A DNA stretch of 64,000 bases from Candidatus Phaeomarinobacter ectocarpi (GTDB taxonomy: Bacteria > Pseudomonadota > Alphaproteobacteria > CGMCC-115125): NCBI RefSeq assembly GCF_000689395.1, contig NZ_HG966617.1:1002753-1066752 (forward strand), in the 5' to 3' direction. Shown piece by piece: positions 1 to 64,000 of the stretch. The position numbers and the translations under genes are program-made. Positions within the stretch are counted from its first letter, which is position 1, and every line of letters begins with the position of its first letter. The notes below the pieces were generated by a model, which saw only the letters and a program-made list of their open reading frames with translations, made no database searches and was not told where the DNA came from.

Positions 1-1
1 T

Positions 2-1387
2 GGCATGACCAAACGCGTGGGGCGGTCGGCCGACAACGATCCAGGGCTCGCGGCCCTGTTTGATGCGGAGTCAGACGCCGTGTGCCTCGTCGCCAAGACC
101 TGGGACCACCAGGTGGAGTTGGCACTGGGTTGCTCGCTGGATGAAAACCTGGAAGCCATTGAAGACAGCGTGCGCGCAATCACCAAGCATGACCGCGAGG
201 CCATGATTGACTGCGAGCATTTCTTTGACGGCTACAAAGCCAATCCGGACTACGCCATTGCCTGCGCCAAGACAGCACTTGCTGCCGGCGCGCGCTGGGT
301 CGTGCTGTGCGACACCAATGGCGGCTCGCTTCCCCATGAGGTGGAAGCCATCACACGTGCTGTGGCCGAGCATGTGCCGGGAGACAATCTGGGCATCCAT
401 ACCCACAATGACACAGAGAATGCTGTCGCCAACACGCTGGCGGCCATCAATGGCGGCGTGCGTCAGATACAGGGCACGCTCAATGGTCTGGGCGAGCGTT
501 GCGGCAATGCCAACATGGTCTCATTGCTGCCGACACTGCTGCTGAAACCGGATTATGCGGACAGGTTTGAAACCGGTGTGCCGGTGGAGAACTTGAAGCA
601 ACTCACCCATGTGAGCCGGCTGCTGGATGAAATCCTCAATCGGTCCCCCAATCGCCATCAGCCTTATGTGGGTGCATCCGCATTTGCCCACAAAGGTGGA
701 CTGCATGTGTCCGCTGTCCAAAAGGACCCGGCAACCTATGAGCACGTGCCGCCGGAGGCGGTCGGTAACAAGCGTCGCATTCTGGTATCTGATCAGGCCG
801 GTCGCTCAAACGTGCTGGCCCAGCTGGAAGCCGCCGGCATCGAAGTTGACGCGCAGGACCCGCGCATCAAGCGGCTGGTGGATGAAGTCAAGGAACGCGA
901 GTTCCTCGGATACGCCTATGACGGTGCGGAAGCCTCGTTTGAGCTGCTGGCGCGCCGAGCTCTAGGCGAGGTACCGCATTACTTTGAGGTGGAGAGCTTC
1001 CGCGTTCTCGTGGAACGCCGCTTCAATGCCATGGGCGAATTGGTGACGGTGTCCGAGGCCACAGTCAAAGTGGCCGTGGATGGCGCCACGATCATGAGCG
1101 CAGGGGAGGGCAATGGCCCGGTCAACGCGCTGGATCAGGCGCTGCGAAAAGACCTTGGAAAATACTCGTCATGGCTTGAGGACTTGCGTCTGGCGGACTT
1201 CAAGGTCCGTATCCTGACAAGTGGCACCGAGGCTGTAACCCGCGTGATGATTGAGAGCGTTGATGGTGACGGAGCCCGCTGGTCCACCGTCGGTGTGTCA
1301 CCGAATATCGTGGACGCATCCTTTCAGGCATTGATGGACTCAATCACCTACAAGCTGCTGCGCGACGGTGCACCTGCCGCTCTTTAG
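2..1387 (+). CDS. cimA: Citramalate synthase, 5'-truncated by window edge
   Basis: Condenses pyruvate with acetyl-CoA to (R)-citramalate, the entry to the threonine-independent isoleucine route; cytosolic. The visible 460 residues carry the DRE-TIM/HMGL-like barrel C-terminal half: the metal-binding HTHND motif followed by a stretch matching GLGERCGNAN, then the regulatory LeuA allosteric-type dimer domain (roughly the last 130 residues). CimA proteins are usually about 520-540 residues, so the N-terminal barrel strand with the pyruvate-binding residues lies left of the window. The reading frame is open to base 2, so the first internal Met is not the true start. Convergent with the cupin gene. 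The choice over 2-isopropylmalate synthase rests on overall resemblance and is an inference. Confidence 0.9.
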   Translation, partial: GMTKRVGRSADNDPGLAALFDAESDAVCLVAKTWDHQVELALGCSLDENLEAIEDSVRAITKHDREAMIDCEHFFDGYKANPDYAIACAKTALAAGARWVVLCDTNGGSLPHEVEAITRAVAEHVPGDNLGIHTHNDTENAVANTLAAINGGVRQIQGTLNGLGERCGNANMVSLLPTLLLKPDYADRFETGVPVENLKQLTHVSRLLDEILNRSPNRHQPYVGASAFAHKGGLHVSAVQKDPATYEHVPPEAVGNKRRILVSDQAGRSNVLAQLEAAGIEVDAQDPRIKRLVDEVKEREFLGYAYDGAEASFELLARRALGEVPHYFEVESFRVLVERRFNAMGELVTVSEATVKVAVDGATIMSAGEGNGPVNALDQALRKDLGKYSSWLEDLRLADFKVRILTSGTEAVTRVMIESVDGDGARWSTVGVSPNIVDASFQALMDSITYKLLRDGAPAAL

Positions 1388-1396
1388 CAACGCCAC

Positions 1397-1795
1397 TTAG
1401 CGCGGCCTGTGCTCTGTTCCTTCACCGGCGGTGATGAATACCACGGATGCGGCGCCATCTACGTCTGCTGTATGCCAGACACCTGGAGCGTTGATGGTGT
1501 AGTCGCCCTGATGAAGCGTCACCTGTGTGACGGTTCCGTCGGCAGCTTCCTGGTGAAGCGTAATTGCGCCCTGGGTGCACAGCACCACTTCACTGCCGCG
1601 CGGGTGCATCTCCCACATGTCCCATGGCTTTGAAAAAGTATGCATGCTCACCAACCTGCCCTCCGGACCGTCGCCGCCATGCCGTTCGCCATATCCAGCA
1701 TACCATGACATGTCACCGGTCATTTCTGGCTGCACAATCGCGGTCGCACCAAGGCCTAGGTGGACTGGGTGCTTGGAAAGCGTGTGAGATGTCAT
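1397..1795 (-). CDS. Small cupin-domain protein
   Basis: Single-domain cupin of about 132 residues. The first cupin motif is recognisable around WEMHPRGSEVVLCTQG and the second around LHQGDYTINAPGVWHTADVD, giving the usual His/Glu metal-binding pattern of a jelly-roll fold. Such stand-alone cupins bind metal and small ligands or stabilise sugars, but the substrate cannot be read from sequence. I start it at the ATG at 1795 because AGGAC lies about 9 bases upstream; a longer form from 1834 has no ribosome site and would run into the promoter of the divergent rarD gene. Confidence 0.7.
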   Translation of the reverse strand: MTSHTLSKHPVHLGLGATAIVQPEMTGDMSWYAGYGERHGGDGPEGRLVSMHTFSKPWDMWEMHPRGSEVVLCTQGAITLHQEAADGTVTQVTLHQGDYTINAPGVWHTADVDGAASVVFITAGEGTEHRPR

Positions 1796-1846
1796 GGCAC
1801 TTGTCCTGATTGTCACGATTTGCGTGTCCGCCATTCAAGATCGCGG

Positions 1847-2788
1847 GTGGTCAAACACAGTTGGACATGTGAGAGGAATGTCACCAGCCTCGTCAAGCGC
1901 CGGAGCCAGAAACTGCCTGTTCTCACACCATCAAAAATTGGCGTTCTGCTGTCAGCAGGAGCCTATTTTATGTGGGGCTTCCTGCCCCTCTATTATCGTG
2001 AACTGGACCACGTGTCGGTGCTCGACGTGCTGGCCCATCGCGGATTGTGGGCGCTCGCCTTTGTTGCGCTCATCGTTACGGTTCTTCGGCGGTGGTCTTT
2101 GGTGTGGGCGGCGGTCACCAACCGGCGCAGCCTGGGTATTCTCGCCGTCACGGGCGTCTTGATCGCCAGCAACTGGGGCGGGTTCATCTATGCGGTGGCC
2201 AATGACCTCGTGCTGGATGCAAGCCTTGGCTACTTCATCAACCCGTTGATGAGCGTGGCGCTTGGCGTTGTGCTTTTGGGCGAGCGACTGAACAGGGCCC
2301 AGCAGATTGCCATTGCGCTGGCGGCACTGGGCGTTCTCAACGAGATCATTCTGCTGGGCGATGTCCCGTGGATCGCGCTCTTTCTTGCAAGCTCGTTTGC
2401 CGCCTATGGCTATCTGCGCAAAACCGTAAACGTCGAAAGCATTGACGGCCTGTTCGTCGAAATGGCGGTGCTTGCGCCATTGATGGTCGGCTATCTCATT
2501 GTGTCAGGTGGCCCGCTGCTCGGGTTTGGGGGAGTGGATGCTTTGACGATCGCGCTGCTGCTGGGCACCGGCCCGTTCACCGCCATCCCCCTGCTGCTGT
2601 TTGCAGCCGGCGCGCGACGCGTGAGCCTTGCCACAGTCGGCATCCTTCAGTTTATCGCACCCAGCATCATGTTCCTGATCGCAGTCCTGCACTTCCGCGA
2701 ACCCTTCGCCCTCGCCAATGCCCTGACTTTCGCAGGCATCTGGCTCGGCCTCGCCGTCTTTGCTTGGGATGCGCTGCGGGGGCGCTAG
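1847..2788 (+). CDS. rarD: RarD-type EamA permease
   Basis: Inner-membrane protein with about ten hydrophobic segments and the RarD signature near the N-terminus (AYFMWGFLPLYYRELDHVS, then HRGLW). EamA/DMT-superfamily carriers export metabolites; the RarD substrate is not established. The open frame extends upstream to 1760, but that overlaps the divergent cupin gene and encodes a Cys/Arg-rich stretch unlike a membrane protein. A GTG at 1847 leaves a short leader before the first membrane helix, as in the family, so I use it; it has no good ribosome site. Usual family length is about 300 residues, which fits. Confidence 0.8.
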   Translation: MVKHSWTCERNVTSLVKRRSQKLPVLTPSKIGVLLSAGAYFMWGFLPLYYRELDHVSVLDVLAHRGLWALAFVALIVTVLRRWSLVWAAVTNRRSLGILAVTGVLIASNWGGFIYAVANDLVLDASLGYFINPLMSVALGVVLLGERLNRAQQIAIALAALGVLNEIILLGDVPWIALFLASSFAAYGYLRKTVNVESIDGLFVEMAVLAPLMVGYLIVSGGPLLGFGGVDALTIALLLGTGPFTAIPLLLFAAGARRVSLATVGILQFIAPSIMFLIAVLHFREPFALANALTFAGIWLGLAVFAWDALRGR

Positions 2789-2800
2789 AAAGCGGATGAC

Positions 2801-3631
2801 CTAAGTGCTGGACATCTCGGCTTCGGGCAGGTCGAAAGGGTCATCTACATCAAGCGCCAAGAATGCATGCGTCAAAAAGCTTACGCTAAAGACCACAAAG
2901 AAGTAGGCCAAAGCTGACGATGTAATAGGCATTAGAACGCTGATAACCTGTGGCACGGCGCAGATATCTTCCGGCGATGCACCATAGGTGAATGGGCAGC
3001 CCGTCACCAAAGGTACTAAGTAATATGAAGAAATGCTGCCCAAAAGGGCCACTACAGAGGTTGTGAAAAACACTCCAAGAAATAGATCGACCGAATGCTC
3101 ACGCGTAATGCGAACGGACCGCCTTATTGGTTTATCTCTACCGAGTGCCGCTGCAGGGAGCGCCAGTATGAGACGCGCTGATATGGCTGCAAAGAAGGCA
3201 CCTGAAATTAGGTCATGCGCCGCTCTAGAAAAAAAGTCTGTTCTCGCCTCTATAAAAAGATCCCACGTGATCCACATGAAGACGGCATATGGCACAGAGA
3301 CTAGGAGTAGGGTGTAGATGGTCGCGAATATGTACTCCACCGTGCTTCTTCCTAGTTGCCACGGCTTTGAAACTCCAGCGACTGACCGGTGCACCAGAAC
3401 TGCGAACGCAGCATAGAAGACTATCAAGACTATGCTGCCGATAATCGTGAAACCTACACTTGTTGTGGCGGTTTCCTCAGCAAGCTGGCCCAGTTGAATG
3501 GTTTGCAAAGCGTAGAATACCAACCACGGCCCTATGACAAATGCACAATATCCAATTAGTTGTATGCGCACGTTTTGGAGCGGCGCCTGCAAGGATTTTC
3601 CTAAGATGGATCGAAGTCTGAAATCTGTCAT
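2801..3631 (-). CDS. Hypothetical polytopic membrane protein
   Basis: A 276-residue protein with about six hydrophobic helices (approx. residues 25-45, 60-85, 100-125, 145-165, 185-210, 220-250) and a soluble acidic C-terminus. I do not recognise the family. Base composition is visibly more AT-rich than the flanking genes, with codons such as ATA and AGA in the middle, which may indicate recent acquisition. It ends 12 bases past the rarD stop on the opposite strand. No enzymatic motif is visible. Confidence 0.6.
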   Translation of the reverse strand: MTDFRLRSILGKSLQAPLQNVRIQLIGYCAFVIGPWLVFYALQTIQLGQLAEETATTSVGFTIIGSIVLIVFYAAFAVLVHRSVAGVSKPWQLGRSTVEYIFATIYTLLLVSVPYAVFMWITWDLFIEARTDFFSRAAHDLISGAFFAAISARLILALPAAALGRDKPIRRSVRITREHSVDLFLGVFFTTSVVALLGSISSYYLVPLVTGCPFTYGASPEDICAVPQVISVLMPITSSALAYFFVVFSVSFLTHAFLALDVDDPFDLPEAEMSST

Positions 3632-3740
3632 TTAAGCGCTGGATCACTGGGATGAGGAGGTGCAGCTTAAAGGAGAATTGGATTGTGCCCAATGCTTGGA
3701 GCCCATTGCGCTGATTGAAACTCGATGACGTGATGGGTCG

Positions 3741-4307
3741 CTAATCTGCGATACCCAAAATGACGTCCTCCAAGTCACCTACATTGCTCACCACACGGAA
3801 CATTCCTGAGAGGTCGCCGTGCGAAAACCCGTGCGCAACGATATGGCTGAGCAGCTCTACCAACGGCGACCAGTAGCCCTCGATATCCAGAATGATGATC
3901 GGCTTGTCGTGACGTCCCAGCTGTTTCCAGGTCAGAATGTCCACAAGCTCTGCAATCGTCCCGATGCCGCCGGGCAGGACAACAAACGCATCCGCCTTGG
4001 CAGCCATCTTTTGCATGCGGTCGTGCAGGTTCTCGGTGATTTCGAGATTGCCGGGGGCATCTTCCATGACTTCCGGCACCGTCAGAAACTCAGGGATGAT
4101 GCCATCTACTTCGCCACCGTGATCGTCCACAGCGCGCGCCAGGATGCCCATCAGGCCGATGCCGCCGCCGCCATAAACCAGTTTGATGTCGTTGTTGGCC
4201 AGCAGGACGCCAAGGTCATGGGCAGCTTTTGCGAAGGCGGGATTATCTCCTGCTGCACTGCCACAAAAAACGGTAATAGAACGAGGTATGTTCGTCACGG
4301 AGTGCAT
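3741..4307 (-). CDS. LOG-family nucleoside 5'-monophosphate phosphoribohydrolase
   Basis: TIGR00730/LOG-type Rossmann protein of 188 residues, expected to split nucleotide monophosphates (including cytokinin ribotides) into base plus ribose 5-phosphate. The hallmark PGGIGTIAELVDILTWKQL contains the family PGGxGTxxE loop, and GGGGIGLMG is the nucleotide-binding glycine-rich turn. The ATG at 4307 is preceded by AGGA at a 5-base spacing, so I prefer it to the upstream frame extension that would add 22 Cys-rich residues. Physiological substrate in this bacterium is unknown. Confidence 0.88.
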   Translation of the reverse strand: MHSVTNIPRSITVFCGSAAGDNPAFAKAAHDLGVLLANNDIKLVYGGGGIGLMGILARAVDDHGGEVDGIIPEFLTVPEVMEDAPGNLEITENLHDRMQKMAAKADAFVVLPGGIGTIAELVDILTWKQLGRHDKPIIILDIEGYWSPLVELLSHIVAHGFSHGDLSGMFRVVSNVGDLEDVILGIAD

Positions 4308-4449
4308 ATATCCTGCAATGCAGCAATTAACGCAAAAATCGGTTAAAAGCGGACGCGGTCGCGTCGATGCCATATTCTCAGGATACGAAAATTCTGCGCA
4401 AGGGGTGCGGTCGTAAATCTGCGACGCGCAAGATTAGGGAGCCGGCGAC

Positions 4450-5430
4450 ATGTCGCGAGGCATTGCCATCATCGGCGGGTTGGCAGCCGCACTTGTGGTT
4501 CTGGGCCTGGCCTATTTTTTCCTGTTCGCAGGCGAGGCGTCTGACCCGACGCTGACGGACGATGCAGCCGTTGAAGCCGGCAAAACGGACACCACGGACG
4601 CAACGCAGCCTGAAGCAGAGGAACCCGAAGGTCCCTCCTTTGACATCGTCCGTGTTGAGCGCGATGGCCAGACCGTCGCTGCTGGGCGTGCAGAGCCCGG
4701 CTCCAGAATCCGATTGATAGACAACGGCACGGTGATTGCCGAAGCGGAAGCCGACAGTCGCGGCGAGTGGGTGATTGTTCTCGATGACCCCCTGCCGACC
4801 GGCGACCGCCAGTTGCGCCTTGAAGCAGAGCTGCCCGACGGCACGTTGCTGAACTCCGAGCAGGTCGTCTCCATCTCGGTTCCCGAAGACCCCGAAGCCG
4901 AAGCCCTGGTGGTGCTGCAAAAGCCCGATGAACCCAGCAAGGTCCTGCAGGGGACGGGCGTTGCTGCCAATGGCGGTGCTCTGACCCTTGATACGGTGGA
5001 TTACGGCGAAGGCGGCGACGTCATCTTCTCCGGCCGCGCACCGGTTGGGTCTAACGTGCGCATCTATGTGGACAACGAGGCTGCCGGCGACGCCACGGCA
5101 GACGCCAAGGGCCGATGGGTGGTGACGGCGTCGCGTCCGATCGAGCCCGGCGTGCATGAACTGCGCGTTGACCAGATCGACGCACAGGGCATGGTGCTGG
5201 CCCGCCTGGAAGCGCCGTTTGAACGCGCAACCCCTGAAGCAGTCGCCATGGTCCTCCAGGACGGCAAGGTGGTCATCCAGCCCGGCAACAATCTGTGGAA
5301 CATCGCCCAGAAGCTGTACGGCTCCGGCTACCAGTACACGGTCATTTATCAGGCCAATCGCGCAGATATCCGTGACCCGAACCTGATTTACCCCGGCCAG
5401 GTTTTCGAGACCCCGGGCTACACCCAGTAG
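4450..5430 (+). CDS. LysM-domain envelope protein with Ig-like repeats
   Basis: A 326-residue protein with one N-terminal membrane helix (residues 5-27) acting as uncleaved anchor or signal, an acidic Pro/Glu linker, two bacterial Ig-like modules (about 70-140 and 180-250) and a C-terminal LysM motif (about 275-323; NNLWNIAQKLYGSGYQY, then NPDLIYPGQ-like NLIYPGQVF). LysM binds N-acetylglucosamine-containing glycan, so the protein is expected to sit in the inner membrane and reach peptidoglycan. GGGAG lies 8 bases before the ATG. It is a separate unit from the downstream ABC transporter. Confidence 0.82.
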   Translation: MSRGIAIIGGLAAALVVLGLAYFFLFAGEASDPTLTDDAAVEAGKTDTTDATQPEAEEPEGPSFDIVRVERDGQTVAAGRAEPGSRIRLIDNGTVIAEAEADSRGEWVIVLDDPLPTGDRQLRLEAELPDGTLLNSEQVVSISVPEDPEAEALVVLQKPDEPSKVLQGTGVAANGGALTLDTVDYGEGGDVIFSGRAPVGSNVRIYVDNEAAGDATADAKGRWVVTASRPIEPGVHELRVDQIDAQGMVLARLEAPFERATPEAVAMVLQDGKVVIQPGNNLWNIAQKLYGSGYQYTVIYQANRADIRDPNLIYPGQVFETPGYTQ

Positions 5431-5570
5431 CCGCAACAGACCCATACCTTGTCTTGTATGAGGGAATGGCTATGTAAAGGGATACGTAAACCGCCACGCG
5501 CCGGTGGTTTTGGGGCATAAGAGGGCACGCAATTCGCGGTCCGTCGCCTCATCGATTCCCGGGAGCTCCC

Positions 5571-7496
5571 ATGTCACCACGCTTCGGCACAGCCGCAGGC
5601 CAGCAAACGACGCTCGACGTCGATCGCCGAAGCAATCGCGAAGCGATCCGCGACCTGCTGCCCTTCCTGTGGCCCAAGGGCCGCCCGGACCTCAGGGGCC
5701 GCGTGGTCCTGGCGATGATTGCGCTGGTGTTGGCAAAGGCCGTGACGCTCTACATGCCGTTCCTCTACGGCGCGGCGGTGGATGCGCTTGACCAGCAAAG
5801 CCCCGAGCTGATTGTCATCGCTACCGTGGTGGCCCTCATCGGTGCCTATGGTATTGCCCGCATACTGATGATCGGCCTGGCCCAGCTGCGCGATGGCCTG
5901 TTCGCCCGCGTCGGCCAGCATGCCGTCAGAGCAGTCGGCCTTCGGACCTTCCGGCACTTGCACGCGCTGTCACTTCGGTTCCATCTAAGCCGCCGCACCG
6001 GTGGTCTTAGCCGGGTTATCGAACGCGGCGTCAAAGCTATCGAATTCCTCCTGCGCTTCACCCTGTTCAACATCGGTCCAACGCTTCTTGAGCTCGTGCT
6101 TGTTGCCGGCATCTTCTGGTGGAACTTCGGCATCTGGTTCGCCGTTGTCACCATGGCCACGGTCGGCGGTTACATCCTTTTCACTTTCAAAGTGACTGAG
6201 TGGCGCATCGGCTTTATCCGATCCATGAACCAGTCCGACGAGCGGGCTCACTCCAAGGCCATTGATAGCCTGCTCAACTTTGAAACTGTGAAGTATTTCG
6301 GCAACGAAGCCCATGAGTCAGATCGTTTTGACCGCTCCATGGCGCGCTACGAAGACGCCGCAGTCCGCTCAACAAAGTCTCTGTCGTGGCTCAATGCAGG
6401 ACAGGCGGCGATCTTTGCAGTTGGCCTGTCAGTCCTGATGATCATGGCGGCAATGGGCGTCAAGAATGGCACCATGACGCTTGGTGATTTTGTGCTGATC
6501 AATGCCATGCTGATTCAGCTCTACCAACCGCTCAACCTTCTCGGTTTTGTCTACCGCGAGATCAAGCAGGCCCTCGTGGACATGGAGACCATGTTTGCTT
6601 TGCTCGGCGTGGGCGCAGAAATAGAAGACAAGCCGGAAGCACAGCCGCTCGCTGCCAAGAGTACGCCCGGTGCAAGCTGCGAAGTCCGCTTCGAGAATGT
6701 CGACTTCGCCTATGACCCCGAGCGCAAAATTCTCAAGGGCGTGGACTTTACCGTGCCTGCCGGGCGCATGGTTGCCATTGTGGGGCCGTCTGGTGCGGGC
6801 AAGTCCACCATCTCCCGGCTGTTGTTCCGCTTCTATGATGCAACGTCCGGGCGCATCCTGATTGATGGTCAGGACATCCGCGATGTGACCCAGGACAGTG
6901 TGCGCCAGGCGATCGGCATCGTTCCCCAGGACACGGTGCTGTTCAACGACTCGATCCGCTACAACATTCGCTATGGCCGCCCGGACGCGACGGACGCCGA
7001 AGTGGAAGAAGCCGCCCGCATGGCGCAGATCCATGACTTTATCGAGAGCCTGCCGGAGGGCTATGACAGCCAGGTGGGCGAACGGGGCCTGAAACTGTCC
7101 GGCGGCGAAAAGCAGCGCGTTGCCATTGCCCGCACGCTCCTCAAGAACCCGCCAATCCTTCTACTGGACGAGGCGACTTCCGCACTCGACACCCACACGG
7201 AGAAGGAAATTCAGGCGTCGCTCTCAATTGTCTCACGCGACCGCACCAGCCTTGTCATTGCACACCGGCTGTCCACGGTCGTCGATGCAGACGAGATCAT
7301 CGTGCTCGACCACGGCAAAATCTGTGAGCGCGGCACGCACCGAGAGCTTCTGGCCAAGAACGGCGCCTATGCCGCCATGTGGCAGCGTCAGCAGGAAGCC
7401 CAGCGCGCTGAAGAGATTCTTCAGGAGGTCGCTGAAACTGAAGGCGCTGTGGTGGCGGCCGCAGCAGGTGACGAGGATCTGGTCCCGGCCAAGTAG
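5571..7496 (+). CDS. ATM1-type ABC exporter (TMD-NBD half transporter)
   Basis: A 641-residue fused half transporter that would work as a homodimer. The N-terminal ~330 residues hold six membrane helices. The nucleotide-binding domain carries Walker A GPSGAGKST (about 405-413), the Q-loop in GIVPQDTVLF, the signature LSGGEKQR (about 507), Walker B ILLLDEATSALD (about 529) and the H-loop IAHRLS (about 563). The stretch LLNFETVKYFGNEAHE before the third helix pair is typical of ATM1/HMT1-type exporters, which move glutathione-linked sulfur or metal compounds out of the cytosol. GGGAG precedes the ATG at 5571. The substrate is inferred from family only. Confidence 0.9.
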   Translation: MSPRFGTAAGQQTTLDVDRRSNREAIRDLLPFLWPKGRPDLRGRVVLAMIALVLAKAVTLYMPFLYGAAVDALDQQSPELIVIATVVALIGAYGIARILMIGLAQLRDGLFARVGQHAVRAVGLRTFRHLHALSLRFHLSRRTGGLSRVIERGVKAIEFLLRFTLFNIGPTLLELVLVAGIFWWNFGIWFAVVTMATVGGYILFTFKVTEWRIGFIRSMNQSDERAHSKAIDSLLNFETVKYFGNEAHESDRFDRSMARYEDAAVRSTKSLSWLNAGQAAIFAVGLSVLMIMAAMGVKNGTMTLGDFVLINAMLIQLYQPLNLLGFVYREIKQALVDMETMFALLGVGAEIEDKPEAQPLAAKSTPGASCEVRFENVDFAYDPERKILKGVDFTVPAGRMVAIVGPSGAGKSTISRLLFRFYDATSGRILIDGQDIRDVTQDSVRQAIGIVPQDTVLFNDSIRYNIRYGRPDATDAEVEEAARMAQIHDFIESLPEGYDSQVGERGLKLSGGEKQRVAIARTLLKNPPILLLDEATSALDTHTEKEIQASLSIVSRDRTSLVIAHRLSTVVDADEIIVLDHGKICERGTHRELLAKNGAYAAMWQRQQEAQRAEEILQEVAETEGAVVAAAAGDEDLVPAK

Positions 7497-7570
7497 GGCG
7501 CGGCTAAGCCGAGCCCGGCCAAACACCAGGTCACATGCTATATTCTGCGCCTGACAAAGCAGGAGTGAGC

Positions 7571-7972
7571 ATGAAGACGGCCAGTTGCCAGTGCGGCGCC
7601 CTATCGGCAAAAACCCGTGTTGAACCCGCAGGCATTGTCGCCTGTCATTGCTCCGGCTGTCAGCGCCGGACCGGCTCGGTCTTTGGTGTCGGCGCCTACT
7701 ATTTGGAAGCCGATGTGGAGATCACCGGGGAGGCAACAGCCTTCTCCCGGCCCACAGCCATCGGCAATCAATTCCACGAGCACTTTTGCCCGAAATGCGG
7801 TACAACCCTCTACTGGTGGTCTGACAAAAACCCCGGTCTCATCGGCATTGCCGTTGGCGCGTTCGCCGACCCGGCTTTCCCGAAGCCTCAAAGGTCAGTG
7901 TGGGAACAATCCTGCCACGACTGGGTAGATATGAGTGTGGCTCAGGAACACTTTGACCAGGGCAGGCCTTAG
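7571..7972 (+). CDS. GFA (CENP-V) family zinc protein
   Basis: A 133-residue protein of the glutathione-dependent formaldehyde-activating fold. The zinc ligands are visible as CQCGAL near the start, [12 protein letters not shown], and CPKCGT in the second half. Members bind structural zinc; many are of unknown substrate and do not activate formaldehyde, so the family name should not be read as function. The ATG at 7571 has AGGAG six bases upstream. Position just after an ATM1-type exporter is suggestive of thiol or glutathione chemistry but is only context. Confidence 0.85.
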
Positions 7973-8004
7973 TAACAGTTAGTTTGGAAGGACTTGTGGT
8001 TCTC

Positions 8005-8697
8005 ATGCGCGATCTTTTGGCATTTGTTCCGCCCATGCACCCGGAAGGCCGGCGTTTTGTGCTGATCTTTGCAGCCATCACACTGGTGCTGTTTTGGATC
8101 TGGCAGCCCCTGGGATGGATCGGTGTTATCGCCACGGTCTGGTGCGCGTGGTTCTTCCGTGATCCTGAGCGCGTAACGCCGGATCGTCCCGGTCTTGTCA
8201 TTGCGCCGGCAGACGGCGTCATCAACATGATTGCCCAGGCAGTACCGCCCCCCGAAATGGGGTTGGGCGATGAGCCTCTGACCCGCATCAGCGTTTTCAT
8301 GAATGTCTTCAACGTTCATATCATTCGCTCGCCGGTGGAAGCCGCGGCCATCCGCACGGCCTACCGCCCCGGCAAGTTCTTCGACGCGTCGCTCGACAAG
8401 GCGTCTGAGGAAAACGAACGCTCTTCCGTGCTTTTGCGCACAGGGGGCGGCCGCGAATATTGCGTGGTGATGGTTGCGGGTCTTGTGGCGCGCCGCATTC
8501 TGCCTTTCGTCAATCAGGATGATCACCTTGAGCCAGGGGACCGCATCGGTCTTATCCGCTTTGGCAGCCGTGTGGATGTGTATTTGCCCAAGGGGCTGGA
8601 CCCGCTCGTGAGCGTCGGGCAGACCAGCGTCGGTGGTGAAACCGTGCTGGCGGATCACCACGTGCACGACGACCATCGCCCCGGACGCCGCTCATGA
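8005..8697 (+). CDS. psd: Phosphatidylserine decarboxylase (short, type II form)
   Basis: Converts phosphatidylserine to phosphatidylethanolamine at the inner membrane. The 230-residue length, two N-terminal membrane helices and the RFGSRVD motif (self-cleavage at Gly-Ser producing the pyruvoyl cofactor) match the short decarboxylase typical of alphaproteobacteria. [15 protein letters not shown] holds the conserved catalytic-site histidine. Its stop overlaps the pssA start by 4 bases (ATGA), so the two enzymes are translationally coupled in reverse pathway order. Start choice among TTG 7984, GTG 7996 and ATG 8005 is uncertain; the ATG is used. Confidence 0.93.
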
Positions 8698-9572
8698 GCC
8701 AGGACGACAAACCAACGGCTTCCGGGAGCGAAGCTGCTCCGTCGGGCCGGTCATTGCGGGGCCGCATGCGCAGGTCGCCTGACAAGCGCCCGCAACCGCC
8801 GTTGCGCAACCTGCTGCCCAACGTGCTTACCGTGCTTGCCTTGTGTGCAGGGCTGACGGCCATACGCTTTGGACTTGAAGGCCGATACGAGTTTGCGGTG
8901 TACGCCATTCTTGTCGCTGCGCTGCTGGATGCGTTTGACGGTCGGCTCGCACGGATGCTCAAGGCACAGTCGAGCTTTGGTGCAGAACTGGATTCACTGG
9001 CCGACTTCTTCAATTTCGGCGTTGCACCTGTTCTCATTCTCTACACATGGAGCCTGGATACGCTGGGCGGACTGGGCTGGGTGGCCGTCCTTGGTTACTC
9101 CATCGCCTGCGCCTTGCGGCTGGCACGATTTAACGTCGCGACCGAAGACCCGGACAGGCCCGCCTGGACGTCGTCGTTTTTTGTGGGCGTACCCGCGCCA
9201 GCGGCAGCCGGATTGGTGATGCTGCCCCTGTATATGGACTTCTCCCAGATCACAACGTTCAACACCTTGCCGTCATTGGTGGCTGTGCATATCGGCGTCG
9301 TGGCATTTCTGATGGTCAGCAGACTGCCGACATTTTCAGGAAAACGGCTGCGCCTGTCTGCGCGCCGCGACAGGGCATTGCCGTTCTTGTTGGGAGTGGC
9401 GCTCGTTGCAGCGCTGGCCGTCAGCTACCCCTGGAAAACACTGATCGGCATTGCGGCGCTCTATGTGGTCACGCTGCCTCTGGCGTTCTGGCGCTATCGC
9501 GTGCTCGAAAAGCGCACGCAGATCGCGCGCGCTTCCCGGGACCGCAATCTCGATGAGCAGACCGGCGACTAG
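8694..9572 (+). CDS. pssA: CDP-diacylglycerol-serine O-phosphatidyltransferase
   Basis: Makes phosphatidylserine from CDP-diacylglycerol and serine, feeding the decarboxylase encoded immediately upstream. The CDP-alcohol phosphatidyltransferase signature (DGxxAR, then G, D and D at the required spacing) is seen in [18 protein letters not shown] followed by AELDSLADF. About eight membrane helices follow an Arg-rich cytosolic N-terminus of 40 residues. 292 residues is normal for the type II (alphaproteobacterial/Bacillus-like) enzyme. Ends 10 bases before the convergent RND pump gene. Confidence 0.95.
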
Positions 9573-9582
9573 CCTTCAAAGA

Positions 9583-12500
9583 CTATTCCGCCGCTCCACC
9601 ATATCCCCGCTCGCGCGGTGAGCGGCGGCGAAGCAGATTTTCGACCGTCTGACGAATGTTCAATGAGCTTTCGCGGATCACGGTGGGAGCCGCCAGCATG
9701 ACCGGTGTCACCACCAGCGTCAGCAGGGTTGCGAAACTCAGGCCCGATATGATCGCCGTGGACAACTGAACCCACCACACAGCCACCGGACCACCATAGG
9801 TGACGCTTCTGTCGAAGAAGCCCACATTGATCTGCGTTGCCATGGGCAACAGACCGCAGATGGTTGTGATCGTGGTCAATAGCACGGGCCGCAAACGCTG
9901 CCCGGCAGTGCGCAGCACCGCTTCCACCGGCGACATGCCGCGGGCAAGCAGGCCCTGGAATGTGTCAATGAGCACAATGTTGTTGTTCACCACAATCCCG
10001 GCCAGAGCCACAATGCCTGTGCCTGTCATGATGACCGAGAACGTATGGCCGGTGATCACCATGCCAAGCAGCACGCCCATGGTGGACATGATCACGGCAG
10101 AGAGTGTCAGGACCGAGTGATAGAACGAGTTGAACTGCGTCAGCAGGATGATGAACATCAAGAACAGGGCCGCAATCATGGCATTGCCCAGGAATGCAGC
10201 TGATTCAGCCTGGTTCTCATCAGCACCACGGAACCGCACATTGACCCGAGGATCGATATTGGCTTCGTCCGCAATCCAGTCTTTGAGCTCTGTCACCTTG
10301 TCATCTGCCAGCACGCCGTTGGTGGTGTTGGCCTTCACATCCATGACTTGAATGCCGTCGATGCGGGTGATTTCGTTCACCTGGCGCGCCGGCTCGCGGG
10401 TGATGAAGTTGGACAGCGGCACCAGACCATTGGGGGTCCGCAGCCGCAGCTGGTCCAGCTGATCAATCGAGCGATCTGATTCAGGGAACCGGGCGCGGAT
10501 GTCCACTTCGTCGTCCGCGTCATCCGGGCGGTACGTCCCGACAAGAATGCCGTTGGTGACCATCTGAACAGTCGCCCCGATCGCAGCCACGTCGGCGCCA
10601 AACCGGCCTGCCTGTTCACGGTCGATTTTCAACACCCACTCGATGCCGGGCAGGGGCAGTGAATCTTCAATGTCGATGATGTCCTCAACATTGTTGACGA
10701 AGTGGTTCTTCACCTTTTCGGTCATGGCCCGCAAGGCAACCGGGTCGCGTGACGACAGCTGAATCTGAACATCCTTACCCGTCGGAGGTCCGTCCTCACG
10801 CTTGCGCACTTCAACATTGATGCCCGGAAGATTGATCGTCCGCTCACGGATTTCATCGAGAATAATCGCGCCGGGACGGCGCTCTTCGTAGGGCGCCAGT
10901 TCAATGGAAATCCGGCCAATCATGTCGGCAGGCGCGTCACCACCCTGGCCCGGGCCGCCCTGGCCTGGACCGGTCTGAGCGAATGCTGACGCAACGCCGG
11001 ACACATCCATCACGATGCTCTCGACTTCGTTGACCAGCTTCAGCATCTCTTCGGTTGAGAGATTGCCGCGGGCACTGACGAGAATGGCAGCCTGTTCGGG
11101 CTCAGTGTTCACAAAGAACTCGACGCCATTGTTGAACGAGCCGTAGAGGAAGAAGATGCCGACCAGCACAGCCAGCGTGCCGGCAATGACCTGGAAGGGG
11201 CGTCGGATGAGTTTGTCCAGCATCCGCACATAGCTGCCCGTGATGCCTTCAATGGCCAGCACGTCGCCGGTTTCCGTGCCCGACAGGCTCCGCAGGGTGG
11301 CCTGGCTGGTGGCTTCTGCCTTGCCAAAGATCGAGCCAAGCACCGGCAGGAAGATCAGCGCTGTCACCAATGATGCGATCAGCACGAAGATCAGGGTCAG
11401 CGGCAGATACGACATGAACTGTCCACTCACCCCCGGCCACAGTAGCATCGGCAGGAACGCCGCCAGCGTTGTGGCTGTGGAGGAGATGATGGGCCAGAAC
11501 ATGCGCGACGACGCCGAGACATAGGCCTCCACACGGTCCACCCCCTCGGCCATTTTTCGATCGGCGAATTCCACGATCACGATCGCGCCGTCCACCAGCA
11601 TGCCCACGGCGAGCAGCAGGCCGAACATCACCATCATGTTCAAGGTGAGGCCGGACAGCGCCAGAAGAAAAAAGCCGATCAGGAAGGACGTAGGGATCGC
11701 CACACCAACGAGGATGGCAGAGCGCATGCCCAGCGCCGCAACCACCACGATCATCACAAGGCTGATGGCGGTGATGATGGAGGCCTCAAGGGAGTTGATC
11801 GAGCGGTAGATCCAGGACGACTGGTCCTGTGTGTAGGAAATCTTGATGTCCTTGGGCCAGCTAGCGGTTTCCGCGTCGACAATGGCGCGCACCGCATTGT
11901 TGGTATTGATGATGTTGGACCCAAGGCGCTTGGTCACCTCGATGACGATGGCAGGGCCACCGTTGAAGCGCGCAAAGCTCTCAGCGTCCTTGAACGTGCG
12001 ACGGATGTCCGCAATGTCGTCCAGCGTCACAACGCCTTCGCCGGATGATTTGACGGCGAGGCCCATCACGTCTTCGCGGTTCTCAAACAGACCCGGCACC
12101 TTGACGTTGAAGCGGCCCTGGCCCGTATCAAGTGCACCTGCGGCCACCAGCTGGTTGTTCAGCGATACCGCATTGATGAGCTCACGCTGGGACACATTGT
12201 AGGATTCAAGCTTCACAGGGTCGATCACGACCTCAAGAAGCTCTTCGCGGTCGCCCACAAGCTTGGCTTCGAGCACCGTTGGAACAGCCTCGATGGCATC
12301 CTGCAGTTTGCGGGCACGTGCCAGCAGCGCGCGTTCAGGCACGTCGCCGGACAGCGCAACAACCAGCACCGGGAACAGGCTGGCATTGAACTCGGTAATG
12401 ATCGGCTCTTCCGCCTCAGTTGGGATTTCCGCCCGCGCCAGATCGACTTTTTCGCGCACTTCCTGCAAGGCCTGGTCCTTGTCGAAGGACACATCGAACT

Positions 12501-12783
12501 CAAGAATGATGCCGGCAAAGCCCTGTGAGGAGAACGCCGTGATCTCCTCCAGCCCCTCAAGCGTCCGCAGCTCCGTCTCCATCGGCTTCACGAGCAGACG
12601 TTCCCCGTCTTCCGGCGAAATGCCCGGATAGGGGATCGACACAAAGAAGAACGGGATCGCGATGTCCGGGTCAGCTTCCTTGGGGATCGACAGATAGGAC
12701 GTGATGCCGGCAAGGACCAGCAGCACCATCGTCGTCAGAACGGTACGTGTACGGCCAACCGATGCTTTGACAAGCGGGTTCAT
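9583..12783 (-). CDS. RND efflux pump permease (AcrB/HAE1 superfamily)
   Basis: A 1066-residue inner-membrane proton-driven exporter with twelve predicted helices and two large periplasmic porter regions (about 40-330 and 560-860). The helix-4 proton-relay segment reads LLAVGMLVDGAIVIVEF: the first aspartate of the AcrB Asp-Asp pair is kept and the second is glycine. Its ATG overlaps the adaptor stop by 4 bases, so adaptor and permease are coupled. Expected to pair with an outer-membrane TolC-type channel encoded elsewhere. Drug specificity is not readable from sequence. Confidence 0.95.
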   Translation of the reverse strand: MNPLVKASVGRTRTVLTTMVLLVLAGITSYLSIPKEADPDIAIPFFFVSIPYPGISPEDGERLLVKPMETELRTLEGLEEITAFSSQGFAGIILEFDVSFDKDQALQEVREKVDLARAEIPTEAEEPIITEFNASLFPVLVVALSGDVPERALLARARKLQDAIEAVPTVLEAKLVGDREELLEVVIDPVKLESYNVSQRELINAVSLNNQLVAAGALDTGQGRFNVKVPGLFENREDVMGLAVKSSGEGVVTLDDIADIRRTFKDAESFARFNGGPAIVIEVTKRLGSNIINTNNAVRAIVDAETASWPKDIKISYTQDQSSWIYRSINSLEASIITAISLVMIVVVAALGMRSAILVGVAIPTSFLIGFFLLALSGLTLNMMVMFGLLLAVGMLVDGAIVIVEFADRKMAEGVDRVEAYVSASSRMFWPIISSTATTLAAFLPMLLWPGVSGQFMSYLPLTLIFVLIASLVTALIFLPVLGSIFGKAEATSQATLRSLSGTETGDVLAIEGITGSYVRMLDKLIRRPFQVIAGTLAVLVGIFFLYGSFNNGVEFFVNTEPEQAAILVSARGNLSTEEMLKLVNEVESIVMDVSGVASAFAQTGPGQGGPGQGGDAPADMIGRISIELAPYEERRPGAIILDEIRERTINLPGINVEVRKREDGPPTGKDVQIQLSSRDPVALRAMTEKVKNHFVNNVEDIIDIEDSLPLPGIEWVLKIDREQAGRFGADVAAIGATVQMVTNGILVGTYRPDDADDEVDIRARFPESDRSIDQLDQLRLRTPNGLVPLSNFITREPARQVNEITRIDGIQVMDVKANTTNGVLADDKVTELKDWIADEANIDPRVNVRFRGADENQAESAAFLGNAMIAALFLMFIILLTQFNSFYHSVLTLSAVIMSTMGVLLGMVITGHTFSVIMTGTGIVALAGIVVNNNIVLIDTFQGLLARGMSPVEAVLRTAGQRLRPVLLTTITTICGLLPMATQINVGFFDRSVTYGGPVAVWWVQLSTAIISGLSFATLLTLVVTPVMLAAPTVIRESSLNIRQTVENLLRRRSPRERGYGGAAE

Positions 12784-13886
12784 GATTGTGCCTCATCATT
12801 TTCCATCGTCACGTCGACAGTCTGCCCGTCGCGCACGAATTCCTGACCGACGGTGATAATGGTGACCTTCTCGGGAAGGCCGCCCACCCACACGCCATCA
12901 TTGCTGTCCTCAAGAACCGAAACTTCCTGGAAGCGCGCGGTCTTGTCCGCGCTCACCACACGAACACCAATCTCGCCTGAATCATTCAACACAAGGAAGG
13001 CCGGCGACATCAGATGCGCCGTCACGGCTTCCGCCGCCACGATGATTTCAGCGGTAATGCCCGCGGGCAGCGCGTTGTCCTTGTTGGGAACTGCCAGCTC
13101 AACGCGGAAGGTGCGGGTTTCCTGCTCGGCGGTCTTGGCGATGAAGCGCACAACACCTTCAAGCATCTGGCCGGAGATCAACCGCGCCTGGCCGACGCTG
13201 CCCATGGACAGCTTGTCCACATCGCGTTCGGACACCTGACCGACCACAAGGATCGGATCAAGATCAACCACTGTGGCGCAGGGCTGGCTGACGGACAAAA
13301 AGTCTCCGATTTCAACAAACCGATTGTCCAGCACACCATCAAACGGGGCCGTGATGCGCGTGTAGCTCATTTCGACTTCCATCTGGCGCACCTGCGCAAC
13401 GGCAGCGTCATACCCCGCCTTGTCAGCAGCAGCCTGTGTCTCGGACCGGTGGCCCTTGGCCGCCAGCTTCTTGGAGGCGTCATACTGCAACCAGCGCTGT
13501 TCGCGCAGGGCCTTGGCTTCGGCAAGCCGGGCGCCACGGGCGTTGACCGACAACCCGCACAGCAGGTCGCCCTTGGAGACATATTCGCCCTTCTCAACAG
13601 GCAGCCGTGTCACCGAGCCGGATGTCTCCGCACGGACCTCAACGGCGCGCACCGGTTCCGTGCGCCCGCGAATGACGATGTCGCGGCGCACCGGCTGGGA
13701 TTCAAACACCCGGGCCCGCACGGACTGGACTTCCTGACCCTCGGTCGGGAAGGCGCTTCCAGATGTGGCTGCAGTTGCTTCGGTTTCGGCTTCCCCATCA
13801 CCACTGCCAAAGACGCCGGAGGCAATCCATGCGGCAAGTATGAGTGCAATCGCGGCGGCCAATACATAGCTTCGTTTGATGGTCAT
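12780..13886 (-). CDS. RND periplasmic adaptor (membrane fusion protein)
   Basis: HlyD/AcrA-type adaptor of 368 residues bridging the pump and an outer-membrane channel. An N-terminal membrane anchor (residues 7-27) precedes a low-complexity linker, the lipoyl/barrel-sandwich half (RTEPVRAVEVRAETSGSV, then EKGEYVSKGDLLC), a short coiled-coil hairpin (about 130-175) and the second lipoyl half starting YTRITAPFDGVLDNRFVEIG, then beta-barrel and membrane-proximal domains. It lacks a lipobox cysteine, so it is anchored by the helix. Lies between padR and the permease on the same strand. Confidence 0.92.
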   Translation of the reverse strand: MTIKRSYVLAAAIALILAAWIASGVFGSGDGEAETEATAATSGSAFPTEGQEVQSVRARVFESQPVRRDIVIRGRTEPVRAVEVRAETSGSVTRLPVEKGEYVSKGDLLCGLSVNARGARLAEAKALREQRWLQYDASKKLAAKGHRSETQAAADKAGYDAAVAQVRQMEVEMSYTRITAPFDGVLDNRFVEIGDFLSVSQPCATVVDLDPILVVGQVSERDVDKLSMGSVGQARLISGQMLEGVVRFIAKTAEQETRTFRVELAVPNKDNALPAGITAEIIVAAEAVTAHLMSPAFLVLNDSGEIGVRVVSADKTARFQEVSVLEDSNDGVWVGGLPEKVTIITVGQEFVRDGQTVDVTMENDEAQS

Positions 13887-13971
13887 CGGGCGTTAGGTCC
13901 TGGGGGTGGTCGTGGTCAATAAACGGGGCAGTGCGCACAAGCGCATCATCTGAAAAATTTCGGCTTGCGGA

Positions 13972-14532
13972 TCATGAGACCGGCTCCGGGATCGATTTGT
14001 CGTCCACCGGATCGTCCTGAGCGCCCGCTTCAATGAAGTGACGGTTGCGTTCCAGAAAATCGATATGCGCCTTGCGCATGGCCAGCCCATAGCGGCGCAC
14101 AAAGGAGACACCGGCGCTGTCCAGCGGCGCATCGGCCTCTTCAAACTCACGGATACCCTCCCGCGAGCTTTCGATCTGCGTGTCAATGAGCGCGGCCACA
14201 CGTGACCGGGGCAGCCGGTCGGCGAACATCATCACAAAGGAGAAATCGGACTTGATCTTGTCCTGGCTGACAGGCTGCGCAATGGCAGCATCCAGGGCGT
14301 CCCAGCCATCCGCGGTGAGGGAATAGACCTTTTTGTCAGGCCGTTTTTCCTGCGGTTCCGTTCGGCAGGCCAAAAGGCCCTCATCGGTCATTTTGGTGAG
14401 GGCCGGATAGATCGAACCAAAGCTCGCATCCATGAAGTGGCGCGAGGGGCCTTGTTCAAACTCTTTTTTGATCTCGTAGCCCGATGCATCACCAAAGGCG
14501 AGCAATCCAAGGCACATAGTACGAACATCCAT
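13972..14532 (-). CDS. PadR-family transcriptional repressor
   Basis: A 186-residue regulator with the PadR winged helix at the N-terminus (MCLGLLAFGDASGYEIKKEF, then FGSIYPALTKMTDEGLL) and a long C-terminal helical Vir-type dimerisation region. It is the first gene of a minus-strand unit followed by adaptor and RND permease, the usual arrangement for a repressor of its own efflux pump. I start it at the ATG at 14532 (GGAAG about 10 bases upstream, wing begins at once); a longer reading to 14616 would run through the inverted repeat at 14582-14610. Ligand unknown; likely a pump substrate. Confidence 0.88.
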   Translation of the reverse strand: MDVRTMCLGLLAFGDASGYEIKKEFEQGPSRHFMDASFGSIYPALTKMTDEGLLACRTEPQEKRPDKKVYSLTADGWDALDAAIAQPVSQDKIKSDFSFVMMFADRLPRSRVAALIDTQIESSREGIREFEEADAPLDSAGVSFVRRYGLAMRKAHIDFLERNRHFIEAGAQDDPVDDKSIPEPVS

Positions 14533-14581
14533 GGCGTCTTTGCTTCCAAAAGCCCGCTTTACGCAAGGGAGCGCGTGAATT

Positions 14582-14610
14582 ATCGGTATATAGGTTCGAT
14601 ATATACCGAT
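14582..14610. promoter_or_regulatory. Perfect inverted repeat in padR leader, candidate PadR operator
   Basis: Arms of 11 bases, ATCGGTATATA and TATATACCGAT, at 14582-14592 and 14600-14610 are separated by 7 bases. It lies 50 bases before the padR start on the minus strand and also contains TATATA elements that could serve as a -10 box. PadR dimers bind two-fold AT-rich sites near their own promoters; assignment to this PadR is inferred from position. Confidence 0.7.
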
Positions 14611-14723
14611 CTGCAAGGGGCTTTACGCACGACACCCATAATCGGATTGCATGGCTGGGCAGATTGACGCGTTTTTTCACCAGAACCGCGCGACAGGAGC
14701 GCCGGGTCAGCATCAAACCGGCC

Positions 14724-15932
14724 CTAGGCGGGGCCGCTGAGACTTCTGATCGTCCGAAGGGCGGTCACAAAGCGCACCACCGCGACCTGGCCGGTCTTGA
14801 GCGCCGCAATCCGTGCCTGCCAGCGGCGGCCTTCCTCCATCAGCGCATCGACGCCTTCAGGGGGAAGCGGATCGGTCTCTAGGCTCTCCATCAAGCGACG
14901 CCAGTCGGCCTCAACAAGCGTGATGTATGACTTGCTAACATTTGCGGTGGACTTCGTTTCAAGCCGTGCCGAGGTGAGATGCTCGGTATATTCCGGCATC
15001 GAGTACAGGGTCGGTTTGACAGGTTCCGCGGTGCGCCAGGCCTTGACCGCTGGATTGTCCTCCGCGTCGTTCATCATGACCACGTCGTTGAACACAAAAT
15101 GGCCACCGCCGCGCAGGCTCGCCCCTGCCTTGGATAGAAAATACTCACGGCCCGGAACAAAACAGAGAACCTCGCGGCAAAACAGCCTGTCGAAGACACG
15201 AATGCCGAAATCCGGATCGTCCAGGTCCAGCACCGAGATATCAAAGCCGGCCTGCTGTGCCGACGCGTAACGTTCAATCTCACTTGGCGGGAAAAAACAC
15301 GTGACCGGTGTCTGGAAGGTCTCTGAAAGCGCCCGTCCCGGACCAAGACAACCCGGCAGAATATCTGCGGCATGGTCACCGGTTTTCGTGTCAGCCACTT
15401 TGGCCATGTTCAGGATCACGGTGTCACCACCGGGCAGCGCAAAGTCATCTCCCCAGATACGGGCGCGTATTTTGTCCAGCCATTCGCTATCTGCAAGCGA
15501 CACCGGCGCCGGCGTGTCTGCAGGGGCCTCGGCCTTTGCCGTGGGAGAAGGTTTGGATTGCTTGGTGTGAATTGCCGCGTCTTTGTCCTGCGGCAACTCA
15601 GTGCCATGCCACCACGCCTTGAACCGATCCGGGAACGGCACGTAATTGTCGTCGCTAGCAGGTTTGGCCTTGACCGGCTTTGCCCGTTTGGCCGGGACGG
15701 GCCGCTTGGCGGCCTGCCGTGGCGCAGGTGCTTTACGGGCACCGGCCCGCACTTCTGGCCGGGTGACGGTGACAAGATAGCTCTCCAGCGTGCGCGTATG
15801 TTCGTCCGGCAGCTTGCGCATGCTTTTGAAACGCTTGATGGCTTCGGGCGACATGCTTTGCAGCGACAGAAGAAATTCCCGTTTCCCCATCGCCTCCAGG
15901 TCAGTTCTGCTAATGGTCGCTAAATTCGCCAT
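14724..15932 (-). CDS. Methyltransferase-fold hypothetical protein
   Basis: About 402 residues. The N-terminal ~65 residues are helical, then comes a long Lys/Pro/Ala-rich disordered linker (about 65-140), then a domain whose order of motifs resembles a class I SAM methyltransferase: ILPGCLGPGRALSETF in place of motif I, SVLDLDDPD, and REVLCFVPGREYFLSKAG followed by LRGGGHFVFNDVVMMND. The glycine-rich loop is degenerate, so SAM binding is doubtful. No family name can be given. Start uncertain (ATG 15932, ATG 15965 or TTG 16004), none with a convincing ribosome site. Confidence 0.6.
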   Translation of the reverse strand: MANLATISRTDLEAMGKREFLLSLQSMSPEAIKRFKSMRKLPDEHTRTLESYLVTVTRPEVRAGARKAPAPRQAAKRPVPAKRAKPVKAKPASDDNYVPFPDRFKAWWHGTELPQDKDAAIHTKQSKPSPTAKAEAPADTPAPVSLADSEWLDKIRARIWGDDFALPGGDTVILNMAKVADTKTGDHAADILPGCLGPGRALSETFQTPVTCFFPPSEIERYASAQQAGFDISVLDLDDPDFGIRVFDRLFCREVLCFVPGREYFLSKAGASLRGGGHFVFNDVVMMNDAEDNPAVKAWRTAEPVKPTLYSMPEYTEHLTSARLETKSTANVSKSYITLVEADWRRLMESLETDPLPPEGVDALMEEGRRWQARIAALKTGQVAVVRFVTALRTIRSLSGPA

Positions 15933-16042
15933 TTCCCGTGTCCGCACCGGCCAAGCTTCGGCCATATATGCATCGCAAGATTGCACATAGTGGTTAAAGC
16001 TCAACTAATGCGGGTATTTAGCCCGTTTTGGCCCCAGTCGGA

Positions 16043-18397
16043 CTAGGCCAGAGCAGGCTTTGTGCCACGCGGCGGGGCCAGTCTCTCCAGCACAGCGGCG
16101 AAAGCGGGGAGCCCAACAATGGCGGCCACCATGTTCATCAGGAACATGAAGGCCAGAAGCGCGCCCATATCAGCCTGGAACTTGAGCGGCGAAAGCACCC
16201 AGGTGGCCACGCCCACGGCCAGCATGATGGCCGTATAGACAACCGCCATGCCCGTTGACAGCAAAGCACCCTCATAGGCATCCGCAAGGCCAAGCCCCTG
16301 TCGCTGGTAATACTTGATCTGGCTGTAGAGGTAGAAGGCATAGTCCACCCCGATGCCGGTTCCCAGAACCAGCACGGGCAGGGTGGTGACCTTAAGTCCG
16401 ATGCCCAGCACCACCATGAAGACATAGCCAAGGAACGTGGCCAGCAGCAGTGGCATGCAACAGCAGATGACCGCACGCCAGTCCCAGTAGGCCAGGAACA
16501 CCAGCACAATGATGGTCGCAAAGACATACAGGATCAGTGGTGCTTCGCTTTCCTCGATCACTTCATTGGTAGCCGCAATAATGCCCACGCCGCCCATGCC
16601 CAGCCGGATATTGACGATCTCGCTCGGGTTGATGTCCTCGTAAGCCTCAACAGCGGCAACAACAGTTTCGATGGTGGTCGCCTTATGGTCCTGCAGATAG
16701 GCGATGATCGGCAGAATGGTGCACCGGTCGTTCAACAGGCCCGTGGTGGTCGGCACGGGTGCGGTGGCGCCGATGAGCTGACGCGAGGTAGGTGGTAGCT
16801 CGCGCCATTTGAGACTGCCTTCCGCACCAATCGACTGGAAGTAGCGTGCTGCAAAGGGAAGTGAATCAACCGACACAACACCCGGCACGCCGCCCATATA
16901 GAGCGAGAACCGGTCGGCATAGTTCATGGCCGCCGGGTCAATACACCCGTCCGGCTGGGTCTCAAGAATGATGATCAGAACATCCGTGGGCACACTCAGT
17001 GCCGTCGCGATATAGGCCGTATCCTGATTATATTTGGAATCCGCTCGCAACTCGGAAGCACCCGGGGTGATGTCACCCACATGCCGTTCGCGGCTGACCA
17101 TGTAAGCCAGCCCGATGGCAACGAACATCATGGCAGTGACAATCGCAGCAGGCCGTGGCTGCGCGATCTTCGCAATGTAGCTCATGATGCGTTCGCGTTG
17201 CGCACGGGCACGAATGAACAGCCGCACCTGCTTGTCGTCACGCGGAATATATGACGCGATCAGAGGCAGCATGATGAGGTTGGTGATGATCTTGAGCGCC
17301 ACACCGATGGTCGCGACAATGGCAATGTCACGCACAACACCAACCGGGATGAGATAGAGGGTCACAAAGCCCACAAGGTCCGTCATCAGCGCCATGGAGC
17401 CGGGCACCAGCAAGCGTCTGAACGTGGCCCGCGCGGCCCCCATGCCGTCGGTCCCCTTGGCAATTTGCGTCGCAATCAGATTGACCTGCTGCATGCCGTG
17501 GCTGACGCCGATGGCGTAGACCAGGAAAGGTACCAGAATGGCGAGGGGGTCAAGCGCAAAGCCGATCATGCCCAGAACGCCAAATTGCCACACAACCGAT
17601 ACAAGTGACGAGCCGATGGCAAGCGCTGCAAGGGTGAAGGAGCGGACATACATGAAGACGGCAATGCCGGTCAGCACAAAGGCCAGTCCGAAGAAGGCAA
17701 CGGCAATGGTCGCGCCTTCGGCAATATCACCGATGAATTTTGGAAAGCCGATGATCAGAACGTCGGTCTTGTCATCAGAAAACGGCGCACGGATTTTCTG
17801 CTCCATGATGTCAGCGACTTCCAGCGCCAGATTGGCCGTACTGGAAATGTCGCCGTCACCCGCACCGGCTTCCTGCAACTGAAGCAGAATGATCGACGCT
17901 GTTTCATCCAGCGCCACCAGATCGCCATACAGGTCACTGGTGAGAACGCGGTCACGGATGGAGTCCACATCCGCCTGTGTCATCGTGTCGGCGGTGACGT
18001 TGCCCGGCACCACGTCTACGAGATCAAAACCCTCTTCATGGATTTCCAGAATCTGGGTGTTGGGCGTCCACAGCGAAATCAGTCTGGCGCGGTCCACGCC
18101 GGGGATGTAGCGCGCCTCTTCGGTGATCTGATACAGCTTGCGGAAATAGTCCACATTCCACATGTCGCCGGTCTTGCTGCGCAGGCCAATGACCACAAGG
18201 TTCGCGCCGGGCAGGTCCTTTTGGTACTCGAAATAGGTCTGGACGTAGGGATGTTCGAGCGGCACCTGCTTGAGAAAGCCTGCTTCCATCTTGAAGCCCG
18301 CGACCGCGAAATAGCCTGTGACAACGGTCAAAAGCGCCATCAGCACCAGCACCAGACGGCGCGACCCGAACAGGAAGTCTTCAATAGCCTGAATCAT
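16043..18397 (-). CDS. MMPL/RND-family transporter
   Basis: A 784-residue membrane protein with twelve helices in a 1+5+1+5 pattern and two periplasmic loops, as in MMPL and hopanoid-type RND exporters that move lipids or other hydrophobic compounds without a dedicated adaptor. Landmarks are FAVAGFKMEAGFLKQVPLEH after helix 1 and the pore-helix segments VYAIGVSHGMQQVN and VLGTGIGVDYAFYLYSQIKY, which repeat between the two halves. The ATG at 18397 follows GGGGG at a 4-5 base spacing; longer readings to 18499 have no ribosome site. Transcribed alone; substrate unknown. Confidence 0.85.
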   Translation of the reverse strand: MIQAIEDFLFGSRRLVLVLMALLTVVTGYFAVAGFKMEAGFLKQVPLEHPYVQTYFEYQKDLPGANLVVIGLRSKTGDMWNVDYFRKLYQITEEARYIPGVDRARLISLWTPNTQILEIHEEGFDLVDVVPGNVTADTMTQADVDSIRDRVLTSDLYGDLVALDETASIILLQLQEAGAGDGDISSTANLALEVADIMEQKIRAPFSDDKTDVLIIGFPKFIGDIAEGATIAVAFFGLAFVLTGIAVFMYVRSFTLAALAIGSSLVSVVWQFGVLGMIGFALDPLAILVPFLVYAIGVSHGMQQVNLIATQIAKGTDGMGAARATFRRLLVPGSMALMTDLVGFVTLYLIPVGVVRDIAIVATIGVALKIITNLIMLPLIASYIPRDDKQVRLFIRARAQRERIMSYIAKIAQPRPAAIVTAMMFVAIGLAYMVSRERHVGDITPGASELRADSKYNQDTAYIATALSVPTDVLIIILETQPDGCIDPAAMNYADRFSLYMGGVPGVVSVDSLPFAARYFQSIGAEGSLKWRELPPTSRQLIGATAPVPTTTGLLNDRCTILPIIAYLQDHKATTIETVVAAVEAYEDINPSEIVNIRLGMGGVGIIAATNEVIEESEAPLILYVFATIIVLVFLAYWDWRAVICCCMPLLLATFLGYVFMVVLGIGLKVTTLPVLVLGTGIGVDYAFYLYSQIKYYQRQGLGLADAYEGALLSTGMAVVYTAIMLAVGVATWVLSPLKFQADMGALLAFMFLMNMVAAIVGLPAFAAVLERLAPPRGTKPALA

Positions 18398-18655
18398 ATA
18401 TCCCCCGTGGAAGGCCCCGGACCACTCTTTGGGGTCCTTTGAGTCTTCCTTATCCCGCATCGATGCGCCAGATTTCGCAGCGTCACACTGGGATGACACA
18501 CACTAATCATTGGAGCAACGCCCTTAGCGCGCTAGGATGGCAGCAGGGGCGCATATCCGCAACGATAGTTGAAAGAACGGCTCAAAAAGGCTGCTTTACG
18601 CGCCGGGCGGGAGGTCTATCCTGCCCACCCAATCGAAACGCTGGGGAGGCGTTAC

Positions 18656-19198
18656 ATGATCAAGTCACTCTTTGCCGCACGGCCCAAGGATCAGGACGGC
18701 GCGAAGTCATCACTGGCGGGTCTGTTTTCAAAAATTGCAGACGCACGCAAATCCGGCGCAACAACTGAGTCGGCACTTGAAGGACTCGACCGCACCCAGG
18801 CCGCGGCTGCAGTCCTGATGGTCGAAGTCGCCCGTCTGGATACGGATTATTCAGGCAATGAAACAGATCGCATCTGCTCCATCATGCAGCGCGAGTTCGG
18901 CTTGACGCTTGATCAGGCCAATGAACTTCTCGATACCGCTGAGGAGCGTCACGAAGAGGCCTACACAAACTGGCTCTTCACCAAGACCATCAAGGAGAAA
19001 GCGGGTCTCGAAGAGCGCTCCAAGGTCATGGAGCATCTGTGGGACATCGCTTATGCCGACGGCGAATTGCACGAGCTGGAAGCTGACCTGCTCTTGCGTA
19101 TCGGCCAGGCAATGGAGCTTCCCGAAAATGAGCGGATCCATGCGCTGGAACGCATGTTCGCCAAGCGGGTGCCGGAGCTCGCCGCAAACCAATCCTGA
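18656..19198 (+). CDS. TerB-like (tellurite resistance/co-chaperone DjlA) domain protein
   Basis: A 180-residue all-helical protein. Residues ~45-175 fit the TerB fold: AAAAVLMVEVARLDTDYSGNE, then EREFGLTLDQANELL-like EFGLTLDQANELLDTAEE, and HLWDIAYADGELHELEADL, with paired acidic clusters that can bind metal. The strong ribosome site GGGGAGG six bases before ATG 18656 fixes the start and rules out a longer form. Stand-alone TerB proteins are widespread and mostly uncharacterised; no tellurite operon surrounds it here. Confidence 0.82.
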   Translation: MIKSLFAARPKDQDGAKSSLAGLFSKIADARKSGATTESALEGLDRTQAAAAVLMVEVARLDTDYSGNETDRICSIMQREFGLTLDQANELLDTAEERHEEAYTNWLFTKTIKEKAGLEERSKVMEHLWDIAYADGELHELEADLLLRIGQAMELPENERIHALERMFAKRVPELAANQS

Positions 19199-19300
19199 TT
19201 TGAACACGTAGACCTAAATCGACAATGCAGGCGTGGGGGCGTGTGCCCTCGCCGTAGCTATTGAAAACAATCACGCACGCCACAAAGGACATTCAAGAGT

Positions 19301-20479
19301 ATGGGCAAGAACAGGGAATTTGATGTTGTCGTCTATGGCGCAACCGGCTTTACGGGCCGGCTCGTCGCAGAATACCTCAACAATCAATATGGCGTCGGCA
19401 AGGACCTGAAATGGGCCATGGCCGGCCGCAGCGAAGAAAAGCTCGCTGCTGTGCGTGACGAGATGGGCGTGCCCGCAGATGTGCCGTTTGTTGTCGCTGA
19501 CGCGTCAGACCCTGCATCCCTGAAAGCCATGGCAGAACGCACCGGCGTTGTTCTGACGACCGTTGGCCCCTACCAGCTCTATGGCAGTGATGTTGTGGCG
19601 GCCTGCGTTGCGGCAGGAACCGACTATGTGGATCTGTGCGGCGAAGTGAACTGGATGCACACCATGATCGCGGAGCATGGGGATGCCGCCAAAAAGTCCG
19701 GCGCGCGCATCGTCCTGTCATGCGGCTTTGATTCCATCCCCTTCGATCTGGGTGTCTACTTCCTCCAGGAACACGCCAAGAAGCAGCTCGGTGGTGTTGT
19801 TCCCCGCGTGAAGACACGCGTGCGCGAAATGAAGGGCACGTTCTCCGGCGGTACGGTCGCCAGTTTCCGCGCAACCATGGCCAGCGTTGGATCGGATCCT
19901 TCCGTGATCGAAATCCTGACCAACCCGTTTGCCTTGACAGAAGGCTTCAAGGGTCCCGATCAGCCTGCAGGCGACAAGCCGGTTCACGAAGATGATCTGG
20001 GCATGTGGGTGGCACCTTTCGTCATGGCGCCGATCAACACCCGCAATGTGCACCGCTCCAACATGCTGCTTGGCCATGCCTATGGCGAAGACTTCGTCTA
20101 TGACGAAATGATGATGGCAGGGCCCGGCGAACAGGGTGAAGCCGTTGCCAAGATGATTGCTGGCGACACGTCCATGATGAGCGACGACGCCCCCAAGCCC
20201 GGCGAAGGCCCGTCCAAGAAAGAGCGCGAAGAGGGCATGTACAATGTGCTCCTCATCGGCGAGGCCAAGGACGGCAAGAAGATCAATGTCACCGTCACCG
20301 GCGACCGCGATCCGGGCTATGGCTCGACCTCCAAAATCATCGCCGAAGCAGCTGTATGTCTGGCCAAGGATGACGTGGTTGAAGCCGGTGGTATCTACAC
20401 CTCCGCACCGGCCATGGGCATGAAACTGGTCGACCGTCTGGTGGCAAATGCCGGCCTGACATTCGACGTGGATGCCTAG
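19301..20479 (+). CDS. Saccharopine dehydrogenase-like reductase (trans-acting enoyl reductase type)
   Basis: A 392-residue NAD(P)-binding oxidoreductase. The Rossmann glycine motif is VVYGATGFTGRLVAEYL (residues ~9-25), followed by AMAGRSEEKL where the Arg suggests NADPH. The layout matches saccharopine-dehydrogenase-fold proteins such as mycobacterial trans-acting enoyl reductases, which saturate double bonds in lipid assembly, rather than a lysine-pathway enzyme. It precedes a thiolase and crotonases, consistent with lipid or fatty-acid metabolism. It is followed by a strong terminator, so it is probably its own transcript. Confidence 0.85.
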   Translation: MGKNREFDVVVYGATGFTGRLVAEYLNNQYGVGKDLKWAMAGRSEEKLAAVRDEMGVPADVPFVVADASDPASLKAMAERTGVVLTTVGPYQLYGSDVVAACVAAGTDYVDLCGEVNWMHTMIAEHGDAAKKSGARIVLSCGFDSIPFDLGVYFLQEHAKKQLGGVVPRVKTRVREMKGTFSGGTVASFRATMASVGSDPSVIEILTNPFALTEGFKGPDQPAGDKPVHEDDLGMWVAPFVMAPINTRNVHRSNMLLGHAYGEDFVYDEMMMAGPGEQGEAVAKMIAGDTSMMSDDAPKPGEGPSKKEREEGMYNVLLIGEAKDGKKINVTVTGDRDPGYGSTSKIIAEAAVCLAKDDVVEAGGIYTSAPAMGMKLVDRLVANAGLTFDVDA

Positions 20480-20525
20480 GTAAAATTTCATCCGTGAAAA
20501 ACCACGGATGACGCGACGTCAAGGG

Positions 20526-20560
20526 AAAGAGGGATGCGAAGTGACTCGCATCCCTCTTTT
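20526..20560 (+). terminator. Rho-independent terminator after the reductase gene
   Basis: Stem AGAGGGATGCGA / TCGCATCCCTCT (12 perfect pairs at 20528-20539 and 20546-20557, extendable by flanking A/T pairs), 6-base loop, then T residues. It sits between the reductase and thiolase genes. A second 8-pair hairpin (CATCCGTG/CACGGATG) lies just upstream at 20489-20510 without a T run. Confidence 0.85.
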
Positions 20561-20625
20561 GCGTCCGGTACACCACCCCCACATACAAATTCGATAAAAC
20601 GATCACACAATATGAGGATGAGGAA

Positions 20626-21867
20626 ATGAGCGAAGCATGGATCATCGATGCCTGCCGTACGCCCCGCGCGATCGGCAAGGCTGGCAAGGGCGCCCTGTGG
20701 GAACTGCACCCCCAGCATCTGGGCTCAACAGTTCTCAAGGCCGTTGCCGAGCGCAACAGCCTGAAGACCGAAGAGGTTGACGACATCATCTGGGGCACAT
20801 CCTCCCAGCGCGGCAAGCAGGCCGGTGACCTTGGTCGCATGGCCGCCCTCGACGCTGGTTATGACGTCCGTTCCTCCGGCATGACGCTTGATCGCTTCTG
20901 CGGCTCCGGCATCACCACTGTCAACATCGCGGCCGCCAACATCATGTCCGGCATGGAAGATCTGGTCATCGCCGGTGGCACCGAAATGATGTCCCTCAAC
21001 GGCCAGCCTGGCCATGAATCCATGAGCCCGTTCCTCGACAGTGGCAACGAGCACCTGCGCGACATGCACCCGCAGCCGCACCAGGGTGTCTGCGCTGACG
21101 CGATCGCAACGCTGGAAGGCATCTCCCGCGAAGCCGTTGATGACCTTGCTCTGGTCAGCCAGCAGCGTGCCGACAACGCCATCAAGAACGGCCACTTCGA
21201 CAAGGCGCTTGTGCCCGTCCTCAACATGGACGGCTCCGTTGCCCTCGACCACGAAGAGTTCCCGCGTCCGCAGACGACCCGCGAAGGCCTAGCAGGCCTC
21301 AAGGCGTCCTTTGCCGGCATCGCTGACTATGAGCTGGATGAGAAGGGCACGACCTTCCGCAAGCTCGTGCAGCAGGTCTATCCAGATCTCGAAATCAACC
21401 ACGTGCACCACGCCGGTAACTCATCCGGTGTCGTGGATGGTGCGGCAGCTGTTCTGCTGGCGTCCCCTGATTATGCCAAGAAGAACGGCCTCAAGCCCCG
21501 CGCCCGTGTCGTTGCCATGGCAAACATGGGTGACAGCCCGACACTGATGCTCAACGCACCAGTGCCTGCCGCCAAGAAGGTGCTTGATAAGGCCGGTCTC
21601 AAGGTTGAAGACATCGACCTGTTCGAAATCAACGAGGCGTTCTCCGTTGTGGCTGAAAAGTTCATCCGCGATCTCAACCTGGATCGCGACAAGGTCAACG
21701 TGAATGGCGGTGCCATGGCACTGGGCCACCCGATCGGTGCCACCGGCTCCATCCTCATCGGCACGATGGTTGATGAGCTTGAGCGTCAGGACAAGAAATA
21801 TGGTCTCGTCACCATGTGCGCTGCAGGCGGCATGGCTCCGGCCATCATCGTCGAACGCATGAACTAG
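20626..21867 (+). CDS. Acetyl-CoA C-acyltransferase (thiolase)
   Basis: A 413-residue thiolase that cleaves or forms 3-ketoacyl-CoA in fatty-acid metabolism. The nucleophile is Cys92 in DRFCGSG; the C-terminal catalytic residues appear in NGGAMALGHPIGATGS (His) and MCAAGGMAPAIIVE (Cys). FadI/FadA versus biosynthetic PhaA function cannot be separated by motif alone; the SEAWIIDACRTPRAIGKAGKG beginning is typical of acyl-degradation thiolases of alphaproteobacteria. Ribosome site GAGGA lies just upstream, and a strong terminator follows, so it is flanked by terminators on both sides. Confidence 0.93.
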   Translation: MSEAWIIDACRTPRAIGKAGKGALWELHPQHLGSTVLKAVAERNSLKTEEVDDIIWGTSSQRGKQAGDLGRMAALDAGYDVRSSGMTLDRFCGSGITTVNIAAANIMSGMEDLVIAGGTEMMSLNGQPGHESMSPFLDSGNEHLRDMHPQPHQGVCADAIATLEGISREAVDDLALVSQQRADNAIKNGHFDKALVPVLNMDGSVALDHEEFPRPQTTREGLAGLKASFAGIADYELDEKGTTFRKLVQQVYPDLEINHVHHAGNSSGVVDGAAAVLLASPDYAKKNGLKPRARVVAMANMGDSPTLMLNAPVPAAKKVLDKAGLKVEDIDLFEINEAFSVVAEKFIRDLNLDRDKVNVNGGAMALGHPIGATGSILIGTMVDELERQDKKYGLVTMCAAGGMAPAIIVERMN

Positions 21868-21876
21868 AACAAAATC

Positions 21877-21909
21877 TCCGGCGGTAGCAGCAGCTACCGC
21901 CGGATTTTT
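21877..21909 (+). terminator. Rho-independent terminator after the thiolase gene
   Basis: Twelve-pair GC-rich stem TCCGGCGGTAGC / GCTACCGCCGGA (21877-21888, 21893-21904) with an AGCA tetraloop and five T residues at 21905-21909. It lies 10 bases past the thiolase stop and 23 before the crotonase start. Confidence 0.92.
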
Positions 21910-21931
21910 ATGTCAGCAAGAGGAACATGAG

Positions 21932-22786
21932 ATGAGCGAACGTATGTCTGTATCCATCGACAACGGCGTGGCCGATGTCCGTCTTACCCGTGCTGACAAA
22001 ATGAATGCCCTTGATGATGCCATGTTCGAGGCCCTCATCACCCGCGGTCAGGAACTGGCCGCCAACCCGGATGTGCGCTGCATTGTCATCTCAGGCGAGG
22101 GCCGCGCCTTCTGCGCCGGTCTCGACATGGGCAATTTCGGCAAGATGGCTGATGCCAAGCCGGAAGACGCCGCCCCGACGGGAGGTGCAGGGCGTCTTGA
22201 GCAACGCACCCACGGCATTTCCAACCGTCCGCAATATGCGGTCCGCGTCTGGCGCGAAATGCCGGTACCCGTCATCGCCGCCGTTCATGGTGTCGCCTTT
22301 GGCGGTGGCTTTCAGGTGATCCTGGGTGCTGACATGCGCTACGTCGCACCGGACACCAAACTGTCCATCATGGAAATCCGCTGGGGCCTTGTGCCCGACA
22401 TGGCGGGAACCCAGATCATGCGTCATCTCGCCCGCGAAGACATTGTCCGCGAGCTGACATATACGGGCCGTGTCTTCTCAGGTGAAGAAGCACTGGAATA
22501 CGGCTTTGCCACCCGCGTTGAGGCAGACCCGCTGGCCGCAGCACTCGCCACCGCCCGCGAGATCGCGTCCAAAAGCCCATCGGCCATCGAAGCCTCCAAA
22601 CGTCTTCTCAGCGCAGCAGTCTATGCAGGCGAAGAAGAAGGTCTCGTGCTTGAATCCGTTGAGCAGGATGCCCTTATCGGCAGTGCCAACCAGACCGAAG
22701 CCGTCATGTCACAGCTTGAAAAGCGCGACGCCAACTACGCGCCCGCGCGCGAAGCCGGTGCGCCGACGCTCAGCAAGGCGGGCTGA
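21932..22786 (+). CDS. Enoyl-CoA hydratase/isomerase family protein (crotonase)
   Basis: A 284-residue crotonase-fold protein. The oxyanion-hole loops are GRAFCAGLDMGNF and GVAFGGGFQVILGADMR. The second catalytic Glu of rat crotonase (E164) has a counterpart in MEIRWGLVPDMAGTQ, but the first (E144, in GGGCELA) is replaced by Gln in GGGFQVI. It may therefore be an isomerase or another crotonase reaction rather than a textbook hydratase. GAGGAA is the ribosome site. The terminator upstream suggests it is transcribed separately from the thiolase unless readthrough occurs. Confidence 0.88.
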   Translation: MSERMSVSIDNGVADVRLTRADKMNALDDAMFEALITRGQELAANPDVRCIVISGEGRAFCAGLDMGNFGKMADAKPEDAAPTGGAGRLEQRTHGISNRPQYAVRVWREMPVPVIAAVHGVAFGGGFQVILGADMRYVAPDTKLSIMEIRWGLVPDMAGTQIMRHLAREDIVRELTYTGRVFSGEEALEYGFATRVEADPLAAALATAREIASKSPSAIEASKRLLSAAVYAGEEEGLVLESVEQDALIGSANQTEAVMSQLEKRDANYAPAREAGAPTLSKAG

Positions 22787-22787
22787 C

Positions 22788-23528
22788 CTACTTCTTGCCG
22801 AAACCCGCAATACGCTCCTGCATGTCCGGGCCAACGCCTTCGGATTTGTAGATTTCGTGCGCCAGCCCGGCCGACAGATCAAGGCCGTCCGTGTCCCGCA
22901 ACAGCTTCTTGAGTGCCCGCAGCGAGAACCAGGAGTTCTCCAGCATCACGTTGCAGAACGCCGCCACGTCATCATAGAAGCTGTCATTGGCGTAGCACAC
23001 ATTTGCCAGACCCATGGTCTCCGCCTGACGTCCTGAATAGGTCTGCGCGGTCAGCATCATTTCAGCCGCTTTGGTTTTGCCCACACGTCGCGGCAAGCGC
23101 TGGCTCATTCCCCACACGGGCGTGAGTGACCATTTGGCATGGGTGTCTGCAAACTTGGCATTCTCGCTTGCCAGCACAATGTCGCCCGCCAGAGCCAGCT
23201 CCAGAGCGCCCGTGTAGCAATGACTGTGCACTGCGCTGATGACCGGCTGTGGCAGATTCGCAAGCCGCTCGATCACCAGCGGCTGATAGTTCGGCCGCGG
23301 CAGCTTTTCGCCCGTGGCAATGTCTCCAAGGTCATGCCCGGCGGAAAAACAACGTCCCGCCCCACGCACAACGACACAGCCAACACTGTCCTGCGATGCT
23401 TCGATGTCGGCCACATGTGCCTCGAGTTCTTCAAACACAGGCACATTCAGCGCATTCAGCTTGTCAGGCCGGTTGATCGTCAGTGTCGCAACACCCTTGT
23501 CGTCCGAACGCAGAACCAGGTCACCCAT
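22788..23528 (-). CDS. Enoyl-CoA hydratase-like crotonase
   Basis: A 246-residue crotonase convergent with the preceding crotonase gene (2 bases apart). Oxyanion loops are GRCFSAGHDLGDIA and HSHCYTGALELALAGD. Here the Glu equivalent to E144 is kept (GALELAL), while the E164 position falls in FADTHAKWSLTPVWG with no Glu. The Ser-Ala-Gly-His-Asp loop is common in hydratase/isomerase paralogues of unknown substrate. Function beyond acyl-CoA binding is not assigned. Confidence 0.86.
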   Translation of the reverse strand: MGDLVLRSDDKGVATLTINRPDKLNALNVPVFEELEAHVADIEASQDSVGCVVVRGAGRCFSAGHDLGDIATGEKLPRPNYQPLVIERLANLPQPVISAVHSHCYTGALELALAGDIVLASENAKFADTHAKWSLTPVWGMSQRLPRRVGKTKAAEMMLTAQTYSGRQAETMGLANVCYANDSFYDDVAAFCNVMLENSWFSLRALKKLLRDTDGLDLSAGLAHEIYKSEGVGPDMQERIAGFGKK

Positions 23529-23630
23529 ATGTCGTCTCCCTCGTCACCTGCCAGGTTGGGGCCTATGGTTGTGCGCGGCGCAGCCGTAAGCTATCCCAGC
23601 AATCTGTAAATTTCGCTTTTCGGACCCAGT

Positions 23631-24524
23631 ATGCACACAAGGCTGACAGTCGTAACCGTCACACATAATGGCGGGCTGGTAATCGGTGGATTGCTGGACA
23701 GTCTGCCCCGTGACGTGCGGCTGGTGGTGGTGGACAACGCGTCGAGCGACGACACGCTGGACATCGTTCGGGCCAAACGACAAGACGCGACGATCCTGCG
23801 CAACGAGATTGGGCAGGGCTATGGTCGCGGCGCCAGTCGGGGGCTGGAAGCCGTGGAAACAGAGCTGGCCCTGCTCGCAAACCCGGACTCGGTGCTGAGC
23901 GCGGACGCCATTCAGGCGCTGATCGATGCCGCTGACACATATCCGGACGCTGCCATGTTCGGGCCGGTCCACAAGGCCGGGGACGGGCACATTGAGCCAA
24001 GCCATGACGTGGAGTTGTGGCGCCGGCACCTGTTCGGCAAACGCGATGGCGAACTGCCGCCCGATGGCGATATCTGCGTCGAGTTCATCTCAGGGGCCGT
24101 CAACCTCGTACGCATGGATGTGCTGAAGGAAATCGGCTTCTACGACCCGGACGTCTTTCTCTATTTCGAGGATGACGACATGTGCATGCGCATCCGCCGC
24201 GCCGGACACAGCCTTGTGGTTGTGCCCAAAAGTGTCGTCGTGCATCTCAATTCCGGCTCGGTGAGACCCAACGCCGCATATTACTGGGAGAAGTTCTGGC
24301 ACATCGCCTGGTCGCGGATTCACATTGAGCGCAAGTATCATGGCGCTGCCGCCGCGACGCGCCTCGCCGTGCGGGATACGCTGCGCTACGGCGTAAAGGC
24401 ATTGGGCAACTTTTTGGTCTTTCGTGGCTTCCAGGGCCGCAGGGATGCCGCAAGGTGCGCTGGCACCTGGGCCGCGCTGCGCGGCGTATCCGCGCTCCGG
24501 TCACTGGAAGAGGCGGGGAAATGA
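23631..24524 (+). CDS. Glycosyltransferase family 2 protein
   Basis: A 297-residue GT-A transferase. The N-terminal nucleotide-binding region includes VVTVTHNGG and [11 protein letters not shown]; the family's later acidic motif is [17 protein letters not shown], and the acceptor-domain opening is [20 protein letters not shown]. This pattern is that of rhamnosyltransferase-like enzymes adding sugars to surface glycans. Its stop overlaps the following acetyltransferase start (ATGA), so the two probably modify the same glycan. No ribosome site is obvious at the ATG. Confidence 0.88.
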
Positions 24525-25111
24525 GCTTTCTGAAACAGCTACGCCGGAAAATCCGTAAACTGACAAAGTCAGAGCCTGACCTGGGCCCCGAAATCTCCAT
24601 CGGCCGCCATTCCTACGGTCTGGCACGGCGCATGGTCGCCGGTGCATCCATGGAAGCACCCCTCAAGGTTGGCGCGTTCTGTTCCATTGGGCCGGACGTT
24701 CTGTTCTTCTCAAAGGCGGATCACCCTATTGATCTGCCCAGCACTTACCCGTTCAAGACCCTGATCTGGGACACGGACAAGCCCAATCAGGATGCTGTCA
24801 CCAAGGGCGGTATCACCATCGGCAATGATGTGTGGATCGGCGCCCGCGCCATAATCATGTCAGGGGTCACCATCGCCGACGGCGCCATCGTGGCCGCAGG
24901 CGCTGTCGTCACCAAGGATGTGGAGCCCTATGCCATCGTCGGCGGCAATCCTGCACGCGAAATCCGCAAGCGGTTCGACGATGGGCAAATTACGGCGTTG
25001 CTCAATCTCAAATGGTGGGACTGGGCAGATGCGGACCTTGAAAAACTGCGCGTGCCTTTCTATGGGCCGGTCGATGCTTTTATCGAGGCGGCTTCGCGCG
25101 CAAAACGCTGA
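24521..25111 (+). CDS. CatB-type hexapeptide-repeat acetyltransferase
   Basis: A 196-residue left-handed beta-helix acyltransferase, expected as a trimer using acetyl-CoA. Imperfect hexapeptides run through [20 protein letters not shown] and [20 protein letters not shown], ending with [12 protein letters not shown], the usual terminal segment. The DHP motif ([15 protein letters not shown]) is the catalytic-histidine loop of the CatB/xenobiotic group. Starts within the glycosyltransferase stop codon. Most likely O-acetylates a sugar of a surface polysaccharide rather than a drug. Confidence 0.87.
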
Positions 25112-25120
25112 CTGTAGGCC

Positions 25121-26134
25121 TTAGCCGTAAAGCGCCTTTGCGATTTTGCTGTCTGTGGCAATCGCCTTTTTCAGATCGGCTTCAGCCTTCTCCACAATGG
25201 GATGGGCCTTGTCGGTGATTGCAGCCTTCCAGCTGTCCCGGTTCTTCAGCGCCGTATAATACGTCCTTACCGGGGCCAGGTCCGCATCCTGCAGGAAGTG
25301 ATCGAGCCACCCGGTCTCATCAACACGCAGTAGAATGCAGGACCATGTGACATCCGCCAACGTGTACTGCTCGCCAAGAATCCACGGGCCCTGCGTGCTT
25401 TCAAGTTTCTGTGCCAGTTGAGCCAGGTGACCGCGCATGTGATCGCGGCTGGCATGCATCATCTGCTGAAGTGGCTTCTGCGACAGCATGGTCCGCAGGC
25501 CAAAAAGGCGCGATGCCGTGAAGAAGGCCGGCCGTTTCTTGTCAGGGTGAAACAGGAAACCCACCAAAATCCGCCGCAGGGGAATGTATCGGATGGCGGT
25601 GACGAAGACGGGAAAAGTCAGCCCGGGAATGCAGCTGCCCGCACGGGCCGGCATGTTTTCCATCGGGTCGTCACTTGAGATGACGCCACTCTCCAGCCAG
25701 CGATTCATCTCCGTGCGTTCCGCAGGATCGGTTGGAACAAGCGAGCCCGCGTCGGGCGATGCATGATCCGCAACGTAGGTCAGAATGTCGTCCGATTCAT
25801 AAATCGGGTGGCCGTTGTGCACGAGTGTCGGCACCAGACCTGACGGGTTCACTTTCAGATACCGGGGGCCGATGGTTTCGTATTTGCCCGTCTCGATCAG
25901 ATCAATGGAGTGGTATCTGTAAGGCACGCCCGCTTCCGCCATCACAAGTCGCGTCTTGCGCGAACAATGTGAAAAGGCATTGGCATAGAGTTCAAACTCG
26001 TCCGTGTGGGGCAGGTTGATGTTCTCCTGCAGCCCACCGGTGACCGGATGCGTCCTGCGCCGTGACTTTTCAATCAGAAACCAGATCAGCAAAAAGCCGG
26101 CCAGCGCCGCGAGACTGATGGTAAAGGGTGTCAT
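25121..26134 (-). CDS. Membrane-anchored glutathione S-transferase family protein
   Basis: A 337-residue protein with an N-terminal membrane helix (residues 4-21) followed by a GST. The thioredoxin-like domain begins at ELYANAFSHCSRKTRLVMAEAG, with a Ser/Cys at the catalytic position, and continues to NPSGLVPTLVHNGHPIYESDDIL (the cis-Pro and Glu-Ser glutathione contacts). The C-terminal helical domain ends with ILGEQYTLADVTW. The large insert (about 155-230) resembles GDAP1-like GSTs. Its role is not known; it ends 10 bases from the acetyltransferase on the other strand. Confidence 0.82.
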   Translation of the reverse strand: MTPFTISLAALAGFLLIWFLIEKSRRRTHPVTGGLQENINLPHTDEFELYANAFSHCSRKTRLVMAEAGVPYRYHSIDLIETGKYETIGPRYLKVNPSGLVPTLVHNGHPIYESDDILTYVADHASPDAGSLVPTDPAERTEMNRWLESGVISSDDPMENMPARAGSCIPGLTFPVFVTAIRYIPLRRILVGFLFHPDKKRPAFFTASRLFGLRTMLSQKPLQQMMHASRDHMRGHLAQLAQKLESTQGPWILGEQYTLADVTWSCILLRVDETGWLDHFLQDADLAPVRTYYTALKNRDSWKAAITDKAHPIVEKAEADLKKAIATDSKIAKALYG

Positions 26135-26155
26135 GGTGTGTTCCCAGATAGGTTG

Positions 26156-27901
26156 CTATGCGGTCCAGATAGAGGACGGGCCGGGCAGGTAGGATCCATC
26201 ATCGACGCCAATCTCAGCGGCAATGAGGGCGTTCATCTGACTATTCAGGTCAAGAATGACATCGCCGTGCCGTTGCAGATCATTGGCCAGGTTTGTCGTT
26301 TCGGCAGGGTCCGTCAGCGAGTCATAGAGCTCAAGGTCATTGCGGGCTGAAAGGTCAGCCAGCGTGGCTGGCTGGTGATGTTCAAAGGGCGAGAAGTATC
26401 GCGCAAACTTGTAGCGTCCATCGGCGATGCCACGCATGTGGCCACGATTTTTGAATCCACCAAAAAACTCACGAAGGTCCATGGCGCCAAATTTGGCAAA
26501 TGGGCCTGAAGCTGCCTGCACAGCCGCAAAATTGCGAACGCTTTTTTCCGACATGTGAATGAGGCTGGTCCACTGCATCAGCGTCCCTGTGCGCGGGCCG
26601 TCCGTCACGGCGGTTCCCGTTGCAGTCAGTGCGGGAGACAGGTCCTGCCCTGCGAGCAATGGATACATTTCCTCACGGGTGGGCCCGTCAATTCCTGCGA
26701 AGGACAACAGCGTGGGCACCACGTCCAGTTGTGAGGCCAGTGCCTGAATTTCACGTCCGCCAGGCACATCAGGGTGCCGGATGAAGAACGGAATGTTCTG
26801 GTTCTCCCGGTAGATGTTGCCGCCTTTTTCGCGCAAGCCGTGCACTCCGGCCATCTCGCCATGGTCTGCCAGGTAGATGACAATGGTGTCCTTGTCCTGG
26901 CCGGTTGCCTCCAGGGCATCCAGAACAGAACCAAGGCTGCGATCCATGTCAGCCAGGCAGTTGAAGTAGTAATTGTTGTAGTCGCGCCAGTAGTCGGTCC
27001 GATCGAGCGGGATGTCTCCCAATGCCAACCCCATGACTTTCTGCATTTCGCGATGTGCGGGCGGTTTGCCCTCCAGCGTGGCATCGCCAAATGTGTCCGG
27101 CAGATCAATTCCCCAATCCTTGGCATACAAGGGATCATCGGGAGCCGGCATGATCACATCAGGAAAGTCGTTGAGCCGGGTTTTCTGTTGATGCTCACTG
27201 GTTTTGAAGAACATGATGTCGTGCGGATTGACGAAGTTCACTGCCGCGAACCATGGCTTGTCCCCGCCTTTTTGCTCCGCCATGAAGTTGGCCGCACTGG
27301 CAGCGCTCAGCGGGTCATACTTCCAGCCATGCTGTGCGCCATCACGTTCGCGGTCCTGGTCCGTATGCTCAAAACCAAAGCCGCCAAATGTTGCAGCTAT
27401 TGTGTCTGAACCAACCGCATCATCCACGCCGAAATGGCTGAGGTGCCACTTGCCGAAATAGCCGGTCGTATATCCAGCGTCCTGCATCATGGTGCCCAGT
27501 GTCGGGATGTCTTTTCTAAATCCACCGGAATAGGGCAGGGGCGTGTTTTCCCACAATCCGCTGTTCTGCGGGTGCAGACCGGAATAGACGATGCCGCGCG
27601 CCATTGAGCACAGATTGCTCACAGTGCTGGCATTGCGGAACACCGTGCTGTTGGCCATCAGCCGATCATGATGTGGCAGGCTGATGGTGGAGGGGATCAG
27701 ATGCCGGGCGCGCTCCTGGTCGGTCAGGACAAGCAGGATATTGGGACGCTTGCCTGAGGGCAGGGTGAGGTCAGCCCGGGCACGTTCTGCTTGTCCGGGG
27801 CGGACAAGCCGGTATGCGCCATAGGCCGCAGTGATGGCTCCCGCGCCGATCAGGGCGGTTCTGCGTGATATCGTCTTCAAGGCATCTGCTCCCCAGGGCA
27901 T
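26156..27901 (-). CDS. Sulfatase (alkaline phosphatase superfamily) with atypical CSMAR site
   Basis: A 581-residue exported hydrolase. The N-terminus has a Tat-like signal (SRRTALIGAGAITAAYGAY). The first metal-binding Asp pair sits in NILLVLTDQER, and the cofactor position is in VSNLCSMARGIVYSGLHP: the formylglycine cysteine is present but the family CxPxR/CxAxR is CSMAR, with Met in place of Pro/Ala. Later motifs GYFGKWHLSH and IYLADHGEMAGVHGLREKG are as expected. Substrate unknown; no maturase (FGE) gene is in the window. Convergence of pathway genes is not seen around it. Confidence 0.85.
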   Translation of the reverse strand: MPWGADALKTISRRTALIGAGAITAAYGAYRLVRPGQAERARADLTLPSGKRPNILLVLTDQERARHLIPSTISLPHHDRLMANSTVFRNASTVSNLCSMARGIVYSGLHPQNSGLWENTPLPYSGGFRKDIPTLGTMMQDAGYTTGYFGKWHLSHFGVDDAVGSDTIAATFGGFGFEHTDQDRERDGAQHGWKYDPLSAASAANFMAEQKGGDKPWFAAVNFVNPHDIMFFKTSEHQQKTRLNDFPDVIMPAPDDPLYAKDWGIDLPDTFGDATLEGKPPAHREMQKVMGLALGDIPLDRTDYWRDYNNYYFNCLADMDRSLGSVLDALEATGQDKDTIVIYLADHGEMAGVHGLREKGGNIYRENQNIPFFIRHPDVPGGREIQALASQLDVVPTLLSFAGIDGPTREEMYPLLAGQDLSPALTATGTAVTDGPRTGTLMQWTSLIHMSEKSVRNFAAVQAASGPFAKFGAMDLREFFGGFKNRGHMRGIADGRYKFARYFSPFEHHQPATLADLSARNDLELYDSLTDPAETTNLANDLQRHGDVILDLNSQMNALIAAEIGVDDGSYLPGPSSIWTA

Positions 27902-27932
27902 GGACTGTTTCTTGTCTTGCGGTAATTGGAAA

Positions 27933-28580
27933 TCAGGGCGTCTCGGCGTCCAGCCGGCTCAGCATGACATCTGCCACCATTGCCGCGTGCTCATTGACGA
28001 ATTCATCCGACCTCGGATCAATGCCAAAGACCCGCTTGCATTCGTGCTCTACTGAAAAAACAAACGCCCCGGCGCCCACCAGCAGGTAGAAGCCGTGCGG
28101 ATCAATCCCGACACCCAGGGCATCCGCTGCAACAGCCCTCATCGGCTTGACGTAGGTGTCGGCGATGTAGTCCATCCGCCAGGACGCTGCCTTGCCCTCC
28201 TGCACCATCAGCCGGTTGAGCTGCGGTACGTCGGCGCTGAATTGCACAAACATGGTGACATACAGCGTCAGCCTTTCGCGGAGCGGCAATGCCTCCATCA
28301 GGTCGATGACCTGGGCATTGCGCTCGCTGAGGCGACCGAAGACCCGGTCTACCACCTGCTTCCAGAACAGTTCCTTGGTGTCGAAGTGATAGGCGACCAG
28401 TCCACGCTGAACACCGGCATGGCTTTCGATCGTCCGGACGGACACGCCATCAAATCCAAGCGATGAAAAAAGGTCTGTGCCGGCATCCAGCAGCAATTCG
28501 CGGGTTTCTTCCGCCCGCTTTTGCGGCGCGCGGCGGCGGGGCGACTTCGGCTCGGTGGGCACAACTTCGGCGACTGGCAC
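27933..28580 (-). CDS. TetR-family regulator of the adjacent aromatic operon
   Basis: A 215-residue repressor. The helix-turn-helix lies in LLLDAGTDLFSSLGFDGVSV followed by RTIESHAGVQRGLVAYHFDTKE (residues ~30-75 from the start used). The frame is open up to 28637, but that reads through the inverted repeat; a GTG at 28580 has GGAG eight bases upstream and is preferred. Divergent from the dioxygenase gene with only 81 bases between starts, so one site can control both. The ligand-binding domain (about 85-215) is not assigned to a known inducer class. Confidence 0.85.
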   Translation of the reverse strand: MPVAEVVPTEPKSPRRRAPQKRAEETRELLLDAGTDLFSSLGFDGVSVRTIESHAGVQRGLVAYHFDTKELFWKQVVDRVFGRLSERNAQVIDLMEALPLRERLTLYVTMFVQFSADVPQLNRLMVQEGKAASWRMDYIADTYVKPMRAVAADALGVGIDPHGFYLLVGAGAFVFSVEHECKRVFGIDPRSDEFVNEHAAMVADVMLSRLDAETP

Positions 28581-28588
28581 GCGATCCA

Positions 28589-28655
28589 CTCCAATAAACT
28601 TGTTGTATAACAAATTTAATATCACTAAGTTCGGCATATAACAAGTTTATTGGAG
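28589..28655. promoter_or_regulatory. Large inverted repeat between divergent tetR and dioxygenase genes
   Basis: Sixteen perfectly complementary bases, CTCCAATAAACTTGTT (28589-28604) and AACAAGTTTATTGGAG (28640-28655), extend to 20 with one mismatch. The left arm is continued by its own near-perfect palindrome TTGTTGTATAACAA (28600-28613). The outer ends of the arms include the GGAG ribosome sites of both genes. The AT-rich core must hold both promoters, so TetR binding would shut both off. Confidence 0.8.
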
Positions 28656-28661
28656 GTCATC

Positions 28662-29588
28662 ATGGGTATTCGCGTGTCTGATGTTGCATTCGTCCGGTTT
28701 CAGGCACCGGACCTGGATCAGATGGAGGCCTTCCTGTCTGATTTCGGGTTGGTCAGGGCGGCCCGCACGGAAGATGCGCTGTACATGCGTGGTGCCGGCA
28801 GCGACCCGTTTGTCCATGTGACCCACAAGGGCGAGCCGGGCTTCGCGGGTATCGCGTTTCTGGCCGATAGCGTGGCCGACCTCGAGGTCCTTGCGGCCAT
28901 GGAAGGTGCCAGCCCCGTTGAAGACATCACGGAGCCCGGTGGCGGCAAACGCGTCCGCTTTGTGGATCCCAATGGTCACAAGGTCGAAGTGGTTGCAGAC
29001 CGTGAACTGGTGCCAACTTTGCCCGTAAGGCGCAACACGCCAGGCAACGAAGCGACCCACAGCCAGCGTGTCGACGCGGCCCTGCGGTCCGGGGAGGGCC
29101 CGGCACAGGTCATGCGTCTTGGCCATTGCGTGCTCAATGTCATCGACTTCCGTCAGAGCGAGGCCTGGTACAAGGAGCGTTTTGGCCTGGTGACGTCCGA
29201 TGAAATCGAGATCGAAAAAGACATGTCCATCGGCGCCTTCATGCGCTGCGATCAGGGCGACAAGCCCGTCGACCACCACACATTGTTCCTGCTGGGCACC
29301 GGCGCTGCCGGGTTCAACCATGCAGCCTTCGAAGTGGCCAATGTGGATGACCTCATGGCCGGCAACAGCCATCTGCAAGCCAAGGGCTACACCCATGAGT
29401 GGGGCGTCGGCCGCCATTTCCTGGGCAGTCAGATTTTCGACTACTGGCGCGATCCCTGGGGGCACACTGTTGAGCACTGGACCGATGGTGATCTCTTCAC
29501 CAGCGACACACCGCCCAACATGCAGGGCATAGACACATTGCTTGGTGTCCAGTGGGGCCCGCCGCCGCCCCCAACTCTTGGCACCTGA
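28662..29588 (+). CDS. Extradiol (catechol-type) ring-cleavage dioxygenase, VOC fold
   Basis: A 308-residue two-module vicinal-oxygen-chelate protein resembling 2,3-dihydroxybiphenyl 1,2-dioxygenase. The iron triad can be placed at His155 (MRLGHCVL), His220 (GFNHAAFE) and Glu271 (GHTVEHW), so the enzyme should open a catechol ring next to its hydroxyls. GGAGG six bases upstream fixes ATG 28662. It is the first gene of a plus-strand operon with a fumarylacetoacetate-hydrolase-fold protein and an MhpA-like hydroxylase. The aromatic substrate is not determinable. Confidence 0.9.
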   Translation: MGIRVSDVAFVRFQAPDLDQMEAFLSDFGLVRAARTEDALYMRGAGSDPFVHVTHKGEPGFAGIAFLADSVADLEVLAAMEGASPVEDITEPGGGKRVRFVDPNGHKVEVVADRELVPTLPVRRNTPGNEATHSQRVDAALRSGEGPAQVMRLGHCVLNVIDFRQSEAWYKERFGLVTSDEIEIEKDMSIGAFMRCDQGDKPVDHHTLFLLGTGAAGFNHAAFEVANVDDLMAGNSHLQAKGYTHEWGVGRHFLGSQIFDYWRDPWGHTVEHWTDGDLFTSDTPPNMQGIDTLLGVQWGPPPPPTLGT

Positions 29589-29624
29589 CACTCCTAATTC
29601 ATTTTCAGTTCAAGGATAAGCAGC

Positions 29625-30494
29625 ATGAAGCTCGCAACATTCACCCATGGTGGAACAACCCGCATCGGCAAGGTCGTAGACGACAAGATCATCGATCTCA
29701 CCAAGGCCGATCCGACACTGCCAACCGACATGATCAGTTTTCTTGCCGCCGGTGACGCGGCAATGGCGGCCGCTCAAAAAGCCAGCGAAGCGGATGCGGT
29801 CGCTCTGAGTGACGTGACCCTCGAAGCGCCCATCATGAAGCCCGGCAAGGTCATGGCCATTGGCCTCAACTACGGGGACCACGTCAAGGAAGCCGGTCTG
29901 GACATCCCGGAAAACCAGATCTGGTTCACCAAGTCGCCCACAGGTTGCGTTGGCGAGGGGGCAGATGTCCTCAAGCCCGCCGTGTCCGACATGGTGGACT
30001 GGGAAGCCGAACTCGTCATGGTCATCGGCAAGCGTGCCCGCAATGTCCCGCGCGATCGCGCCCATGAGATTGTCGCGGGCTATTGCTGTGGCAACGACAT
30101 TTCCGTGCGGGACTGGCAGTTCCACTCGCCGCAATTCACCATCGGCAAGAGCTTTGACACCCATGGACCCATCGGCCCGTGGCTCACAACGTCTGATGAG
30201 GTGGGCGACCCCCACGATCTCGACATCAAATGCCTCGTCAATGGTGAGGTGATGCAAAGCTCCAACACCCAGCACCTGATTTTCGATTGCTTCGACCAGA
30301 TCGCTGAACTGACACAGGTCATGACCCTGGAGCCCGGCGACATCATCTTCACCGGCACACCCGGCGGCGTGGGCATTGCCATGAAGCCGCCTCAGTTCAT
30401 GAAGGTCGGCGACACTGTCACCATTGAAATCGAGAAGCTGGGATCCATCACCAACACACTGGTCTCCGAAGATACAAAGACCATCATCGGGTAG
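29625..30494 (+). CDS. Fumarylacetoacetate hydrolase-family protein
   Basis: A 289-residue FAH-fold enzyme. The metal-binding core is visible as WEAELVMVIGKRAR and the C-terminal IIFTGTPGGVGIA; AIGLNYGDHVKEAG opens the catalytic domain. Family members include 2-hydroxypenta-2,4-dienoate hydratase, acylpyruvase and ring-fission product hydrolases. In this operon it most likely acts on the meta-cleavage product made by the upstream dioxygenase. It follows after 36 bases and precedes the hydroxylase by 9. Confidence 0.9.
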   Translation: MKLATFTHGGTTRIGKVVDDKIIDLTKADPTLPTDMISFLAAGDAAMAAAQKASEADAVALSDVTLEAPIMKPGKVMAIGLNYGDHVKEAGLDIPENQIWFTKSPTGCVGEGADVLKPAVSDMVDWEAELVMVIGKRARNVPRDRAHEIVAGYCCGNDISVRDWQFHSPQFTIGKSFDTHGPIGPWLTTSDEVGDPHDLDIKCLVNGEVMQSSNTQHLIFDCFDQIAELTQVMTLEPGDIIFTGTPGGVGIAMKPPQFMKVGDTVTIEIEKLGSITNTLVSEDTKTIIG

Positions 30495-30503
30495 GGGGCT
30501 GCC

Positions 30504-31997
30504 ATGTACGACGTGACCATCATCGGTTACGGGCCGGTTGGGGCGATGCTCGCGGCGTTGTTGGGTGCCAGGGGCCGAAAGGTTCTCGTGGTGGAACGCG
30601 ACACGCAGGTCTATCCCATGCCGCGCGCCGTTCACCTGGACCACGAAGTGTTTCGCCTCATCAGTCTTGTGAACGCGGACAAGGCCGTGATGGACATCAG
30701 TCGTCCGACATCAGCCTATGATTTTGAAACCGCTGACGGCGATCTGCTGATGGGGTTCAAGCCGTCCAAGGGCTTGGCGCCCACGGGATATCCATGGAGC
30801 AATCTCTTCCACCAGCCAACGCTGGAAAGGGCCATGCGGGCTGACGTCGCCCGCTATCCCAACGTTGATGTGCGCCTTGGCGTGGAGTTCAGGTCATACG
30901 ATGTATCTCAGCCCGACCACGTGAAAGTCACACTTTCTGATGATCCCGGCAATCCGGTTGAAACACGATACCTCGTCGGGTGCGATGGAGGCCGCTCGCA
31001 GGTGCGGCGCCAGGCGGGCATCGCCATGGATGACATGGACTTCAACGAACCATGGGTCGTGGTGGATGTTCTGCTGGCCAAAGGCATGGACAGTCTGCAT
31101 GACGCCAGCCGCCAGATTTGCGACCCGCACCGCCCCGTCACATCCATACCCATCGGCAATGGACGCCATCGGTGGGAGTTCATGTTGCTGCCCGATGAGG
31201 CGGACACGGACATGACGACCCCGCAGATGCTCGAGAGCCTCATCACGCCCCAATTGCCCGACGGCATCTCAATGTCTCAGATCGAAGTGGAGCGCTGCGC
31301 TGTCTACACCTTCCACGGTGTGTTCGCAGAAAGGTGGCGCGAAGGCCGCGTCTTGATTGCCGGAGATGCCGCCCACCAGATGCCGCCGTTCATGGGCCAG
31401 GGCTTGTGTTCAGGCGTGCGGGACGCTGCCAACATGGCCTGGAAACTGGATGCGGTGCTGGCGGGCGATGCCGCCGAAACGCTGCTGGACAGCATCCAGC
31501 CGGAACGCGAACCGCAAATCAGGTTCATCACCGAGACAGCCATCGGAATGGGTCAGGTCGTGTGTACCCACGACATCGAGCAGGCAGCCGCACGAGACAA
31601 GGAAATGTGCGTCGGCGCGCGCGAGGACCGCATCTCAGACATGCCCGGCTTGCCGCCGGTAGAAGCTGGCGGCGACAACACCCCCAATGCAGGTTTGCCA
31701 CTGGCAAAGGATGACGGCCTCGATGCAGCGGCAGTCTATCAACCGATCCTGATTGTCCGCTCAAAGGACAACGCCCCCGATACCAACACGGCGAGTAGAA
31801 TTCCCGGACTGCATGTTGCCTGGCTTGAGGGCGAAGGCGCGCTTGAGGACCCAGCCGGACTGCTGGCCACACAACTCGCGGAGGCAGACGCCCTTCTGGC
31901 ACGGCCGGACAAGATCATTTTCGGGACCGGCAAAGCTGACGACCTGACGGCTGCCTACGCCCGTTACCTTGAAACCGGCCACGGCAAGGCGGCCTAG
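30504..31997 (+). CDS. MhpA-like FAD-dependent aromatic hydroxylase
   Basis: A 497-residue class A flavoprotein monooxygenase. The dinucleotide motif is TIIGYGPVGAMLAALLGARG, the DG motif GCDGGRSQVRR, and the FAD-ribityl GD motif GDAAHQMPPFMGQG. The C-terminal thioredoxin-like domain of 3-(3-hydroxyphenyl)propionate hydroxylases is also present. It would add the second ring hydroxyl needed before extradiol cleavage, so the operon encodes hydroxylation, ring opening and hydrolysis. It is convergent with capA (1 base apart). Exact substrate unknown. Confidence 0.9.
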   Translation: MYDVTIIGYGPVGAMLAALLGARGRKVLVVERDTQVYPMPRAVHLDHEVFRLISLVNADKAVMDISRPTSAYDFETADGDLLMGFKPSKGLAPTGYPWSNLFHQPTLERAMRADVARYPNVDVRLGVEFRSYDVSQPDHVKVTLSDDPGNPVETRYLVGCDGGRSQVRRQAGIAMDDMDFNEPWVVVDVLLAKGMDSLHDASRQICDPHRPVTSIPIGNGRHRWEFMLLPDEADTDMTTPQMLESLITPQLPDGISMSQIEVERCAVYTFHGVFAERWREGRVLIAGDAAHQMPPFMGQGLCSGVRDAANMAWKLDAVLAGDAAETLLDSIQPEREPQIRFITETAIGMGQVVCTHDIEQAAARDKEMCVGAREDRISDMPGLPPVEAGGDNTPNAGLPLAKDDGLDAAAVYQPILIVRSKDNAPDTNTASRIPGLHVAWLEGEGALEDPAGLLATQLAEADALLARPDKIIFGTGKADDLTAAYARYLETGHGKAA

Positions 31998-31998
31998 C

Positions 31999-33270
31999 TC
32001 ACCGGCGTAGAACCCTGCTGCACGCCTTTGCAATCCTGTTTGCAAGGGCAGATGAGGGTAGCGGCGCAGGCCGACCTGCATCGCAGGGACTCGACCCATC
32101 GGCAGGATTGCACCACAGGCCTGAGCCGTCACGCTGTGGTGTGAATGCCAGGCCCTGTGCGCCTGCATCTGCATCGGTCAATTGCCCCGACAGGTGGTTG
32201 ATGACATGAATGCGCGTTGCCGCCTTTTCAGGTGGCAAAGGCTTTGTCGCGACATGCATGTCGGTGAGGGGGAGCACCCGCACAGACACAAGGGTCAGCG
32301 ACCCATCATCCTGCTTCTTTAGGGTGACGCGGCCGAGCAGCCCAAAGTCGTGGCACAGATCATGTCGTCCCATGTTCTGCATGCCAAGATGTAGAAAATT
32401 CCCCAGCCCGTAGAAGATCAGCCCGGATTGCCCCGACGCTGTTTCGATCAGCTCAATCCCGTTGGCCACATGCTTGTGATGTCCGGCAATCACAAAGAAG
32501 CCTTCATTGGCAATGGACTGCCGAAACTGTCGGCGCGTGGACCGTGGCGTCTCCGGTTGAAACTCCTTGCCGTAATGAACGGAGAGAATTCTGATATCGG
32601 CTGGCGTCTCCCGAAGCGCGTTTTGAACAAACTCAAAATCATCCGGGTACTGAAGCATGCCGGCCTTGCCCGGTGGCGCCGGGACACCCCACCCGCCAAT
32701 TCCAATGGACGACAGGGCGATGGCTGTTCCGTGAATGTCCACCATATGCGGCGCTGCTGCTTCTGCGCGCGATCGACCCAGCCCGGGAAACGCAAGCAGG
32801 CCCTGCGATCGCAGATCATTCAGGTGACGCAGCGTGTCACCTGCACCAGCCTGCCGGTAATCCAGCGCGTGGTTGTTGGCGAGGGAAAAAGCGTTCAGTC
32901 CGGCCGCAACAAACCCTTTGATCGCGTCCGGATGGGTGCGGAATGGAAATCGCTTGGGCGTTCCACCAATTGCATTGTTGGTTGTCACGGCCGTTTCCAG
33001 ATTGGCGAGGGAAATATCCGCGGGAAGTTCATGTCGGATACCGGCAATGGCGTCATCAATGAAAACGCGCCGGCCATGCTTGTACCCCCCTTGGGCGGAC
33101 ACTTTTGCTCCCGCCCCATTGAAACCGGTGTCGCCCACGACAACGATTTCAATCAGGTCCTCTGCGCCAAAAGCCGGTGCGCCCGGATGCAGAAAAAATA
33201 GCGACAGCAACGCAACCCGGGCCCAGTTGGTAACCCCGCGCCCGCTGGTAAGAATACCTATGTCGATCAC
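31999..33270 (-). CDS. CapA-family metallophosphatase-fold exported protein
   Basis: A 423-residue CapA/PgsA-type protein. The GTG start at 33270 follows GGGAGGGG at about 8 bases, giving a signal peptide (hydrophobic ARVALLSLFFLHPG, cleavage near AFGAED). Motifs of the CapA fold are VVVGDTGFNG, SLANLETAVT, FSLANNHALDY and VIAGHHKH with HYGKEFQ between them. CapA proteins take part in poly-gamma-glutamate or other capsule assembly, but no pgs/cap cluster is here. Role beyond envelope localisation is unassigned. Confidence 0.88.
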   Translation of the reverse strand: MIDIGILTSGRGVTNWARVALLSLFFLHPGAPAFGAEDLIEIVVVGDTGFNGAGAKVSAQGGYKHGRRVFIDDAIAGIRHELPADISLANLETAVTTNNAIGGTPKRFPFRTHPDAIKGFVAAGLNAFSLANNHALDYRQAGAGDTLRHLNDLRSQGLLAFPGLGRSRAEAAAPHMVDIHGTAIALSSIGIGGWGVPAPPGKAGMLQYPDDFEFVQNALRETPADIRILSVHYGKEFQPETPRSTRRQFRQSIANEGFFVIAGHHKHVANGIELIETASGQSGLIFYGLGNFLHLGMQNMGRHDLCHDFGLLGRVTLKKQDDGSLTLVSVRVLPLTDMHVATKPLPPEKAATRIHVINHLSGQLTDADAGAQGLAFTPQRDGSGLWCNPADGSSPCDAGRPAPLPSSALANRIAKACSRVLRR

Positions 33271-33435
33271 CTGATCTGCCCCTCCCGCTGTCCTGCGGTT
33301 CTGCTGTCCGGCTGTCCCTTAGTTCTGTGGCCAGTCTTGCCGGTTTCCATACCATCCGCCAGCAAAGCGTTTCTTGGCGTTGCACACCAAGGGTGGTGTA
33401 GGCTGAGGCGGGCTAAGAGCGACGAGGAATCGACC

Positions 33436-33837
33436 ATGACGAAAAGTGACGCCATCACCCATACGCTGGAACTGGTTGTGGAGAAGGCGGGAGACCCGGC
33501 ACCACTGGTTTACGAACGCCTGTTCAGGGAACGGCCCGACCTCGAAGAGATGTTCTTCATGGATGCTGATGCCGGTGTGCGTGGCTCCATGTTGCAGCAG
33601 TGTTTCGATTGCATCTTCGACATTGCAGGAGAAGGTGTCCTGTGCAGCAGCGTCATCCCGTCCGAATGTCAGCGTCACACCGAATATGGCGTCGAGTCAG
33701 ACTTGTTCATCAGCTTCTTCAAGACGATCCAGGACACCTTCAAGGATTTGCTCGCTGATGACTGGACGCCAGACATGCAAAGCGCCTGGGACGGCCTGCT
33801 CACCCAATTGGCCAATGTCCACGCTGAGGCGGCCTGA
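33436..33837 (+). CDS. Small single-domain globin
   Basis: A 133-residue globin-like protein. PDLEEMFFMDADAGVRGSM matches the C-D region, and the proximal (F8) histidine is His81 in SECQRHTEYGVESDLF, aligned with the KHVGYGV of bacterial globins; DDWTPDMQSAW is the typical H-helix start. The B10/E7 distal positions are not the usual Tyr/Gln, so ligand behaviour cannot be predicted. The ATG has GAGGAA 6 bases upstream. It is the last clearly chromosomal gene before the accessory region. Confidence 0.72.
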   Translation: MTKSDAITHTLELVVEKAGDPAPLVYERLFRERPDLEEMFFMDADAGVRGSMLQQCFDCIFDIAGEGVLCSSVIPSECQRHTEYGVESDLFISFFKTIQDTFKDLLADDWTPDMQSAWDGLLTQLANVHAEAA

Positions 33838-34126
33838 CGGCCGTCCAGCCTTTTGTAATTTGTCCGACTGACCACCGGCCAGAGCAATTAGACGGCAGGA
33901 ACCGCGCCGGTTGGACAGTGTCCCCAACCATCGATTCTGGTGCCCGAACCTGTCAGCTGACGAAACAGAGCTTGGAGATAGCCCAGCTTTGTGCGGCTAG
34001 CGGCCATAGCCACCGATTGCGGCGTTTTTGTAGCGCGCCACTCAAATTACGCCGGTGCGCCACATAGAAAGTGCATCCGAAATCAGTGGGTAAGTTACGC
34101 GGTCGAAGCTTCCATAGCGTATCGGC
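33838..34126. other. Intergenic stretch at the chromosome/accessory boundary
   Basis: 289 bases without a supportable gene. It holds a run at about 34017-34043 (GCGGCGTTTTTGTAGCGCGC and CACTCA) loosely resembling Mu end-type transposase sites, and two nearby GCGCCAC copies (about 34036 and 34057). No tRNA or integrase is seen. It is the most likely place for a prophage or island junction, but nothing proves it. Confidence 0.35.
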
Positions 34127-35878
34127 CTAAGAAATCGGTCGCGCCCAAACAGACCGTACAAACTCTCGCGCTTGCTCCAAGTCAGGCTCGGTATCTAAGT
34201 CACACTCTTCCATTACAGTTTGCAGCCATTTGGGGCCGTGTTTCCCTGCAGACCGGTAGAAACCTTCAAGCTCTCCAACAGGCACAATCCACAAGCCGAT
34301 GTGCTCGAGGTAATCTCGAAGTCGCCCCATGGCCTGGGTAGGCTGACCATTTGGTATGGCTGCATCGCCAGTGCTTTTTGCCGCCGCCCAAGGAGAATCC
34401 ATTTTGAGGACATTTCGAATTTCTACGGACGTCTTCTTGGGAAATTCTGGCTTGCCTGCGGCGGCATCCAGCTTCTTGGTAATTTCAGAGATCAAGGCGT
34501 CCGCGTTCAGCCATGGCTTTCGACTTTCAATCGCGCTTTTTACGGTGTTCCAATCGGTCTCGATTGCCGACCAATCTCCCCCAAGGGTGACAACCAAGTT
34601 CTGAAATGTCGATTTCTCGCTAAGCACATCGAAGTCAGCGATCACGTCAACTGGGACCGCTAGTGCCTTGAGCGCTTCGGCCATAGCGGCCATACGGTGT
34701 TTTCCATTCGCATGCACGAACAGGACATCCGGATGCGTCTCGGTGCTTACGCTCGGCAACGCGAGCAGCGATTGGTAGAACATGCAATCGGCATCCGCCT
34801 CGCAGATTATTGTCCTCTGATGAAACACGCCCGACAGAACCGGCGAGTATTTCATCAGAGGGTCGGCCGCAACTGCTTTGACCTTGTCTTTTGGTAGCTC
34901 CTTGACTTGGTTAACGTCTCCAGAACGGTGTATGCGTAGCAGGCGCAACTGCTCAGGTGCTTCTTTCAAGAAACCGGCCAGGACATCGGGGCTGTGAGTT
35001 GCCACAAATAGTTGTGTAAGTGGGCGCCGCTCTCTTGCCAAGAGTTCACCCAATAGATGCGCTTGTGGAGGGTGTAGAAACGCTTCGGGTTCATCCAGAG
35101 TTATGATCGTCGGACTTTGGCCCGCAAGTGTTTCAAGAATTACGGTTGCAAAGCTGCGCATACCATCTCCTTGTTCCTGCAGCGCTTTGGTCGAAGCCGC
35201 GAGCTTTCCGAGGTAGCTCCTCCTGGTTGGATCTTCTCCAGGATCGAGCGTCGGTCGCTGCCCGACAAGTAGGGGGATTTTGTTACCTCCGACGCGCATG
35301 ACGATTAAGTCTTGACCAAACGCCTTCCTAAAATGGCGGCTAATGCGGCTTTCGATGTCGCTATCAAAGTATGCCAGTTGAATCGGAGTATTTGGTCCTT
35401 TTGAAAGCGCATCAAAAGAAGTCGCCGGGTCGCTTCCTGTGATCCGATCTTTGGTCCTGATAGCGCGATGAAAAACGCCCTGCAGGGGTAGACTTGTCAT
35501 GGGCAAGTTTTCCAGACCGCTGTAAGCCTCAATATTGAAGCCGTGGCCACGGACTACCGTCGTTCCTCCTCTCTCAAACACGGTGCCAAATTTTTGTAGC
35601 CTCTCACGCACATCCCGGTCATTACCAATAGGTCTTAGTTTGGCATCGGTGGAAACTTGGCGGAGCGGTCCTCCGCCGCCAGGCACCCACCGCCCAATCT
35701 CTCGGAGAAGGGCACTCTTTCCCGCGTTGTTCGGGCCCACTAGAACAACGATATCATTTGGAGAGAGAGTCACTTGCGTGCCGTCGGAGAACGTAATCTC
35801 GCTAATTGTCAGCGATGCTGCGTCAGGGTCAGGTTCCTTGGGCGGTCCGACAAAGGAAGGATCAGTGAATTTGATCAT
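34127..35878 (-). CDS. OLD-type ATPase-TOPRIM nuclease, candidate anti-phage protein
   Basis: A 583-residue protein joining an ABC/SMC-like ATPase to a TOPRIM nuclease. Walker A is GPNNAGKS (residues 48-55), signature-like region QEQGDGMRSFATVI, Walker B TIITLDEPEAFLHP (about 257-270), and the His switch ATHSPDVLAG. The TOPRIM glutamate lies in TIICEADADCMFYQSL (about 357) and the paired aspartates in VIADFDVLSEK (about 412). OLD-family proteins include phage P2 Old, GajA and other defence nucleases. Start is at the ATG of MIKFTDPS with AGGAG upstream; a longer reading adds Cys-rich residues. No GajB- or reverse-transcriptase-like partner is adjacent. Confidence 0.85.
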   Translation of the reverse strand: MIKFTDPSFVGPPKEPDPDAASLTISEITFSDGTQVTLSPNDIVVLVGPNNAGKSALLREIGRWVPGGGGPLRQVSTDAKLRPIGNDRDVRERLQKFGTVFERGGTTVVRGHGFNIEAYSGLENLPMTSLPLQGVFHRAIRTKDRITGSDPATSFDALSKGPNTPIQLAYFDSDIESRISRHFRKAFGQDLIVMRVGGNKIPLLVGQRPTLDPGEDPTRRSYLGKLAASTKALQEQGDGMRSFATVILETLAGQSPTIITLDEPEAFLHPPQAHLLGELLARERRPLTQLFVATHSPDVLAGFLKEAPEQLRLLRIHRSGDVNQVKELPKDKVKAVAADPLMKYSPVLSGVFHQRTIICEADADCMFYQSLLALPSVSTETHPDVLFVHANGKHRMAAMAEALKALAVPVDVIADFDVLSEKSTFQNLVVTLGGDWSAIETDWNTVKSAIESRKPWLNADALISEITKKLDAAAGKPEFPKKTSVEIRNVLKMDSPWAAAKSTGDAAIPNGQPTQAMGRLRDYLEHIGLWIVPVGELEGFYRSAGKHGPKWLQTVMEECDLDTEPDLEQAREFVRSVWARPIS

Positions 35879-36017
35879 CGTGTTGTTTTTTCTCCTAGAG
35901 CAGCAGTCTTTGCACATCCGCGCCGACTGCGACCGTGCCAATCCAAGGAAGGCAATACAGGCCTGACGGTGAAATCAACATTCCTAGGTTCGATAACTAC
36001 TGTAATTCTGTTGTAAG

Positions 36018-36332
36018 ATGAGCACCATGACGGACGAAGAACAAGAGCGCATGCGGCGCATGGCGGAGCTGACATTCCCTTGCCGTCTTACCTTTGACGG
36101 ACCCATCATCGGTCTGGCCCAAATGGCGCGCAAAGCAGATGCTTGTTTCGAGTTTGCCTGTGGCTCTGATCGGCGCGTTGCCTTTTATTTTCGGTCGGCC
36201 AGGCGGCAGGAGTGGTTCATCAAGGACTACGGCTACGGTCGAGTGCCGACGGAGAATGAGTTAAGGGGAAACGGAGTCTTCAATCGTGGCGCGCCAGCCC
36301 ATTCCATCGAGATCAAACTGCCGGGGAAATAA
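36018..36332 (+). CDS. Hypothetical small protein
   Basis: A 104-residue protein, divergent from the OLD-type gene. The N-terminus is charged (repeated Glu/Arg/Met), followed by a mixed beta-rich stretch (AFYFRSARRQEWFIKDYGYGR) and no membrane helix. I do not recognise it. It lies 75 bases before a membrane-protein gene on the same strand, so they may be cotranscribed. No good ribosome site; the start at 36018 or 36027 is unsettled. Confidence 0.5.
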   Translation: MSTMTDEEQERMRRMAELTFPCRLTFDGPIIGLAQMARKADACFEFACGSDRRVAFYFRSARRQEWFIKDYGYGRVPTENELRGNGVFNRGAPAHSIEIKLPGK

Positions 36333-36407
36333 GCAGCTGCCCGACTGCCTTGTACGCTTCGGTGTTCGCCCCAGCTTTGGAAAACCAACAATAGCGAAGG
36401 ATGGCCA

Positions 36408-37007
36408 ATGGATGAAGAGCAACAAAAAGCTGAGTCAACAACGAACGAGATCACAAGAAGGCGGCTGGCTTATCTAGAAGATTATCGGACGACCGTTACA
36501 CCCTCGGAGTCGAGAGGTGCAGCGAGCTTTGAAGCATCCCGCATTTTTGCAGAAATTGCAGTGAGGTCGGCATACCTGTTGAATGGTGGCGCGATGGTCG
36601 CGCTTCCAGCCTTCTGGGCAATGATATCGAACGACCTCCGGATAACGTTGTCGGACCTCTCCGAGCCGGCTGGTTGGTTTTTCTGGGGCCTCGTAGCAGC
36701 TGTCGTTGCCAACATCACAATCTATTTCAACTATCTCAGCCTCATGCAGGTAATGCGGCAGGTAACGGAGCACGCGAATGCAAAGCTCAAATTTGCGTAC
36801 TATGGCGAAGGCCTGAAACCCGATCAGAAAGTCCCTACGACGCCCTTCGACAGCATTGAGCGCTTCACATTTTTTGTTGCCCTTGCAGTAGTCATTGCCT
36901 CGTTCCTGTTTTTCTATTGGGGGGCTGACACACTGATGGAAGCGATTAAGACAGTGTATGACGATCCAGATCTCAAGCTACCTATTCCCAGTTCGCGTCC
37001 AAACTGA
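36408..37007 (+). CDS. Hypothetical integral membrane protein
   Basis: A 199-residue protein with three hydrophobic helices (about 59-80, 89-116 and 150-172), a charged 45-residue N-terminus and a short C-terminal tail. AAGGA lies 6 bases before the ATG. No recognisable domain. It ends 26 bases from the Dam methylase gene on the other strand. Membrane proteins at the variable end of transposable phages often act in superinfection exclusion, but that role is only a guess here. Confidence 0.65.
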   Translation: MDEEQQKAESTTNEITRRRLAYLEDYRTTVTPSESRGAASFEASRIFAEIAVRSAYLLNGGAMVALPAFWAMISNDLRITLSDLSEPAGWFFWGLVAAVVANITIYFNYLSLMQVMRQVTEHANAKLKFAYYGEGLKPDQKVPTTPFDSIERFTFFVALAVVIASFLFFYWGADTLMEAIKTVYDDPDLKLPIPSSRPN

Positions 37008-37033
37008 CGGGTCAAACAGGTATGGAGTCAGCA

Positions 37034-37849
37034 TCAAGAAATAATCAGCTCACTTACCGCCTTGCGCGCTTTGGCATTTACCCCGGCCGTGCGTGCGACC
37101 TTCACCTTCTCCATTTTGAACCCGTCGAAGATTTTGCGCACTTCCGGACGGTCGTTGATTGACAGTAAGAAAGTGCCCTTCAGTTCTGCGAGCTGGACTG
37201 CCAGGCGCTCAAAGTCGGCCTTGGTGAACTGGTCACCATAGTCACGCTCGGCGCCCCAGTAGGGCGGATCAAGATAAAAGAGAGCATTGGGGCGGTCGTA
37301 GCGATCGATGAAGGCGTCCCAAGCAAGACGCTCGATGACAACACCAGCCAACCGCACGTGAAGATCTTCGAGGACCGGAACGAGCTTTGTGACATCGAAC
37401 CGCGCTGGACGGTCTGGGGACACACCGAAGTGTCTGCCGGCAACGCGGCCGCCGAAGGCAGTGCGCTGCAGATACAGGAACCGGGCTGCACGCTCCAGAT
37501 CCGTTAGCGTGTCCGGATCCGTCGCCATCAGCCGCTCGAACTCTACACGCGTTGTCAGCTGAAACCGCATCATCTCCACGAACGGCACATAGTGGCGCTG
37601 CAGTATCCGGAAGAAGGTAGCGACGTCCTTGCTGATATCGTTGATGACTTCGGCCCTCGGCCGGGTCAGACGCTTCAAAAATACGCCGCCCATACCGACG
37701 AATGGCTCGGCATAGAGCGAGTGCGGGATCATCTCAATGCGTTTCACTAGGCGCTTGGCCAAGTTCTTCTTGCCGCCGATATACGGGGCTGCGGGATGTG
37801 CCGGACGCACCGGCACGCGCTCATGAATCGACTCCATAACTAGACTCAC
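37034..37849 (-). CDS. Phage DNA adenine methylase (Dam/D12 class)
   Basis: A 271-residue SAM-dependent N6-adenine methyltransferase. The SAM-binding motif is PYIGGKKNLAKRL followed by EPFVGMGGVFL, and catalytic motif IV is DPPYW (about residue 195). The late-operon position next to the tail genes is that of com-mom in Mu, where modification protects phage DNA from restriction. Target sequence unknown. GTG 37849 has GGAG nine bases upstream; the ATG at 37837 is an alternative. A hairpin/palindrome shared with the lysis region lies 83-102 bases upstream. Confidence 0.9.
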   Translation of the reverse strand: MSLVMESIHERVPVRPAHPAAPYIGGKKNLAKRLVKRIEMIPHSLYAEPFVGMGGVFLKRLTRPRAEVINDISKDVATFFRILQRHYVPFVEMMRFQLTTRVEFERLMATDPDTLTDLERAARFLYLQRTAFGGRVAGRHFGVSPDRPARFDVTKLVPVLEDLHVRLAGVVIERLAWDAFIDRYDRPNALFYLDPPYWGAERDYGDQFTKADFERLAVQLAELKGTFLLSINDRPEVRKIFDGFKMEKVKVARTAGVNAKARKAVSELIIS

Positions 37850-37931
37850 TCAACATAGCTCCGCCGCGATCGCGGTGGCGGGACTTAAGGGGCGTAGCTG
37901 GCCCCGAGGTGGCAGCTCCTAACTGCCGGTT

Positions 37932-37951
37932 CGGTGTGTTGACGCACACCG
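37932..37951. promoter_or_regulatory. Perfect dyad CGGTGTG-N6-CACACCG between Dam and a small divergent gene
   Basis: Seven-base arms at 37932-37938 and 37945-37951 with a TTGACG loop. GGTGTGTTGAC recurs at 62483 in front of the L,D-transpeptidase gene. Could be a late-gene activator site or an RNA hairpin; it lacks a T run. Another GC-rich dyad (CCGCCGCGATCGCGG) lies at about 37860-37875. Confidence 0.5.
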
Positions 37952-37983
37952 GCCCCCGTCTAAATCAGGTGACGGAGGAAGAA

Positions 37984-38214
37984 ATGGCAACTGGCAACAG
38001 TATCAGTCTTGATGACATGGAACGGCGTTTGCGGCTTTCGCAGGCCCGCAACCGTATCCTTGAGGTCTACGTGAAGCACTTACTTGAGCGTTCTGGGTTG
38101 CCTGATGTGGAACGTCTTGAGCTGTGGCTCGATATGGCTTCAAGCCCGGACATGACCGCGGACGAGTTTATGGACCGGTCGGACGAATTCACGCCGCTCT
38201 CACTGCACAAATAG
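37984..38214 (+). CDS. Small plus-strand phage gene (76 aa), unknown function
   Basis: A 76-residue helical acidic protein (ISLDDMERRLRLSQARNRIL, then LERSGLPDVERLELWLDMA). GGAGG six bases before ATG 37984 makes it a convincing gene despite its size. It is read opposite to the tail operon and converges with the 69-residue gene at 38223, consistent with a phage cargo gene. No family recognised. Confidence 0.68.
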   Translation: MATGNSISLDDMERRLRLSQARNRILEVYVKHLLERSGLPDVERLELWLDMASSPDMTADEFMDRSDEFTPLSLHK

Positions 38215-38222
38215 AGGTCTCC

Positions 38223-38432
38223 TTATGTTGGCTGCGGGTCAGCGGCCGTGAATGCGCCGTCCGCATCAAGCACGCCCCATTGACTGTTGCACCGCACATG
38301 GCGATCGGTGACCGCGTCCGGCACCATCTCCCAGGCCAGCGGCTCCGCGACCGCGAAGCGCTCGGCCTCTGAGGCCACGAATTGCGCGATGCGTTGGTGC
38401 GCACCGCGCGGTTCTATAAGTGCATGCTTCAT
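38223..38432 (-). CDS. Small phage tail-operon protein (69 aa)
   Basis: A 69-residue protein starting at ATG 38432 with GAGGTGG about 6 bases upstream, overlapping the end of the tail-fibre gene region by position (starts 3 bases before its stop). It reads as the last gene of the tail operon. The sequence has no recognisable domain; a location just after the fibre gene is usual for fibre assembly or adhesin-associated proteins, which is only context. Confidence 0.6.
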   Translation of the reverse strand: MKHALIEPRGAHQRIAQFVASEAERFAVAEPLAWEMVPDAVTDRHVRCNSQWGVLDADGAFTAADPQPT

Positions 38433-38434
38433 CG

Positions 38435-39904
38435 TTACCACCTCACTATGCAAAGACCGTCTGATCCATCGCCGCCATCGCGGACGCCGCTATGATTGCC
38501 TCCTGTTCCCGCACCGCCGAGTGCGGCATCGGAACCAACATTCATGTTTGGTACGCCCCCAAAACCCGGCGAGTGTCCAGGCGTCGCAGCACCAAGAGTT
38601 TGGCTCCAGACGATGCCGCCTGGCATGCCGTAGAGGTTTAGGTCTCCGCCGATGCCTTGGCCCGGTGCCGACCCCGCCGAAGCAGCCACAGACGCTTGAC
38701 CGGTTACGCCACCCTGACCCCCGGTAGCGGACAGATGTGCGCCGAAGGACGTCGTCCCTCCGGAATTACCGTTGGCTTGATTTGCGCCGCCCAGTCCCTT
38801 CGACCCTATTGTGACGGTCTCGGACACCGCCAAAGCCGAAACGGCAATTCTCCTGGTCGCGCGGCCGGCACCGGCACCGGGATAGCCGCGTGAGTTCTGA
38901 GCAGAGTTGCCACCTCCACCGCCTCCGGTTGCGCCCACTACATCGACTTCAATATGGGTGACCCATGGAGGCAGATCGGCCTTTTCGAAAGTGCCGGAGG
39001 CGGTATAGATCGACCTGTTCAACGACAGCTCGTCAAGTTCCAGCGCCGCGCGACCAACAGACGGTGTGACGTTTGACAGCTCGTCGTCTGCCTTGTCCGC
39101 AAGGGCCGCTAGATTGTCGGCGACACTCTGAACAGCTGCACTAACGCCAGCAACGGTTGTCACATCGGCATCTATGCCTGCAACAGTGTTGACGGCGGCT
39201 GTAATCGCGGCCAGCGCCTGGACCTCCGCGCTGTCGCCAGCAACAGTCGATACTCCGGCTTCGATCCCGGCAACAGTGTTTATGGCAGCTGTGATCGCCG
39301 CGAGCGCCTGGACCTCTGCGCTGTCGCCAGCAACGGTCGTCACATTCGCTTCGATGCCCGCAACAGTATTGATCGCTGCGGTGATGGCTGCCAGCGCCTG
39401 TACTTCTGTGGTATCCCCTGCAACGGTCGTCACATTCGCTTCGATGCCCGCAACAGTGTTTATGGCGGCCGTGATCGCTGCGAGCGCCTGGACCTCTGCG
39501 CTATCGCCCGCAACAGTGGTCACGTTGGCGTCTATGCCCGCAACGGTGTTTATGCTTGCTGTGATCGCCGCGAGCGCCTGGATCTCCGCGCTATCGCCAG
39601 CAACGGTCGTCACGTCGGCGTTGATGCCCGCAACAATGTTGATGGCCGCCGAGATTACAGCCACCGCAACAATAGCGTCCAGGTCCGCCAGCACTTGGAC
39701 AAACCCCGGATCGGCTAGTACCGCTTGCGCCGCTGCAGCCTGATCAGCTGCATCTTGTCCTACAATCCCAAGGTCAACCAATGCCGACGGGAAGTTGTCC
39801 CGATGCCCATCAGCACCCATGCCACCTGGATTGGTATCAGGGTTCACCGGGTTCGAATTGTAGTAACCATCCTTCAGACGGTCGATCGATTCCTGCACGG
39901 TCAT
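38435..39904 (-). CDS. Phage tail fibre/adhesin with 30-residue repeats and glycine-rich tip
   Basis: A 489-residue fibre protein. After an N-terminal attachment segment, residues ~85-260 form six near-identical 30-residue repeats (core: TVAGDSAEVQALAAITAAIN), expected to form a trimeric shaft of coiled coil or heptad type. The C-terminal ~170 residues are a Gly/Ala/Ser-rich domain (GGGGGNSAQNSRG, GSKGLGGANQANGNSGG) ending in DGLCIVRW, typical of polyglycine-helix receptor-binding tips. It should contact the host surface. It overlaps the upstream gene by 4 bases. Confidence 0.82.
   Translation of the reverse strand: MTVQESIDRLKDGYYNSNPVNPDTNPGGMGADGHRDNFPSALVDLGIVGQDAADQAAAAQAVLADPGFVQVLADLDAIVAVAVISAAINIVAGINADVTTVAGDSAEIQALAAITASINTVAGIDANVTTVAGDSAEVQALAAITAAINTVAGIEANVTTVAGDTTEVQALAAITAAINTVAGIEANVTTVAGDSAEVQALAAITAAINTVAGIEAGVSTVAGDSAEVQALAAITAAVNTVAGIDADVTTVAGVSAAVQSVADNLAALADKADDELSNVTPSVGRAALELDELSLNRSIYTASGTFEKADLPPWVTHIEVDVVGATGGGGGGNSAQNSRGYPGAGAGRATRRIAVSALAVSETVTIGSKGLGGANQANGNSGGTTSFGAHLSATGGQGGVTGQASVAASAGSAPGQGIGGDLNLYGMPGGIVWSQTLGAATPGHSPGFGGVPNMNVGSDAALGGAGTGGNHSGVRDGGDGSDGLCIVRW
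39148..39660 (-). repeat. Six tandem ~90-bp repeats in the tail-fibre gene
   Basis: GCAACGGT(C/T)GTCAC-type landmarks recur at about 39148, 39238, 39328, 39418, 39508 and 39598, a constant 90-base step. The copies differ mainly at third codon positions, so the repeats are old or under selection, yet remain similar enough for recombination to change fibre length. Confidence 0.88.
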
Positions 39905-40764
39905 GAGATCACCTCTTCGAATTGCAGCTGGATGGAATTGCCCGACGCACGCGGGATGCGGTCTGGAAGCCTCTCAAAACGTGCCAGGAAGGCTTCGCGA
40001 AACAGGTTTGCCTCGTCGTCTGGGTCGGGCACAAAAAGCACCGGGTCCTCGATGTCGTTGCGCGCGGCCGCGTCCTGAAACAGCACGGCTTCACCCTTGC
40101 TCAACGCGTCATAGTCAAATCGCGCGACCCGCTGCAGCGGGCGTCGATCGAACACCGCCCGCCCGGACGGTGTGACATCGCGTAGCGTCCGAGAGCGAAA
40201 GCCGCGCGGCGTTCCGAAATTGAAATTGAATTCCGGCTGCAACCCCCCCGATGCAAACAGGTGCCCGATGTCCAACGCCAGATCAGGGTTGCTGGTATCA
40301 AGGAATTCAAAGCGCGCGTGGGTCGCCTGGATGGCCGGTTCCATCTGCACGAAGATGTTACGGTTGTAGGCAGCAATATCGTCTTCAAGCGGCTGTCCGG
40401 TCCACCAGTTCTCGTCTTCCCAATCAAGGTCGGTCGATACAAACAGCGACGGATAGGCCTGGACCCAGCCCGTGTCATATTCCGGTGCTGCGAAGTCATC
40501 AGATTGCGCCAGGCGCAAACGATACTTGGCACCGGATGTGATGTTGGTCGCCAGAGCAGCCACGATCGACAGTTTGCGGACCCGGCCAAAGTCGATGTCG
40601 AATTGCGTGTCCGCAGCGTCCAAGCTACCGGATCGGGCGGGCTGTGAGGCCAGCCGTGTGGTCTTGAGGTTGTCGAGAGGAAGCGTCAGGCTCCAGTCGC
40701 CACCGCTGAACGTGGCAGCAAGAGCATGGTTTGTGGCGTAGAACCTGCCTTGTCTGTTTGACAT
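39901..40764 (-). CDS. Phage tail protein (tip region)
   Basis: A 287-residue protein between the tail hub-like gene and the fibre. It is beta-rich, begins with SNRQGRFYATNHALAATFSG and ends in a segment QLQFEEVIS that overlaps the fibre start. The 524-residue neighbour and this protein together occupy the slot of the baseplate/tail-tip genes of RcapMu-like phages. I do not recognise a catalytic motif; no peptidase or lysozyme domain is visible. Assignment is from position. Confidence 0.68.
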   Translation of the reverse strand: MSNRQGRFYATNHALAATFSGGDWSLTLPLDNLKTTRLASQPARSGSLDAADTQFDIDFGRVRKLSIVAALATNITSGAKYRLRLAQSDDFAAPEYDTGWVQAYPSLFVSTDLDWEDENWWTGQPLEDDIAAYNRNIFVQMEPAIQATHARFEFLDTSNPDLALDIGHLFASGGLQPEFNFNFGTPRGFRSRTLRDVTPSGRAVFDRRPLQRVARFDYDALSKGEAVLFQDAAARNDIEDPVLFVPDPDDEANLFREAFLARFERLPDRIPRASGNSIQLQFEEVIS

Positions 40765-40773
40765 GTCTTGCTC

Positions 40774-42348
40774 CTACCCGAATACGCGCAAAGTCATGAG
40801 GGAACGCTCAGGCGCTGTCGGCCGGATCGCCATGAGGATCATGTCGGCATCGATGCCGGCGCGTGCGTCCGTGACGCGGATCTCGTTCCCAAGCTCCAGC
40901 TGCAACCGCTCGGCCGTCATTTCACACTGGATCAGGAAGGCTTCGCGCGGCGTGCCGTCCGCCCTTGGCCCAAATAGGCTTAGGACGTCCTGAGCAAGTG
41001 CCTGGGCATCATCGCCGTCGATCAGCGCCGTTGGCAGCTCAACGATGCGATAGTCCGGCCACAGAGCCTTGGTGGACGCATTTGGTGCGGTTGCCAGACG
41101 CCATTCGGAAGAGACAAAGGATTCGCGATCGGTGCCGAGCACGGCTGCCTGCATGTCAGCCCGGCGCATGACCGAGTAGTTGCGTGCGTAGAAAACAGTG
41201 ACCTCGCCAACCGGCGCACCGCCTTCGGACTGGTCAGGGGCAATGTCGATGATGTCATCATCCACAAGCGTCAGCACCGGCACGCCGGAAGGGGCACGCA
41301 CGGTAGCGACCTGCCAGGCGCCCGTTCGGTCCGGCAGTGCGAAGCCGCCGATCGACGACGCAAATGCATCAACCGCTTCAAGGCCCGTCACTTCGCTGTC
41401 GAGCCACAACCCCATCTTTTGCGGTGCCACCAGCGTGTCGAATGAAGCGCCGACCGAAGCGCCGGCAACGCCTTTCATGGACAGGACGCGCTTGATCAGC
41501 GGTCCAGCAGTGTCGTCGAAGCCCGCGCCGTGATCTGTGTCGTTTGCTCCCTTGAGGTCATACGTGACCGCATTCGCAAGCGCGCCTCCAAGCTTCACAA
41601 GGCCGCGTGTGCGGTCCTCTTCGTAGTCGGTGGCACCCAGCACCACGTTGTCGAAAACAGCCCCTGTAGAGGTCCCATTGAGTGTCAGGTTTGCGTCACC
41701 GCCACCGTTGTAGATCGCGGTGACGCCTTCGATGGACCCATCGTGCAGCTGGTCGACCAGGTCTTGAACATTGGCGGCCCGGCCGGGGATGTTTGCGCGG
41801 GTCAAATCACCCAGCGCCAGGGGCTTTGGAACGCCCTTCAAATCATCTTCTGTGCCTTCATAGCCAGAGCCGCCACCGTCATTTGTGCCGGCGTAAGTCA
41901 CCACCTGCAGATCCGTGTCCAGTTCAGCCCGCAGGTCAAAAACCGGCACTGCAAGCCGCCCAGGTGAAGAAGCGGACAATCGGAAGTCCGGTGCTCCGGC
42001 ACGACCGACCAGAAGCGGAACGAACTCGTCGAAGTCCTGACCCACCACGCCCCAATAAAGGCTCAACCGGCCCAACGCAAAGCCGCGCAGGTGGTTGAGA
42101 GCACCGTCCGCATTCGACAGCACCATCGCACCACCCGCGACCGTGCTAGTGAAGCCAGCCAGATCAAGCGACAGTTCACGGGCGATGTTTGCCGGGTCAA
42201 TCAGGCGAGGATCGTACGCCTGGCTTGGTCGATCTGCGTCCAGCGGTGAGAACGGCCGCATGGGCATATCTGAAAAGTAAAGCGTGGTTTGCGCATCAGT
42301 CGATACGTCGATGACGTCCAGCTCAGCGATGATGGCTTTCAGGCTCAT
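40774..42348 (-). CDS. Phage tail tip/hub protein
   Basis: A 524-residue protein directly after the tape measure gene, overlapping its end by 4 bases, so it is translated from the same message. The composition is beta-rich with many Asp/Gly turns (PVLTLVDDDIIDIAPDQSE) and no membrane segments. Position after the tape measure suggests a distal tail or hub component, as in other siphophage tails. No enzymatic motif was found. Confidence 0.7.
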   Translation of the reverse strand: MSLKAIIAELDVIDVSTDAQTTLYFSDMPMRPFSPLDADRPSQAYDPRLIDPANIARELSLDLAGFTSTVAGGAMVLSNADGALNHLRGFALGRLSLYWGVVGQDFDEFVPLLVGRAGAPDFRLSASSPGRLAVPVFDLRAELDTDLQVVTYAGTNDGGGSGYEGTEDDLKGVPKPLALGDLTRANIPGRAANVQDLVDQLHDGSIEGVTAIYNGGGDANLTLNGTSTGAVFDNVVLGATDYEEDRTRGLVKLGGALANAVTYDLKGANDTDHGAGFDDTAGPLIKRVLSMKGVAGASVGASFDTLVAPQKMGLWLDSEVTGLEAVDAFASSIGGFALPDRTGAWQVATVRAPSGVPVLTLVDDDIIDIAPDQSEGGAPVGEVTVFYARNYSVMRRADMQAAVLGTDRESFVSSEWRLATAPNASTKALWPDYRIVELPTALIDGDDAQALAQDVLSLFGPRADGTPREAFLIQCEMTAERLQLELGNEIRVTDARAGIDADMILMAIRPTAPERSLMTLRVFG

Positions 42349-45300
42349 GACAAACCGCCTGCGGCGCGGCGACCAGAGTTGCGGCGCAGGACCATATTGG
42401 TCTGCTCGTTCGCACGGCGCATGTCTTCGCGCGTCGCGTTGCCGGCTTCGATAGCGCCGATGGTGCCGTCGCCAGACGCAAGCACTGCACCTTCGAGGCG
42501 TTCAAGGCGGGCGGCGATGGCCTGCAGACCAGCATCGATGTTGCCACCTCCAGCCGATCCCAGTGTTCCGCCATTGACGGCGTCCAAAAACTGCGAGCCG
42601 TACTGCTCTACCGCTGCGGCGCGGATCACGTATTCACCATTGGAAAGGCGCGCAGGAATGCTGTCGCTGGTCGATGTGCCGGCACCCAGCACCATGCCGC
42701 CAGTCGAGAAACCTTGCAGGCCGTACTCTGCAAACCGTTCCGGATCGAGGCGCTGCGCCGCGCGTGCGGATGCGACGTATTCTGTACCGATGACACCAGA
42801 CAAGTATCGGTCCTCGCCACGGGCATTCTCATAGGCTGAAAGTGCCGTTTCGAGGCGCTCAAAAACCTTGTCAGCGGCGCGCTGCTTTGCTGCCTCTGCA
42901 GCTGCCGCCTCAGCGGCGGCCGCCTGGGCACGTGCGGCAGCGGCATCGGCTTCAGCTGCGGCAATGCGTCGATCGGCTTCCGCCTGGGCTTCAGCAATAC
43001 GGGCTTCAGACGCGATCTCGATGGCTGACAGACGTTCGGATGCCAGGCGCGCCGCCTCAGCTTCAATCGCAGATGCGTTGTCGCTTGACGTGAGCGACAC
43101 CAACTCGGCCAGGGCTGCATAAAGTGGTGTCGCCTCGCCGGTGAGGGCACTCAGCTCAGCGAGCTGGGCTTCCAGCAAAGTAGCATCCGGCGAATTCGAT
43201 TGAAGCGCCACCAGAATCTCCGACAGCAGGTCGAGCTGCTGTTCTAATACGTCAGCTTCAGTGTCGCTTGCATCTGCCTGGGCATCGGCAACCGCAGCTG
43301 CCTGCTCAAGCAGCGTAGACACAAAATCGAAGTCGGCCTGGAACAACTCGCTGTCTGCAAAGTAGGCGCGGCTGGCGTCGATGAATTGCCCTGCAACCTG
43401 CGGCAGGGCCTGCAGGGCCGACACGTTGCCGTTCTCGAAGGCGTCTGACGCGAGCGACTGCAGACGGTCGAACAGTTCCGTGCGCTGGTTTTGCGGCGAC
43501 AGGGGAGACGAAGAGCCGACGCGCAGGGCAAAGATGGCTTCCCGGCTCGAGACGGCAAAGCTGCGCAGGCTTTCGGCCAACTGGCGTGCCTCGGCAGCTG
43601 CAGACTGCGCGGCGCGGCCTTGCTCCTGGGCAAGCAACGACAGGGTGCTGCGGTTCGCACCGATCTGATAGGCGAGGTCGTCACTTAGCCCCAGCAGCTC
43701 GTTGAGGCGCTCGCGTTCGGCGTCTGCCAACTGCGCAACGAATGCCGATCGCTCCAGCAAATTGAGATGCTCAACAGCGGCAAGGTCAGCCTCCAGGAGA
43801 AGAGCGTCGCGCAGGCGCAGCTCCTGATTGTCCATGAGCTTTTCCCAGGCAGCGCGCAACGGGTCTGTGGCTGCCAGGATGCTGTCGAATGTGCTTTCGT
43901 CGAAGTCGTTGCGGAAGCTCTCGAGGGTCTTGGCTTCGAACTCATCAATGGCGTCGATCGCAAGGCCAACGGCAATGGCCCGGTCGCGCAGCGTGTCCAT
44001 TTCCTCGGTCAGGTTTTTAACTGCCAGCTCAGTCTGGGTCAGACCCTTCGTGCTGTCATCAAAGTTCAACGCCGCGAGGATCTGCTCAAGTTCGCGGATC
44101 TCGGTAATCTTCGTGATCAACTGCTCGACAGACCCGCCTTGCGCCAGCGCGCGGTTCACAGCGTCCGAGTCACTCTTGAGATTGGAAGCTGCGTTCTGGA
44201 AAAAGCGCTCAATGAATTCTTCAGCGGATTGCGCGCCAGAGACATTGCCCTGACCGATATGTTCTGCGCCTTGGTTGTTGATGACCTGCAGGCCGAGTTG
44301 ATCCGCAATCTGGTTGACGAACTGCGCCGCCTGGCTTGCGGCATTTTGCGTGACCGATCCATCGGCACCATTGTCAACGCCGGTCGACCCCACAGTCAGT
44401 CGTCCACCGGACACCCCGACATTCGTGTGGCCGATGGGATCACCACCGCCCTTGTTGCCAAACAGGCCTCCAATGAAATTGCCGAGCAATGCGCCCACAG
44501 CTGTGCCGACAAAAGGTATAGGAATGAAGCTGCCGGCTATGGCGCCAATGCTGCCACCGATATCAGCACCCGCGCCACGGTCGCCAAAGATCGCGTTGCC
44601 AAGGAAGTTGCCCGCAAAGCCGCCAGCAGCACCAGCAGGCGATCCCAGACGGCCAAGCGCCGACCCGAAGGTCGTCGGCGCGGCCGGCCCGATGCCACCG
44701 GCACCCAGAGACGACAGGCCAAGGCTCTGACCAGTGCTGCCGAAGATGAAATCGGACACACCCCCAAACGACTGTGTGAGGCCGCTGCCACCGCCGCTGA
44801 AGATATCGAAGATTGAAGACAGGCCACCGCCCGAACCGCCACCGCCACCGAAGCCCGCCTGGCCAAGGACCTGGCTGATACCAGAGTTCGACACACCAAG
44901 CACGCCGCCCAGCTCCTGAACGATGGGTACGATGATCGGCGTGGCGAGTGCCTGGAAGGCCAGCTCCGCGAGCATGTCGAGAAACAAATCCTCGAATGAT
45001 TTCATCAGCCCTTCAAAACCGCCTTCACCTTCCTTGAAAGCTGTTTTGAAGGCGTCCTTGAAGCCACGCTCGATCTCGCCTGTGAAGCGTCGCAGAAGCT
45101 CCTGGTTGGCGTCACGGGCGGCTTGTTCCTCTTTGAGGTCTTCCAGGCGGCCGACATGTGCGCGGGCCTCAGCGCGCGCCTGTGCCTCTGTCAGCTCGAG
45201 CCCTGCAGCCTTGGCGGCATTGAGCAAGTCACGGGTTACCAGCTCGACTTGCCGTTGCTCTTCGCTCAGCCCCGCCAGGCGCAGCTCCTCAGCCATGCCG

Positions 45301-47426
45301 TCCCGCAGGATGGCCAGCTGCTCGATGCGTCGGCCGGTCCGTTGTGCCAGGGCGGCTTCAAGATTGTTGAGCACCAGCTGGCGATCGTTGAGATCGTCGG
45401 TTGCATCCGCCCAAGCGCGCACAGCATTCGCCGGCTCGTTGCCCAGAGTGTCACGCAGGCGCTCTTCGAGTTCGACCAAGAGCAGATTGTATTCGGCCTG
45501 GTTGATGCTGTTGGTTGCAAGCGCCGCATCGAGTGCGGACAGCCCTTCACGGTAGGACGAGACGCCGGCACCGACCTTGTCCAACGATTCCAGAAGCGAC
45601 TGGGCGTCTTCATCCAGGCCTTTCAGAAGGGTGGTTGTGGTCGTCGACGTGCTGTCATTGGCGGCATTGGAAGCTGCTGCAACGCCAGCATCGATCTCGG
45701 CATACAAGGCAGCCAGCTCAAGCCGTGCTCCCTGCACACCATCGCGTGTGCGTTCCAGACGTGCCAGCGCCTGGCGCGGGTCATCGCCTGGTTCGAGCTG
45801 ATCGACTTTGATTTCGGCCACTGCAAGAGAAGACTCGCGCATGCGTACTGTGCGCTCTGCAATCGCCAGCGCTGCTTTTTGTTCGGCGGTTGCCAGACTT
45901 TCAAGTCGACCGCGCGCTGTTTCTAGCTCCTGGTTGTATTCGAACTGTGCCGAGCGTGCCGTCTCGGTCTCATCGGAGAGAAGGATGTACGCGCTAACCA
46001 ACAGGCCGGCCGCTGTGGCAACAGCTCCAACAGGATTGGCGGCAAGGAGTGCAAAGAAGCCGCCAGCGGCAACGTGTGCAGCACGGAAAGACAAAGCCAC
46101 ACTGCCAAGCCAACGCACCAACTGAAGCGCGATCAGGCCGCCGACGGCAGCTTCAACCAGGTGGATATTGTCCACCAGTAGGCCAGCCGCTTCCGAGACT
46201 AAGGCGAGCGCTTCGCCAAACACGAACCCCATTCGCTGTGACGACTCTGCCAAGTCATCAAAATTGCCGACAACACTTTCGATCGCCGGCGTCATCCCCC
46301 GGACAATTCCTTCACCAACACCTCGCTTAATCACGGCCATTGCCGCTTCGAACTGTCGAGACAGGTGACCCGAAGAGTCAGATACCTTTAAAACGGCTTT
46401 GTCAGCTTCTCCGGCAGAATTCTCAATGCTTCTCAGAATTTGAGCGAACGACTCGGACTGCGAACCTGCAAGGGCCATCGCTGGACCAATTGCCTCGACG
46501 CCCCCGAACAGCAGCGCAAGTTGTTCACTTGCGCCACCCGTCTTCTCGGCAACATCCTCTAGGAAACCAGCAAGGCCCTTTGACTTAAGAGCCGCCGCAT
46601 TGAACGAGAGGCCAAGCTCTGACGCCAGGTCGGTTGCTTCCTGGCTTGGTTTCAATATGGCTGCGAGGACAGCTCGCAACCCGTTGAATGACACGGAAGT
46701 GCTTAGACCGGTCTTGGTGAGTGCAGCTGTGCCAGCAAGCAACTCTGAAAGGGGTACGCCCAGCTGTGCTGCAGTGGTCGCGACATTGCCGATGGATGCG
46801 GATATCTCACCGATCGTGGTCTTGCCTTCACGCATGGTCGCAAAAAACATATCGCTAACCATTGATGCCTGTTCAGCACCAAGCTCGTAGGCATTCAGTG
46901 TAGACGTCAGGCCATCGGCTGCTGTGTCAACTTCAGTCAGACCTCCGACAGCCAGCTTGCTGGAGCTTTCCAGCACTGCACTGGCTTCTGCAGCGTCCTT
47001 AGCACCAGCGGACAGAATGGCGTAGGTCGCCTTGATCTGATTAATGGGCAATTGGCCGTACCGAACGGCGAGCCGGTCAACATCTTCTGCTAGCTGGGGG
47101 AGCACATTGGTGTCATCCAGCAAGGTAGAGACTTCAACCAGCCCATCGCCGAAACGAAGGAACTCTTGACGCGCGTCTCGGAACACCACTGCGATAGCGG
47201 CTGCGCCGATCAGTTGAAGAGCTGTCTTCAACCGCACCGCACCTTCTCGCGCCTCTTTGGACGCAGGACCGAACGCTTTGGTTTCCTGATTGAGTTTCTT
47301 CTGTTCAACAGTCGAGGACTTTGCCGCACGGCCGACACCATCGGATGCGTCCTCGAGCTGGTTCAAGACGCGGACGGATCCGTCATCCTGGACCTGAACC
47401 GTGAGAGAAATCACGCGATCAGTCAT
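42345..47426 (-). CDS. Phage tail tape measure protein
   Basis: A 1693-residue protein that sets tail length and is injected with the DNA. The TP901-type core lies in the first ~400 residues (VSTLLDDTNVLPQLAEDVDR; ISAGAKDAAEASAVLESS-like segments), followed by hydrophobic helices, long Ala/Glu coiled coils (about 1400-1560), and Gly-rich stretches around 900-1000. Its start overlaps the last chaperone stop (TGATG). At about 0.15 nm per residue the tail would be near 250 nm, long for a transposable phage; this estimate is inference. Confidence 0.92.
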   Translation of the reverse strand: MTDRVISLTVQVQDDGSVRVLNQLEDASDGVGRAAKSSTVEQKKLNQETKAFGPASKEAREGAVRLKTALQLIGAAAIAVVFRDARQEFLRFGDGLVEVSTLLDDTNVLPQLAEDVDRLAVRYGQLPINQIKATYAILSAGAKDAAEASAVLESSSKLAVGGLTEVDTAADGLTSTLNAYELGAEQASMVSDMFFATMREGKTTIGEISASIGNVATTAAQLGVPLSELLAGTAALTKTGLSTSVSFNGLRAVLAAILKPSQEATDLASELGLSFNAAALKSKGLAGFLEDVAEKTGGASEQLALLFGGVEAIGPAMALAGSQSESFAQILRSIENSAGEADKAVLKVSDSSGHLSRQFEAAMAVIKRGVGEGIVRGMTPAIESVVGNFDDLAESSQRMGFVFGEALALVSEAAGLLVDNIHLVEAAVGGLIALQLVRWLGSVALSFRAAHVAAGGFFALLAANPVGAVATAAGLLVSAYILLSDETETARSAQFEYNQELETARGRLESLATAEQKAALAIAERTVRMRESSLAVAEIKVDQLEPGDDPRQALARLERTRDGVQGARLELAALYAEIDAGVAAASNAANDSTSTTTTTLLKGLDEDAQSLLESLDKVGAGVSSYREGLSALDAALATNSINQAEYNLLLVELEERLRDTLGNEPANAVRAWADATDDLNDRQLVLNNLEAALAQRTGRRIEQLAILRDGMAEELRLAGLSEEQRQVELVTRDLLNAAKAAGLELTEAQARAEARAHVGRLEDLKEEQAARDANQELLRRFTGEIERGFKDAFKTAFKEGEGGFEGLMKSFEDLFLDMLAELAFQALATPIIVPIVQELGGVLGVSNSGISQVLGQAGFGGGGGSGGGLSSIFDIFSGGGSGLTQSFGGVSDFIFGSTGQSLGLSSLGAGGIGPAAPTTFGSALGRLGSPAGAAGGFAGNFLGNAIFGDRGAGADIGGSIGAIAGSFIPIPFVGTAVGALLGNFIGGLFGNKGGGDPIGHTNVGVSGGRLTVGSTGVDNGADGSVTQNAASQAAQFVNQIADQLGLQVINNQGAEHIGQGNVSGAQSAEEFIERFFQNAASNLKSDSDAVNRALAQGGSVEQLITKITEIRELEQILAALNFDDSTKGLTQTELAVKNLTEEMDTLRDRAIAVGLAIDAIDEFEAKTLESFRNDFDESTFDSILAATDPLRAAWEKLMDNQELRLRDALLLEADLAAVEHLNLLERSAFVAQLADAERERLNELLGLSDDLAYQIGANRSTLSLLAQEQGRAAQSAAAEARQLAESLRSFAVSSREAIFALRVGSSSPLSPQNQRTELFDRLQSLASDAFENGNVSALQALPQVAGQFIDASRAYFADSELFQADFDFVSTLLEQAAAVADAQADASDTEADVLEQQLDLLSEILVALQSNSPDATLLEAQLAELSALTGEATPLYAALAELVSLTSSDNASAIEAEAARLASERLSAIEIASEARIAEAQAEADRRIAAAEADAAAARAQAAAAEAAAAEAAKQRAADKVFERLETALSAYENARGEDRYLSGVIGTEYVASARAAQRLDPERFAEYGLQGFSTGGMVLGAGTSTSDSIPARLSNGEYVIRAAAVEQYGSQFLDAVNGGTLGSAGGGNIDAGLQAIAARLERLEGAVLASGDGTIGAIEAGNATREDMRRANEQTNMVLRRNSGRRAAGGLS

Positions 47427-47764
47427 CAGCGTGCGTCCTTTGCCCAGGCGTTGATGGCAGCAACTTCCATGACCCGGAGGTCAGAGAGCGTTGCGGCGTT
47501 CCATTCCACACCGAGCGCACGTGCCGCACTTTCCGCGCGCATGTAGTCGAGACCTGTGCGAACGATGACGACCTTTTTTGTGCCGGTGACCACGAGCTGG
47601 TCCCATTGCGTTTCGCACGCCGTGAAAACACGGAACGAACTGGCATTGTCTGCATCGACCTGGACAGGTGGCAGGCGGGTTTGAGAATTGCCTTCGACAT
47701 GCTTTGCGGCGTCTTCAGCTCCAGCGGCGCGAAGGGCACGGGCCACCTTCGCCGGGTTGGTCAT
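47426..47764 (-). CDS. Tail assembly chaperone, second frame (T part)
   Basis: A 112-residue open frame (DUF1799-like by position) just before the tape measure. Its own ATG has no ribosome site. The frame is continuous, with no stop, back to the slippery site at 47830-47836 in the preceding gene, so it is likely made mainly as the C-terminal part of a fusion (about 273 residues) by -1 frameshift. The T-type domain is expected to bind the tail tube protein while the G-part binds the tape measure. Confidence 0.72.
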   Translation of the reverse strand: MTNPAKVARALRAAGAEDAAKHVEGNSQTRLPPVQVDADNASSFRVFTACETQWDQLVVTGTKKVVIVRTGLDYMRAESAARALGVEWNAATLSDLRVMEVAAINAWAKDAR

Positions 47765-47826
47765 TCGCCGCGCACCTGTGCCCGCATCAGGGTGCCGCCC
47801 GGTTGCCCAGGCGTGCGCGACGTCTT

Positions 47827-48246
47827 TTAGTTTTTTGGTTTGCGCCCGTTGAGCGCATTGAAGTACTCGGCAACCACCGCTTCTCGCACGGCAAGGTCCT
47901 GCATCAGCCCGTCGCGGACGGCGTCAGAAAACTTGATCGGCACCTTCTCGCCTTCTTTGTTCTTCTGGACGAGGCCGTCGCAATCGACCCAGACTTCGTT
48001 CATCAGGCGCTTGTGACCGTCCTTGGCCACCATCGCAGCAAGCAACATGCTGTTAGCCATGGGGCCATCGTTGGCTTCTTCCTCAACGGCCATGACCTTG
48101 TTGAGCTCGTCTTCGGGTAGCAGTTTGAAATGAGCGTCAAAGCCCATTTGAACGATGTTGTTCTTGTCGGTTGTGTAGGTGAATTTCACCGTGCGTTTGA
48201 CAACGCGGTGCTGGCCTTTCGGCAGGACTTCAAATTCCAGAGACAT
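47827..48246 (-). CDS. Tail assembly chaperone (G part)
   Basis: A 139-residue protein in the slot between tail tube and tape measure. ATG 48246 starts MSLEFEVLPKGQHRVVKRTV; AAGGAT is upstream. It is rich in helix after residue 50 and would bind tape measure during assembly. The last codons read CCA AAA AAC then TAA, which forms the A AAA AAC slippery sequence. In siphophages the G protein and a frameshifted G-T fusion are both needed in a fixed ratio. Confidence 0.75.
   Translation of the reverse strand: MSLEFEVLPKGQHRVVKRTVKFTYTTDKNNIVQMGFDAHFKLLPEDELNKVMAVEEEANDGPMANSMLLAAMVAKDGHKRLMNEVWVDCDGLVQKNKEGEKVPIKFSDAVRDGLMQDLAVREAVVAEYFNALNGRKPKN
47830..47836 (-). other. A AAA AAC slippery site for -1 ribosomal frameshift
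   Basis: On the minus strand the 0-frame codons CCA AAA AAC TAA contain the heptamer A AAA AAC, immediately before the stop. Slipping back one base continues CTA AAA GAC GTC GCG and so on without a stop through the ATG of the downstream frame. This is the X XXY YYZ pattern used for tail chaperones. Confidence 0.82.
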
Positions 48247-48338
48247 GACCGGGTATCCTTCTTGGGTTTGACGATGGACCGGAAAAACGGTCCCGCATTC
48301 ACCTTCCACATGCGAGGCCGCTTGAGCGACGAGGGCTA

Positions 48339-49283
48339 TTACGTGAACGTGTATTTCACCTCATCGTCACCGCCGTCCGTCGCGGTGAGCTTGATGTCGA
48401 GCTGGTAGGTACGCTCGTTCTCGTGGGTGCCATGATTGACGTCCACGATCTGCACCTTGGGTGCATCGACTGTCAGGATGTTGCCTGCCGTCGTGCCATG
48501 CACGACCTGTAGTGCTGACTTGGTCTGAGCTGCCGCCAGGCCCTCCGGGTTGAAGGTAGACAGATCCTCCGGCATCAGCACTTCAAGGCGCCCTGCAAGG
48601 TTGCGCTTGCCGGCAATACGGACCGCTTCCTGATTGGGAAGATTGCGATAGCTGACATTGCCAGGCGCGTTGAATGTCATGTTGACCAGGACAAGGTCAG
48701 TCCCGCCAAGTGTCACCGTTGGCGTGTTGGCATCCTCGATCGGCAGCGGATCTGTGAAGTTTGAATAGTCGGCAGCGGCCGCGGGCGCCTGATCAGCGGG
48801 ACCCACATAGAGACCCATGCCGTTCAAAATGAAATACGGCATGTTGCCGGCCTGGAACTCAAAGCCCAGGGCGGCACGCCATCCCAGCAGCTTTCGCAGC
48901 TGCTCCTTGTAGTACGCGTACATGCTGACGCTGTCGAAGTCGTCCGAGACAGGCGCATAGGCAACGCTCGTATCAGCGACAATCGTCTCTGCGTAACCCG
49001 CCGCAAGCAGAATGTCGGCAAAGGCCGGCGCGACACCTTCGGTGCCTGAACCTGCGGCTTCCAGCTTGAAGGTGTTGGAATAGTGAATGCCGGACAGGAT
49101 GGACGGATCACCACCCATGCCGGGACGGTCCAGGTCTCGTGACACTTCCTGTCGATCCAGCGGGTTGAGCTGGAACGCGGAGGTGAGCATCGAGTTTGCG
49201 CCCGGTGCCGGCACAGAGTCCGTGCCGTAGGTGGTTTCCTTTGAGGCGATGATAAGAACGTCGTCTTCTGAAACACCGTCCAT
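48339..49283 (-). CDS. Phage tail tube (major tail) protein
   Basis: A 314-residue protein of mixed beta composition that heads the tail gene block and is followed by the chaperones and tape measure. Such a protein polymerises into the hollow tail. No sheath gene precedes it, so the tail is non-contractile, in contrast to Mu itself. The length is above average for a tube protein, and the insert around residues 230-270 could be surface exposed. ATG start confirmed at 49283. Confidence 0.8.
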   Translation of the reverse strand: MDGVSEDDVLIIASKETTYGTDSVPAPGANSMLTSAFQLNPLDRQEVSRDLDRPGMGGDPSILSGIHYSNTFKLEAAGSGTEGVAPAFADILLAAGYAETIVADTSVAYAPVSDDFDSVSMYAYYKEQLRKLLGWRAALGFEFQAGNMPYFILNGMGLYVGPADQAPAAAADYSNFTDPLPIEDANTPTVTLGGTDLVLVNMTFNAPGNVSYRNLPNQEAVRIAGKRNLAGRLEVLMPEDLSTFNPEGLAAAQTKSALQVVHGTTAGNILTVDAPKVQIVDVNHGTHENERTYQLDIKLTATDGGDDEVKYTFT

Positions 49284-49348
49284 GATGTGGCTCCTAAGCT
49301 GGTGTCTGCGGCCTCAAAGCGGAGGCGAGATTGGTGAATGTGCCGACG

Positions 49349-49636
49349 CTATTTGCGACCGGCGGCTAACTTGGGTTTGGTGGATTTGGTCTTGGTTGAT
49401 GAAGACGCGGCCGGGGACGATGCGTTATCCCCGGCCACGCCTGTGCGCGGCGCGGCCCGGTCCGCCAGCGCTGCACTCTCCGTGTTGGTCAGCGCGCGTT
49501 CCTTGCGGCTTGTGGCTTTGCCCTTCTCATCGCGGGCACGGTCGCCTCGCGGATCGGAGCCGGTTGCAGCTTCGACCTGAACGGGTGTGGCGTCGGTATC
49601 TTTGGCCGTGTAGCGGCCACCTTTGTTGCGGGACAT
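49349..49636 (-). CDS. Small Lys/Ala-rich phage protein
   Basis: A 95-residue, low-complexity protein (MSRNKGGRYTAKDTDATPV start, Lys/Ser/Ala-rich end), probably disordered. AGGAG six bases before the ATG at 49636 supports it. It lies between the gp37-like gene and tail tube, where Mu encodes the small gp38. No domain recognised. Confidence 0.68.
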   Translation of the reverse strand: MSRNKGGRYTAKDTDATPVQVEAATGSDPRGDRARDEKGKATSRKERALTNTESAALADRAAPRTGVAGDNASSPAASSSTKTKSTKPKLAAGRK

Positions 49637-49644
49637 GTCGGCTC

Positions 49645-50082
49645 CTAATCTGTCGGACGGTGAAGGTGGTTGAAGGTGCAGGTGATCTGCCACCAAAGGC
49701 GGCGCTTCTTGCGGTCAAAGTCGACCAGGCGTTGGCGTTTGATGGCGATGGATGACTGCGCGCCCTCGAGCATTGCGCCCATCAGCACCTGCAAGACGGC
49801 ATCGCGTACGGGCTCGAAGTCCTTGATGCCTGCCTCGCCGGAACGGCTGGTGTCCTTGAAGGCCAGCAGAACGGCGAAGCCGCTTGCTTCTGTCTGGGCA
49901 ACTCGACCCGGCGTCTTGTTGTTGAGAAAGTCGCCGCCTGCCGGCAGCACGAATGCTGAAGGAGAGCGAAGCGTCGACTCGTCAGCTGCAGCCAGGTCAG
50001 CCATAAGCCCAACGTCTTTGAGCGCGTCGACACCATCGTCTAGCAGCTGTTGCACGAGGCTGAGGCTAGGCGTTTTGATCAT
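49645..50082 (-). CDS. Mu gp37-like protein (DUF1834), tail completion
   Basis: A 145-residue protein placed between gpG-like and tail genes, overlapping gpG by 4 bases. Sequence pattern (SLVQQLLDDGVDALKDVG start and AFKDTSRSGEAGIKDFEPVR) fits DUF1834/gp37, thought to act as a tail terminator or head-tail completion protein. No catalytic residues are expected. Assigned by order and resemblance to the family. Confidence 0.78.
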   Translation of the reverse strand: MIKTPSLSLVQQLLDDGVDALKDVGLMADLAAADESTLRSPSAFVLPAGGDFLNNKTPGRVAQTEASGFAVLLAFKDTSRSGEAGIKDFEPVRDAVLQVLMGAMLEGAQSSIAIKRQRLVDFDRKKRRLWWQITCTFNHLHRPTD

Positions 50083-50537
50083 CGCGCATCGCCCCCGGTG
50101 CCAAGCTCAGAGACGAAATCGGCAACGATCAGCTCGATCTCTTGCAGATCCGCGTCGTTGACACCCAGAAACGGGCGCGCGGGCATATCGACCGCGAGGC
50201 CGCGACCGGTCTTGCCGCCGTGTTGATGGATCGCGGCATATATGACGTTGCTGCCAACGGTCACAGCGTCAGGCGTGGTTTCGTAATTGATGGACGCCAG
50301 GAGGTGTCCCCGGTCGACCAGGGTTTTGCCGTTCTCATCGAGCGCCCGTTGGGATGGCAGCCAGGGCGTGCCATCAGGTGCCTCGCCGGTTTCAAAACGC
50401 TCCAACGTGCGGTCTTCGAGATAGCTGCCGATCTCGTCCATGGCCGGCGAGTAGTCAGACAGACGGGCGCGCGCTTCGCTGACCACATGGCGCAGCTCGC
50501 CGTCTTCAAATGTGAGGGTGATATCGACGCCGGCCAT
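50079..50537 (-). CDS. Phage virion morphogenesis protein (gpG-like)
   Basis: A 152-residue protein of the gpG family. Conserved landmarks are IGSYLEDRTLERFETGEAPDG followed by WLPSQRALDENGKTLVDRGHL and the C-terminal IHQHGGKTGR. These proteins act in virion assembly at the head-tail connector. Overlaps both neighbours (ATGA), so it belongs to the same operon as DUF1320 and gp37. Confidence 0.9.
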   Translation of the reverse strand: MAGVDITLTFEDGELRHVVSEARARLSDYSPAMDEIGSYLEDRTLERFETGEAPDGTPWLPSQRALDENGKTLVDRGHLLASINYETTPDAVTVGSNVIYAAIHQHGGKTGRGLAVDMPARPFLGVNDADLQEIELIVADFVSELGTGGDAR

Positions 50538-50962
50538 CAGTAGTCCGCCAGTGTGTCGGAGGAAAACACCTTGTCGCCGGCAACGATGCGCGGGCCACCG
50601 CCGGACGAAGGCGTCTCGCCTGGGTCGTCCTGGTCACCCAGCTGCGCGCGTCCGGCCGCAACGTCGCGCAGGAAAGCGACGGCATGGTCAAACGCTTTTT
50701 GAACGGCCTCGGTCGGGCCGTCCTGATACAGGTAGAAGCGTGCCAGATCGGACGCGGTGCGTTCCAGCACGTCGGGTGGATCGGTCAGCGGCAGGGTGTA
50801 ATGACCGGACAGATAGGAATTGATCTTCGCGTCCGCATCTTCGAGCGCGCGGTCAAGCACACTGTCGACGATGGCTTCAGCCGAGCCGTCGCGGTCCGTG
50901 AGCTGCTCCAGCTCTTCGGCTCCGAAGCGGTCGATCAGGTCCTGTTTGCTGGCGTAGGTCAC
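50537..50962 (-). CDS. Mu gp36-like protein (DUF1320), head-tail connector
   Basis: A 141-residue protein starting MTYASKQDLIDRFGAEELEQ, a standard DUF1320 opening, with the helix pair ALEDADAKINSYLSGHYTLPL. It is likely a head-completion/connector protein. The region between it and the gp35-like gene holds an initiator-type tRNA, so translation restarts here rather than by overlap. Confidence 0.9.
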   Translation of the reverse strand: MTYASKQDLIDRFGAEELEQLTDRDGSAEAIVDSVLDRALEDADAKINSYLSGHYTLPLTDPPDVLERTASDLARFYLYQDGPTEAVQKAFDHAVAFLRDVAAGRAQLGDQDDPGETPSSGGGPRIVAGDKVFSSDTLADY

Positions 50963-50976
50963 TGTTGTCCTTGATT

Positions 50977-51056
<80 letters not shown>

Positions 51057-51071
51057 TTTGTTTCCGGCGGT

Positions 51072-51111
51072 GGGACCAGGCGCTACGTCAAGACGCGCAA
51101 GACCTGGTCCC
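51072..51111. other. Nine-pair hairpin beside the tRNA
   Basis: GGGACCAGG (51072-51080) and CCTGGTCCC (51103-51111) are perfectly complementary with a 22-base loop. It lies just upstream of the tRNA in the late transcript. No T run follows on the minus strand, so it is more likely an RNA structure (processing or stability) than a terminator. Confidence 0.5.
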
Positions 51112-51149
51112 TATCTCCTGGGCCGCCGCCGCGACCCGCTGGGTATTCT

Positions 51150-51596
51150 TCAGTCTCCGGACTTCTTCTCCGCTTCGACCTCTGCCCAGAGCTTGTCGCG
51201 CTCGGCAGCTGTCAGCTTGAAATCGTCGCCAAGAACCTTGGCCAGGACGGGTGTCAGAACTTCCGTCTTGGGCTTGCCGGAGTTTGTGAAGTCGGCGGGC
51301 TTTGCGTCACGCATCGCCGTCTTGATCACGTCCTCGCGGGAAATGGTGGCGGCAGTGCCGGGGCCAGATTTTGAGGATGCTGACTGGGTGCCGCCACCAG
51401 CGCCGCCCTGTTTGGAAGCTTTCGACTCTTTGGTCTTTAGCTCCCCGCCAACCCATTCCGCATCGCCGCGAGCGGCCATACGGTCCAGGCTTGCAATGGC
51501 GTCGTGGTCGTCGTCATCGACCTCGACGAACTCGCCCGGCTGATAGCGTTCGCCATTCAGCCGGAGTTTGCTGTTGAGTGAGTAAGCGCGCCCCAT
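51150..51596 (-). CDS. Mu gp35-like phage protein
   Basis: A 148-residue protein after the capsid gene. N-terminal ~55 residues form a small compact domain (RLNGERYQPGEFVEVDDDDHD), then a Ser/Gly/Lys linker, then a charged helical region (DDFKLTAAERDKLWAEVEAE). It matches the slot and rough layout of Mu gp35-type proteins. Overlaps the capsid stop by 1 base. Function unknown. Confidence 0.72.
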   Translation of the reverse strand: MGRAYSLNSKLRLNGERYQPGEFVEVDDDDHDAIASLDRMAARGDAEWVGGELKTKESKASKQGGAGGGTQSASSKSGPGTAATISREDVIKTAMRDAKPADFTNSGKPKTEVLTPVLAKVLGDDFKLTAAERDKLWAEVEAEKKSGD

Positions 51597-52540
51597 TAGC
51601 CGCCAACCACGTCAGAGAGCAGGAAGCCGGCGTCTGCGCCGACCAGCTCCGCAGATCGTTCATCGGTCACACCTGCGATCCAGCTCTTGGAGCCGCGTTC
51701 CCATGCCATGGGTTCAACGAATGAGTGACCGGCCAGCTGGTAGGTGTAGCCAAACGACGGCACACGAACGGAGCGGCGACCTTCCGGTGCCACATAGGCC
51801 AACACAGCTGCGTTGCCCCAGATGTCCTGGAAGTCTTCGGCGTCTTCGTCTTCCGCGTAGATACCGCGCGCAACCACGACCCGGTCGACATTGAAATAAC
51901 GGGCGAGGATGTCTTCCGTCACGCTGTCCGACGATGTGTATTTCGTCTTTTCCAGCAGCTTGGGGTGGTCATCGAGCGCCCGGAACGACGGCGATGTAAT
52001 CACCAAGGTGTTGGGGTCGCGGCCAATCTTCTTGCGGATGGCTTCCTTGCCGTCGTTGATGACCTCCTTAGGGTCGCTGTCGGGATCATCCCACTGGTCG
52101 TTGCCTGCGAGTGTGACCTTGTTGGAGGCGGCATAGTTGGCAGCGTTGGTCGCCAGATTGGCCTGTTCGACTTCTTCGTCGAGGGTCATGACGTCAAGAA
52201 CGCTGTCAACGGCTTCCGTCTGCAGGTTGATACCTGGACCCGCTTCGGCTTCCTGAACGTGCTCACGCGGCACTACCGCGTCGAGAGCGTACTGGTTGAG
52301 AGAGGCCGGCAGGCCCTCGTAGCCGAAGTTGACACGCTTGGTATCCGTGCCGGGGGCACGGCGCGTGTTGTATTTGACGAAGCTCGCCTTGTTGAACTCG
52401 ATGCGCTTGAAGCCACGCACCGGCACGGTGACAACAGGGAAGAGAAGCCGGCCCACACGTTCCGGGTGTGAATAGCCGCGTGCGTGGTTGGTCAGAATGG
52501 GATCAACGACGCGGGCGGATGAATTGTTGAGCGGTGCCAT
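51596..52540 (-). CDS. Phage major capsid protein
   Basis: A 314-residue protein after the cement protein gene, in the position of Mu gpT. The HK97-fold features visible are a conserved EFNKASFVKYNTRRAPG stretch in the N-arm/E-loop region, a helix with EEVEQANLATNAANYAAS (spine), and ARYFNVDRVVVARGIY plus WGNAAVLAYVAPE of the A-domain. Length agrees with T-type capsids without a delta domain, consistent with a separate scaffold. ATG start. Confidence 0.88.
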   Translation of the reverse strand: MAPLNNSSARVVDPILTNHARGYSHPERVGRLLFPVVTVPVRGFKRIEFNKASFVKYNTRRAPGTDTKRVNFGYEGLPASLNQYALDAVVPREHVQEAEAGPGINLQTEAVDSVLDVMTLDEEVEQANLATNAANYAASNKVTLAGNDQWDDPDSDPKEVINDGKEAIRKKIGRDPNTLVITSPSFRALDDHPKLLEKTKYTSSDSVTEDILARYFNVDRVVVARGIYAEDEDAEDFQDIWGNAAVLAYVAPEGRRSVRVPSFGYTYQLAGHSFVEPMAWERGSKSWIAGVTDERSAELVGADAGFLLSDVVGG

Positions 52541-52585
52541 GAAGCGGGTTCCTTGTGGCTGGTCGAGTGGGTTGGAGGCGAGGCG

Positions 52586-53002
52586 CTAGCGCAGCTTCGC
52601 TTCGATGAAGTCACCGGCAGCTGCAGCTGCTTCCAGCGCATCGGCGAATACGAATTCAGGCAGATCACCACCTGTGAGGATGTCGCCATTCGCGCCGGAC
52701 GAGGTCACGTCCGTTGCGCCGGCATCAAGACCAAGCGCGCCGGTGGTGGGGATGGCGCGGCCCTGGTCATCGACAATCAGGCTGTCGCCAACTGCGATGG
52801 CGGCACCGGCCTCGATGACCGTTGTGCCGGCAACGCCAACGTCACTTGCCTCAGTGTCGGCCGCCGCACGCTGTGACACACCTTTGACCTTCTGGCCCTG
52901 GGTGTCGGCTTCGGCATTGTCGTACCCAACGCCACGGAAGGCGCGGACTGCGCCGCTGGCGATATAGGTGATGGCGTGTGTGACGTGTGACTGCTTGCCC
53001 AT
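52586..53002 (-). CDS. DUF2190-type capsid cement protein
   Basis: A 138-residue protein between protease/scaffold and capsid. Repeated beta segments (AIAVGDSLIVDDQGRAIPTT; NGDILTGGDLPEFVFADAL) with Ala/Gly turns fit the small capsid decoration proteins of Mu-like phages, which stabilise the shell. Start MGKQSHVTHAITYIASG. Assignment by composition and position. Confidence 0.78.
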   Translation of the reverse strand: MGKQSHVTHAITYIASGAVRAFRGVGYDNAEADTQGQKVKGVSQRAAADTEASDVGVAGTTVIEAGAAIAVGDSLIVDDQGRAIPTTGALGLDAGATDVTSSGANGDILTGGDLPEFVFADALEAAAAAGDFIEAKLR

Positions 53003-53047
53003 TTCAGGCTCCTGTTTTGTCGAGACGAGGGTGTGCGAGTAAGCGGA

Positions 53048-53560
53048 CTAGCCGCCCACGGCGCGAACAGCGTCCAGGTAAGGGGTGTTGGGGTGGGCGG
53101 CCTGGTGAGCCACCGCCTTGTTGTGAAGGGCCAGCTGGGCTGGATCGACCTCGTATCCGTCCGGTGACGCAAAGTTGACCGTGCCGGCGTCGGCTTCCTG
53201 GTCATCCGCGCTGATCTCGCCAAAGTTGATGACCGTTCCCGACTTGCCGAGCAGGTCGCGGAAGTAGTCGAGCGGCGTCGTCTTCTCGGCGTCGTCACCT
53301 TCACCGAATTCAATCGTGTCGCTGGGGTCCAGCGTGTCCATGAACTCCAGCGTCTGATCCTTGAGGCCCGGTGCGAACTTGCCATCGGCGATCAGCGCGT
53401 CCAGATGAGCTTCGTTCTCGGCTCGGCGAGACTTCACTTCTGCTTCGGCAAAGTCAGCCGCCTGCTTGTCCAGCTTTTCCTGACGAGCTTTCAGCTCAGC
53501 CTCCTGGGTTGCCAGCGTTGCGGCGCGGGCTTCGAGTTCCTTGTCATCCGTTCCGGACAT
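53048..53560 (-). CDS. Nested scaffold protein (Z-like), internal in-frame start
   Basis: The ATG at 53560, in frame with the protease, is preceded by AGGAG six bases upstream, a stronger site than that of the full gene. It gives a 170-residue protein starting MSGTDDKELEARAATLATQE, a continuous coiled coil. In Mu, gene Z lies inside gene I in this way and supplies a free scaffold in excess of protease. Confidence 0.72.
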   Translation of the reverse strand: MSGTDDKELEARAATLATQEAELKARQEKLDKQAADFAEAEVKSRRAENEAHLDALIADGKFAPGLKDQTLEFMDTLDPSDTIEFGEGDDAEKTTPLDYFRDLLGKSGTVINFGEISADDQEADAGTVNFASPDGYEVDPAQLALHNKAVAHQAAHPNTPYLDAVRAVGG

Positions 53561-54214
53561 GGTTGTCTCCTGGTCGGTGGGTGTGGGATCGGCAAACGCC
53601 GGGGGCGTATCGCCGTCGTCGGTGCGCATGTCAGATGCGACCTGGCGGAATTCCTGCAGGGCGTAGCTCGGGAGAACTTCATCAGCCTTTTCCAGGCCGT
53701 CCTGCTCGATGAACTTGTCGCGCAGCCGGCCAAGCAACCAAGCGACAGTGTTCCAGGCAGATGCCTGAGCGCGCTCTGTGGAGACGGCAAACTCCACAAC
53801 GCCGTCATCAGCATCGCCAAACTCAATAGGGTCCAGACCTTTGACGGCGGGAGCCTTGGCACCGAGAAAGCCCACATGGCGGAGTGCCAAGCGGCCGGGC
53901 GTCGGGTTGCCTTTGGCCTGCGGCAAGTAGAACGAGGCAGACACCTTCTTGAACGCGCCATTGCCCACCATCTCTGCAAACTCTGGATTCAGCTGGTCTG
54001 GCTCAGCGGTCAGCTTGCCATCGACAACCGACAACCCTTTGACCCATCCATAAGCGGGTGCATCCGTCTTGGGATGACCGATGACCATAGGTGCTTCGTG
54101 GATGGCCGGGTCATAGGCAGACGCTGCCGTCGCCAGATCCGCCTCGCTGAAAGTGATCGAGCGGCCGTCCATGGCGGTCTGCGTGCCGGGGCTGAAGATA
54201 TGGATGGGCTTCAC
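53048..54214 (-). CDS. Mu I-like head maturation protease with C-terminal scaffold
   Basis: A 388-residue protein. The first ~200 residues resemble the Mu gpI serine-type head protease (opening KPIHIFSPGTQTAMDGRSIT; VSASFYLPQAKGNPTPGRLALRHVGFLGAKAP). The last 170 residues are a coiled-coil scaffold (repeated Glu/Lys/Ala/Gln helices) with their own start. GTG start at 54214. The protease is expected to cut itself and the scaffold during head maturation. Confidence 0.84.
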   Translation of the reverse strand: MKPIHIFSPGTQTAMDGRSITFSEADLATAASAYDPAIHEAPMVIGHPKTDAPAYGWVKGLSVVDGKLTAEPDQLNPEFAEMVGNGAFKKVSASFYLPQAKGNPTPGRLALRHVGFLGAKAPAVKGLDPIEFGDADDGVVEFAVSTERAQASAWNTVAWLLGRLRDKFIEQDGLEKADEVLPSYALQEFRQVASDMRTDDGDTPPAFADPTPTDQETTMSGTDDKELEARAATLATQEAELKARQEKLDKQAADFAEAEVKSRRAENEAHLDALIADGKFAPGLKDQTLEFMDTLDPSDTIEFGEGDDAEKTTPLDYFRDLLGKSGTVINFGEISADDQEADAGTVNFASPDGYEVDPAQLALHNKAVAHQAAHPNTPYLDAVRAVGG

Positions 54215-54223
54215 CGGGTGTCC

Positions 54224-54427
54224 CTAGATCTCGTTGCAAGCATCAATTCGTGCGCCGCTCAAATCTGCGGCTGGCCATATCGGCTTTGAGTTGCAACACT
54301 GCCCGTGTGGTGGCAGCTCCGGCATCCCGACAGGTGTCGGGGGCGGGGATTTCAGCAAGTCCCTCAGCTGAGCGGCAAAACCTGCGATCACCCGAACTTC
54401 TCTAGCCAAATCACCGAAGTCGCCCAA
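54224..54427 (-). CDS. Possible small phage gene upstream of protease (67 aa)
   Basis: A 67-residue frame with TTG start, in the direction of the head operon, encoding an amphipathic helix (LAREVRVIAGFAAQLRDLLK) and a Pro/Cys tail. It stops 9 bases before the protease GTG. No ribosome site stands out and its start lies in a hairpin, so the call is weak. Rest of 54428-54702 holds the hairpin, a promoter for the plus-strand gene and no other gene. Confidence 0.35.
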   Translation of the reverse strand: MGDFGDLAREVRVIAGFAAQLRDLLKSPPPTPVGMPELPPHGQCCNSKPIWPAADLSGARIDACNEI

Positions 54428-54447
54428 ACGTCCCTGACAGGACGTTT
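54426..54447. terminator. Two-way hairpin with short T tails
   Basis: AAACGTCC (54426-54433) and GGACGTTT (54440-54447) form eight pairs around CTGACA. T residues end the right arm and A residues begin the left arm, so it could end weak transcripts either way. On the head operon it may instead be just an RNA hairpin. Confidence 0.35.
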
Positions 54448-54549
54448 TGCAACCCCTTTTTGAACAGTTTGGGGGCGTTTTTAGGGGGTGGCAGCTATGA
54501 CGGGCCGCAAAAAGCCTCGTCGCGCGTCAGCGGGCGAATATGGGCGAAA

Positions 54550-54578
54550 TTGAATTGTAACGAGTTGAGGGGTATATT
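54550..54578 (+). promoter_or_regulatory. Sigma70-type promoter for the plus-strand phage gene
   Basis: TTGAAT at 54550-54555 and TATATT at 54573-54578 are 17 bases apart, matching the -35/-10 pattern on the plus strand. It reads toward the gene at 54703 and against the head operon. Confidence 0.5.
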
Positions 54579-54702
54579 CGGATTGTCATCCGGCCCTGTT
54601 AGCGCGCGAGCTACGCCACCAAGGAGGCCGGGACAGAAGCCCAGATGTCCGCGCGCTGGGCTTCATGTTTTTCTGGCCCGTGAAACCGCCGCGGAGGGTG
54701 TG

Positions 54703-54903
54703 ATGGCTGATGACGAGAAAAAGAAGGGGATCGGCAATTTTGCCGAAAGCCAGAAATCAGGGCCCATCTTCGGGACTCACGAACGGGTGCGAAAGTCCGA
54801 ACGACCAAAGTCCGGCAAGCCGAGGTTGAAGGCGCTGGGATCCGAGAAATTGAAGCCCGGCAAGATCAAAGGCAGCAGCAAGCCGCCGAAACCAAAACAC
54901 TAA
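54703..54903 (+). CDS. Lys-rich 66-residue gene read against the head operon (moron)
   Basis: A 66-residue, strongly basic protein (more than 15 lysines; e.g. RKSERPKSGKPRLKALGSEK) with no hydrophobic segment, likely disordered or nucleic-acid binding. GGAGGG at about 6 bases before ATG 54703 and a consensus-like promoter upstream support real expression. It converges with the 217-residue gene, overlapping by 4 bases. An independently promoted insert between head genes fits the moron pattern. No family recognised. Confidence 0.62.
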   Translation: MADDEKKKGIGNFAESQKSGPIFGTHERVRKSERPKSGKPRLKALGSEKLKPGKIKGSSKPPKPKH

Positions 54904-55553
54904 CGCACCAGGTACCTGACCTCGATCTCGCTGATTTGATCGGCGGGGATGTAGGTCATCGACGCGCCGGCGCTGTCATCGAGCGGCTCAATTTCAAGCC
55001 AATCGACCGTCGCGTCTTGGCGAACCCCTGTGACGTAGAGCGCGATTGATCCATCTTCACCATAGATAGACGGGCCGAAAGGGAACTTCTCCCAAGCCTC
55101 GAGATTGTCGCACATAAGCTGCTTGCCGCTGGTCTTTCGTACGACAAGCTGCGTCGGTCGGGCGGACGTCGAGACGCGGACACAGTCCCAAGCGGACACG
55201 TGGCCGTCGGAATAGGAAATGTCTCCAGCGCGTAACGTTGCGTTGAAAACATCCTCCCCCCAACGGCGCCAAACCCCGGCTGCGATCAATACTGTCGCGA
55301 ACGCGGCTGTTGAGGCAGCCAATGCCGCTAGGGCTGTAACCTCGTCTGGCGCGGTAGGCGTGAGCCTGTCAATCACGAATTCAAACGCAAACTTGGCAAG
55401 CGCAGCGAAGACAACGGTGATGAAGACGATGTCGATCGTTCCATGACCCTTCTTCTTGCCGGTAAAGGCCACACGGTAGGCCGCAAAACCCGCCGCCAAA
55501 ACGACCAGCGTGGCGAATGGCAGGTCGAAAACGCTCTGGATGTCGCCAAACAT
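54900..55553 (-). CDS. Hypothetical membrane protein within the head operon
   Basis: A 217-residue protein with three membrane helices in the first ~95 residues (about 13-30, 42-62, 75-95) and a soluble beta-rich C-terminal domain (SGKQLMCDNLEAWEKFPFGP). It sits between MuF and the opposing small gene, so it and its partner may have arrived as a cargo pair. Not a typical Mu head gene. A membrane protein with cytoplasmic domain suggests superinfection exclusion or lysogenic conversion; this is a guess. Confidence 0.65.
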   Translation of the reverse strand: MFGDIQSVFDLPFATLVVLAAGFAAYRVAFTGKKKGHGTIDIVFITVVFAALAKFAFEFVIDRLTPTAPDEVTALAALAASTAAFATVLIAAGVWRRWGEDVFNATLRAGDISYSDGHVSAWDCVRVSTSARPTQLVVRKTSGKQLMCDNLEAWEKFPFGPSIYGEDGSIALYVTGVRQDATVDWLEIEPLDDSAGASMTYIPADQISEIEVRYLVR

Positions 55554-55571
55554 CTGTAAATCTCCTTTCGT

Positions 55572-56849
55572 CTACTGGCTTCGCCGATAGGCGAGGACAC
55601 CACGCCTGGACCGGTTGATGTTTTCCATCTTGTCGAGGGGATGCGCTGTCACACCGGACCACCCGTCCGGCCCAACGTCAAACACTGAAACAAAGCCGCG
55701 TGTCTCGCCTTCTTCCGTGCCGCGTAACAAATAGCGGCGACGCAATAACCAACGGCCTGTCGCCTTGTGCTCTTCCCAGTACCACCAAATCTCGTCCGGC
55801 TGCATGATAGTAAAGGCCAGGCGAGCGATATCAAATGCTCGATTGCGCTTGCCGATTTTCAGCGTGCCGTCTGCCTGAGTGAACAGGTCCGCAGATATCA
55901 CAACCGGCTCGCCGATCTTGTCCACGAAGACCACCGGCCGCTCGCGCGTCGCCCCAAAGGCAGTCAGAAAACTGGACAGCTTTTCTTCGTCCGATGTGCC
56001 TTCGGGAAATTCCAGGCGCGGCGGCAGCGGCCTCGGCGCAGGCATGTCCACATTCGCAGGCGCGTTGATGACTGCCGGTGTCGGCAGCGGACCCGTCTTT
56101 GGTGGTGGCGTCAAAGCTCGCATATGCGCGCGGCCGACATTGTAAGCAAAGCCGGGAGAGATGCCTTTGGGCAACCGCTGGGTCTGACCTGTGCGCCTGT
56201 TGCGATAGATCTTCGTGTCTTCAAGAAAGGCTTTGACTTCTGCTTCGGACGAGACCTCCAGTCCAAGCCGCTTCATGTCGCGGACTGAGAGCTGGCGCAC
56301 GATGCACCTGCACCGAAACCCATTGGGCGGATAGTGCGTATCCCAGAAAGGATGGTCCCAGGGCAGCAAGATACTGCGCCAGGCATAGTGCTCGTCGCGG
56401 GTCCGGTCATCGTCGACGATTACATATCGCAGATAGGGCCGCCGGGCTGCGTTGCGCTCGATGCGTTTCCAGCGACCTGCAGCGTGAGCCGTGCGAAGAT
56501 TGGTGTCATAGATGATATCGAGCCGCCGCGGACTGCCGAGCTGGACGTCTCGCACTTCGCCGGTCAACGGATCTGTTGCTGACTGCCGGCCCCACCATCC
56601 CTTGGCCTGTAGAACAGGCGTTAAATTTTCTTTGAACGTCGCGAGCGTTGTGCCCTCTCGCAGGGCCTTGTCCACTTCCTGGCGAATGTCCTGCAGGATG
56701 TCCAGGCGGGTGGCCTTGGCAACAGTGAACGCGCGGGCATGCTCTTGCTGCCAGACATCCCGCCAGTCAAAGCCGACCTTGTAGCCCTTGCTCTCAAAGT
56801 AGCGAACGGCGTCGGCCGGGGGACGTGCACTCAGCTCAACCTGTTCCAC
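55572..56849 (-). CDS. MuF-type head morphogenesis protein with C-terminal PBECR2-like domain
   Basis: A 425-residue minor capsid protein. The MuF core has DDDRTRDEHYAWRSILLPWD followed by HYPPNGFRCRCIVRQLS (residues ~150-200). After a Pro-rich linker, the last ~125 residues (FVDKIGEPVVISADLF; KRNRAFDIARLAFTIMQPDE; LRRRYLLRGTEEG) fit the PBECR2 group of barnase/RelE-like nucleases found on MuF proteins. MuF is packaged and injected, so a nuclease tail could reach the cell on infection. Reaction untested. Confidence 0.84.
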   Translation of the reverse strand: MEQVELSARPPADAVRYFESKGYKVGFDWRDVWQQEHARAFTVAKATRLDILQDIRQEVDKALREGTTLATFKENLTPVLQAKGWWGRQSATDPLTGEVRDVQLGSPRRLDIIYDTNLRTAHAAGRWKRIERNAARRPYLRYVIVDDDRTRDEHYAWRSILLPWDHPFWDTHYPPNGFRCRCIVRQLSVRDMKRLGLEVSSEAEVKAFLEDTKIYRNRRTGQTQRLPKGISPGFAYNVGRAHMRALTPPPKTGPLPTPAVINAPANVDMPAPRPLPPRLEFPEGTSDEEKLSSFLTAFGATRERPVVFVDKIGEPVVISADLFTQADGTLKIGKRNRAFDIARLAFTIMQPDEIWWYWEEHKATGRWLLRRRYLLRGTEEGETRGFVSVFDVGPDGWSGVTAHPLDKMENINRSRRGVLAYRRSQ

Positions 56850-56850
56850 G

Positions 56851-58386
56851 TCAGCCCTCGTCTGTTGGGTTGGCGTCCGGATCTTCGCTACCGGATATCG
56901 GCGCGCCGGTTTCGCCGGTCAGTCGGGCGCTGAAGCCCAGTCGCGCCATGTGCTCTGCGAACTGCGCATCGTCCATGCCATCGAGCCGGTCGACGATCTT
57001 GTCGCGGAAGTCCTCTATGCTCGTCGCACTTTCCAGCTGGTCGCGTATGGGGTCAACGATCGGGGCCATAAGTTCTTCCCAATCGCTGTACAGATCACCG
57101 GTTGCTTGCTGGATGATGTCCGGTGACGACGCGTCGCCTGGCTCCGCAAACTGTGCCGGCGTCTCTTGCCCTGGCTGCAAAGCTGTTTGTGTGGCGTCTT
57201 GCTGTCTTGTCGGATCGGGCTCCCAGCCTTCGCCATAGGTTTCTTTCACATACTCAGCACTGGGCCGATAGCCCATCTGATAGATTTTGGTGTCGCGCTC
57301 AGCCAGTTTGTCGAGATCTTCCGGTGGCTCCACCGCACGCCACAACTGTGGCGGCTTGGCTCCTGGGTAGTTCCATTCGGTCAGCCATTTGGCCGGGCCC
57401 TGGTTAAACGACGCACACAGGATGTCGGCGTCGGCCTTGACCACATCTTCACGCACATCGAGATGCACTTCGCTTTGGGAAAGCGACGACCCGCTATCCG
57501 TGGTCATGGTTTGGGACAGGATCACTTTCGAGATAGACGCGTCCATACGGTCGTGGAACTTATCGAAGTCAGCAGCGCTGCCGCGTGTCGCCTCGAGCAG
57601 TTCGGCGATCATGCCATCAGGCATAACGACAGCACTGTCGGACCGCATGGCAACAAGAGCGCCAAGCAGCTTGTTGATATCTTCTTCAGACGTGCCGGCG
57701 GGATATTTGCCGATGCTGGTTGGACCGCCATACTTGTCCAGAAACGTAAGCCAGAATTTTAGATCATGGCGCTTGAAGAGGGCGGGCCAGAAGCACCAAT
57801 AGGCGAGCCCACGCCCGTAAAGTGTGTCGTCGTCTTGAGACCCAGAAGTGAAAGTCCAGAACTTGCGTGCCGGCATCAGCTCGCCTTCGTGCATGTTGTT
57901 CTGGGTGAGCAGTCGCAACCCGCCGTGCTTGTCGTAGCGGAAGCGACGAGCGCGTCGGACCTTGATGGCATCAATAGCGAAGGTCGCTCCATCCTTTACC
58001 CAAAGCATCTCGCCGATGGCATAGCCGTAAAACAAGCCGTACAGCATCTTGCGGCAGGCTTGGTCGAAGAGGATGTTGTCGAGCTGCTCGGCCAACATGT
58101 CCGCTGCCTTCTTGCTGGCGGTGTCGGTTGCGCCTTTGGCCGGCCGCACTTCCCACTCAGCCGATACCAGAGCTGAAATACGCTGCTGGAAACACGAGAA
58201 GACTTGAGCGTCTCGCAGCACTTCTTCGTAAATTTCCAGACCGCCGCCGCGCGCGGCAAGAATGGGATCATCGTTGGGCCGAAGCGCCCCGACAAACGGC
58301 TGCGTGATGTCGCGGCCGTCAAGGCTGGTGGCAATCTCGGTGATATCCGGCTTGCTGGTTTCAGCGTCTTGTGTGGTGTCTTTCAT
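56851..58386 (-). CDS. Portal protein (DUF935, Mu gp29-like)
   Basis: A 511-residue DUF935 portal. Conserved stretches include the opening DPILAARGGGLEIYEEVLRD, the middle LYGRGLAYWCFWPALFKRHD and the C-terminal LTEWNYPGAKPPQLWR; LDKYGGPTSIGKYPAG is typical. It forms the dodecameric ring at one capsid vertex through which DNA enters and leaves. Immediately downstream of the terminase and upstream of MuF, exactly the Mu order. Confidence 0.93.
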   Translation of the reverse strand: MKDTTQDAETSKPDITEIATSLDGRDITQPFVGALRPNDDPILAARGGGLEIYEEVLRDAQVFSCFQQRISALVSAEWEVRPAKGATDTASKKAADMLAEQLDNILFDQACRKMLYGLFYGYAIGEMLWVKDGATFAIDAIKVRRARRFRYDKHGGLRLLTQNNMHEGELMPARKFWTFTSGSQDDDTLYGRGLAYWCFWPALFKRHDLKFWLTFLDKYGGPTSIGKYPAGTSEEDINKLLGALVAMRSDSAVVMPDGMIAELLEATRGSAADFDKFHDRMDASISKVILSQTMTTDSGSSLSQSEVHLDVREDVVKADADILCASFNQGPAKWLTEWNYPGAKPPQLWRAVEPPEDLDKLAERDTKIYQMGYRPSAEYVKETYGEGWEPDPTRQQDATQTALQPGQETPAQFAEPGDASSPDIIQQATGDLYSDWEELMAPIVDPIRDQLESATSIEDFRDKIVDRLDGMDDAQFAEHMARLGFSARLTGETGAPISGSEDPDANPTDEG

Positions 58387-58387
58387 G

Positions 58388-60061
58388 TTAGAACCCCGTT
58401 AGGTCAGTGCCGCCGGTCACGACGCCAAAGCCAGTGCTTCGGTCAATACCACCGCCAGTTGGAAGTGCAGATTCGCTCGCACGCCGTTGGCCGGATGACC
58501 GGAAGTCCATAGGCGCGCCTTCTCGTTTGGAGGCGTACCAGGCAAGTGCCCCGGCAATGGCTGTGTCGCCATGGCGGTCATATCCATCGGTGCCCTTGTT
58601 GGTCGCACCGCGAGGCACGCGCGCGACGCCATCGTCGTAAACAATTGCCTGGTGGTCGCCGACAATGTCTTCATCCTTGGGCACCGTCATGTCGCGGCCT
58701 TCGAAGGCAGATCGATATTGCGGCATGTTCATCCGATACCATTCAAGCGACAGGCTGACCTTCTCCACACGCTTGCCGTATTTGAGATTAGCGGCTTCTG
58801 CGAGATAGGCGCCGTTGCCCGTCGCGTCCATTGCGCCAGAGAAGAAACGGGGCAGTTGATCGACAATGAAGAAGAGCACCTGCTTTTGCATTTCATACGG
58901 GCAGTTACGCAGCTCGACGACGAAGGGCGTCAGCCGAGTGAGATCCTTGGCGATCTGCATTGGCCAGATACATGTCAGGTCACCGGAGCGCGCAAAGTCT
59001 TCGCCAAACGCCGAACGCAAATTCGTATCGAGCTGGTCGAGATGTTCCGCAAGATTGCTGTTGCACCAACGCTCGACAGCATTCGATCGATCTGCGTCGC
59101 TTGTCTTGTCCGGATCGCCGAACTCTTTTGGCACGACCCACCGCAAGACAGGTATGCCCTCAACGGCGCAGGCTTCAATCAGCGCGCGTGACATGAAGAC
59201 GCCTTCGCCCTCGGCCGGCACAACGTCGAGCTCCTGACGCATGGCAGCGGTGCGGGTACCGTAGGACCCACGAATGAGCTCCAGCCAGGCTGCTTTGCCT
59301 TCGGGCGTTGGATCTTCGTCCTTCACGTAGCAGCGCCGCTCATACAGACCATTGGCAACAGCGTCCGCGAAGGTAATTCGGTGGACGCTGAATGGGTTCT
59401 TGCCGGCACGTGCTTCCGAGACCAGCTCGTTAAATGCATTGCGGGTGCCGTTGTGGGTCGATATCACCCGCACCTTGCCGCCCCAGATCAGGAGGGCGTT
59501 CACAGCATCGAGCACCAGGCGGACGTCCTGGTGGAATGCGGCCTCGTCGATCACCACAACACCCTGCAGACCACGGATGTTAGCGGGCCGCGATGACAGG
59601 GCCTCAACACGAAAGCCCGACGCGAACCGAATACGGTAGGCTGCGATCTCGCGCGTGTTGCCCTTGTCATCCATGTCCTGGAACATGAACTCGTCGATCT
59701 CAAGCATCTCGCCCATGACCACGCGTGCGAAGTGCGCGCAGTACCCGATGAACTCCAGGCCCTTGTCCTTGGTGTCGCCAATGTAGAAGACGTTATCGCC
59801 TCCCGCGTCGCGCGCAGCTGCCGCAATCAGCGTGTCGTCCAGTGCTTCAGCAAAGGTGATGCCCGTGCGCCGGCCTTTTTCACAGATCTTCAAGTCGCTG
59901 GTGTCGGCAAGCCATTCGCGCTGATGCTCCATCAGCAAACCGGTCTCAAGCGGGTTTTCTTCTGGCAGTTTTAGGCCTGCCATCTCGCCCAGGTCAAAGG
60001 CTGTGGGCGGCGGCAGCTCAGGCGTGTTGTCTTGCGCGATTGTATCTGGGTTCAGTTTCAT
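58388..60061 (-). CDS. Terminase large subunit (Mu gp28-like)
   Basis: A 557-residue packaging motor. Walker A is an atypical EKGRRTGIT (residues 61-69), Walker B GVVVIDEA (about 165-172), and the RNase-H-like nuclease domain has an acidic centre in SGAMDATGNGAYLAEA (about 415) and a later Asp cluster. Transposable phages use this enzyme to package by headful from a site near the left end. Overlaps gp27-like gene by 4 bases. Confidence 0.93.
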   Translation of the reverse strand: MKLNPDTIAQDNTPELPPPTAFDLGEMAGLKLPEENPLETGLLMEHQREWLADTSDLKICEKGRRTGITFAEALDDTLIAAAARDAGGDNVFYIGDTKDKGLEFIGYCAHFARVVMGEMLEIDEFMFQDMDDKGNTREIAAYRIRFASGFRVEALSSRPANIRGLQGVVVIDEAAFHQDVRLVLDAVNALLIWGGKVRVISTHNGTRNAFNELVSEARAGKNPFSVHRITFADAVANGLYERRCYVKDEDPTPEGKAAWLELIRGSYGTRTAAMRQELDVVPAEGEGVFMSRALIEACAVEGIPVLRWVVPKEFGDPDKTSDADRSNAVERWCNSNLAEHLDQLDTNLRSAFGEDFARSGDLTCIWPMQIAKDLTRLTPFVVELRNCPYEMQKQVLFFIVDQLPRFFSGAMDATGNGAYLAEAANLKYGKRVEKVSLSLEWYRMNMPQYRSAFEGRDMTVPKDEDIVGDHQAIVYDDGVARVPRGATNKGTDGYDRHGDTAIAGALAWYASKREGAPMDFRSSGQRRASESALPTGGGIDRSTGFGVVTGGTDLTGF

Positions 60062-60648
60062 GCGACGCGCTTCTTGACGCCGAGCACCTTCTCTCGGATT
60101 TCCTGCACGGCTTTTGCGGACAGCCCGTTGCGCTTGGCAGCTGTCTCCGCTGCGTCGGCGGCATCGCTCACAAAGCGTTCCGCAATCTTGACGCGGGTGT
60201 CGACGTTGGTCTTGCGCGCCTGCTCAAGTTTCTGGACCGCAACGGCCGCTTCCTTGAGCATGCCAATGCCAGCGCTTTCGTCTGTCAGGGTTGCGTCCAC
60301 CACCACGTCATAGACAAGCGTCTTGATTGTTTCGACGAGCAACAGTCCGACATCGCCTTCGGGCTGCTCATCCATGCGTTCAGCCATGACCGCCGCGATG
60401 TCGCGAGCGCGCGTCATGTTCTGGCTGTACTTGGCAAAGGCGATTGAATGCCGATTGAACGAAGAGCTTGAGATCTGCGGCTGGCCCTTCGCTTCGATGC
60501 GCGCGTTGAACTGCTTGCGGATATCCTCGGCTGTCTCGTTGCGCGCAGCCAACTGCTCGCATGCCCACACGACATCTTCCTGACAATCGTCGGGAAGCAT
60601 TTCGATTTTCGAAAGTCGGCCGCGTTTGCGAAGGGGAGATTTGGCCAT
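60058..60648 (-). CDS. DUF3486 small terminase-like protein (Mu gp27)
   Basis: A 196-residue helical protein of the DUF3486 family. The conserved beginning is LRKRGRLSKIEMLPDDCQEDV, followed by a helix-turn-helix-like QFNARIEAKGQPQISSSSFN segment. Expected to recognise phage DNA for packaging as the small terminase partner. Confidence 0.9.
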   Translation of the reverse strand: MAKSPLRKRGRLSKIEMLPDDCQEDVVWACEQLAARNETAEDIRKQFNARIEAKGQPQISSSSFNRHSIAFAKYSQNMTRARDIAAVMAERMDEQPEGDVGLLLVETIKTLVYDVVVDATLTDESAGIGMLKEAAVAVQKLEQARKTNVDTRVKIAERFVSDAADAAETAAKRNGLSAKAVQEIREKVLGVKKRVA

Positions 60649-60653
60649 AGAGC

Positions 60654-60959
60654 TTAATCCGACCGGGCGCTTGGACGCGCGACCCCATTGATGACGGTGC
60701 GGCCTGCCACGTGGTCCTCACCACGCTCTAGCAATTCAGCGATATAGACCTCGGACTCTCCGAACTTTTCAATTTTGATTGCGCGAACTTCGGTTAGCCA
60801 GTCGAGCGTCTCGCGGACAGTGTGGCGGGCTATGCGATGACCAAGACTTTCCAGATACCGAGACAGCAATGCCTCATTGAGACGCCGGTCCGTTTCCTTG
60901 TTGAGAGCGCGCAGAACGATCAGGCGTCGGTCTTCGATTAGGTACTTTTCAAAACTCAT
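60654..60959 (-). CDS. Winged-helix phage protein (Mu gp26-like)
   Basis: A 101-residue protein beginning MSFEKYLIEDRRLIVLRALN and containing a winged helix (residues ~10-75: LLSRYLESLGHRIARHTVRE then DWLTEVRAIKIEKFGE). It overlaps the DUF2730 gene by 4 bases. Matches the small DNA-binding protein found between gp25 and gp27 in Mu-like phages. Target unknown. Confidence 0.82.
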   Translation of the reverse strand: MSFEKYLIEDRRLIVLRALNKETDRRLNEALLSRYLESLGHRIARHTVRETLDWLTEVRAIKIEKFGESEVYIAELLERGEDHVAGRTVINGVARPSARSD

Positions 60960-61432
60960 GATGGGTTGCCCCCGGTGGCCGCAGCGGCATCTGCAGCCTG
61001 CTTAAGAAGATAGTCTTCGATGCGGCGGGTCGTTTCCTGTGTGGTGTTGGAAGTCGCCACAACGGTTTCGAGCCTGCCCTCCAGCTTAGTCAGATCACGG
61101 TGCAGGTCGCTGTGATGCTCGAGCGTAGGCAGATGGCGCACCTGTTCTTCAACCTTCACCATGCGGTCTTTGAGCTCCCCGTGAGTCCGCGCCGTATTTG
61201 TGCGCATTTGTTCGAGGCTTTCGCGTCGCGATGCCCGCTCGTCTTCGTCGGCCTTGCGGCGCTCTTCCCGTTCGATTTGCAAGGACTCGTTGAGAGCCGC
61301 CCTGTCTTGTTTGTTTTGCTCCCGATACTTGGCGGCAGACGCTTCACGGGTGCGCCACCAGGCAAAGACTAACGCGCCGACCGACAGCAAGAACGCGAGG
61401 AAGTCGATAGCGACCTTGATCCAATCCGCCAC
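60956..61432 (-). CDS. DUF2730 protein (Mu gp25-like), membrane anchor plus coiled coil
   Basis: A 158-residue protein with one N-terminal helix (about 5-25) and a long charged coiled coil (about 30-130), ending in an Ala/Gly tail. GTG start, overlapping the holin stop by 1 base. The shape suits a spanin-like or structural lysis accessory, but DUF2730 function is unknown. Same slot as Mu gp25. Confidence 0.82.
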   Translation of the reverse strand: MADWIKVAIDFLAFLLSVGALVFAWWRTREASAAKYREQNKQDRAALNESLQIEREERRKADEDERASRRESLEQMRTNTARTHGELKDRMVKVEEQVRHLPTLEHHSDLHRDLTKLEGRLETVVATSNTTQETTRRIEDYLLKQAADAAAATGGNPS

Positions 61433-62004
61433 TACTGAACGCCGCGCCCCAAGAGGGTTCCCATGGTTGAGAAGATGCCGCTGTCCGGCTGGCCCAAAAG
61501 GCGGCGCTTGTCCTGGCTGCGCTGGTGGATGTTCACACCCAGCACGGTAAGTGCGATACCGAACAAACCAGTCATGGCAGCCACGGCTTCCATGATCTGC
61601 GGCGCTTCTGCGGGTTTGAAAATGATCGAGTAAACAATACCCAGACCCATCGCCAGCCAGACGACACCGGAAGACCAGCCAAAGAATGGACGCCAGCCCG
61701 ACTTCCAGATGTTCTCGTTCGCAAGCTCCGCGCGAATGGTTTCATGCTGCTGGCCGAAACGCGCAGTCTCAGCTTCCAGCGTCATCCGCGTAAGCTCGAC
61801 TTGTTGCTTGGCCTCCACTTCGATGACCTTTGCCAGGGCATCTGGATCGGTACGAAGAACGGCAGCTACTTCATCGGGCTTTGCTTCAGTGCCCAGGACA
61901 GAAGCAACGATCGCGCCGATGGCCCCGCCTGCCGGTCCACCAAGCAACCCGCCGATAAGCGGCGCGGACTTGGCAACTGAGCGACCAATGTCTTTCCAGT
62001 CCAT
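61432..62004 (-). CDS. GTA-type 3-TM holin
   Basis: A 190-residue protein with three membrane helices (about 12-35, 110-130, 140-160) separated by a Lys/Gln coiled stretch. The pattern is that of the holin family (three TMs) described for gene-transfer-agent release in alphaproteobacteria. It overlaps the L,D-transpeptidase stop by 3 bases, making a lysis pair. It would permeabilise the inner membrane at the end of the lytic cycle. Confidence 0.85.
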   Translation of the reverse strand: MDWKDIGRSVAKSAPLIGGLLGGPAGGAIGAIVASVLGTEAKPDEVAAVLRTDPDALAKVIEVEAKQQVELTRMTLEAETARFGQQHETIRAELANENIWKSGWRPFFGWSSGVVWLAMGLGIVYSIIFKPAEAPQIMEAVAAMTGLFGIALTVLGVNIHQRSQDKRRLLGQPDSGIFSTMGTLLGRGVQ

Positions 62005-62459
62005 CAGAACGTGTCCTTGATGCTGATGGCGATATCGTCATCGCCAAGCACATGAGCCATGTGGCGGAAATCGATGTCGCGAACGCGTACACACCCGAAC
62101 GTGGGAACCAGGCGCTCGTTCCCGCGTCCACCATGGATGGCAAGACCGGTTCGACCGTTGTCCTTTGCTAGATGGGCGTCACCTGAGATGCCCTCCATGG
62201 GTATCCAGCCAATGCCAAAGCGCTCGATCTCTTCTCGAAAAACAACACATTTGGTCGGCGCGTATTCGCCTGACGGTGTGTCCCCGTAGGGATATGTCGA
62301 GTGCCGCAATGGGTTTCCCCTTTTTGCGGCGCGTTGGTTGTCGGCTTTGCCACGACACTCGATATCGGCCAAGAGCTGGTTGCCGTCCTCATCTAATACC
62401 TTCAAGGTGCCGATGTTGAGGCGGTTCTCGGGCAGGCTGATTTCAATGCGTTTGGCCAT
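62004..62459 (-). CDS. YkuD-type L,D-transpeptidase at the lysin position
   Basis: A 151-residue single-domain enzyme with the YkuD catalytic pattern: His109 in GLAIHGGRGN and Cys123 in PTFGCVRVRD. No signal peptide is seen, so it would reach the periplasm through the holin. L,D-transpeptidases exchange or cut stem peptides of peptidoglycan; here it replaces the muramidase or amidase expected next to the holin. ATG 62459 is used; a longer reading to 62501 crosses the motif at 62483. Confidence 0.83.
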   Translation of the reverse strand: MAKRIEISLPENRLNIGTLKVLDEDGNQLLADIECRGKADNQRAAKRGNPLRHSTYPYGDTPSGEYAPTKCVVFREEIERFGIGWIPMEGISGDAHLAKDNGRTGLAIHGGRGNERLVPTFGCVRVRDIDFRHMAHVLGDDDIAISIKDTF

Positions 62460-62482
62460 GGTGGGTGATGCCCTGATCCGAA

Positions 62483-62500
62483 GGTGTGTTGACCCGCACA
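62483..62500. promoter_or_regulatory. Motif GGTGTGTTGAC shared with the dam upstream region
   Basis: GGTGTGTTGACCCGCACA lies 24-41 bases before the lysis gene start. Minus-strand TGTGCG(GG)TCAACACACC matches the copy at 37933-37950 apart from a 2-base gap. It could be a late activator site or a leader hairpin. No clear -10 box is visible downstream. Confidence 0.45.
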
Positions 62501-62552
62501 ATCAATCGCAATCCCGCATTTTTACATGCCGACAGTTGTCGGGGGTTGCAGG

Positions 62553-62945
62553 TCAGAACAGCGAAATTTGATCCCGGTCTTTGGTTTCAGACCTCATGGA
62601 CTTAGCGATGCGCTCCACGGTGCGCACGTGGACATGGGCCCGCCGTGCGGCAGTGCTCTGGGATACGCCTTCCAAAAGCAGCTTTCGGATTTCCTGACGC
62701 TTTGCTGCGTCATCGGCCATGGGTCCCAGCGGGACAAGCACCTGGCCATATCCAAGTTCGTCTAAGACCGCTTGAGCACGGGTGCGCCCAAGCAGCTGAA
62801 CCAGGCGATGGTTTGTCCTCAGGGTCTGAGGCAGATACATCCGCTGACCACCCCATTCTTTGGCCACAAGCAATGCCGCATCCTTGCCCGCCGCGTCTGC
62901 GACGCGAGCCAGAAGATCAGGCAGGTGCTCGTGGGTTTCAGCCAT
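62553..62945 (-). CDS. Mor/C-family middle/late gene activator
   Basis: A 130-residue protein. The N-terminal half (LPDLLARVADAAGKDAALLV, then EWGGQRMYLPQTLR) is the Mor dimerisation domain; the C-terminal helix-turn-helix is IRKLLLEGVSQSTAARRAHV to VERIAKSM. In Mu, Mor activates C, which turns on the lysis, head, tail and mom promoters. It is the only regulator of this type in view and could serve the late operon directly. AGGTGG lies 8 bases before the ATG at 62945. Confidence 0.88.
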   Translation of the reverse strand: MAETHEHLPDLLARVADAAGKDAALLVAKEWGGQRMYLPQTLRTNHRLVQLLGRTRAQAVLDELGYGQVLVPLGPMADDAAKRQEIRKLLLEGVSQSTAARRAHVHVRTVERIAKSMRSETKDRDQISLF

Positions 62946-62978
62946 GGTGCGGTTGCCACCTGGTAGACTGAAGAATCG

Positions 62979-63009
62979 AGTACAATGTGGGATTGTTTTT
63001 AGTTGTACT
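62979..63009. promoter_or_regulatory. Inverted repeat between mor and the divergent gene
   Basis: AGTACAA (62979-62985) and TTGTACT (63003-63009) are perfectly complementary, 17 bases apart, in the 79-base space between divergent starts. May be an operator for either gene. Confidence 0.4.
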
Positions 63010-63024
63010 GAACGGAGCTTGCCG

Positions 63025-63882
63025 ATGGGAGAAAATGACATCGTCACGCAATGGTGGATTAACCGTCGAAGCACCATTTTTGATTTGCAGGAACCTTTGC
63101 AATTCTCGGCGGCAGAGACCCGGATCGCGTTGGTTATTCTCGTTCCTTTCATCCTTGCTGCTTTCGTGTATCTGGGAGTGACTGTGACCGCCGCACTCGC
63201 GGGCTCCAATCTTGACGCAGCTGGAGTCTTTCTTGGTGTGTGCGCCGTCTTTGCCGCATTCTGTGCTATAGCAATTGACCGACATCGGATCACGGTGAGG
63301 ACGGCAGCGGAGGCTAAAGTCGTGCGACTGGGGCTCGGCCCCGAGCTTATTGAGCAGATGCTCGTTTTCACCCGTGCGTGTACTCGAGCTGAGAGCAATT
63401 CTGAAAGTGCCAGTCGGCACGGAAGCCCGTCGGTGTTTGTTCACTCCGCATATAGCTATCTTCAACTCGAGGCCCCAAGTGACAGAGCCTACAGGTCGAT
63501 ATTGCCACTTATCGGCTCGCTTCCTGAACGGGACGTTGATCGTGTAACGACATGCGTTTCTGATCGAATGCGGTTCGAGCAAGAGGGTTTTCAAGGCCGG
63601 TGGCTGGATACAGTAGAAATCTGCAATGTTCTGACCAGCGCAGCATCTGCGGCTGCTGTTTCCACGCTCAGGGCAGGCGAGGCTCTTGCTGACGAATTTG
63701 ACTTTGAACAGGGCTGCATGCGTGCGCTTCAGATTATTAGAGATGCTGAGCTCGAAATGGAACTTCAGATGGGAACGCGGCACGTACATGAGTGTATAGA
63801 AACTGCGCTCGCAGGCATCGCGCGCAGACGGAGCAGTTGGGCCGAGGATGTGGTTGCCCGTTATGTAGAAGCCAATTCCTGA
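63025..63882 (+). CDS. Hypothetical membrane protein read away from the mor gene
   Basis: A 285-residue protein with two adjacent N-terminal membrane helices (about 29-50 and 58-82) and a soluble helical C-terminal domain (from about 95). GGAG 8 bases before ATG 63025. Its orientation is opposite to all Mu-type genes, and no transposase or gemA follows, so it is probably a cargo gene at the junction of early and late regions. No family recognised. Confidence 0.65.
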   Translation: MGENDIVTQWWINRRSTIFDLQEPLQFSAAETRIALVILVPFILAAFVYLGVTVTAALAGSNLDAAGVFLGVCAVFAAFCAIAIDRHRITVRTAAEAKVVRLGLGPELIEQMLVFTRACTRAESNSESASRHGSPSVFVHSAYSYLQLEAPSDRAYRSILPLIGSLPERDVDRVTTCVSDRMRFEQEGFQGRWLDTVEICNVLTSAASAAAVSTLRAGEALADEFDFEQGCMRALQIIRDAELEMELQMGTRHVHECIETALAGIARRRSSWAEDVVARYVEANS

Positions 63883-63921
63883 AGAGAGTTCACAGCTTTG
63901 ATTGACAAAGGTAGGGGCTGA

Positions 63922-64000
63922 ATGAGGAAGCCAAATTGGCCGGAGCTTTCTATAGGGGGGCTTGCCGGGTTCTTTTTTGCCGTATTCGTTACGGGTGCCA
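63922..64000 (+). CDS. 5' end of a second plus-strand membrane-protein gene
   Basis: Starts MRKPNWPELSIGGLAGFFFA, with a hydrophobic run cut by the window end; AGGGG lies upstream. It follows the previous gene after 39 bases on the same strand, so they look like an operon. Confidence 0.5.
   Translation, partial: MRKPNWPELSIGGLAGFFFAVFVTGA

Follow-up and report, generated by a model that had tools for sequence, protein, structure and literature searches.

The tail-chaperone frameshift is a known device, to which the locus described here adds one more well-supported case. Phages lambda (G/GT), D3 and P2 (E/E+E') have an arrangement like the one proposed here: the chaperone gene, which lies between the genes for the major tail or tube protein and the tape measure protein, has a -1 shift towards its end that fuses the chaperone to a second domain (PMC5009743, in the accessible part). 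The D3 frameshift was read from sequence and is not annotated. The heptamers of these phages, G GGA AAG or T TTT TTG, precede the stop by 5 codons in lambda, 6 in D3 and 6 in P2. The Pseudomonas phages PaMx73 and D3112 resemble the present phage in being transposable, with Mu-like heads and siphophage tails. A -1 shift was proposed in the tail assembly genes of PaMx73, where, in the portion of PMC4378225 available, T TTT TTC precedes the stop by 43 codons; in D3112 the same heptamer, read from sequence, precedes it by 42 codons. Furthermore, the record of Rhodobacter phage RcapMu (NC_016165, genes 49/50) marks a "potential -1 frameshift" at the G-T junction. The trait is not universal, because the sections available of PMC2628397 report no such frameshift in the transposable phage KS10 and those of PMC8601537 no clear one in RcZahn.

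The window, i.e. the whole stretch of DNA that was analyzed, comprises 64,000 nucleotides of contig NZ_HG966617.1 of Candidatus Phaeomarinobacter ectocarpi. The following features lie in it:

48339..49283, minus strand: tail tube protein, upstream neighbour (PF18906, E 8e-12)
47827..48246, minus strand: gene G (139 aa), putative N-terminal part of the tail assembly chaperone; open reading frame ending CCA AAA AAC TAA
47830..47836, minus strand: candidate slippery site, the G-frame heptamer A AAA AAC, from the sequence
47827..47829, minus strand: G stop codon TAA in the "intercodon" position, abutting the heptamer, from the sequence
47765..47830, minus strand: stop-free bridge in the -1 frame, 22 codons, translated as LKDVAHAW...
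47766..47822, minus strand: stem-loop predicted by folding, with an outer 10-bp stem (47822-47813 with 47775-47766)
47773..47777, minus strand: AGGTG, possible ribosome site of T by its anti-SD duplex, overlapping the 3' arm of the stem in part
47426..47764, minus strand: gene T (112 aa, counted from its ATG), DUF1799 (PF08809; PHROG 680), the putative -1-frame extension
47426..48246, minus strand: predicted G-T frameshift fusion, 273 aa, from translation and frame check
42345..47426, minus strand: tape measure protein, downstream neighbour (PF10145, E 1.1e-26), with a one-base overlap with T

The minus strand at the junction reads ...GGG CGC AAA CCA AAA AAC TAA AAG ACG..., and in the -1 frame no stop codon intervenes between the heptamer and the stop of T (136 residues; 47429-47836, minus, translated). 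The bridge runs from CTA to CGA and is followed by the T ATG at 47764, and the fusion would comprise 139 + 134 residues. The first-pass annotation had described A AAA AAC followed by TAA at the end of G, a stop-free 22-codon bridge into the ATG and frame of T, and a fusion of about 273 residues, and each of these was borne out by the sequence and its translation. The gene order is tube-G-T-tape measure, with the two overlapping frames of G and T in between. T matches PF08809 with an E of 2.2e-6 (28.3 bits, against a curated cut-off of 26) and PHROG 680 with an E of 2.3e-13. The G protein had no match in Pfam; its sole family match is a weak one to PHROG 569 (E 9.2e-5). When the G proteins of 10 relatives were scanned, Phage_TAC_4 (PF08748) was found in 4, 3 of which exceed the cut-off. 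NCBIfam gave no match above its cut-off, solved structures searched by sequence gave no convincing match, and neither of the two AF2 models had a confident match to a solved structure (none at E <= 0.001 in the fold search). The AF2 model of G has a mean pLDDT of 87.0. Portal_Mu and Phage_Mu_F head genes are present in the same phage, and a Mu transposase C-terminal domain (PF09299; G000:C1:1073655-1073849, minus) lies about 7 kb outside the window on the same strand. The phage is therefore transposable and Mu-like, its prophage combining a transposase and head genes of Mu type on one strand, and the earlier description of a lambda-like G/G-T arrangement in such a phage holds.

Relatives were gathered by searches with the tube protein and DUF1799. 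A tblastn search with G alone found no relatives in the phage collection (50,697 records) or the viral contigs, and among 191 genomes matched only the window's own. All 13 distinct phages of the tube-protein search were taken in, as were 6 of the 221 phage records listed in one search; the DUF1799 search listed 39 places, 30 of which had the locus and were used (29 new ones and the window). From 65 G-T loci, removal of 7 near-copies (L014, L018, L021, L026, L040, L059 and L067) left a non-redundant set of 58. A structure test on 57 loci leaves out L065, the tests on 55 loci also leave out L032 and L061, and the 56-locus counts (start codons and adjacency expectation) are without L032 and L061. 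In unannotated loci the start of G is a guess.

In 57 of the 65 loci, and in 50 of the 58 non-redundant ones, the G stop directly follows an XXXYYYZ heptamer that lies in frame with G. At all 51 DUF1799 loci the upstream reading frame ends in a -1 relation within the open frame of T. A heptamer stands before that stop in 50 of them, directly at it in 45, so that the conservation of heptamer and bridge in relatives, which the first-pass annotation had named as a check on its proposal, was found. The remaining locus (L065) had no canonical heptamer, and no convincing one was seen in yong1 (L032), a distant phage of the tube set. At 17 of the 51 loci a reading frame of at least 60 codons also ends in a +1 relation within T's open frame, and none of these has a heptamer at its stop. 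This is more than chance would give: among 1093 stop-to-stop reading frames of at least 100 codons, drawn from the window together with L069 and 54 related loci, a heptamer (XXXYYYZ, Y = A/T) abuts the stop in 51, of which 50 are G gene ends and one is an unrelated frame in L015. The closest relative by tube protein (48% identity), the IMG/VR contig L019, has the junction GAA AAA AAC TAA AAG, followed by the bridge KKLKDAARLWAGG, compared with KKLKDVAHAWATG in the window. Serratia phage Smarc2 is recorded with a joined "pre-tape measure frameshift protein". In a number of public records of the DUF1799-phage family, the T half is truncated or missing.

In genomes as GC-rich as these, an open frame is by itself weak evidence. 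However, the 50 stop-adjacent loci have the majority residues [K/G]KLxxAARxW (A6 in 38, A7 in 35, R8 in 31 and W10 in 25). Among 34 aligned bridge and T proteins, no column is invariant except K2, L3 and W78, and K2 and L3 are also invariant in an alignment of 38. The AF2 model predicts that the first part of the bridge forms a helix belonging to the T domain (residues 2-12; residues 1-10 have a mean pLDDT of 92). Judged by these alignments, the bridge is conserved as a -1-frame protein.

We also examined the RNA downstream of the heptamer. The predicted stem-loop of the window starts 7 nt 3' of the heptamer, with a dG of -34.0 and a z of -2.48 (1 of 200 shuffles as stable), values that apply to a stretch beginning 5 nt after the heptamer and picked after the first fold had been seen; the wider stretch folded first gave no significant result (z -0.78). 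The family-wide tests used one fixed stretch at every locus. Over 55 loci the mean dG of 60 nt was -25.4, compared to -20.45 under synonymous resampling (sd of the mean 0.59), and 46 of the 55 were more stable than their own resampled mean. For a control stretch 150 nt further on, the values were -18.66 and -17.62 (sd 0.33), with 31 of 55 below the mean. By this comparison, selection acts on the downstream stem over and above the choice of codons. A dnaX-type stimulator, an internal Shine-Dalgarno element upstream of the heptamer, looked conserved at first, and less clearly so against synonymous resampling: the mean anti-SD pairing of the family was -4.04, compared to -3.66 in resampled sequences (P 0.057, 55 loci), and -2.5 in the window. 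GGG makes up 13 of 36 glycine codons just upstream of the heptamer versus 44 of 273 elsewhere in G (Fisher p 0.0099), an excess that is a hint of such a stimulator.

Altogether, these results argue that the phage tail assembly chaperone gene ends in a site of programmed -1 ribosomal frameshifting, which yields a G-T fusion, a reading to which we assign a probability of roughly 93%. Slippage of the ribosome itself is what sequence and conservation point to. If instead RNA polymerase slipped on the A run and the ribosome did not, the six A residues of the window, and the seven of many relatives, would be the natural site. Yet at 10 of the 58 non-redundant loci the heptamer is G GGA AAC, which has no long homopolymer, in the same place and with the same bridge, and the downstream stem fits a ribosomal stimulator; we regard transcriptional slippage as very improbable. 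Even less credible is a decaying prophage in which an indel broke a once-single gene. Prophages often decay, a general tendency that this reading can draw on together with the finding of G in only one of the 191 genomes, but the adjoining tail genes are open and the junction is broken at the same codon in the records of the isolated or induced phages RcapMu, RcWaterboi, Smarc2 and phiES15. Decay is very unlikely because the break is conserved in isolated phages. On the other hand, the ATG at 47764 might serve as an independent start for translation of T, either by itself or through coupling to the end of G translation; the frameshift would then be minor or would not occur. The first-pass annotation had held that T lacks a ribosome site of its own, which was not upheld: AGGTG stands 8 nt 5' of the ATG, and the computed anti-SD duplex of CACAGGTGC upstream of that ATG (-6.1 kcal/mol) lies between those of G (-4.8) and the tail tube gene (-6.5), being near the latter. 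Moreover, 23 of 56 loci have an ATG or GTG with a site of -4.5 or better ahead of the DUF1799 core. Such a product, however, would lack the bridge, conserved as protein and predicted as a confident helix, and AGGTG is partly paired in the predicted stem. No ATG occurs between heptamer and core at 25 of the 56 loci, and no ATG, GTG or TTG at 10, with the core placed by a simple motif rule that is doubtful in L025; therefore, T at those 10 loci seems reachable through the shift only. We consider independent translation in place of the frameshift improbable. The fusion need not be the sole source of T, because the T ATG has a plausible ribosome site.

The stop adjacent to the heptamer is the least expected feature of the locus; it is conserved in the family and could be part of the mechanism. 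An alternative is that the frameshift is real and the stop has no role in slipping, its position reflecting shared ancestry or a need for G to end at that point. This alternative is compatible with a programmed frameshift and opposes only the tentative post-translocation step set out below. All loci are homologous, and stops in several lineages come later (3, 6, 9, 9 and 18 codons after the heptamer) with the bridge kept. Furthermore, published work in bacteria reported less slippage with a stop in this place, according to the part of PMC4373837 available. Against it, the heptamer-to-stop distances peak sharply at 0 (50 of 58) and are not spread over the following codons, and a stop directly follows the heptamer at 50 of 56 loci, compared with 6.9 expected from local codon use, an expectation that ignores shared descent. 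The adjacency also persists while the heptamer alternates between A AAA AAC and G GGA AAC, a label that changes 5 times on the best tree, although only one change is forced by well-supported branches. On balance, we lean slightly towards a stop without a role.

According to the frameshift model, most ribosomes would read G to its TAA and release the 139-residue protein, and a minority, held by the stem-loop, would slip as two tRNAs re-pair one base back on A AAA AAC. These would bypass the stop and pass through the bridge into T, producing the 273-residue fusion. By analogy with lambda, G would coat the tape measure protein, and the few fusion molecules would use their T part to recruit the tail tube subunit, starting tail polymerisation; both the chaperone role of G and the rate of slippage are inferred. 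The heptamer had been called ideal, a description that does not fit, since A AAA AAC, like G GGA AAC, works with low efficiency in E. coli according to the accessible part of PMC4066793, and the frameshift yield may thus be small. Because the stop codon directly follows the heptamer, part of the slippage may, tentatively, take place after translocation: the heptamer would then occupy the E and P sites, the stop codon would wait in the A site, and a release factor would compete with slipping.

We further hypothesized, as a tentative extension that we think is rather unlikely to hold, that DUF1799-type phages constitute a separate class of -1 frameshifting in bacteria: an A-site stop and a downstream stem-loop would together make a poor heptamer (A AAA AAC or G GGA AAC) productive, the tRNAs slipping in the E and P sites during the wait for release factor. 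If so, the G to G-T ratio, and hence tail assembly, would depend on release factor level or activity, and this class would provide a naturally occurring equivalent, in bacteria, of the slippage after translocation that the available portion of PMC4373837 describes for artificial-stop constructs. A stop placed family-wide after an inefficient heptamer provides a large natural bacterial set for testing slippage before versus after translocation, and the same DUF1799 set could show whether release factors tune -1 slippage. A literature search found no report of the stop adjacency; Xu et al. 2004 and 2013 and Fogg 2011 were outside its reach.

Among other known systems, IS1 insA-insB' also uses a -1 shift on A AAA AAC (PMC12428005, in the part available), which there yields a transposase and not a tail protein. 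It was considered as a precedent for the adjacent stop and rejected, the insA stop of K-12 IS1A being 5 codons after the heptamer. By the description in the available part of PMC4373837, Rous sarcoma virus and barley yellow dwarf virus have a stop directly 3' of the heptamer, in eukaryotic hosts, unlike the phage of the window. RcapMu is Mu-like with the order tube-G-T(DUF1799)-tape measure and, as in the window, its heptamer abuts the stop. It differs in having G GGA AAC and TGA where the window has A AAA AAC and TAA, and in a strong AGGAGG-like element upstream (-10.3 kcal/mol), compared to only -2.5 in the window.

The tail genes on the minus strand of the window run in the order tube, G (the putative N-terminal part of the tail assembly chaperone), T (the next gene) and tape measure:

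49283..48339, minus strand, tail tube gene (PF18906)
48246..47827, minus strand, G, 139 aa, ending CCA AAA AAC TAA
47836..47830, minus strand, heptamer A AAA AAC, in the G frame and touching TAA
47829..47827, minus strand, G stop codon TAA, directly 3' of the heptamer
47822-47813 with 47775-47766, minus strand, predicted 10-bp stem with inner hairpins, starting 7 nt after the heptamer
47764..47426, minus strand, T, 112 aa, DUF1799 (PF08809, E 2.2e-6; PHROG 680)
47426..42345, minus strand, tape measure gene (PF10145)

The -1 frame is open from the heptamer up to the T stop, with a bridge of 22 codons between the slip and the ATG of T, and the predicted G-T fusion has 273 residues; the coordinates and arithmetic of the first-pass annotation for these elements were correct on the window sequence. 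Its proposal of a transposable phage with a Mu-type head was also borne out by Portal_Mu (E 1.8e-110) and Phage_Mu_F (E 5.2e-18) in the window, and by a Mu transposase C-terminal domain within a 715-residue ORF ~7 kb past the window's end (G000:C1:1073655-1073849, minus strand). The ORF adjoining the latter is a candidate ATPase, labelled from position and translation, and transposable siphophage is a fair description of the prophage.

Other features were seen in the window. ARAGORN called a tRNA-Met (anticodon CAT; 50979-51056, minus strand) inside the head-tail operon, between a head-tail adaptor gene (50537-50962) and an ORF at 51150; no counterpart was found in 14 related loci (L019-L032), whose coverage takes in the tail region together with some of the head genes. 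A PBECR2 nuclease-like domain (PF18810, E 1.7e-23, residues 294-422), possibly a toxin domain, sits at the C terminus of the Mu gpF-like head protein (55572-56849, minus strand). An ORF at 38435-39904, minus strand, probably encodes the repeat region of a tail fibre; NTVAGI-NVTTVAGD-like units recur in its translation.

Using G as the sole query recovered only itself from phage records, viral contigs and 191 genomes. The tube protein recovered 19 phage records, representing 13 distinct phages that were all taken in, and one viral contig. Among genomes of the class, 15 of 289 carried DUF1799, as did 30 of 398 in the phylum, and we assembled 51 DUF1799 loci, including the window and six phages chosen out of 221 records. 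The sample consists of genomes from the class and phylum to which the window belongs, with whole-genome loci examined as ~3 kb stretches, and phages of related hosts, among them three Synechococcus phages and one Microcystis phage.

Conservation of the heptamer and stop-free bridge, which the first-pass annotation had proposed as a check, was found: at all 51 loci an upstream ORF in the -1 relation has its stop inside the open frame of T, with an XXXYYYZ heptamer in the G frame at 50 and directly at the stop at 45. ORF ends in the other relation also occur at 17 of the 51, as expected of GC-rich DNA, and none has a heptamer at its stop. Adding 14 tube-derived loci gave adjacent heptamer and stop in 57/65, or 50/58 once near-copies were removed. 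The remaining eight comprise L065, without a canonical heptamer, and loci with distances of 3, 6, 9, 9, 18, 20 and 35 codons, of which yong1 (20) and L061 (35, under the Pfam cut-off) are doubtful. The 58 loci use A AAA AAC (44), G GGA AAC (10), A AAA AAT, A AAA AAG and T TTT TTC (one each, the last in yong1) or none (one).

Given the conserved Leu, local codon use predicts an adjacent stop at ~6.9 of 56 loci, an expectation that ignores shared descent, versus 50 observed. The bridge+T tree is poorly resolved (29/53 inner branches open; the bootstrap had not settled). On it, five changes are required for the G GGA AAC label, only one of them forced by well-supported branches, with adjacency kept.

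The bridge is conserved as protein in the -1 frame. After the slip, the residues found in the majority of loci read [K/G]-K-L-x-x-A-A-R-x-W, and among 50 adjacent loci A6, A7, R8 and W10 occur in 38, 35, 31 and 25; only K2, L3 and W78 are invariant across 34 aligned bridge+T proteins, K2 and L3 being partly set by the heptamer and stop, as residues 6 to 10 are not. Nucleotide entropy rises over -1-frame codon positions 1, 2 and 3 (means 1.25, 1.45 and 1.65; codons 5-14). Modelling bridge+T with AlphaFold2 (38 sequences; mean pLDDT 88.6) gave a predicted helix at residues 2-12 (mean 92 for residues 1-10), then a lower-confidence linker holding the ATG of T (residue 25). T begun at this ATG would, on the model, be without the bridge helix. 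The first-pass annotation had denied T a ribosome site; however, AGGTG lies 8 nt before its ATG in the window (-6.1 kcal/mol), its GTG within the predicted stem. Owing to this site, T might also be made independently there, but a start codon before the DUF1799 core is absent altogether at 10 of 56 loci. We regard it as highly improbable that T is translated on its own with the frameshift minor or absent.

Folding of the window stem-loop gave dG -34.0 and z -2.48 (1/200 shuffles equally stable), and z was -0.78 for a longer stretch. For the 60 nt starting 5 nt after the heptamer, mean z over 57 loci was -1.59, versus -0.22 and -0.29 at two control places. Synonymous resampling gave -20.45 against the real mean of -25.4 (sd of mean 0.59), with 46/55 loci below their own resampled mean; the excess was smaller in a control 150 nt further on (-18.66 versus -17.62, sd 0.33; 31/55). 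In the averaged pairing, positions +7 to +18 form a 5' arm and a 3' arm starts near +28; the two ends of the stretch pair as well, as is usual for ends. An upstream Shine-Dalgarno-like element was borderline family-wide (P 0.057, synonymous resampling), strong in some loci and weak in the window (-2.5). In RcapMu it is AGGAGG-like, roughly 7-15 nt before the heptamer (-10.3 kcal/mol), and recalls dnaX-type stimulation. Across the family, GGG codons are enriched immediately before the heptamer.

A AAA AAC, which the first-pass annotation called ideal, is so under the eukaryotic rule. Both A AAA AAC and G GGA AAC are reported to be low-efficiency heptamers in E. coli, with X XXA AAG the most proficient (PMC4066793), so the label does not hold there. 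Low efficiency suits a system needing few fusions, since the lambda molar ratio is 30:1 (PMC5009743) and two genes from an HK97-like chaperone cluster showed 6% and 7% in reporter assays (PMC3711429). With a stop at this position, bacterial experiments reportedly gave less slippage, and slippage after translocation is described for constructs with an artificial stop (PMC4373837). A novel case, in which the A-site stop and stem-loop render a poor heptamer productive, strikes us as rather doubtful, because the stop can occupy the A site before slippage yet need not help. In L052, the sole family member found with the heptamer A AAA AAG that is efficient in E. coli, the stop lies 6 codons off, much like lambda and D3; this single case lies in the expected direction if an adjacent stop compensates for poor heptamers. 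Literature searches turned up no account of the conserved stop next to the heptamer; as evidence of novelty this is weak.

The window G-T locus is very probably a further case of the already known tail frameshift, a conserved feature reportedly described by Xu et al. 2004; slippage in the window and its rate are what we infer throughout. In the RcapMu record the G-T junction is flagged as a potential -1 frameshift, the Smarc2 record joins the two frames, and a -1 site was proposed in the PaMx73 tail assembly genes (PMC4378225). Public records of P24, S-LBS1, Envy and SECphi18 start T past the bridge, shorten it or omit it, and their annotations therefore lack the fusion. The HK97 record annotates a -1 shift, with no XXXYYYZ heptamer in the last 50 codons. 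Heptamer and stop are 5 codons apart in lambda, 6 in D3 and P2 and 42 in D3112, and a mean of 26 nt is given for the PRFect training phages (PMC10274946), whereas in the window the distance is 0.
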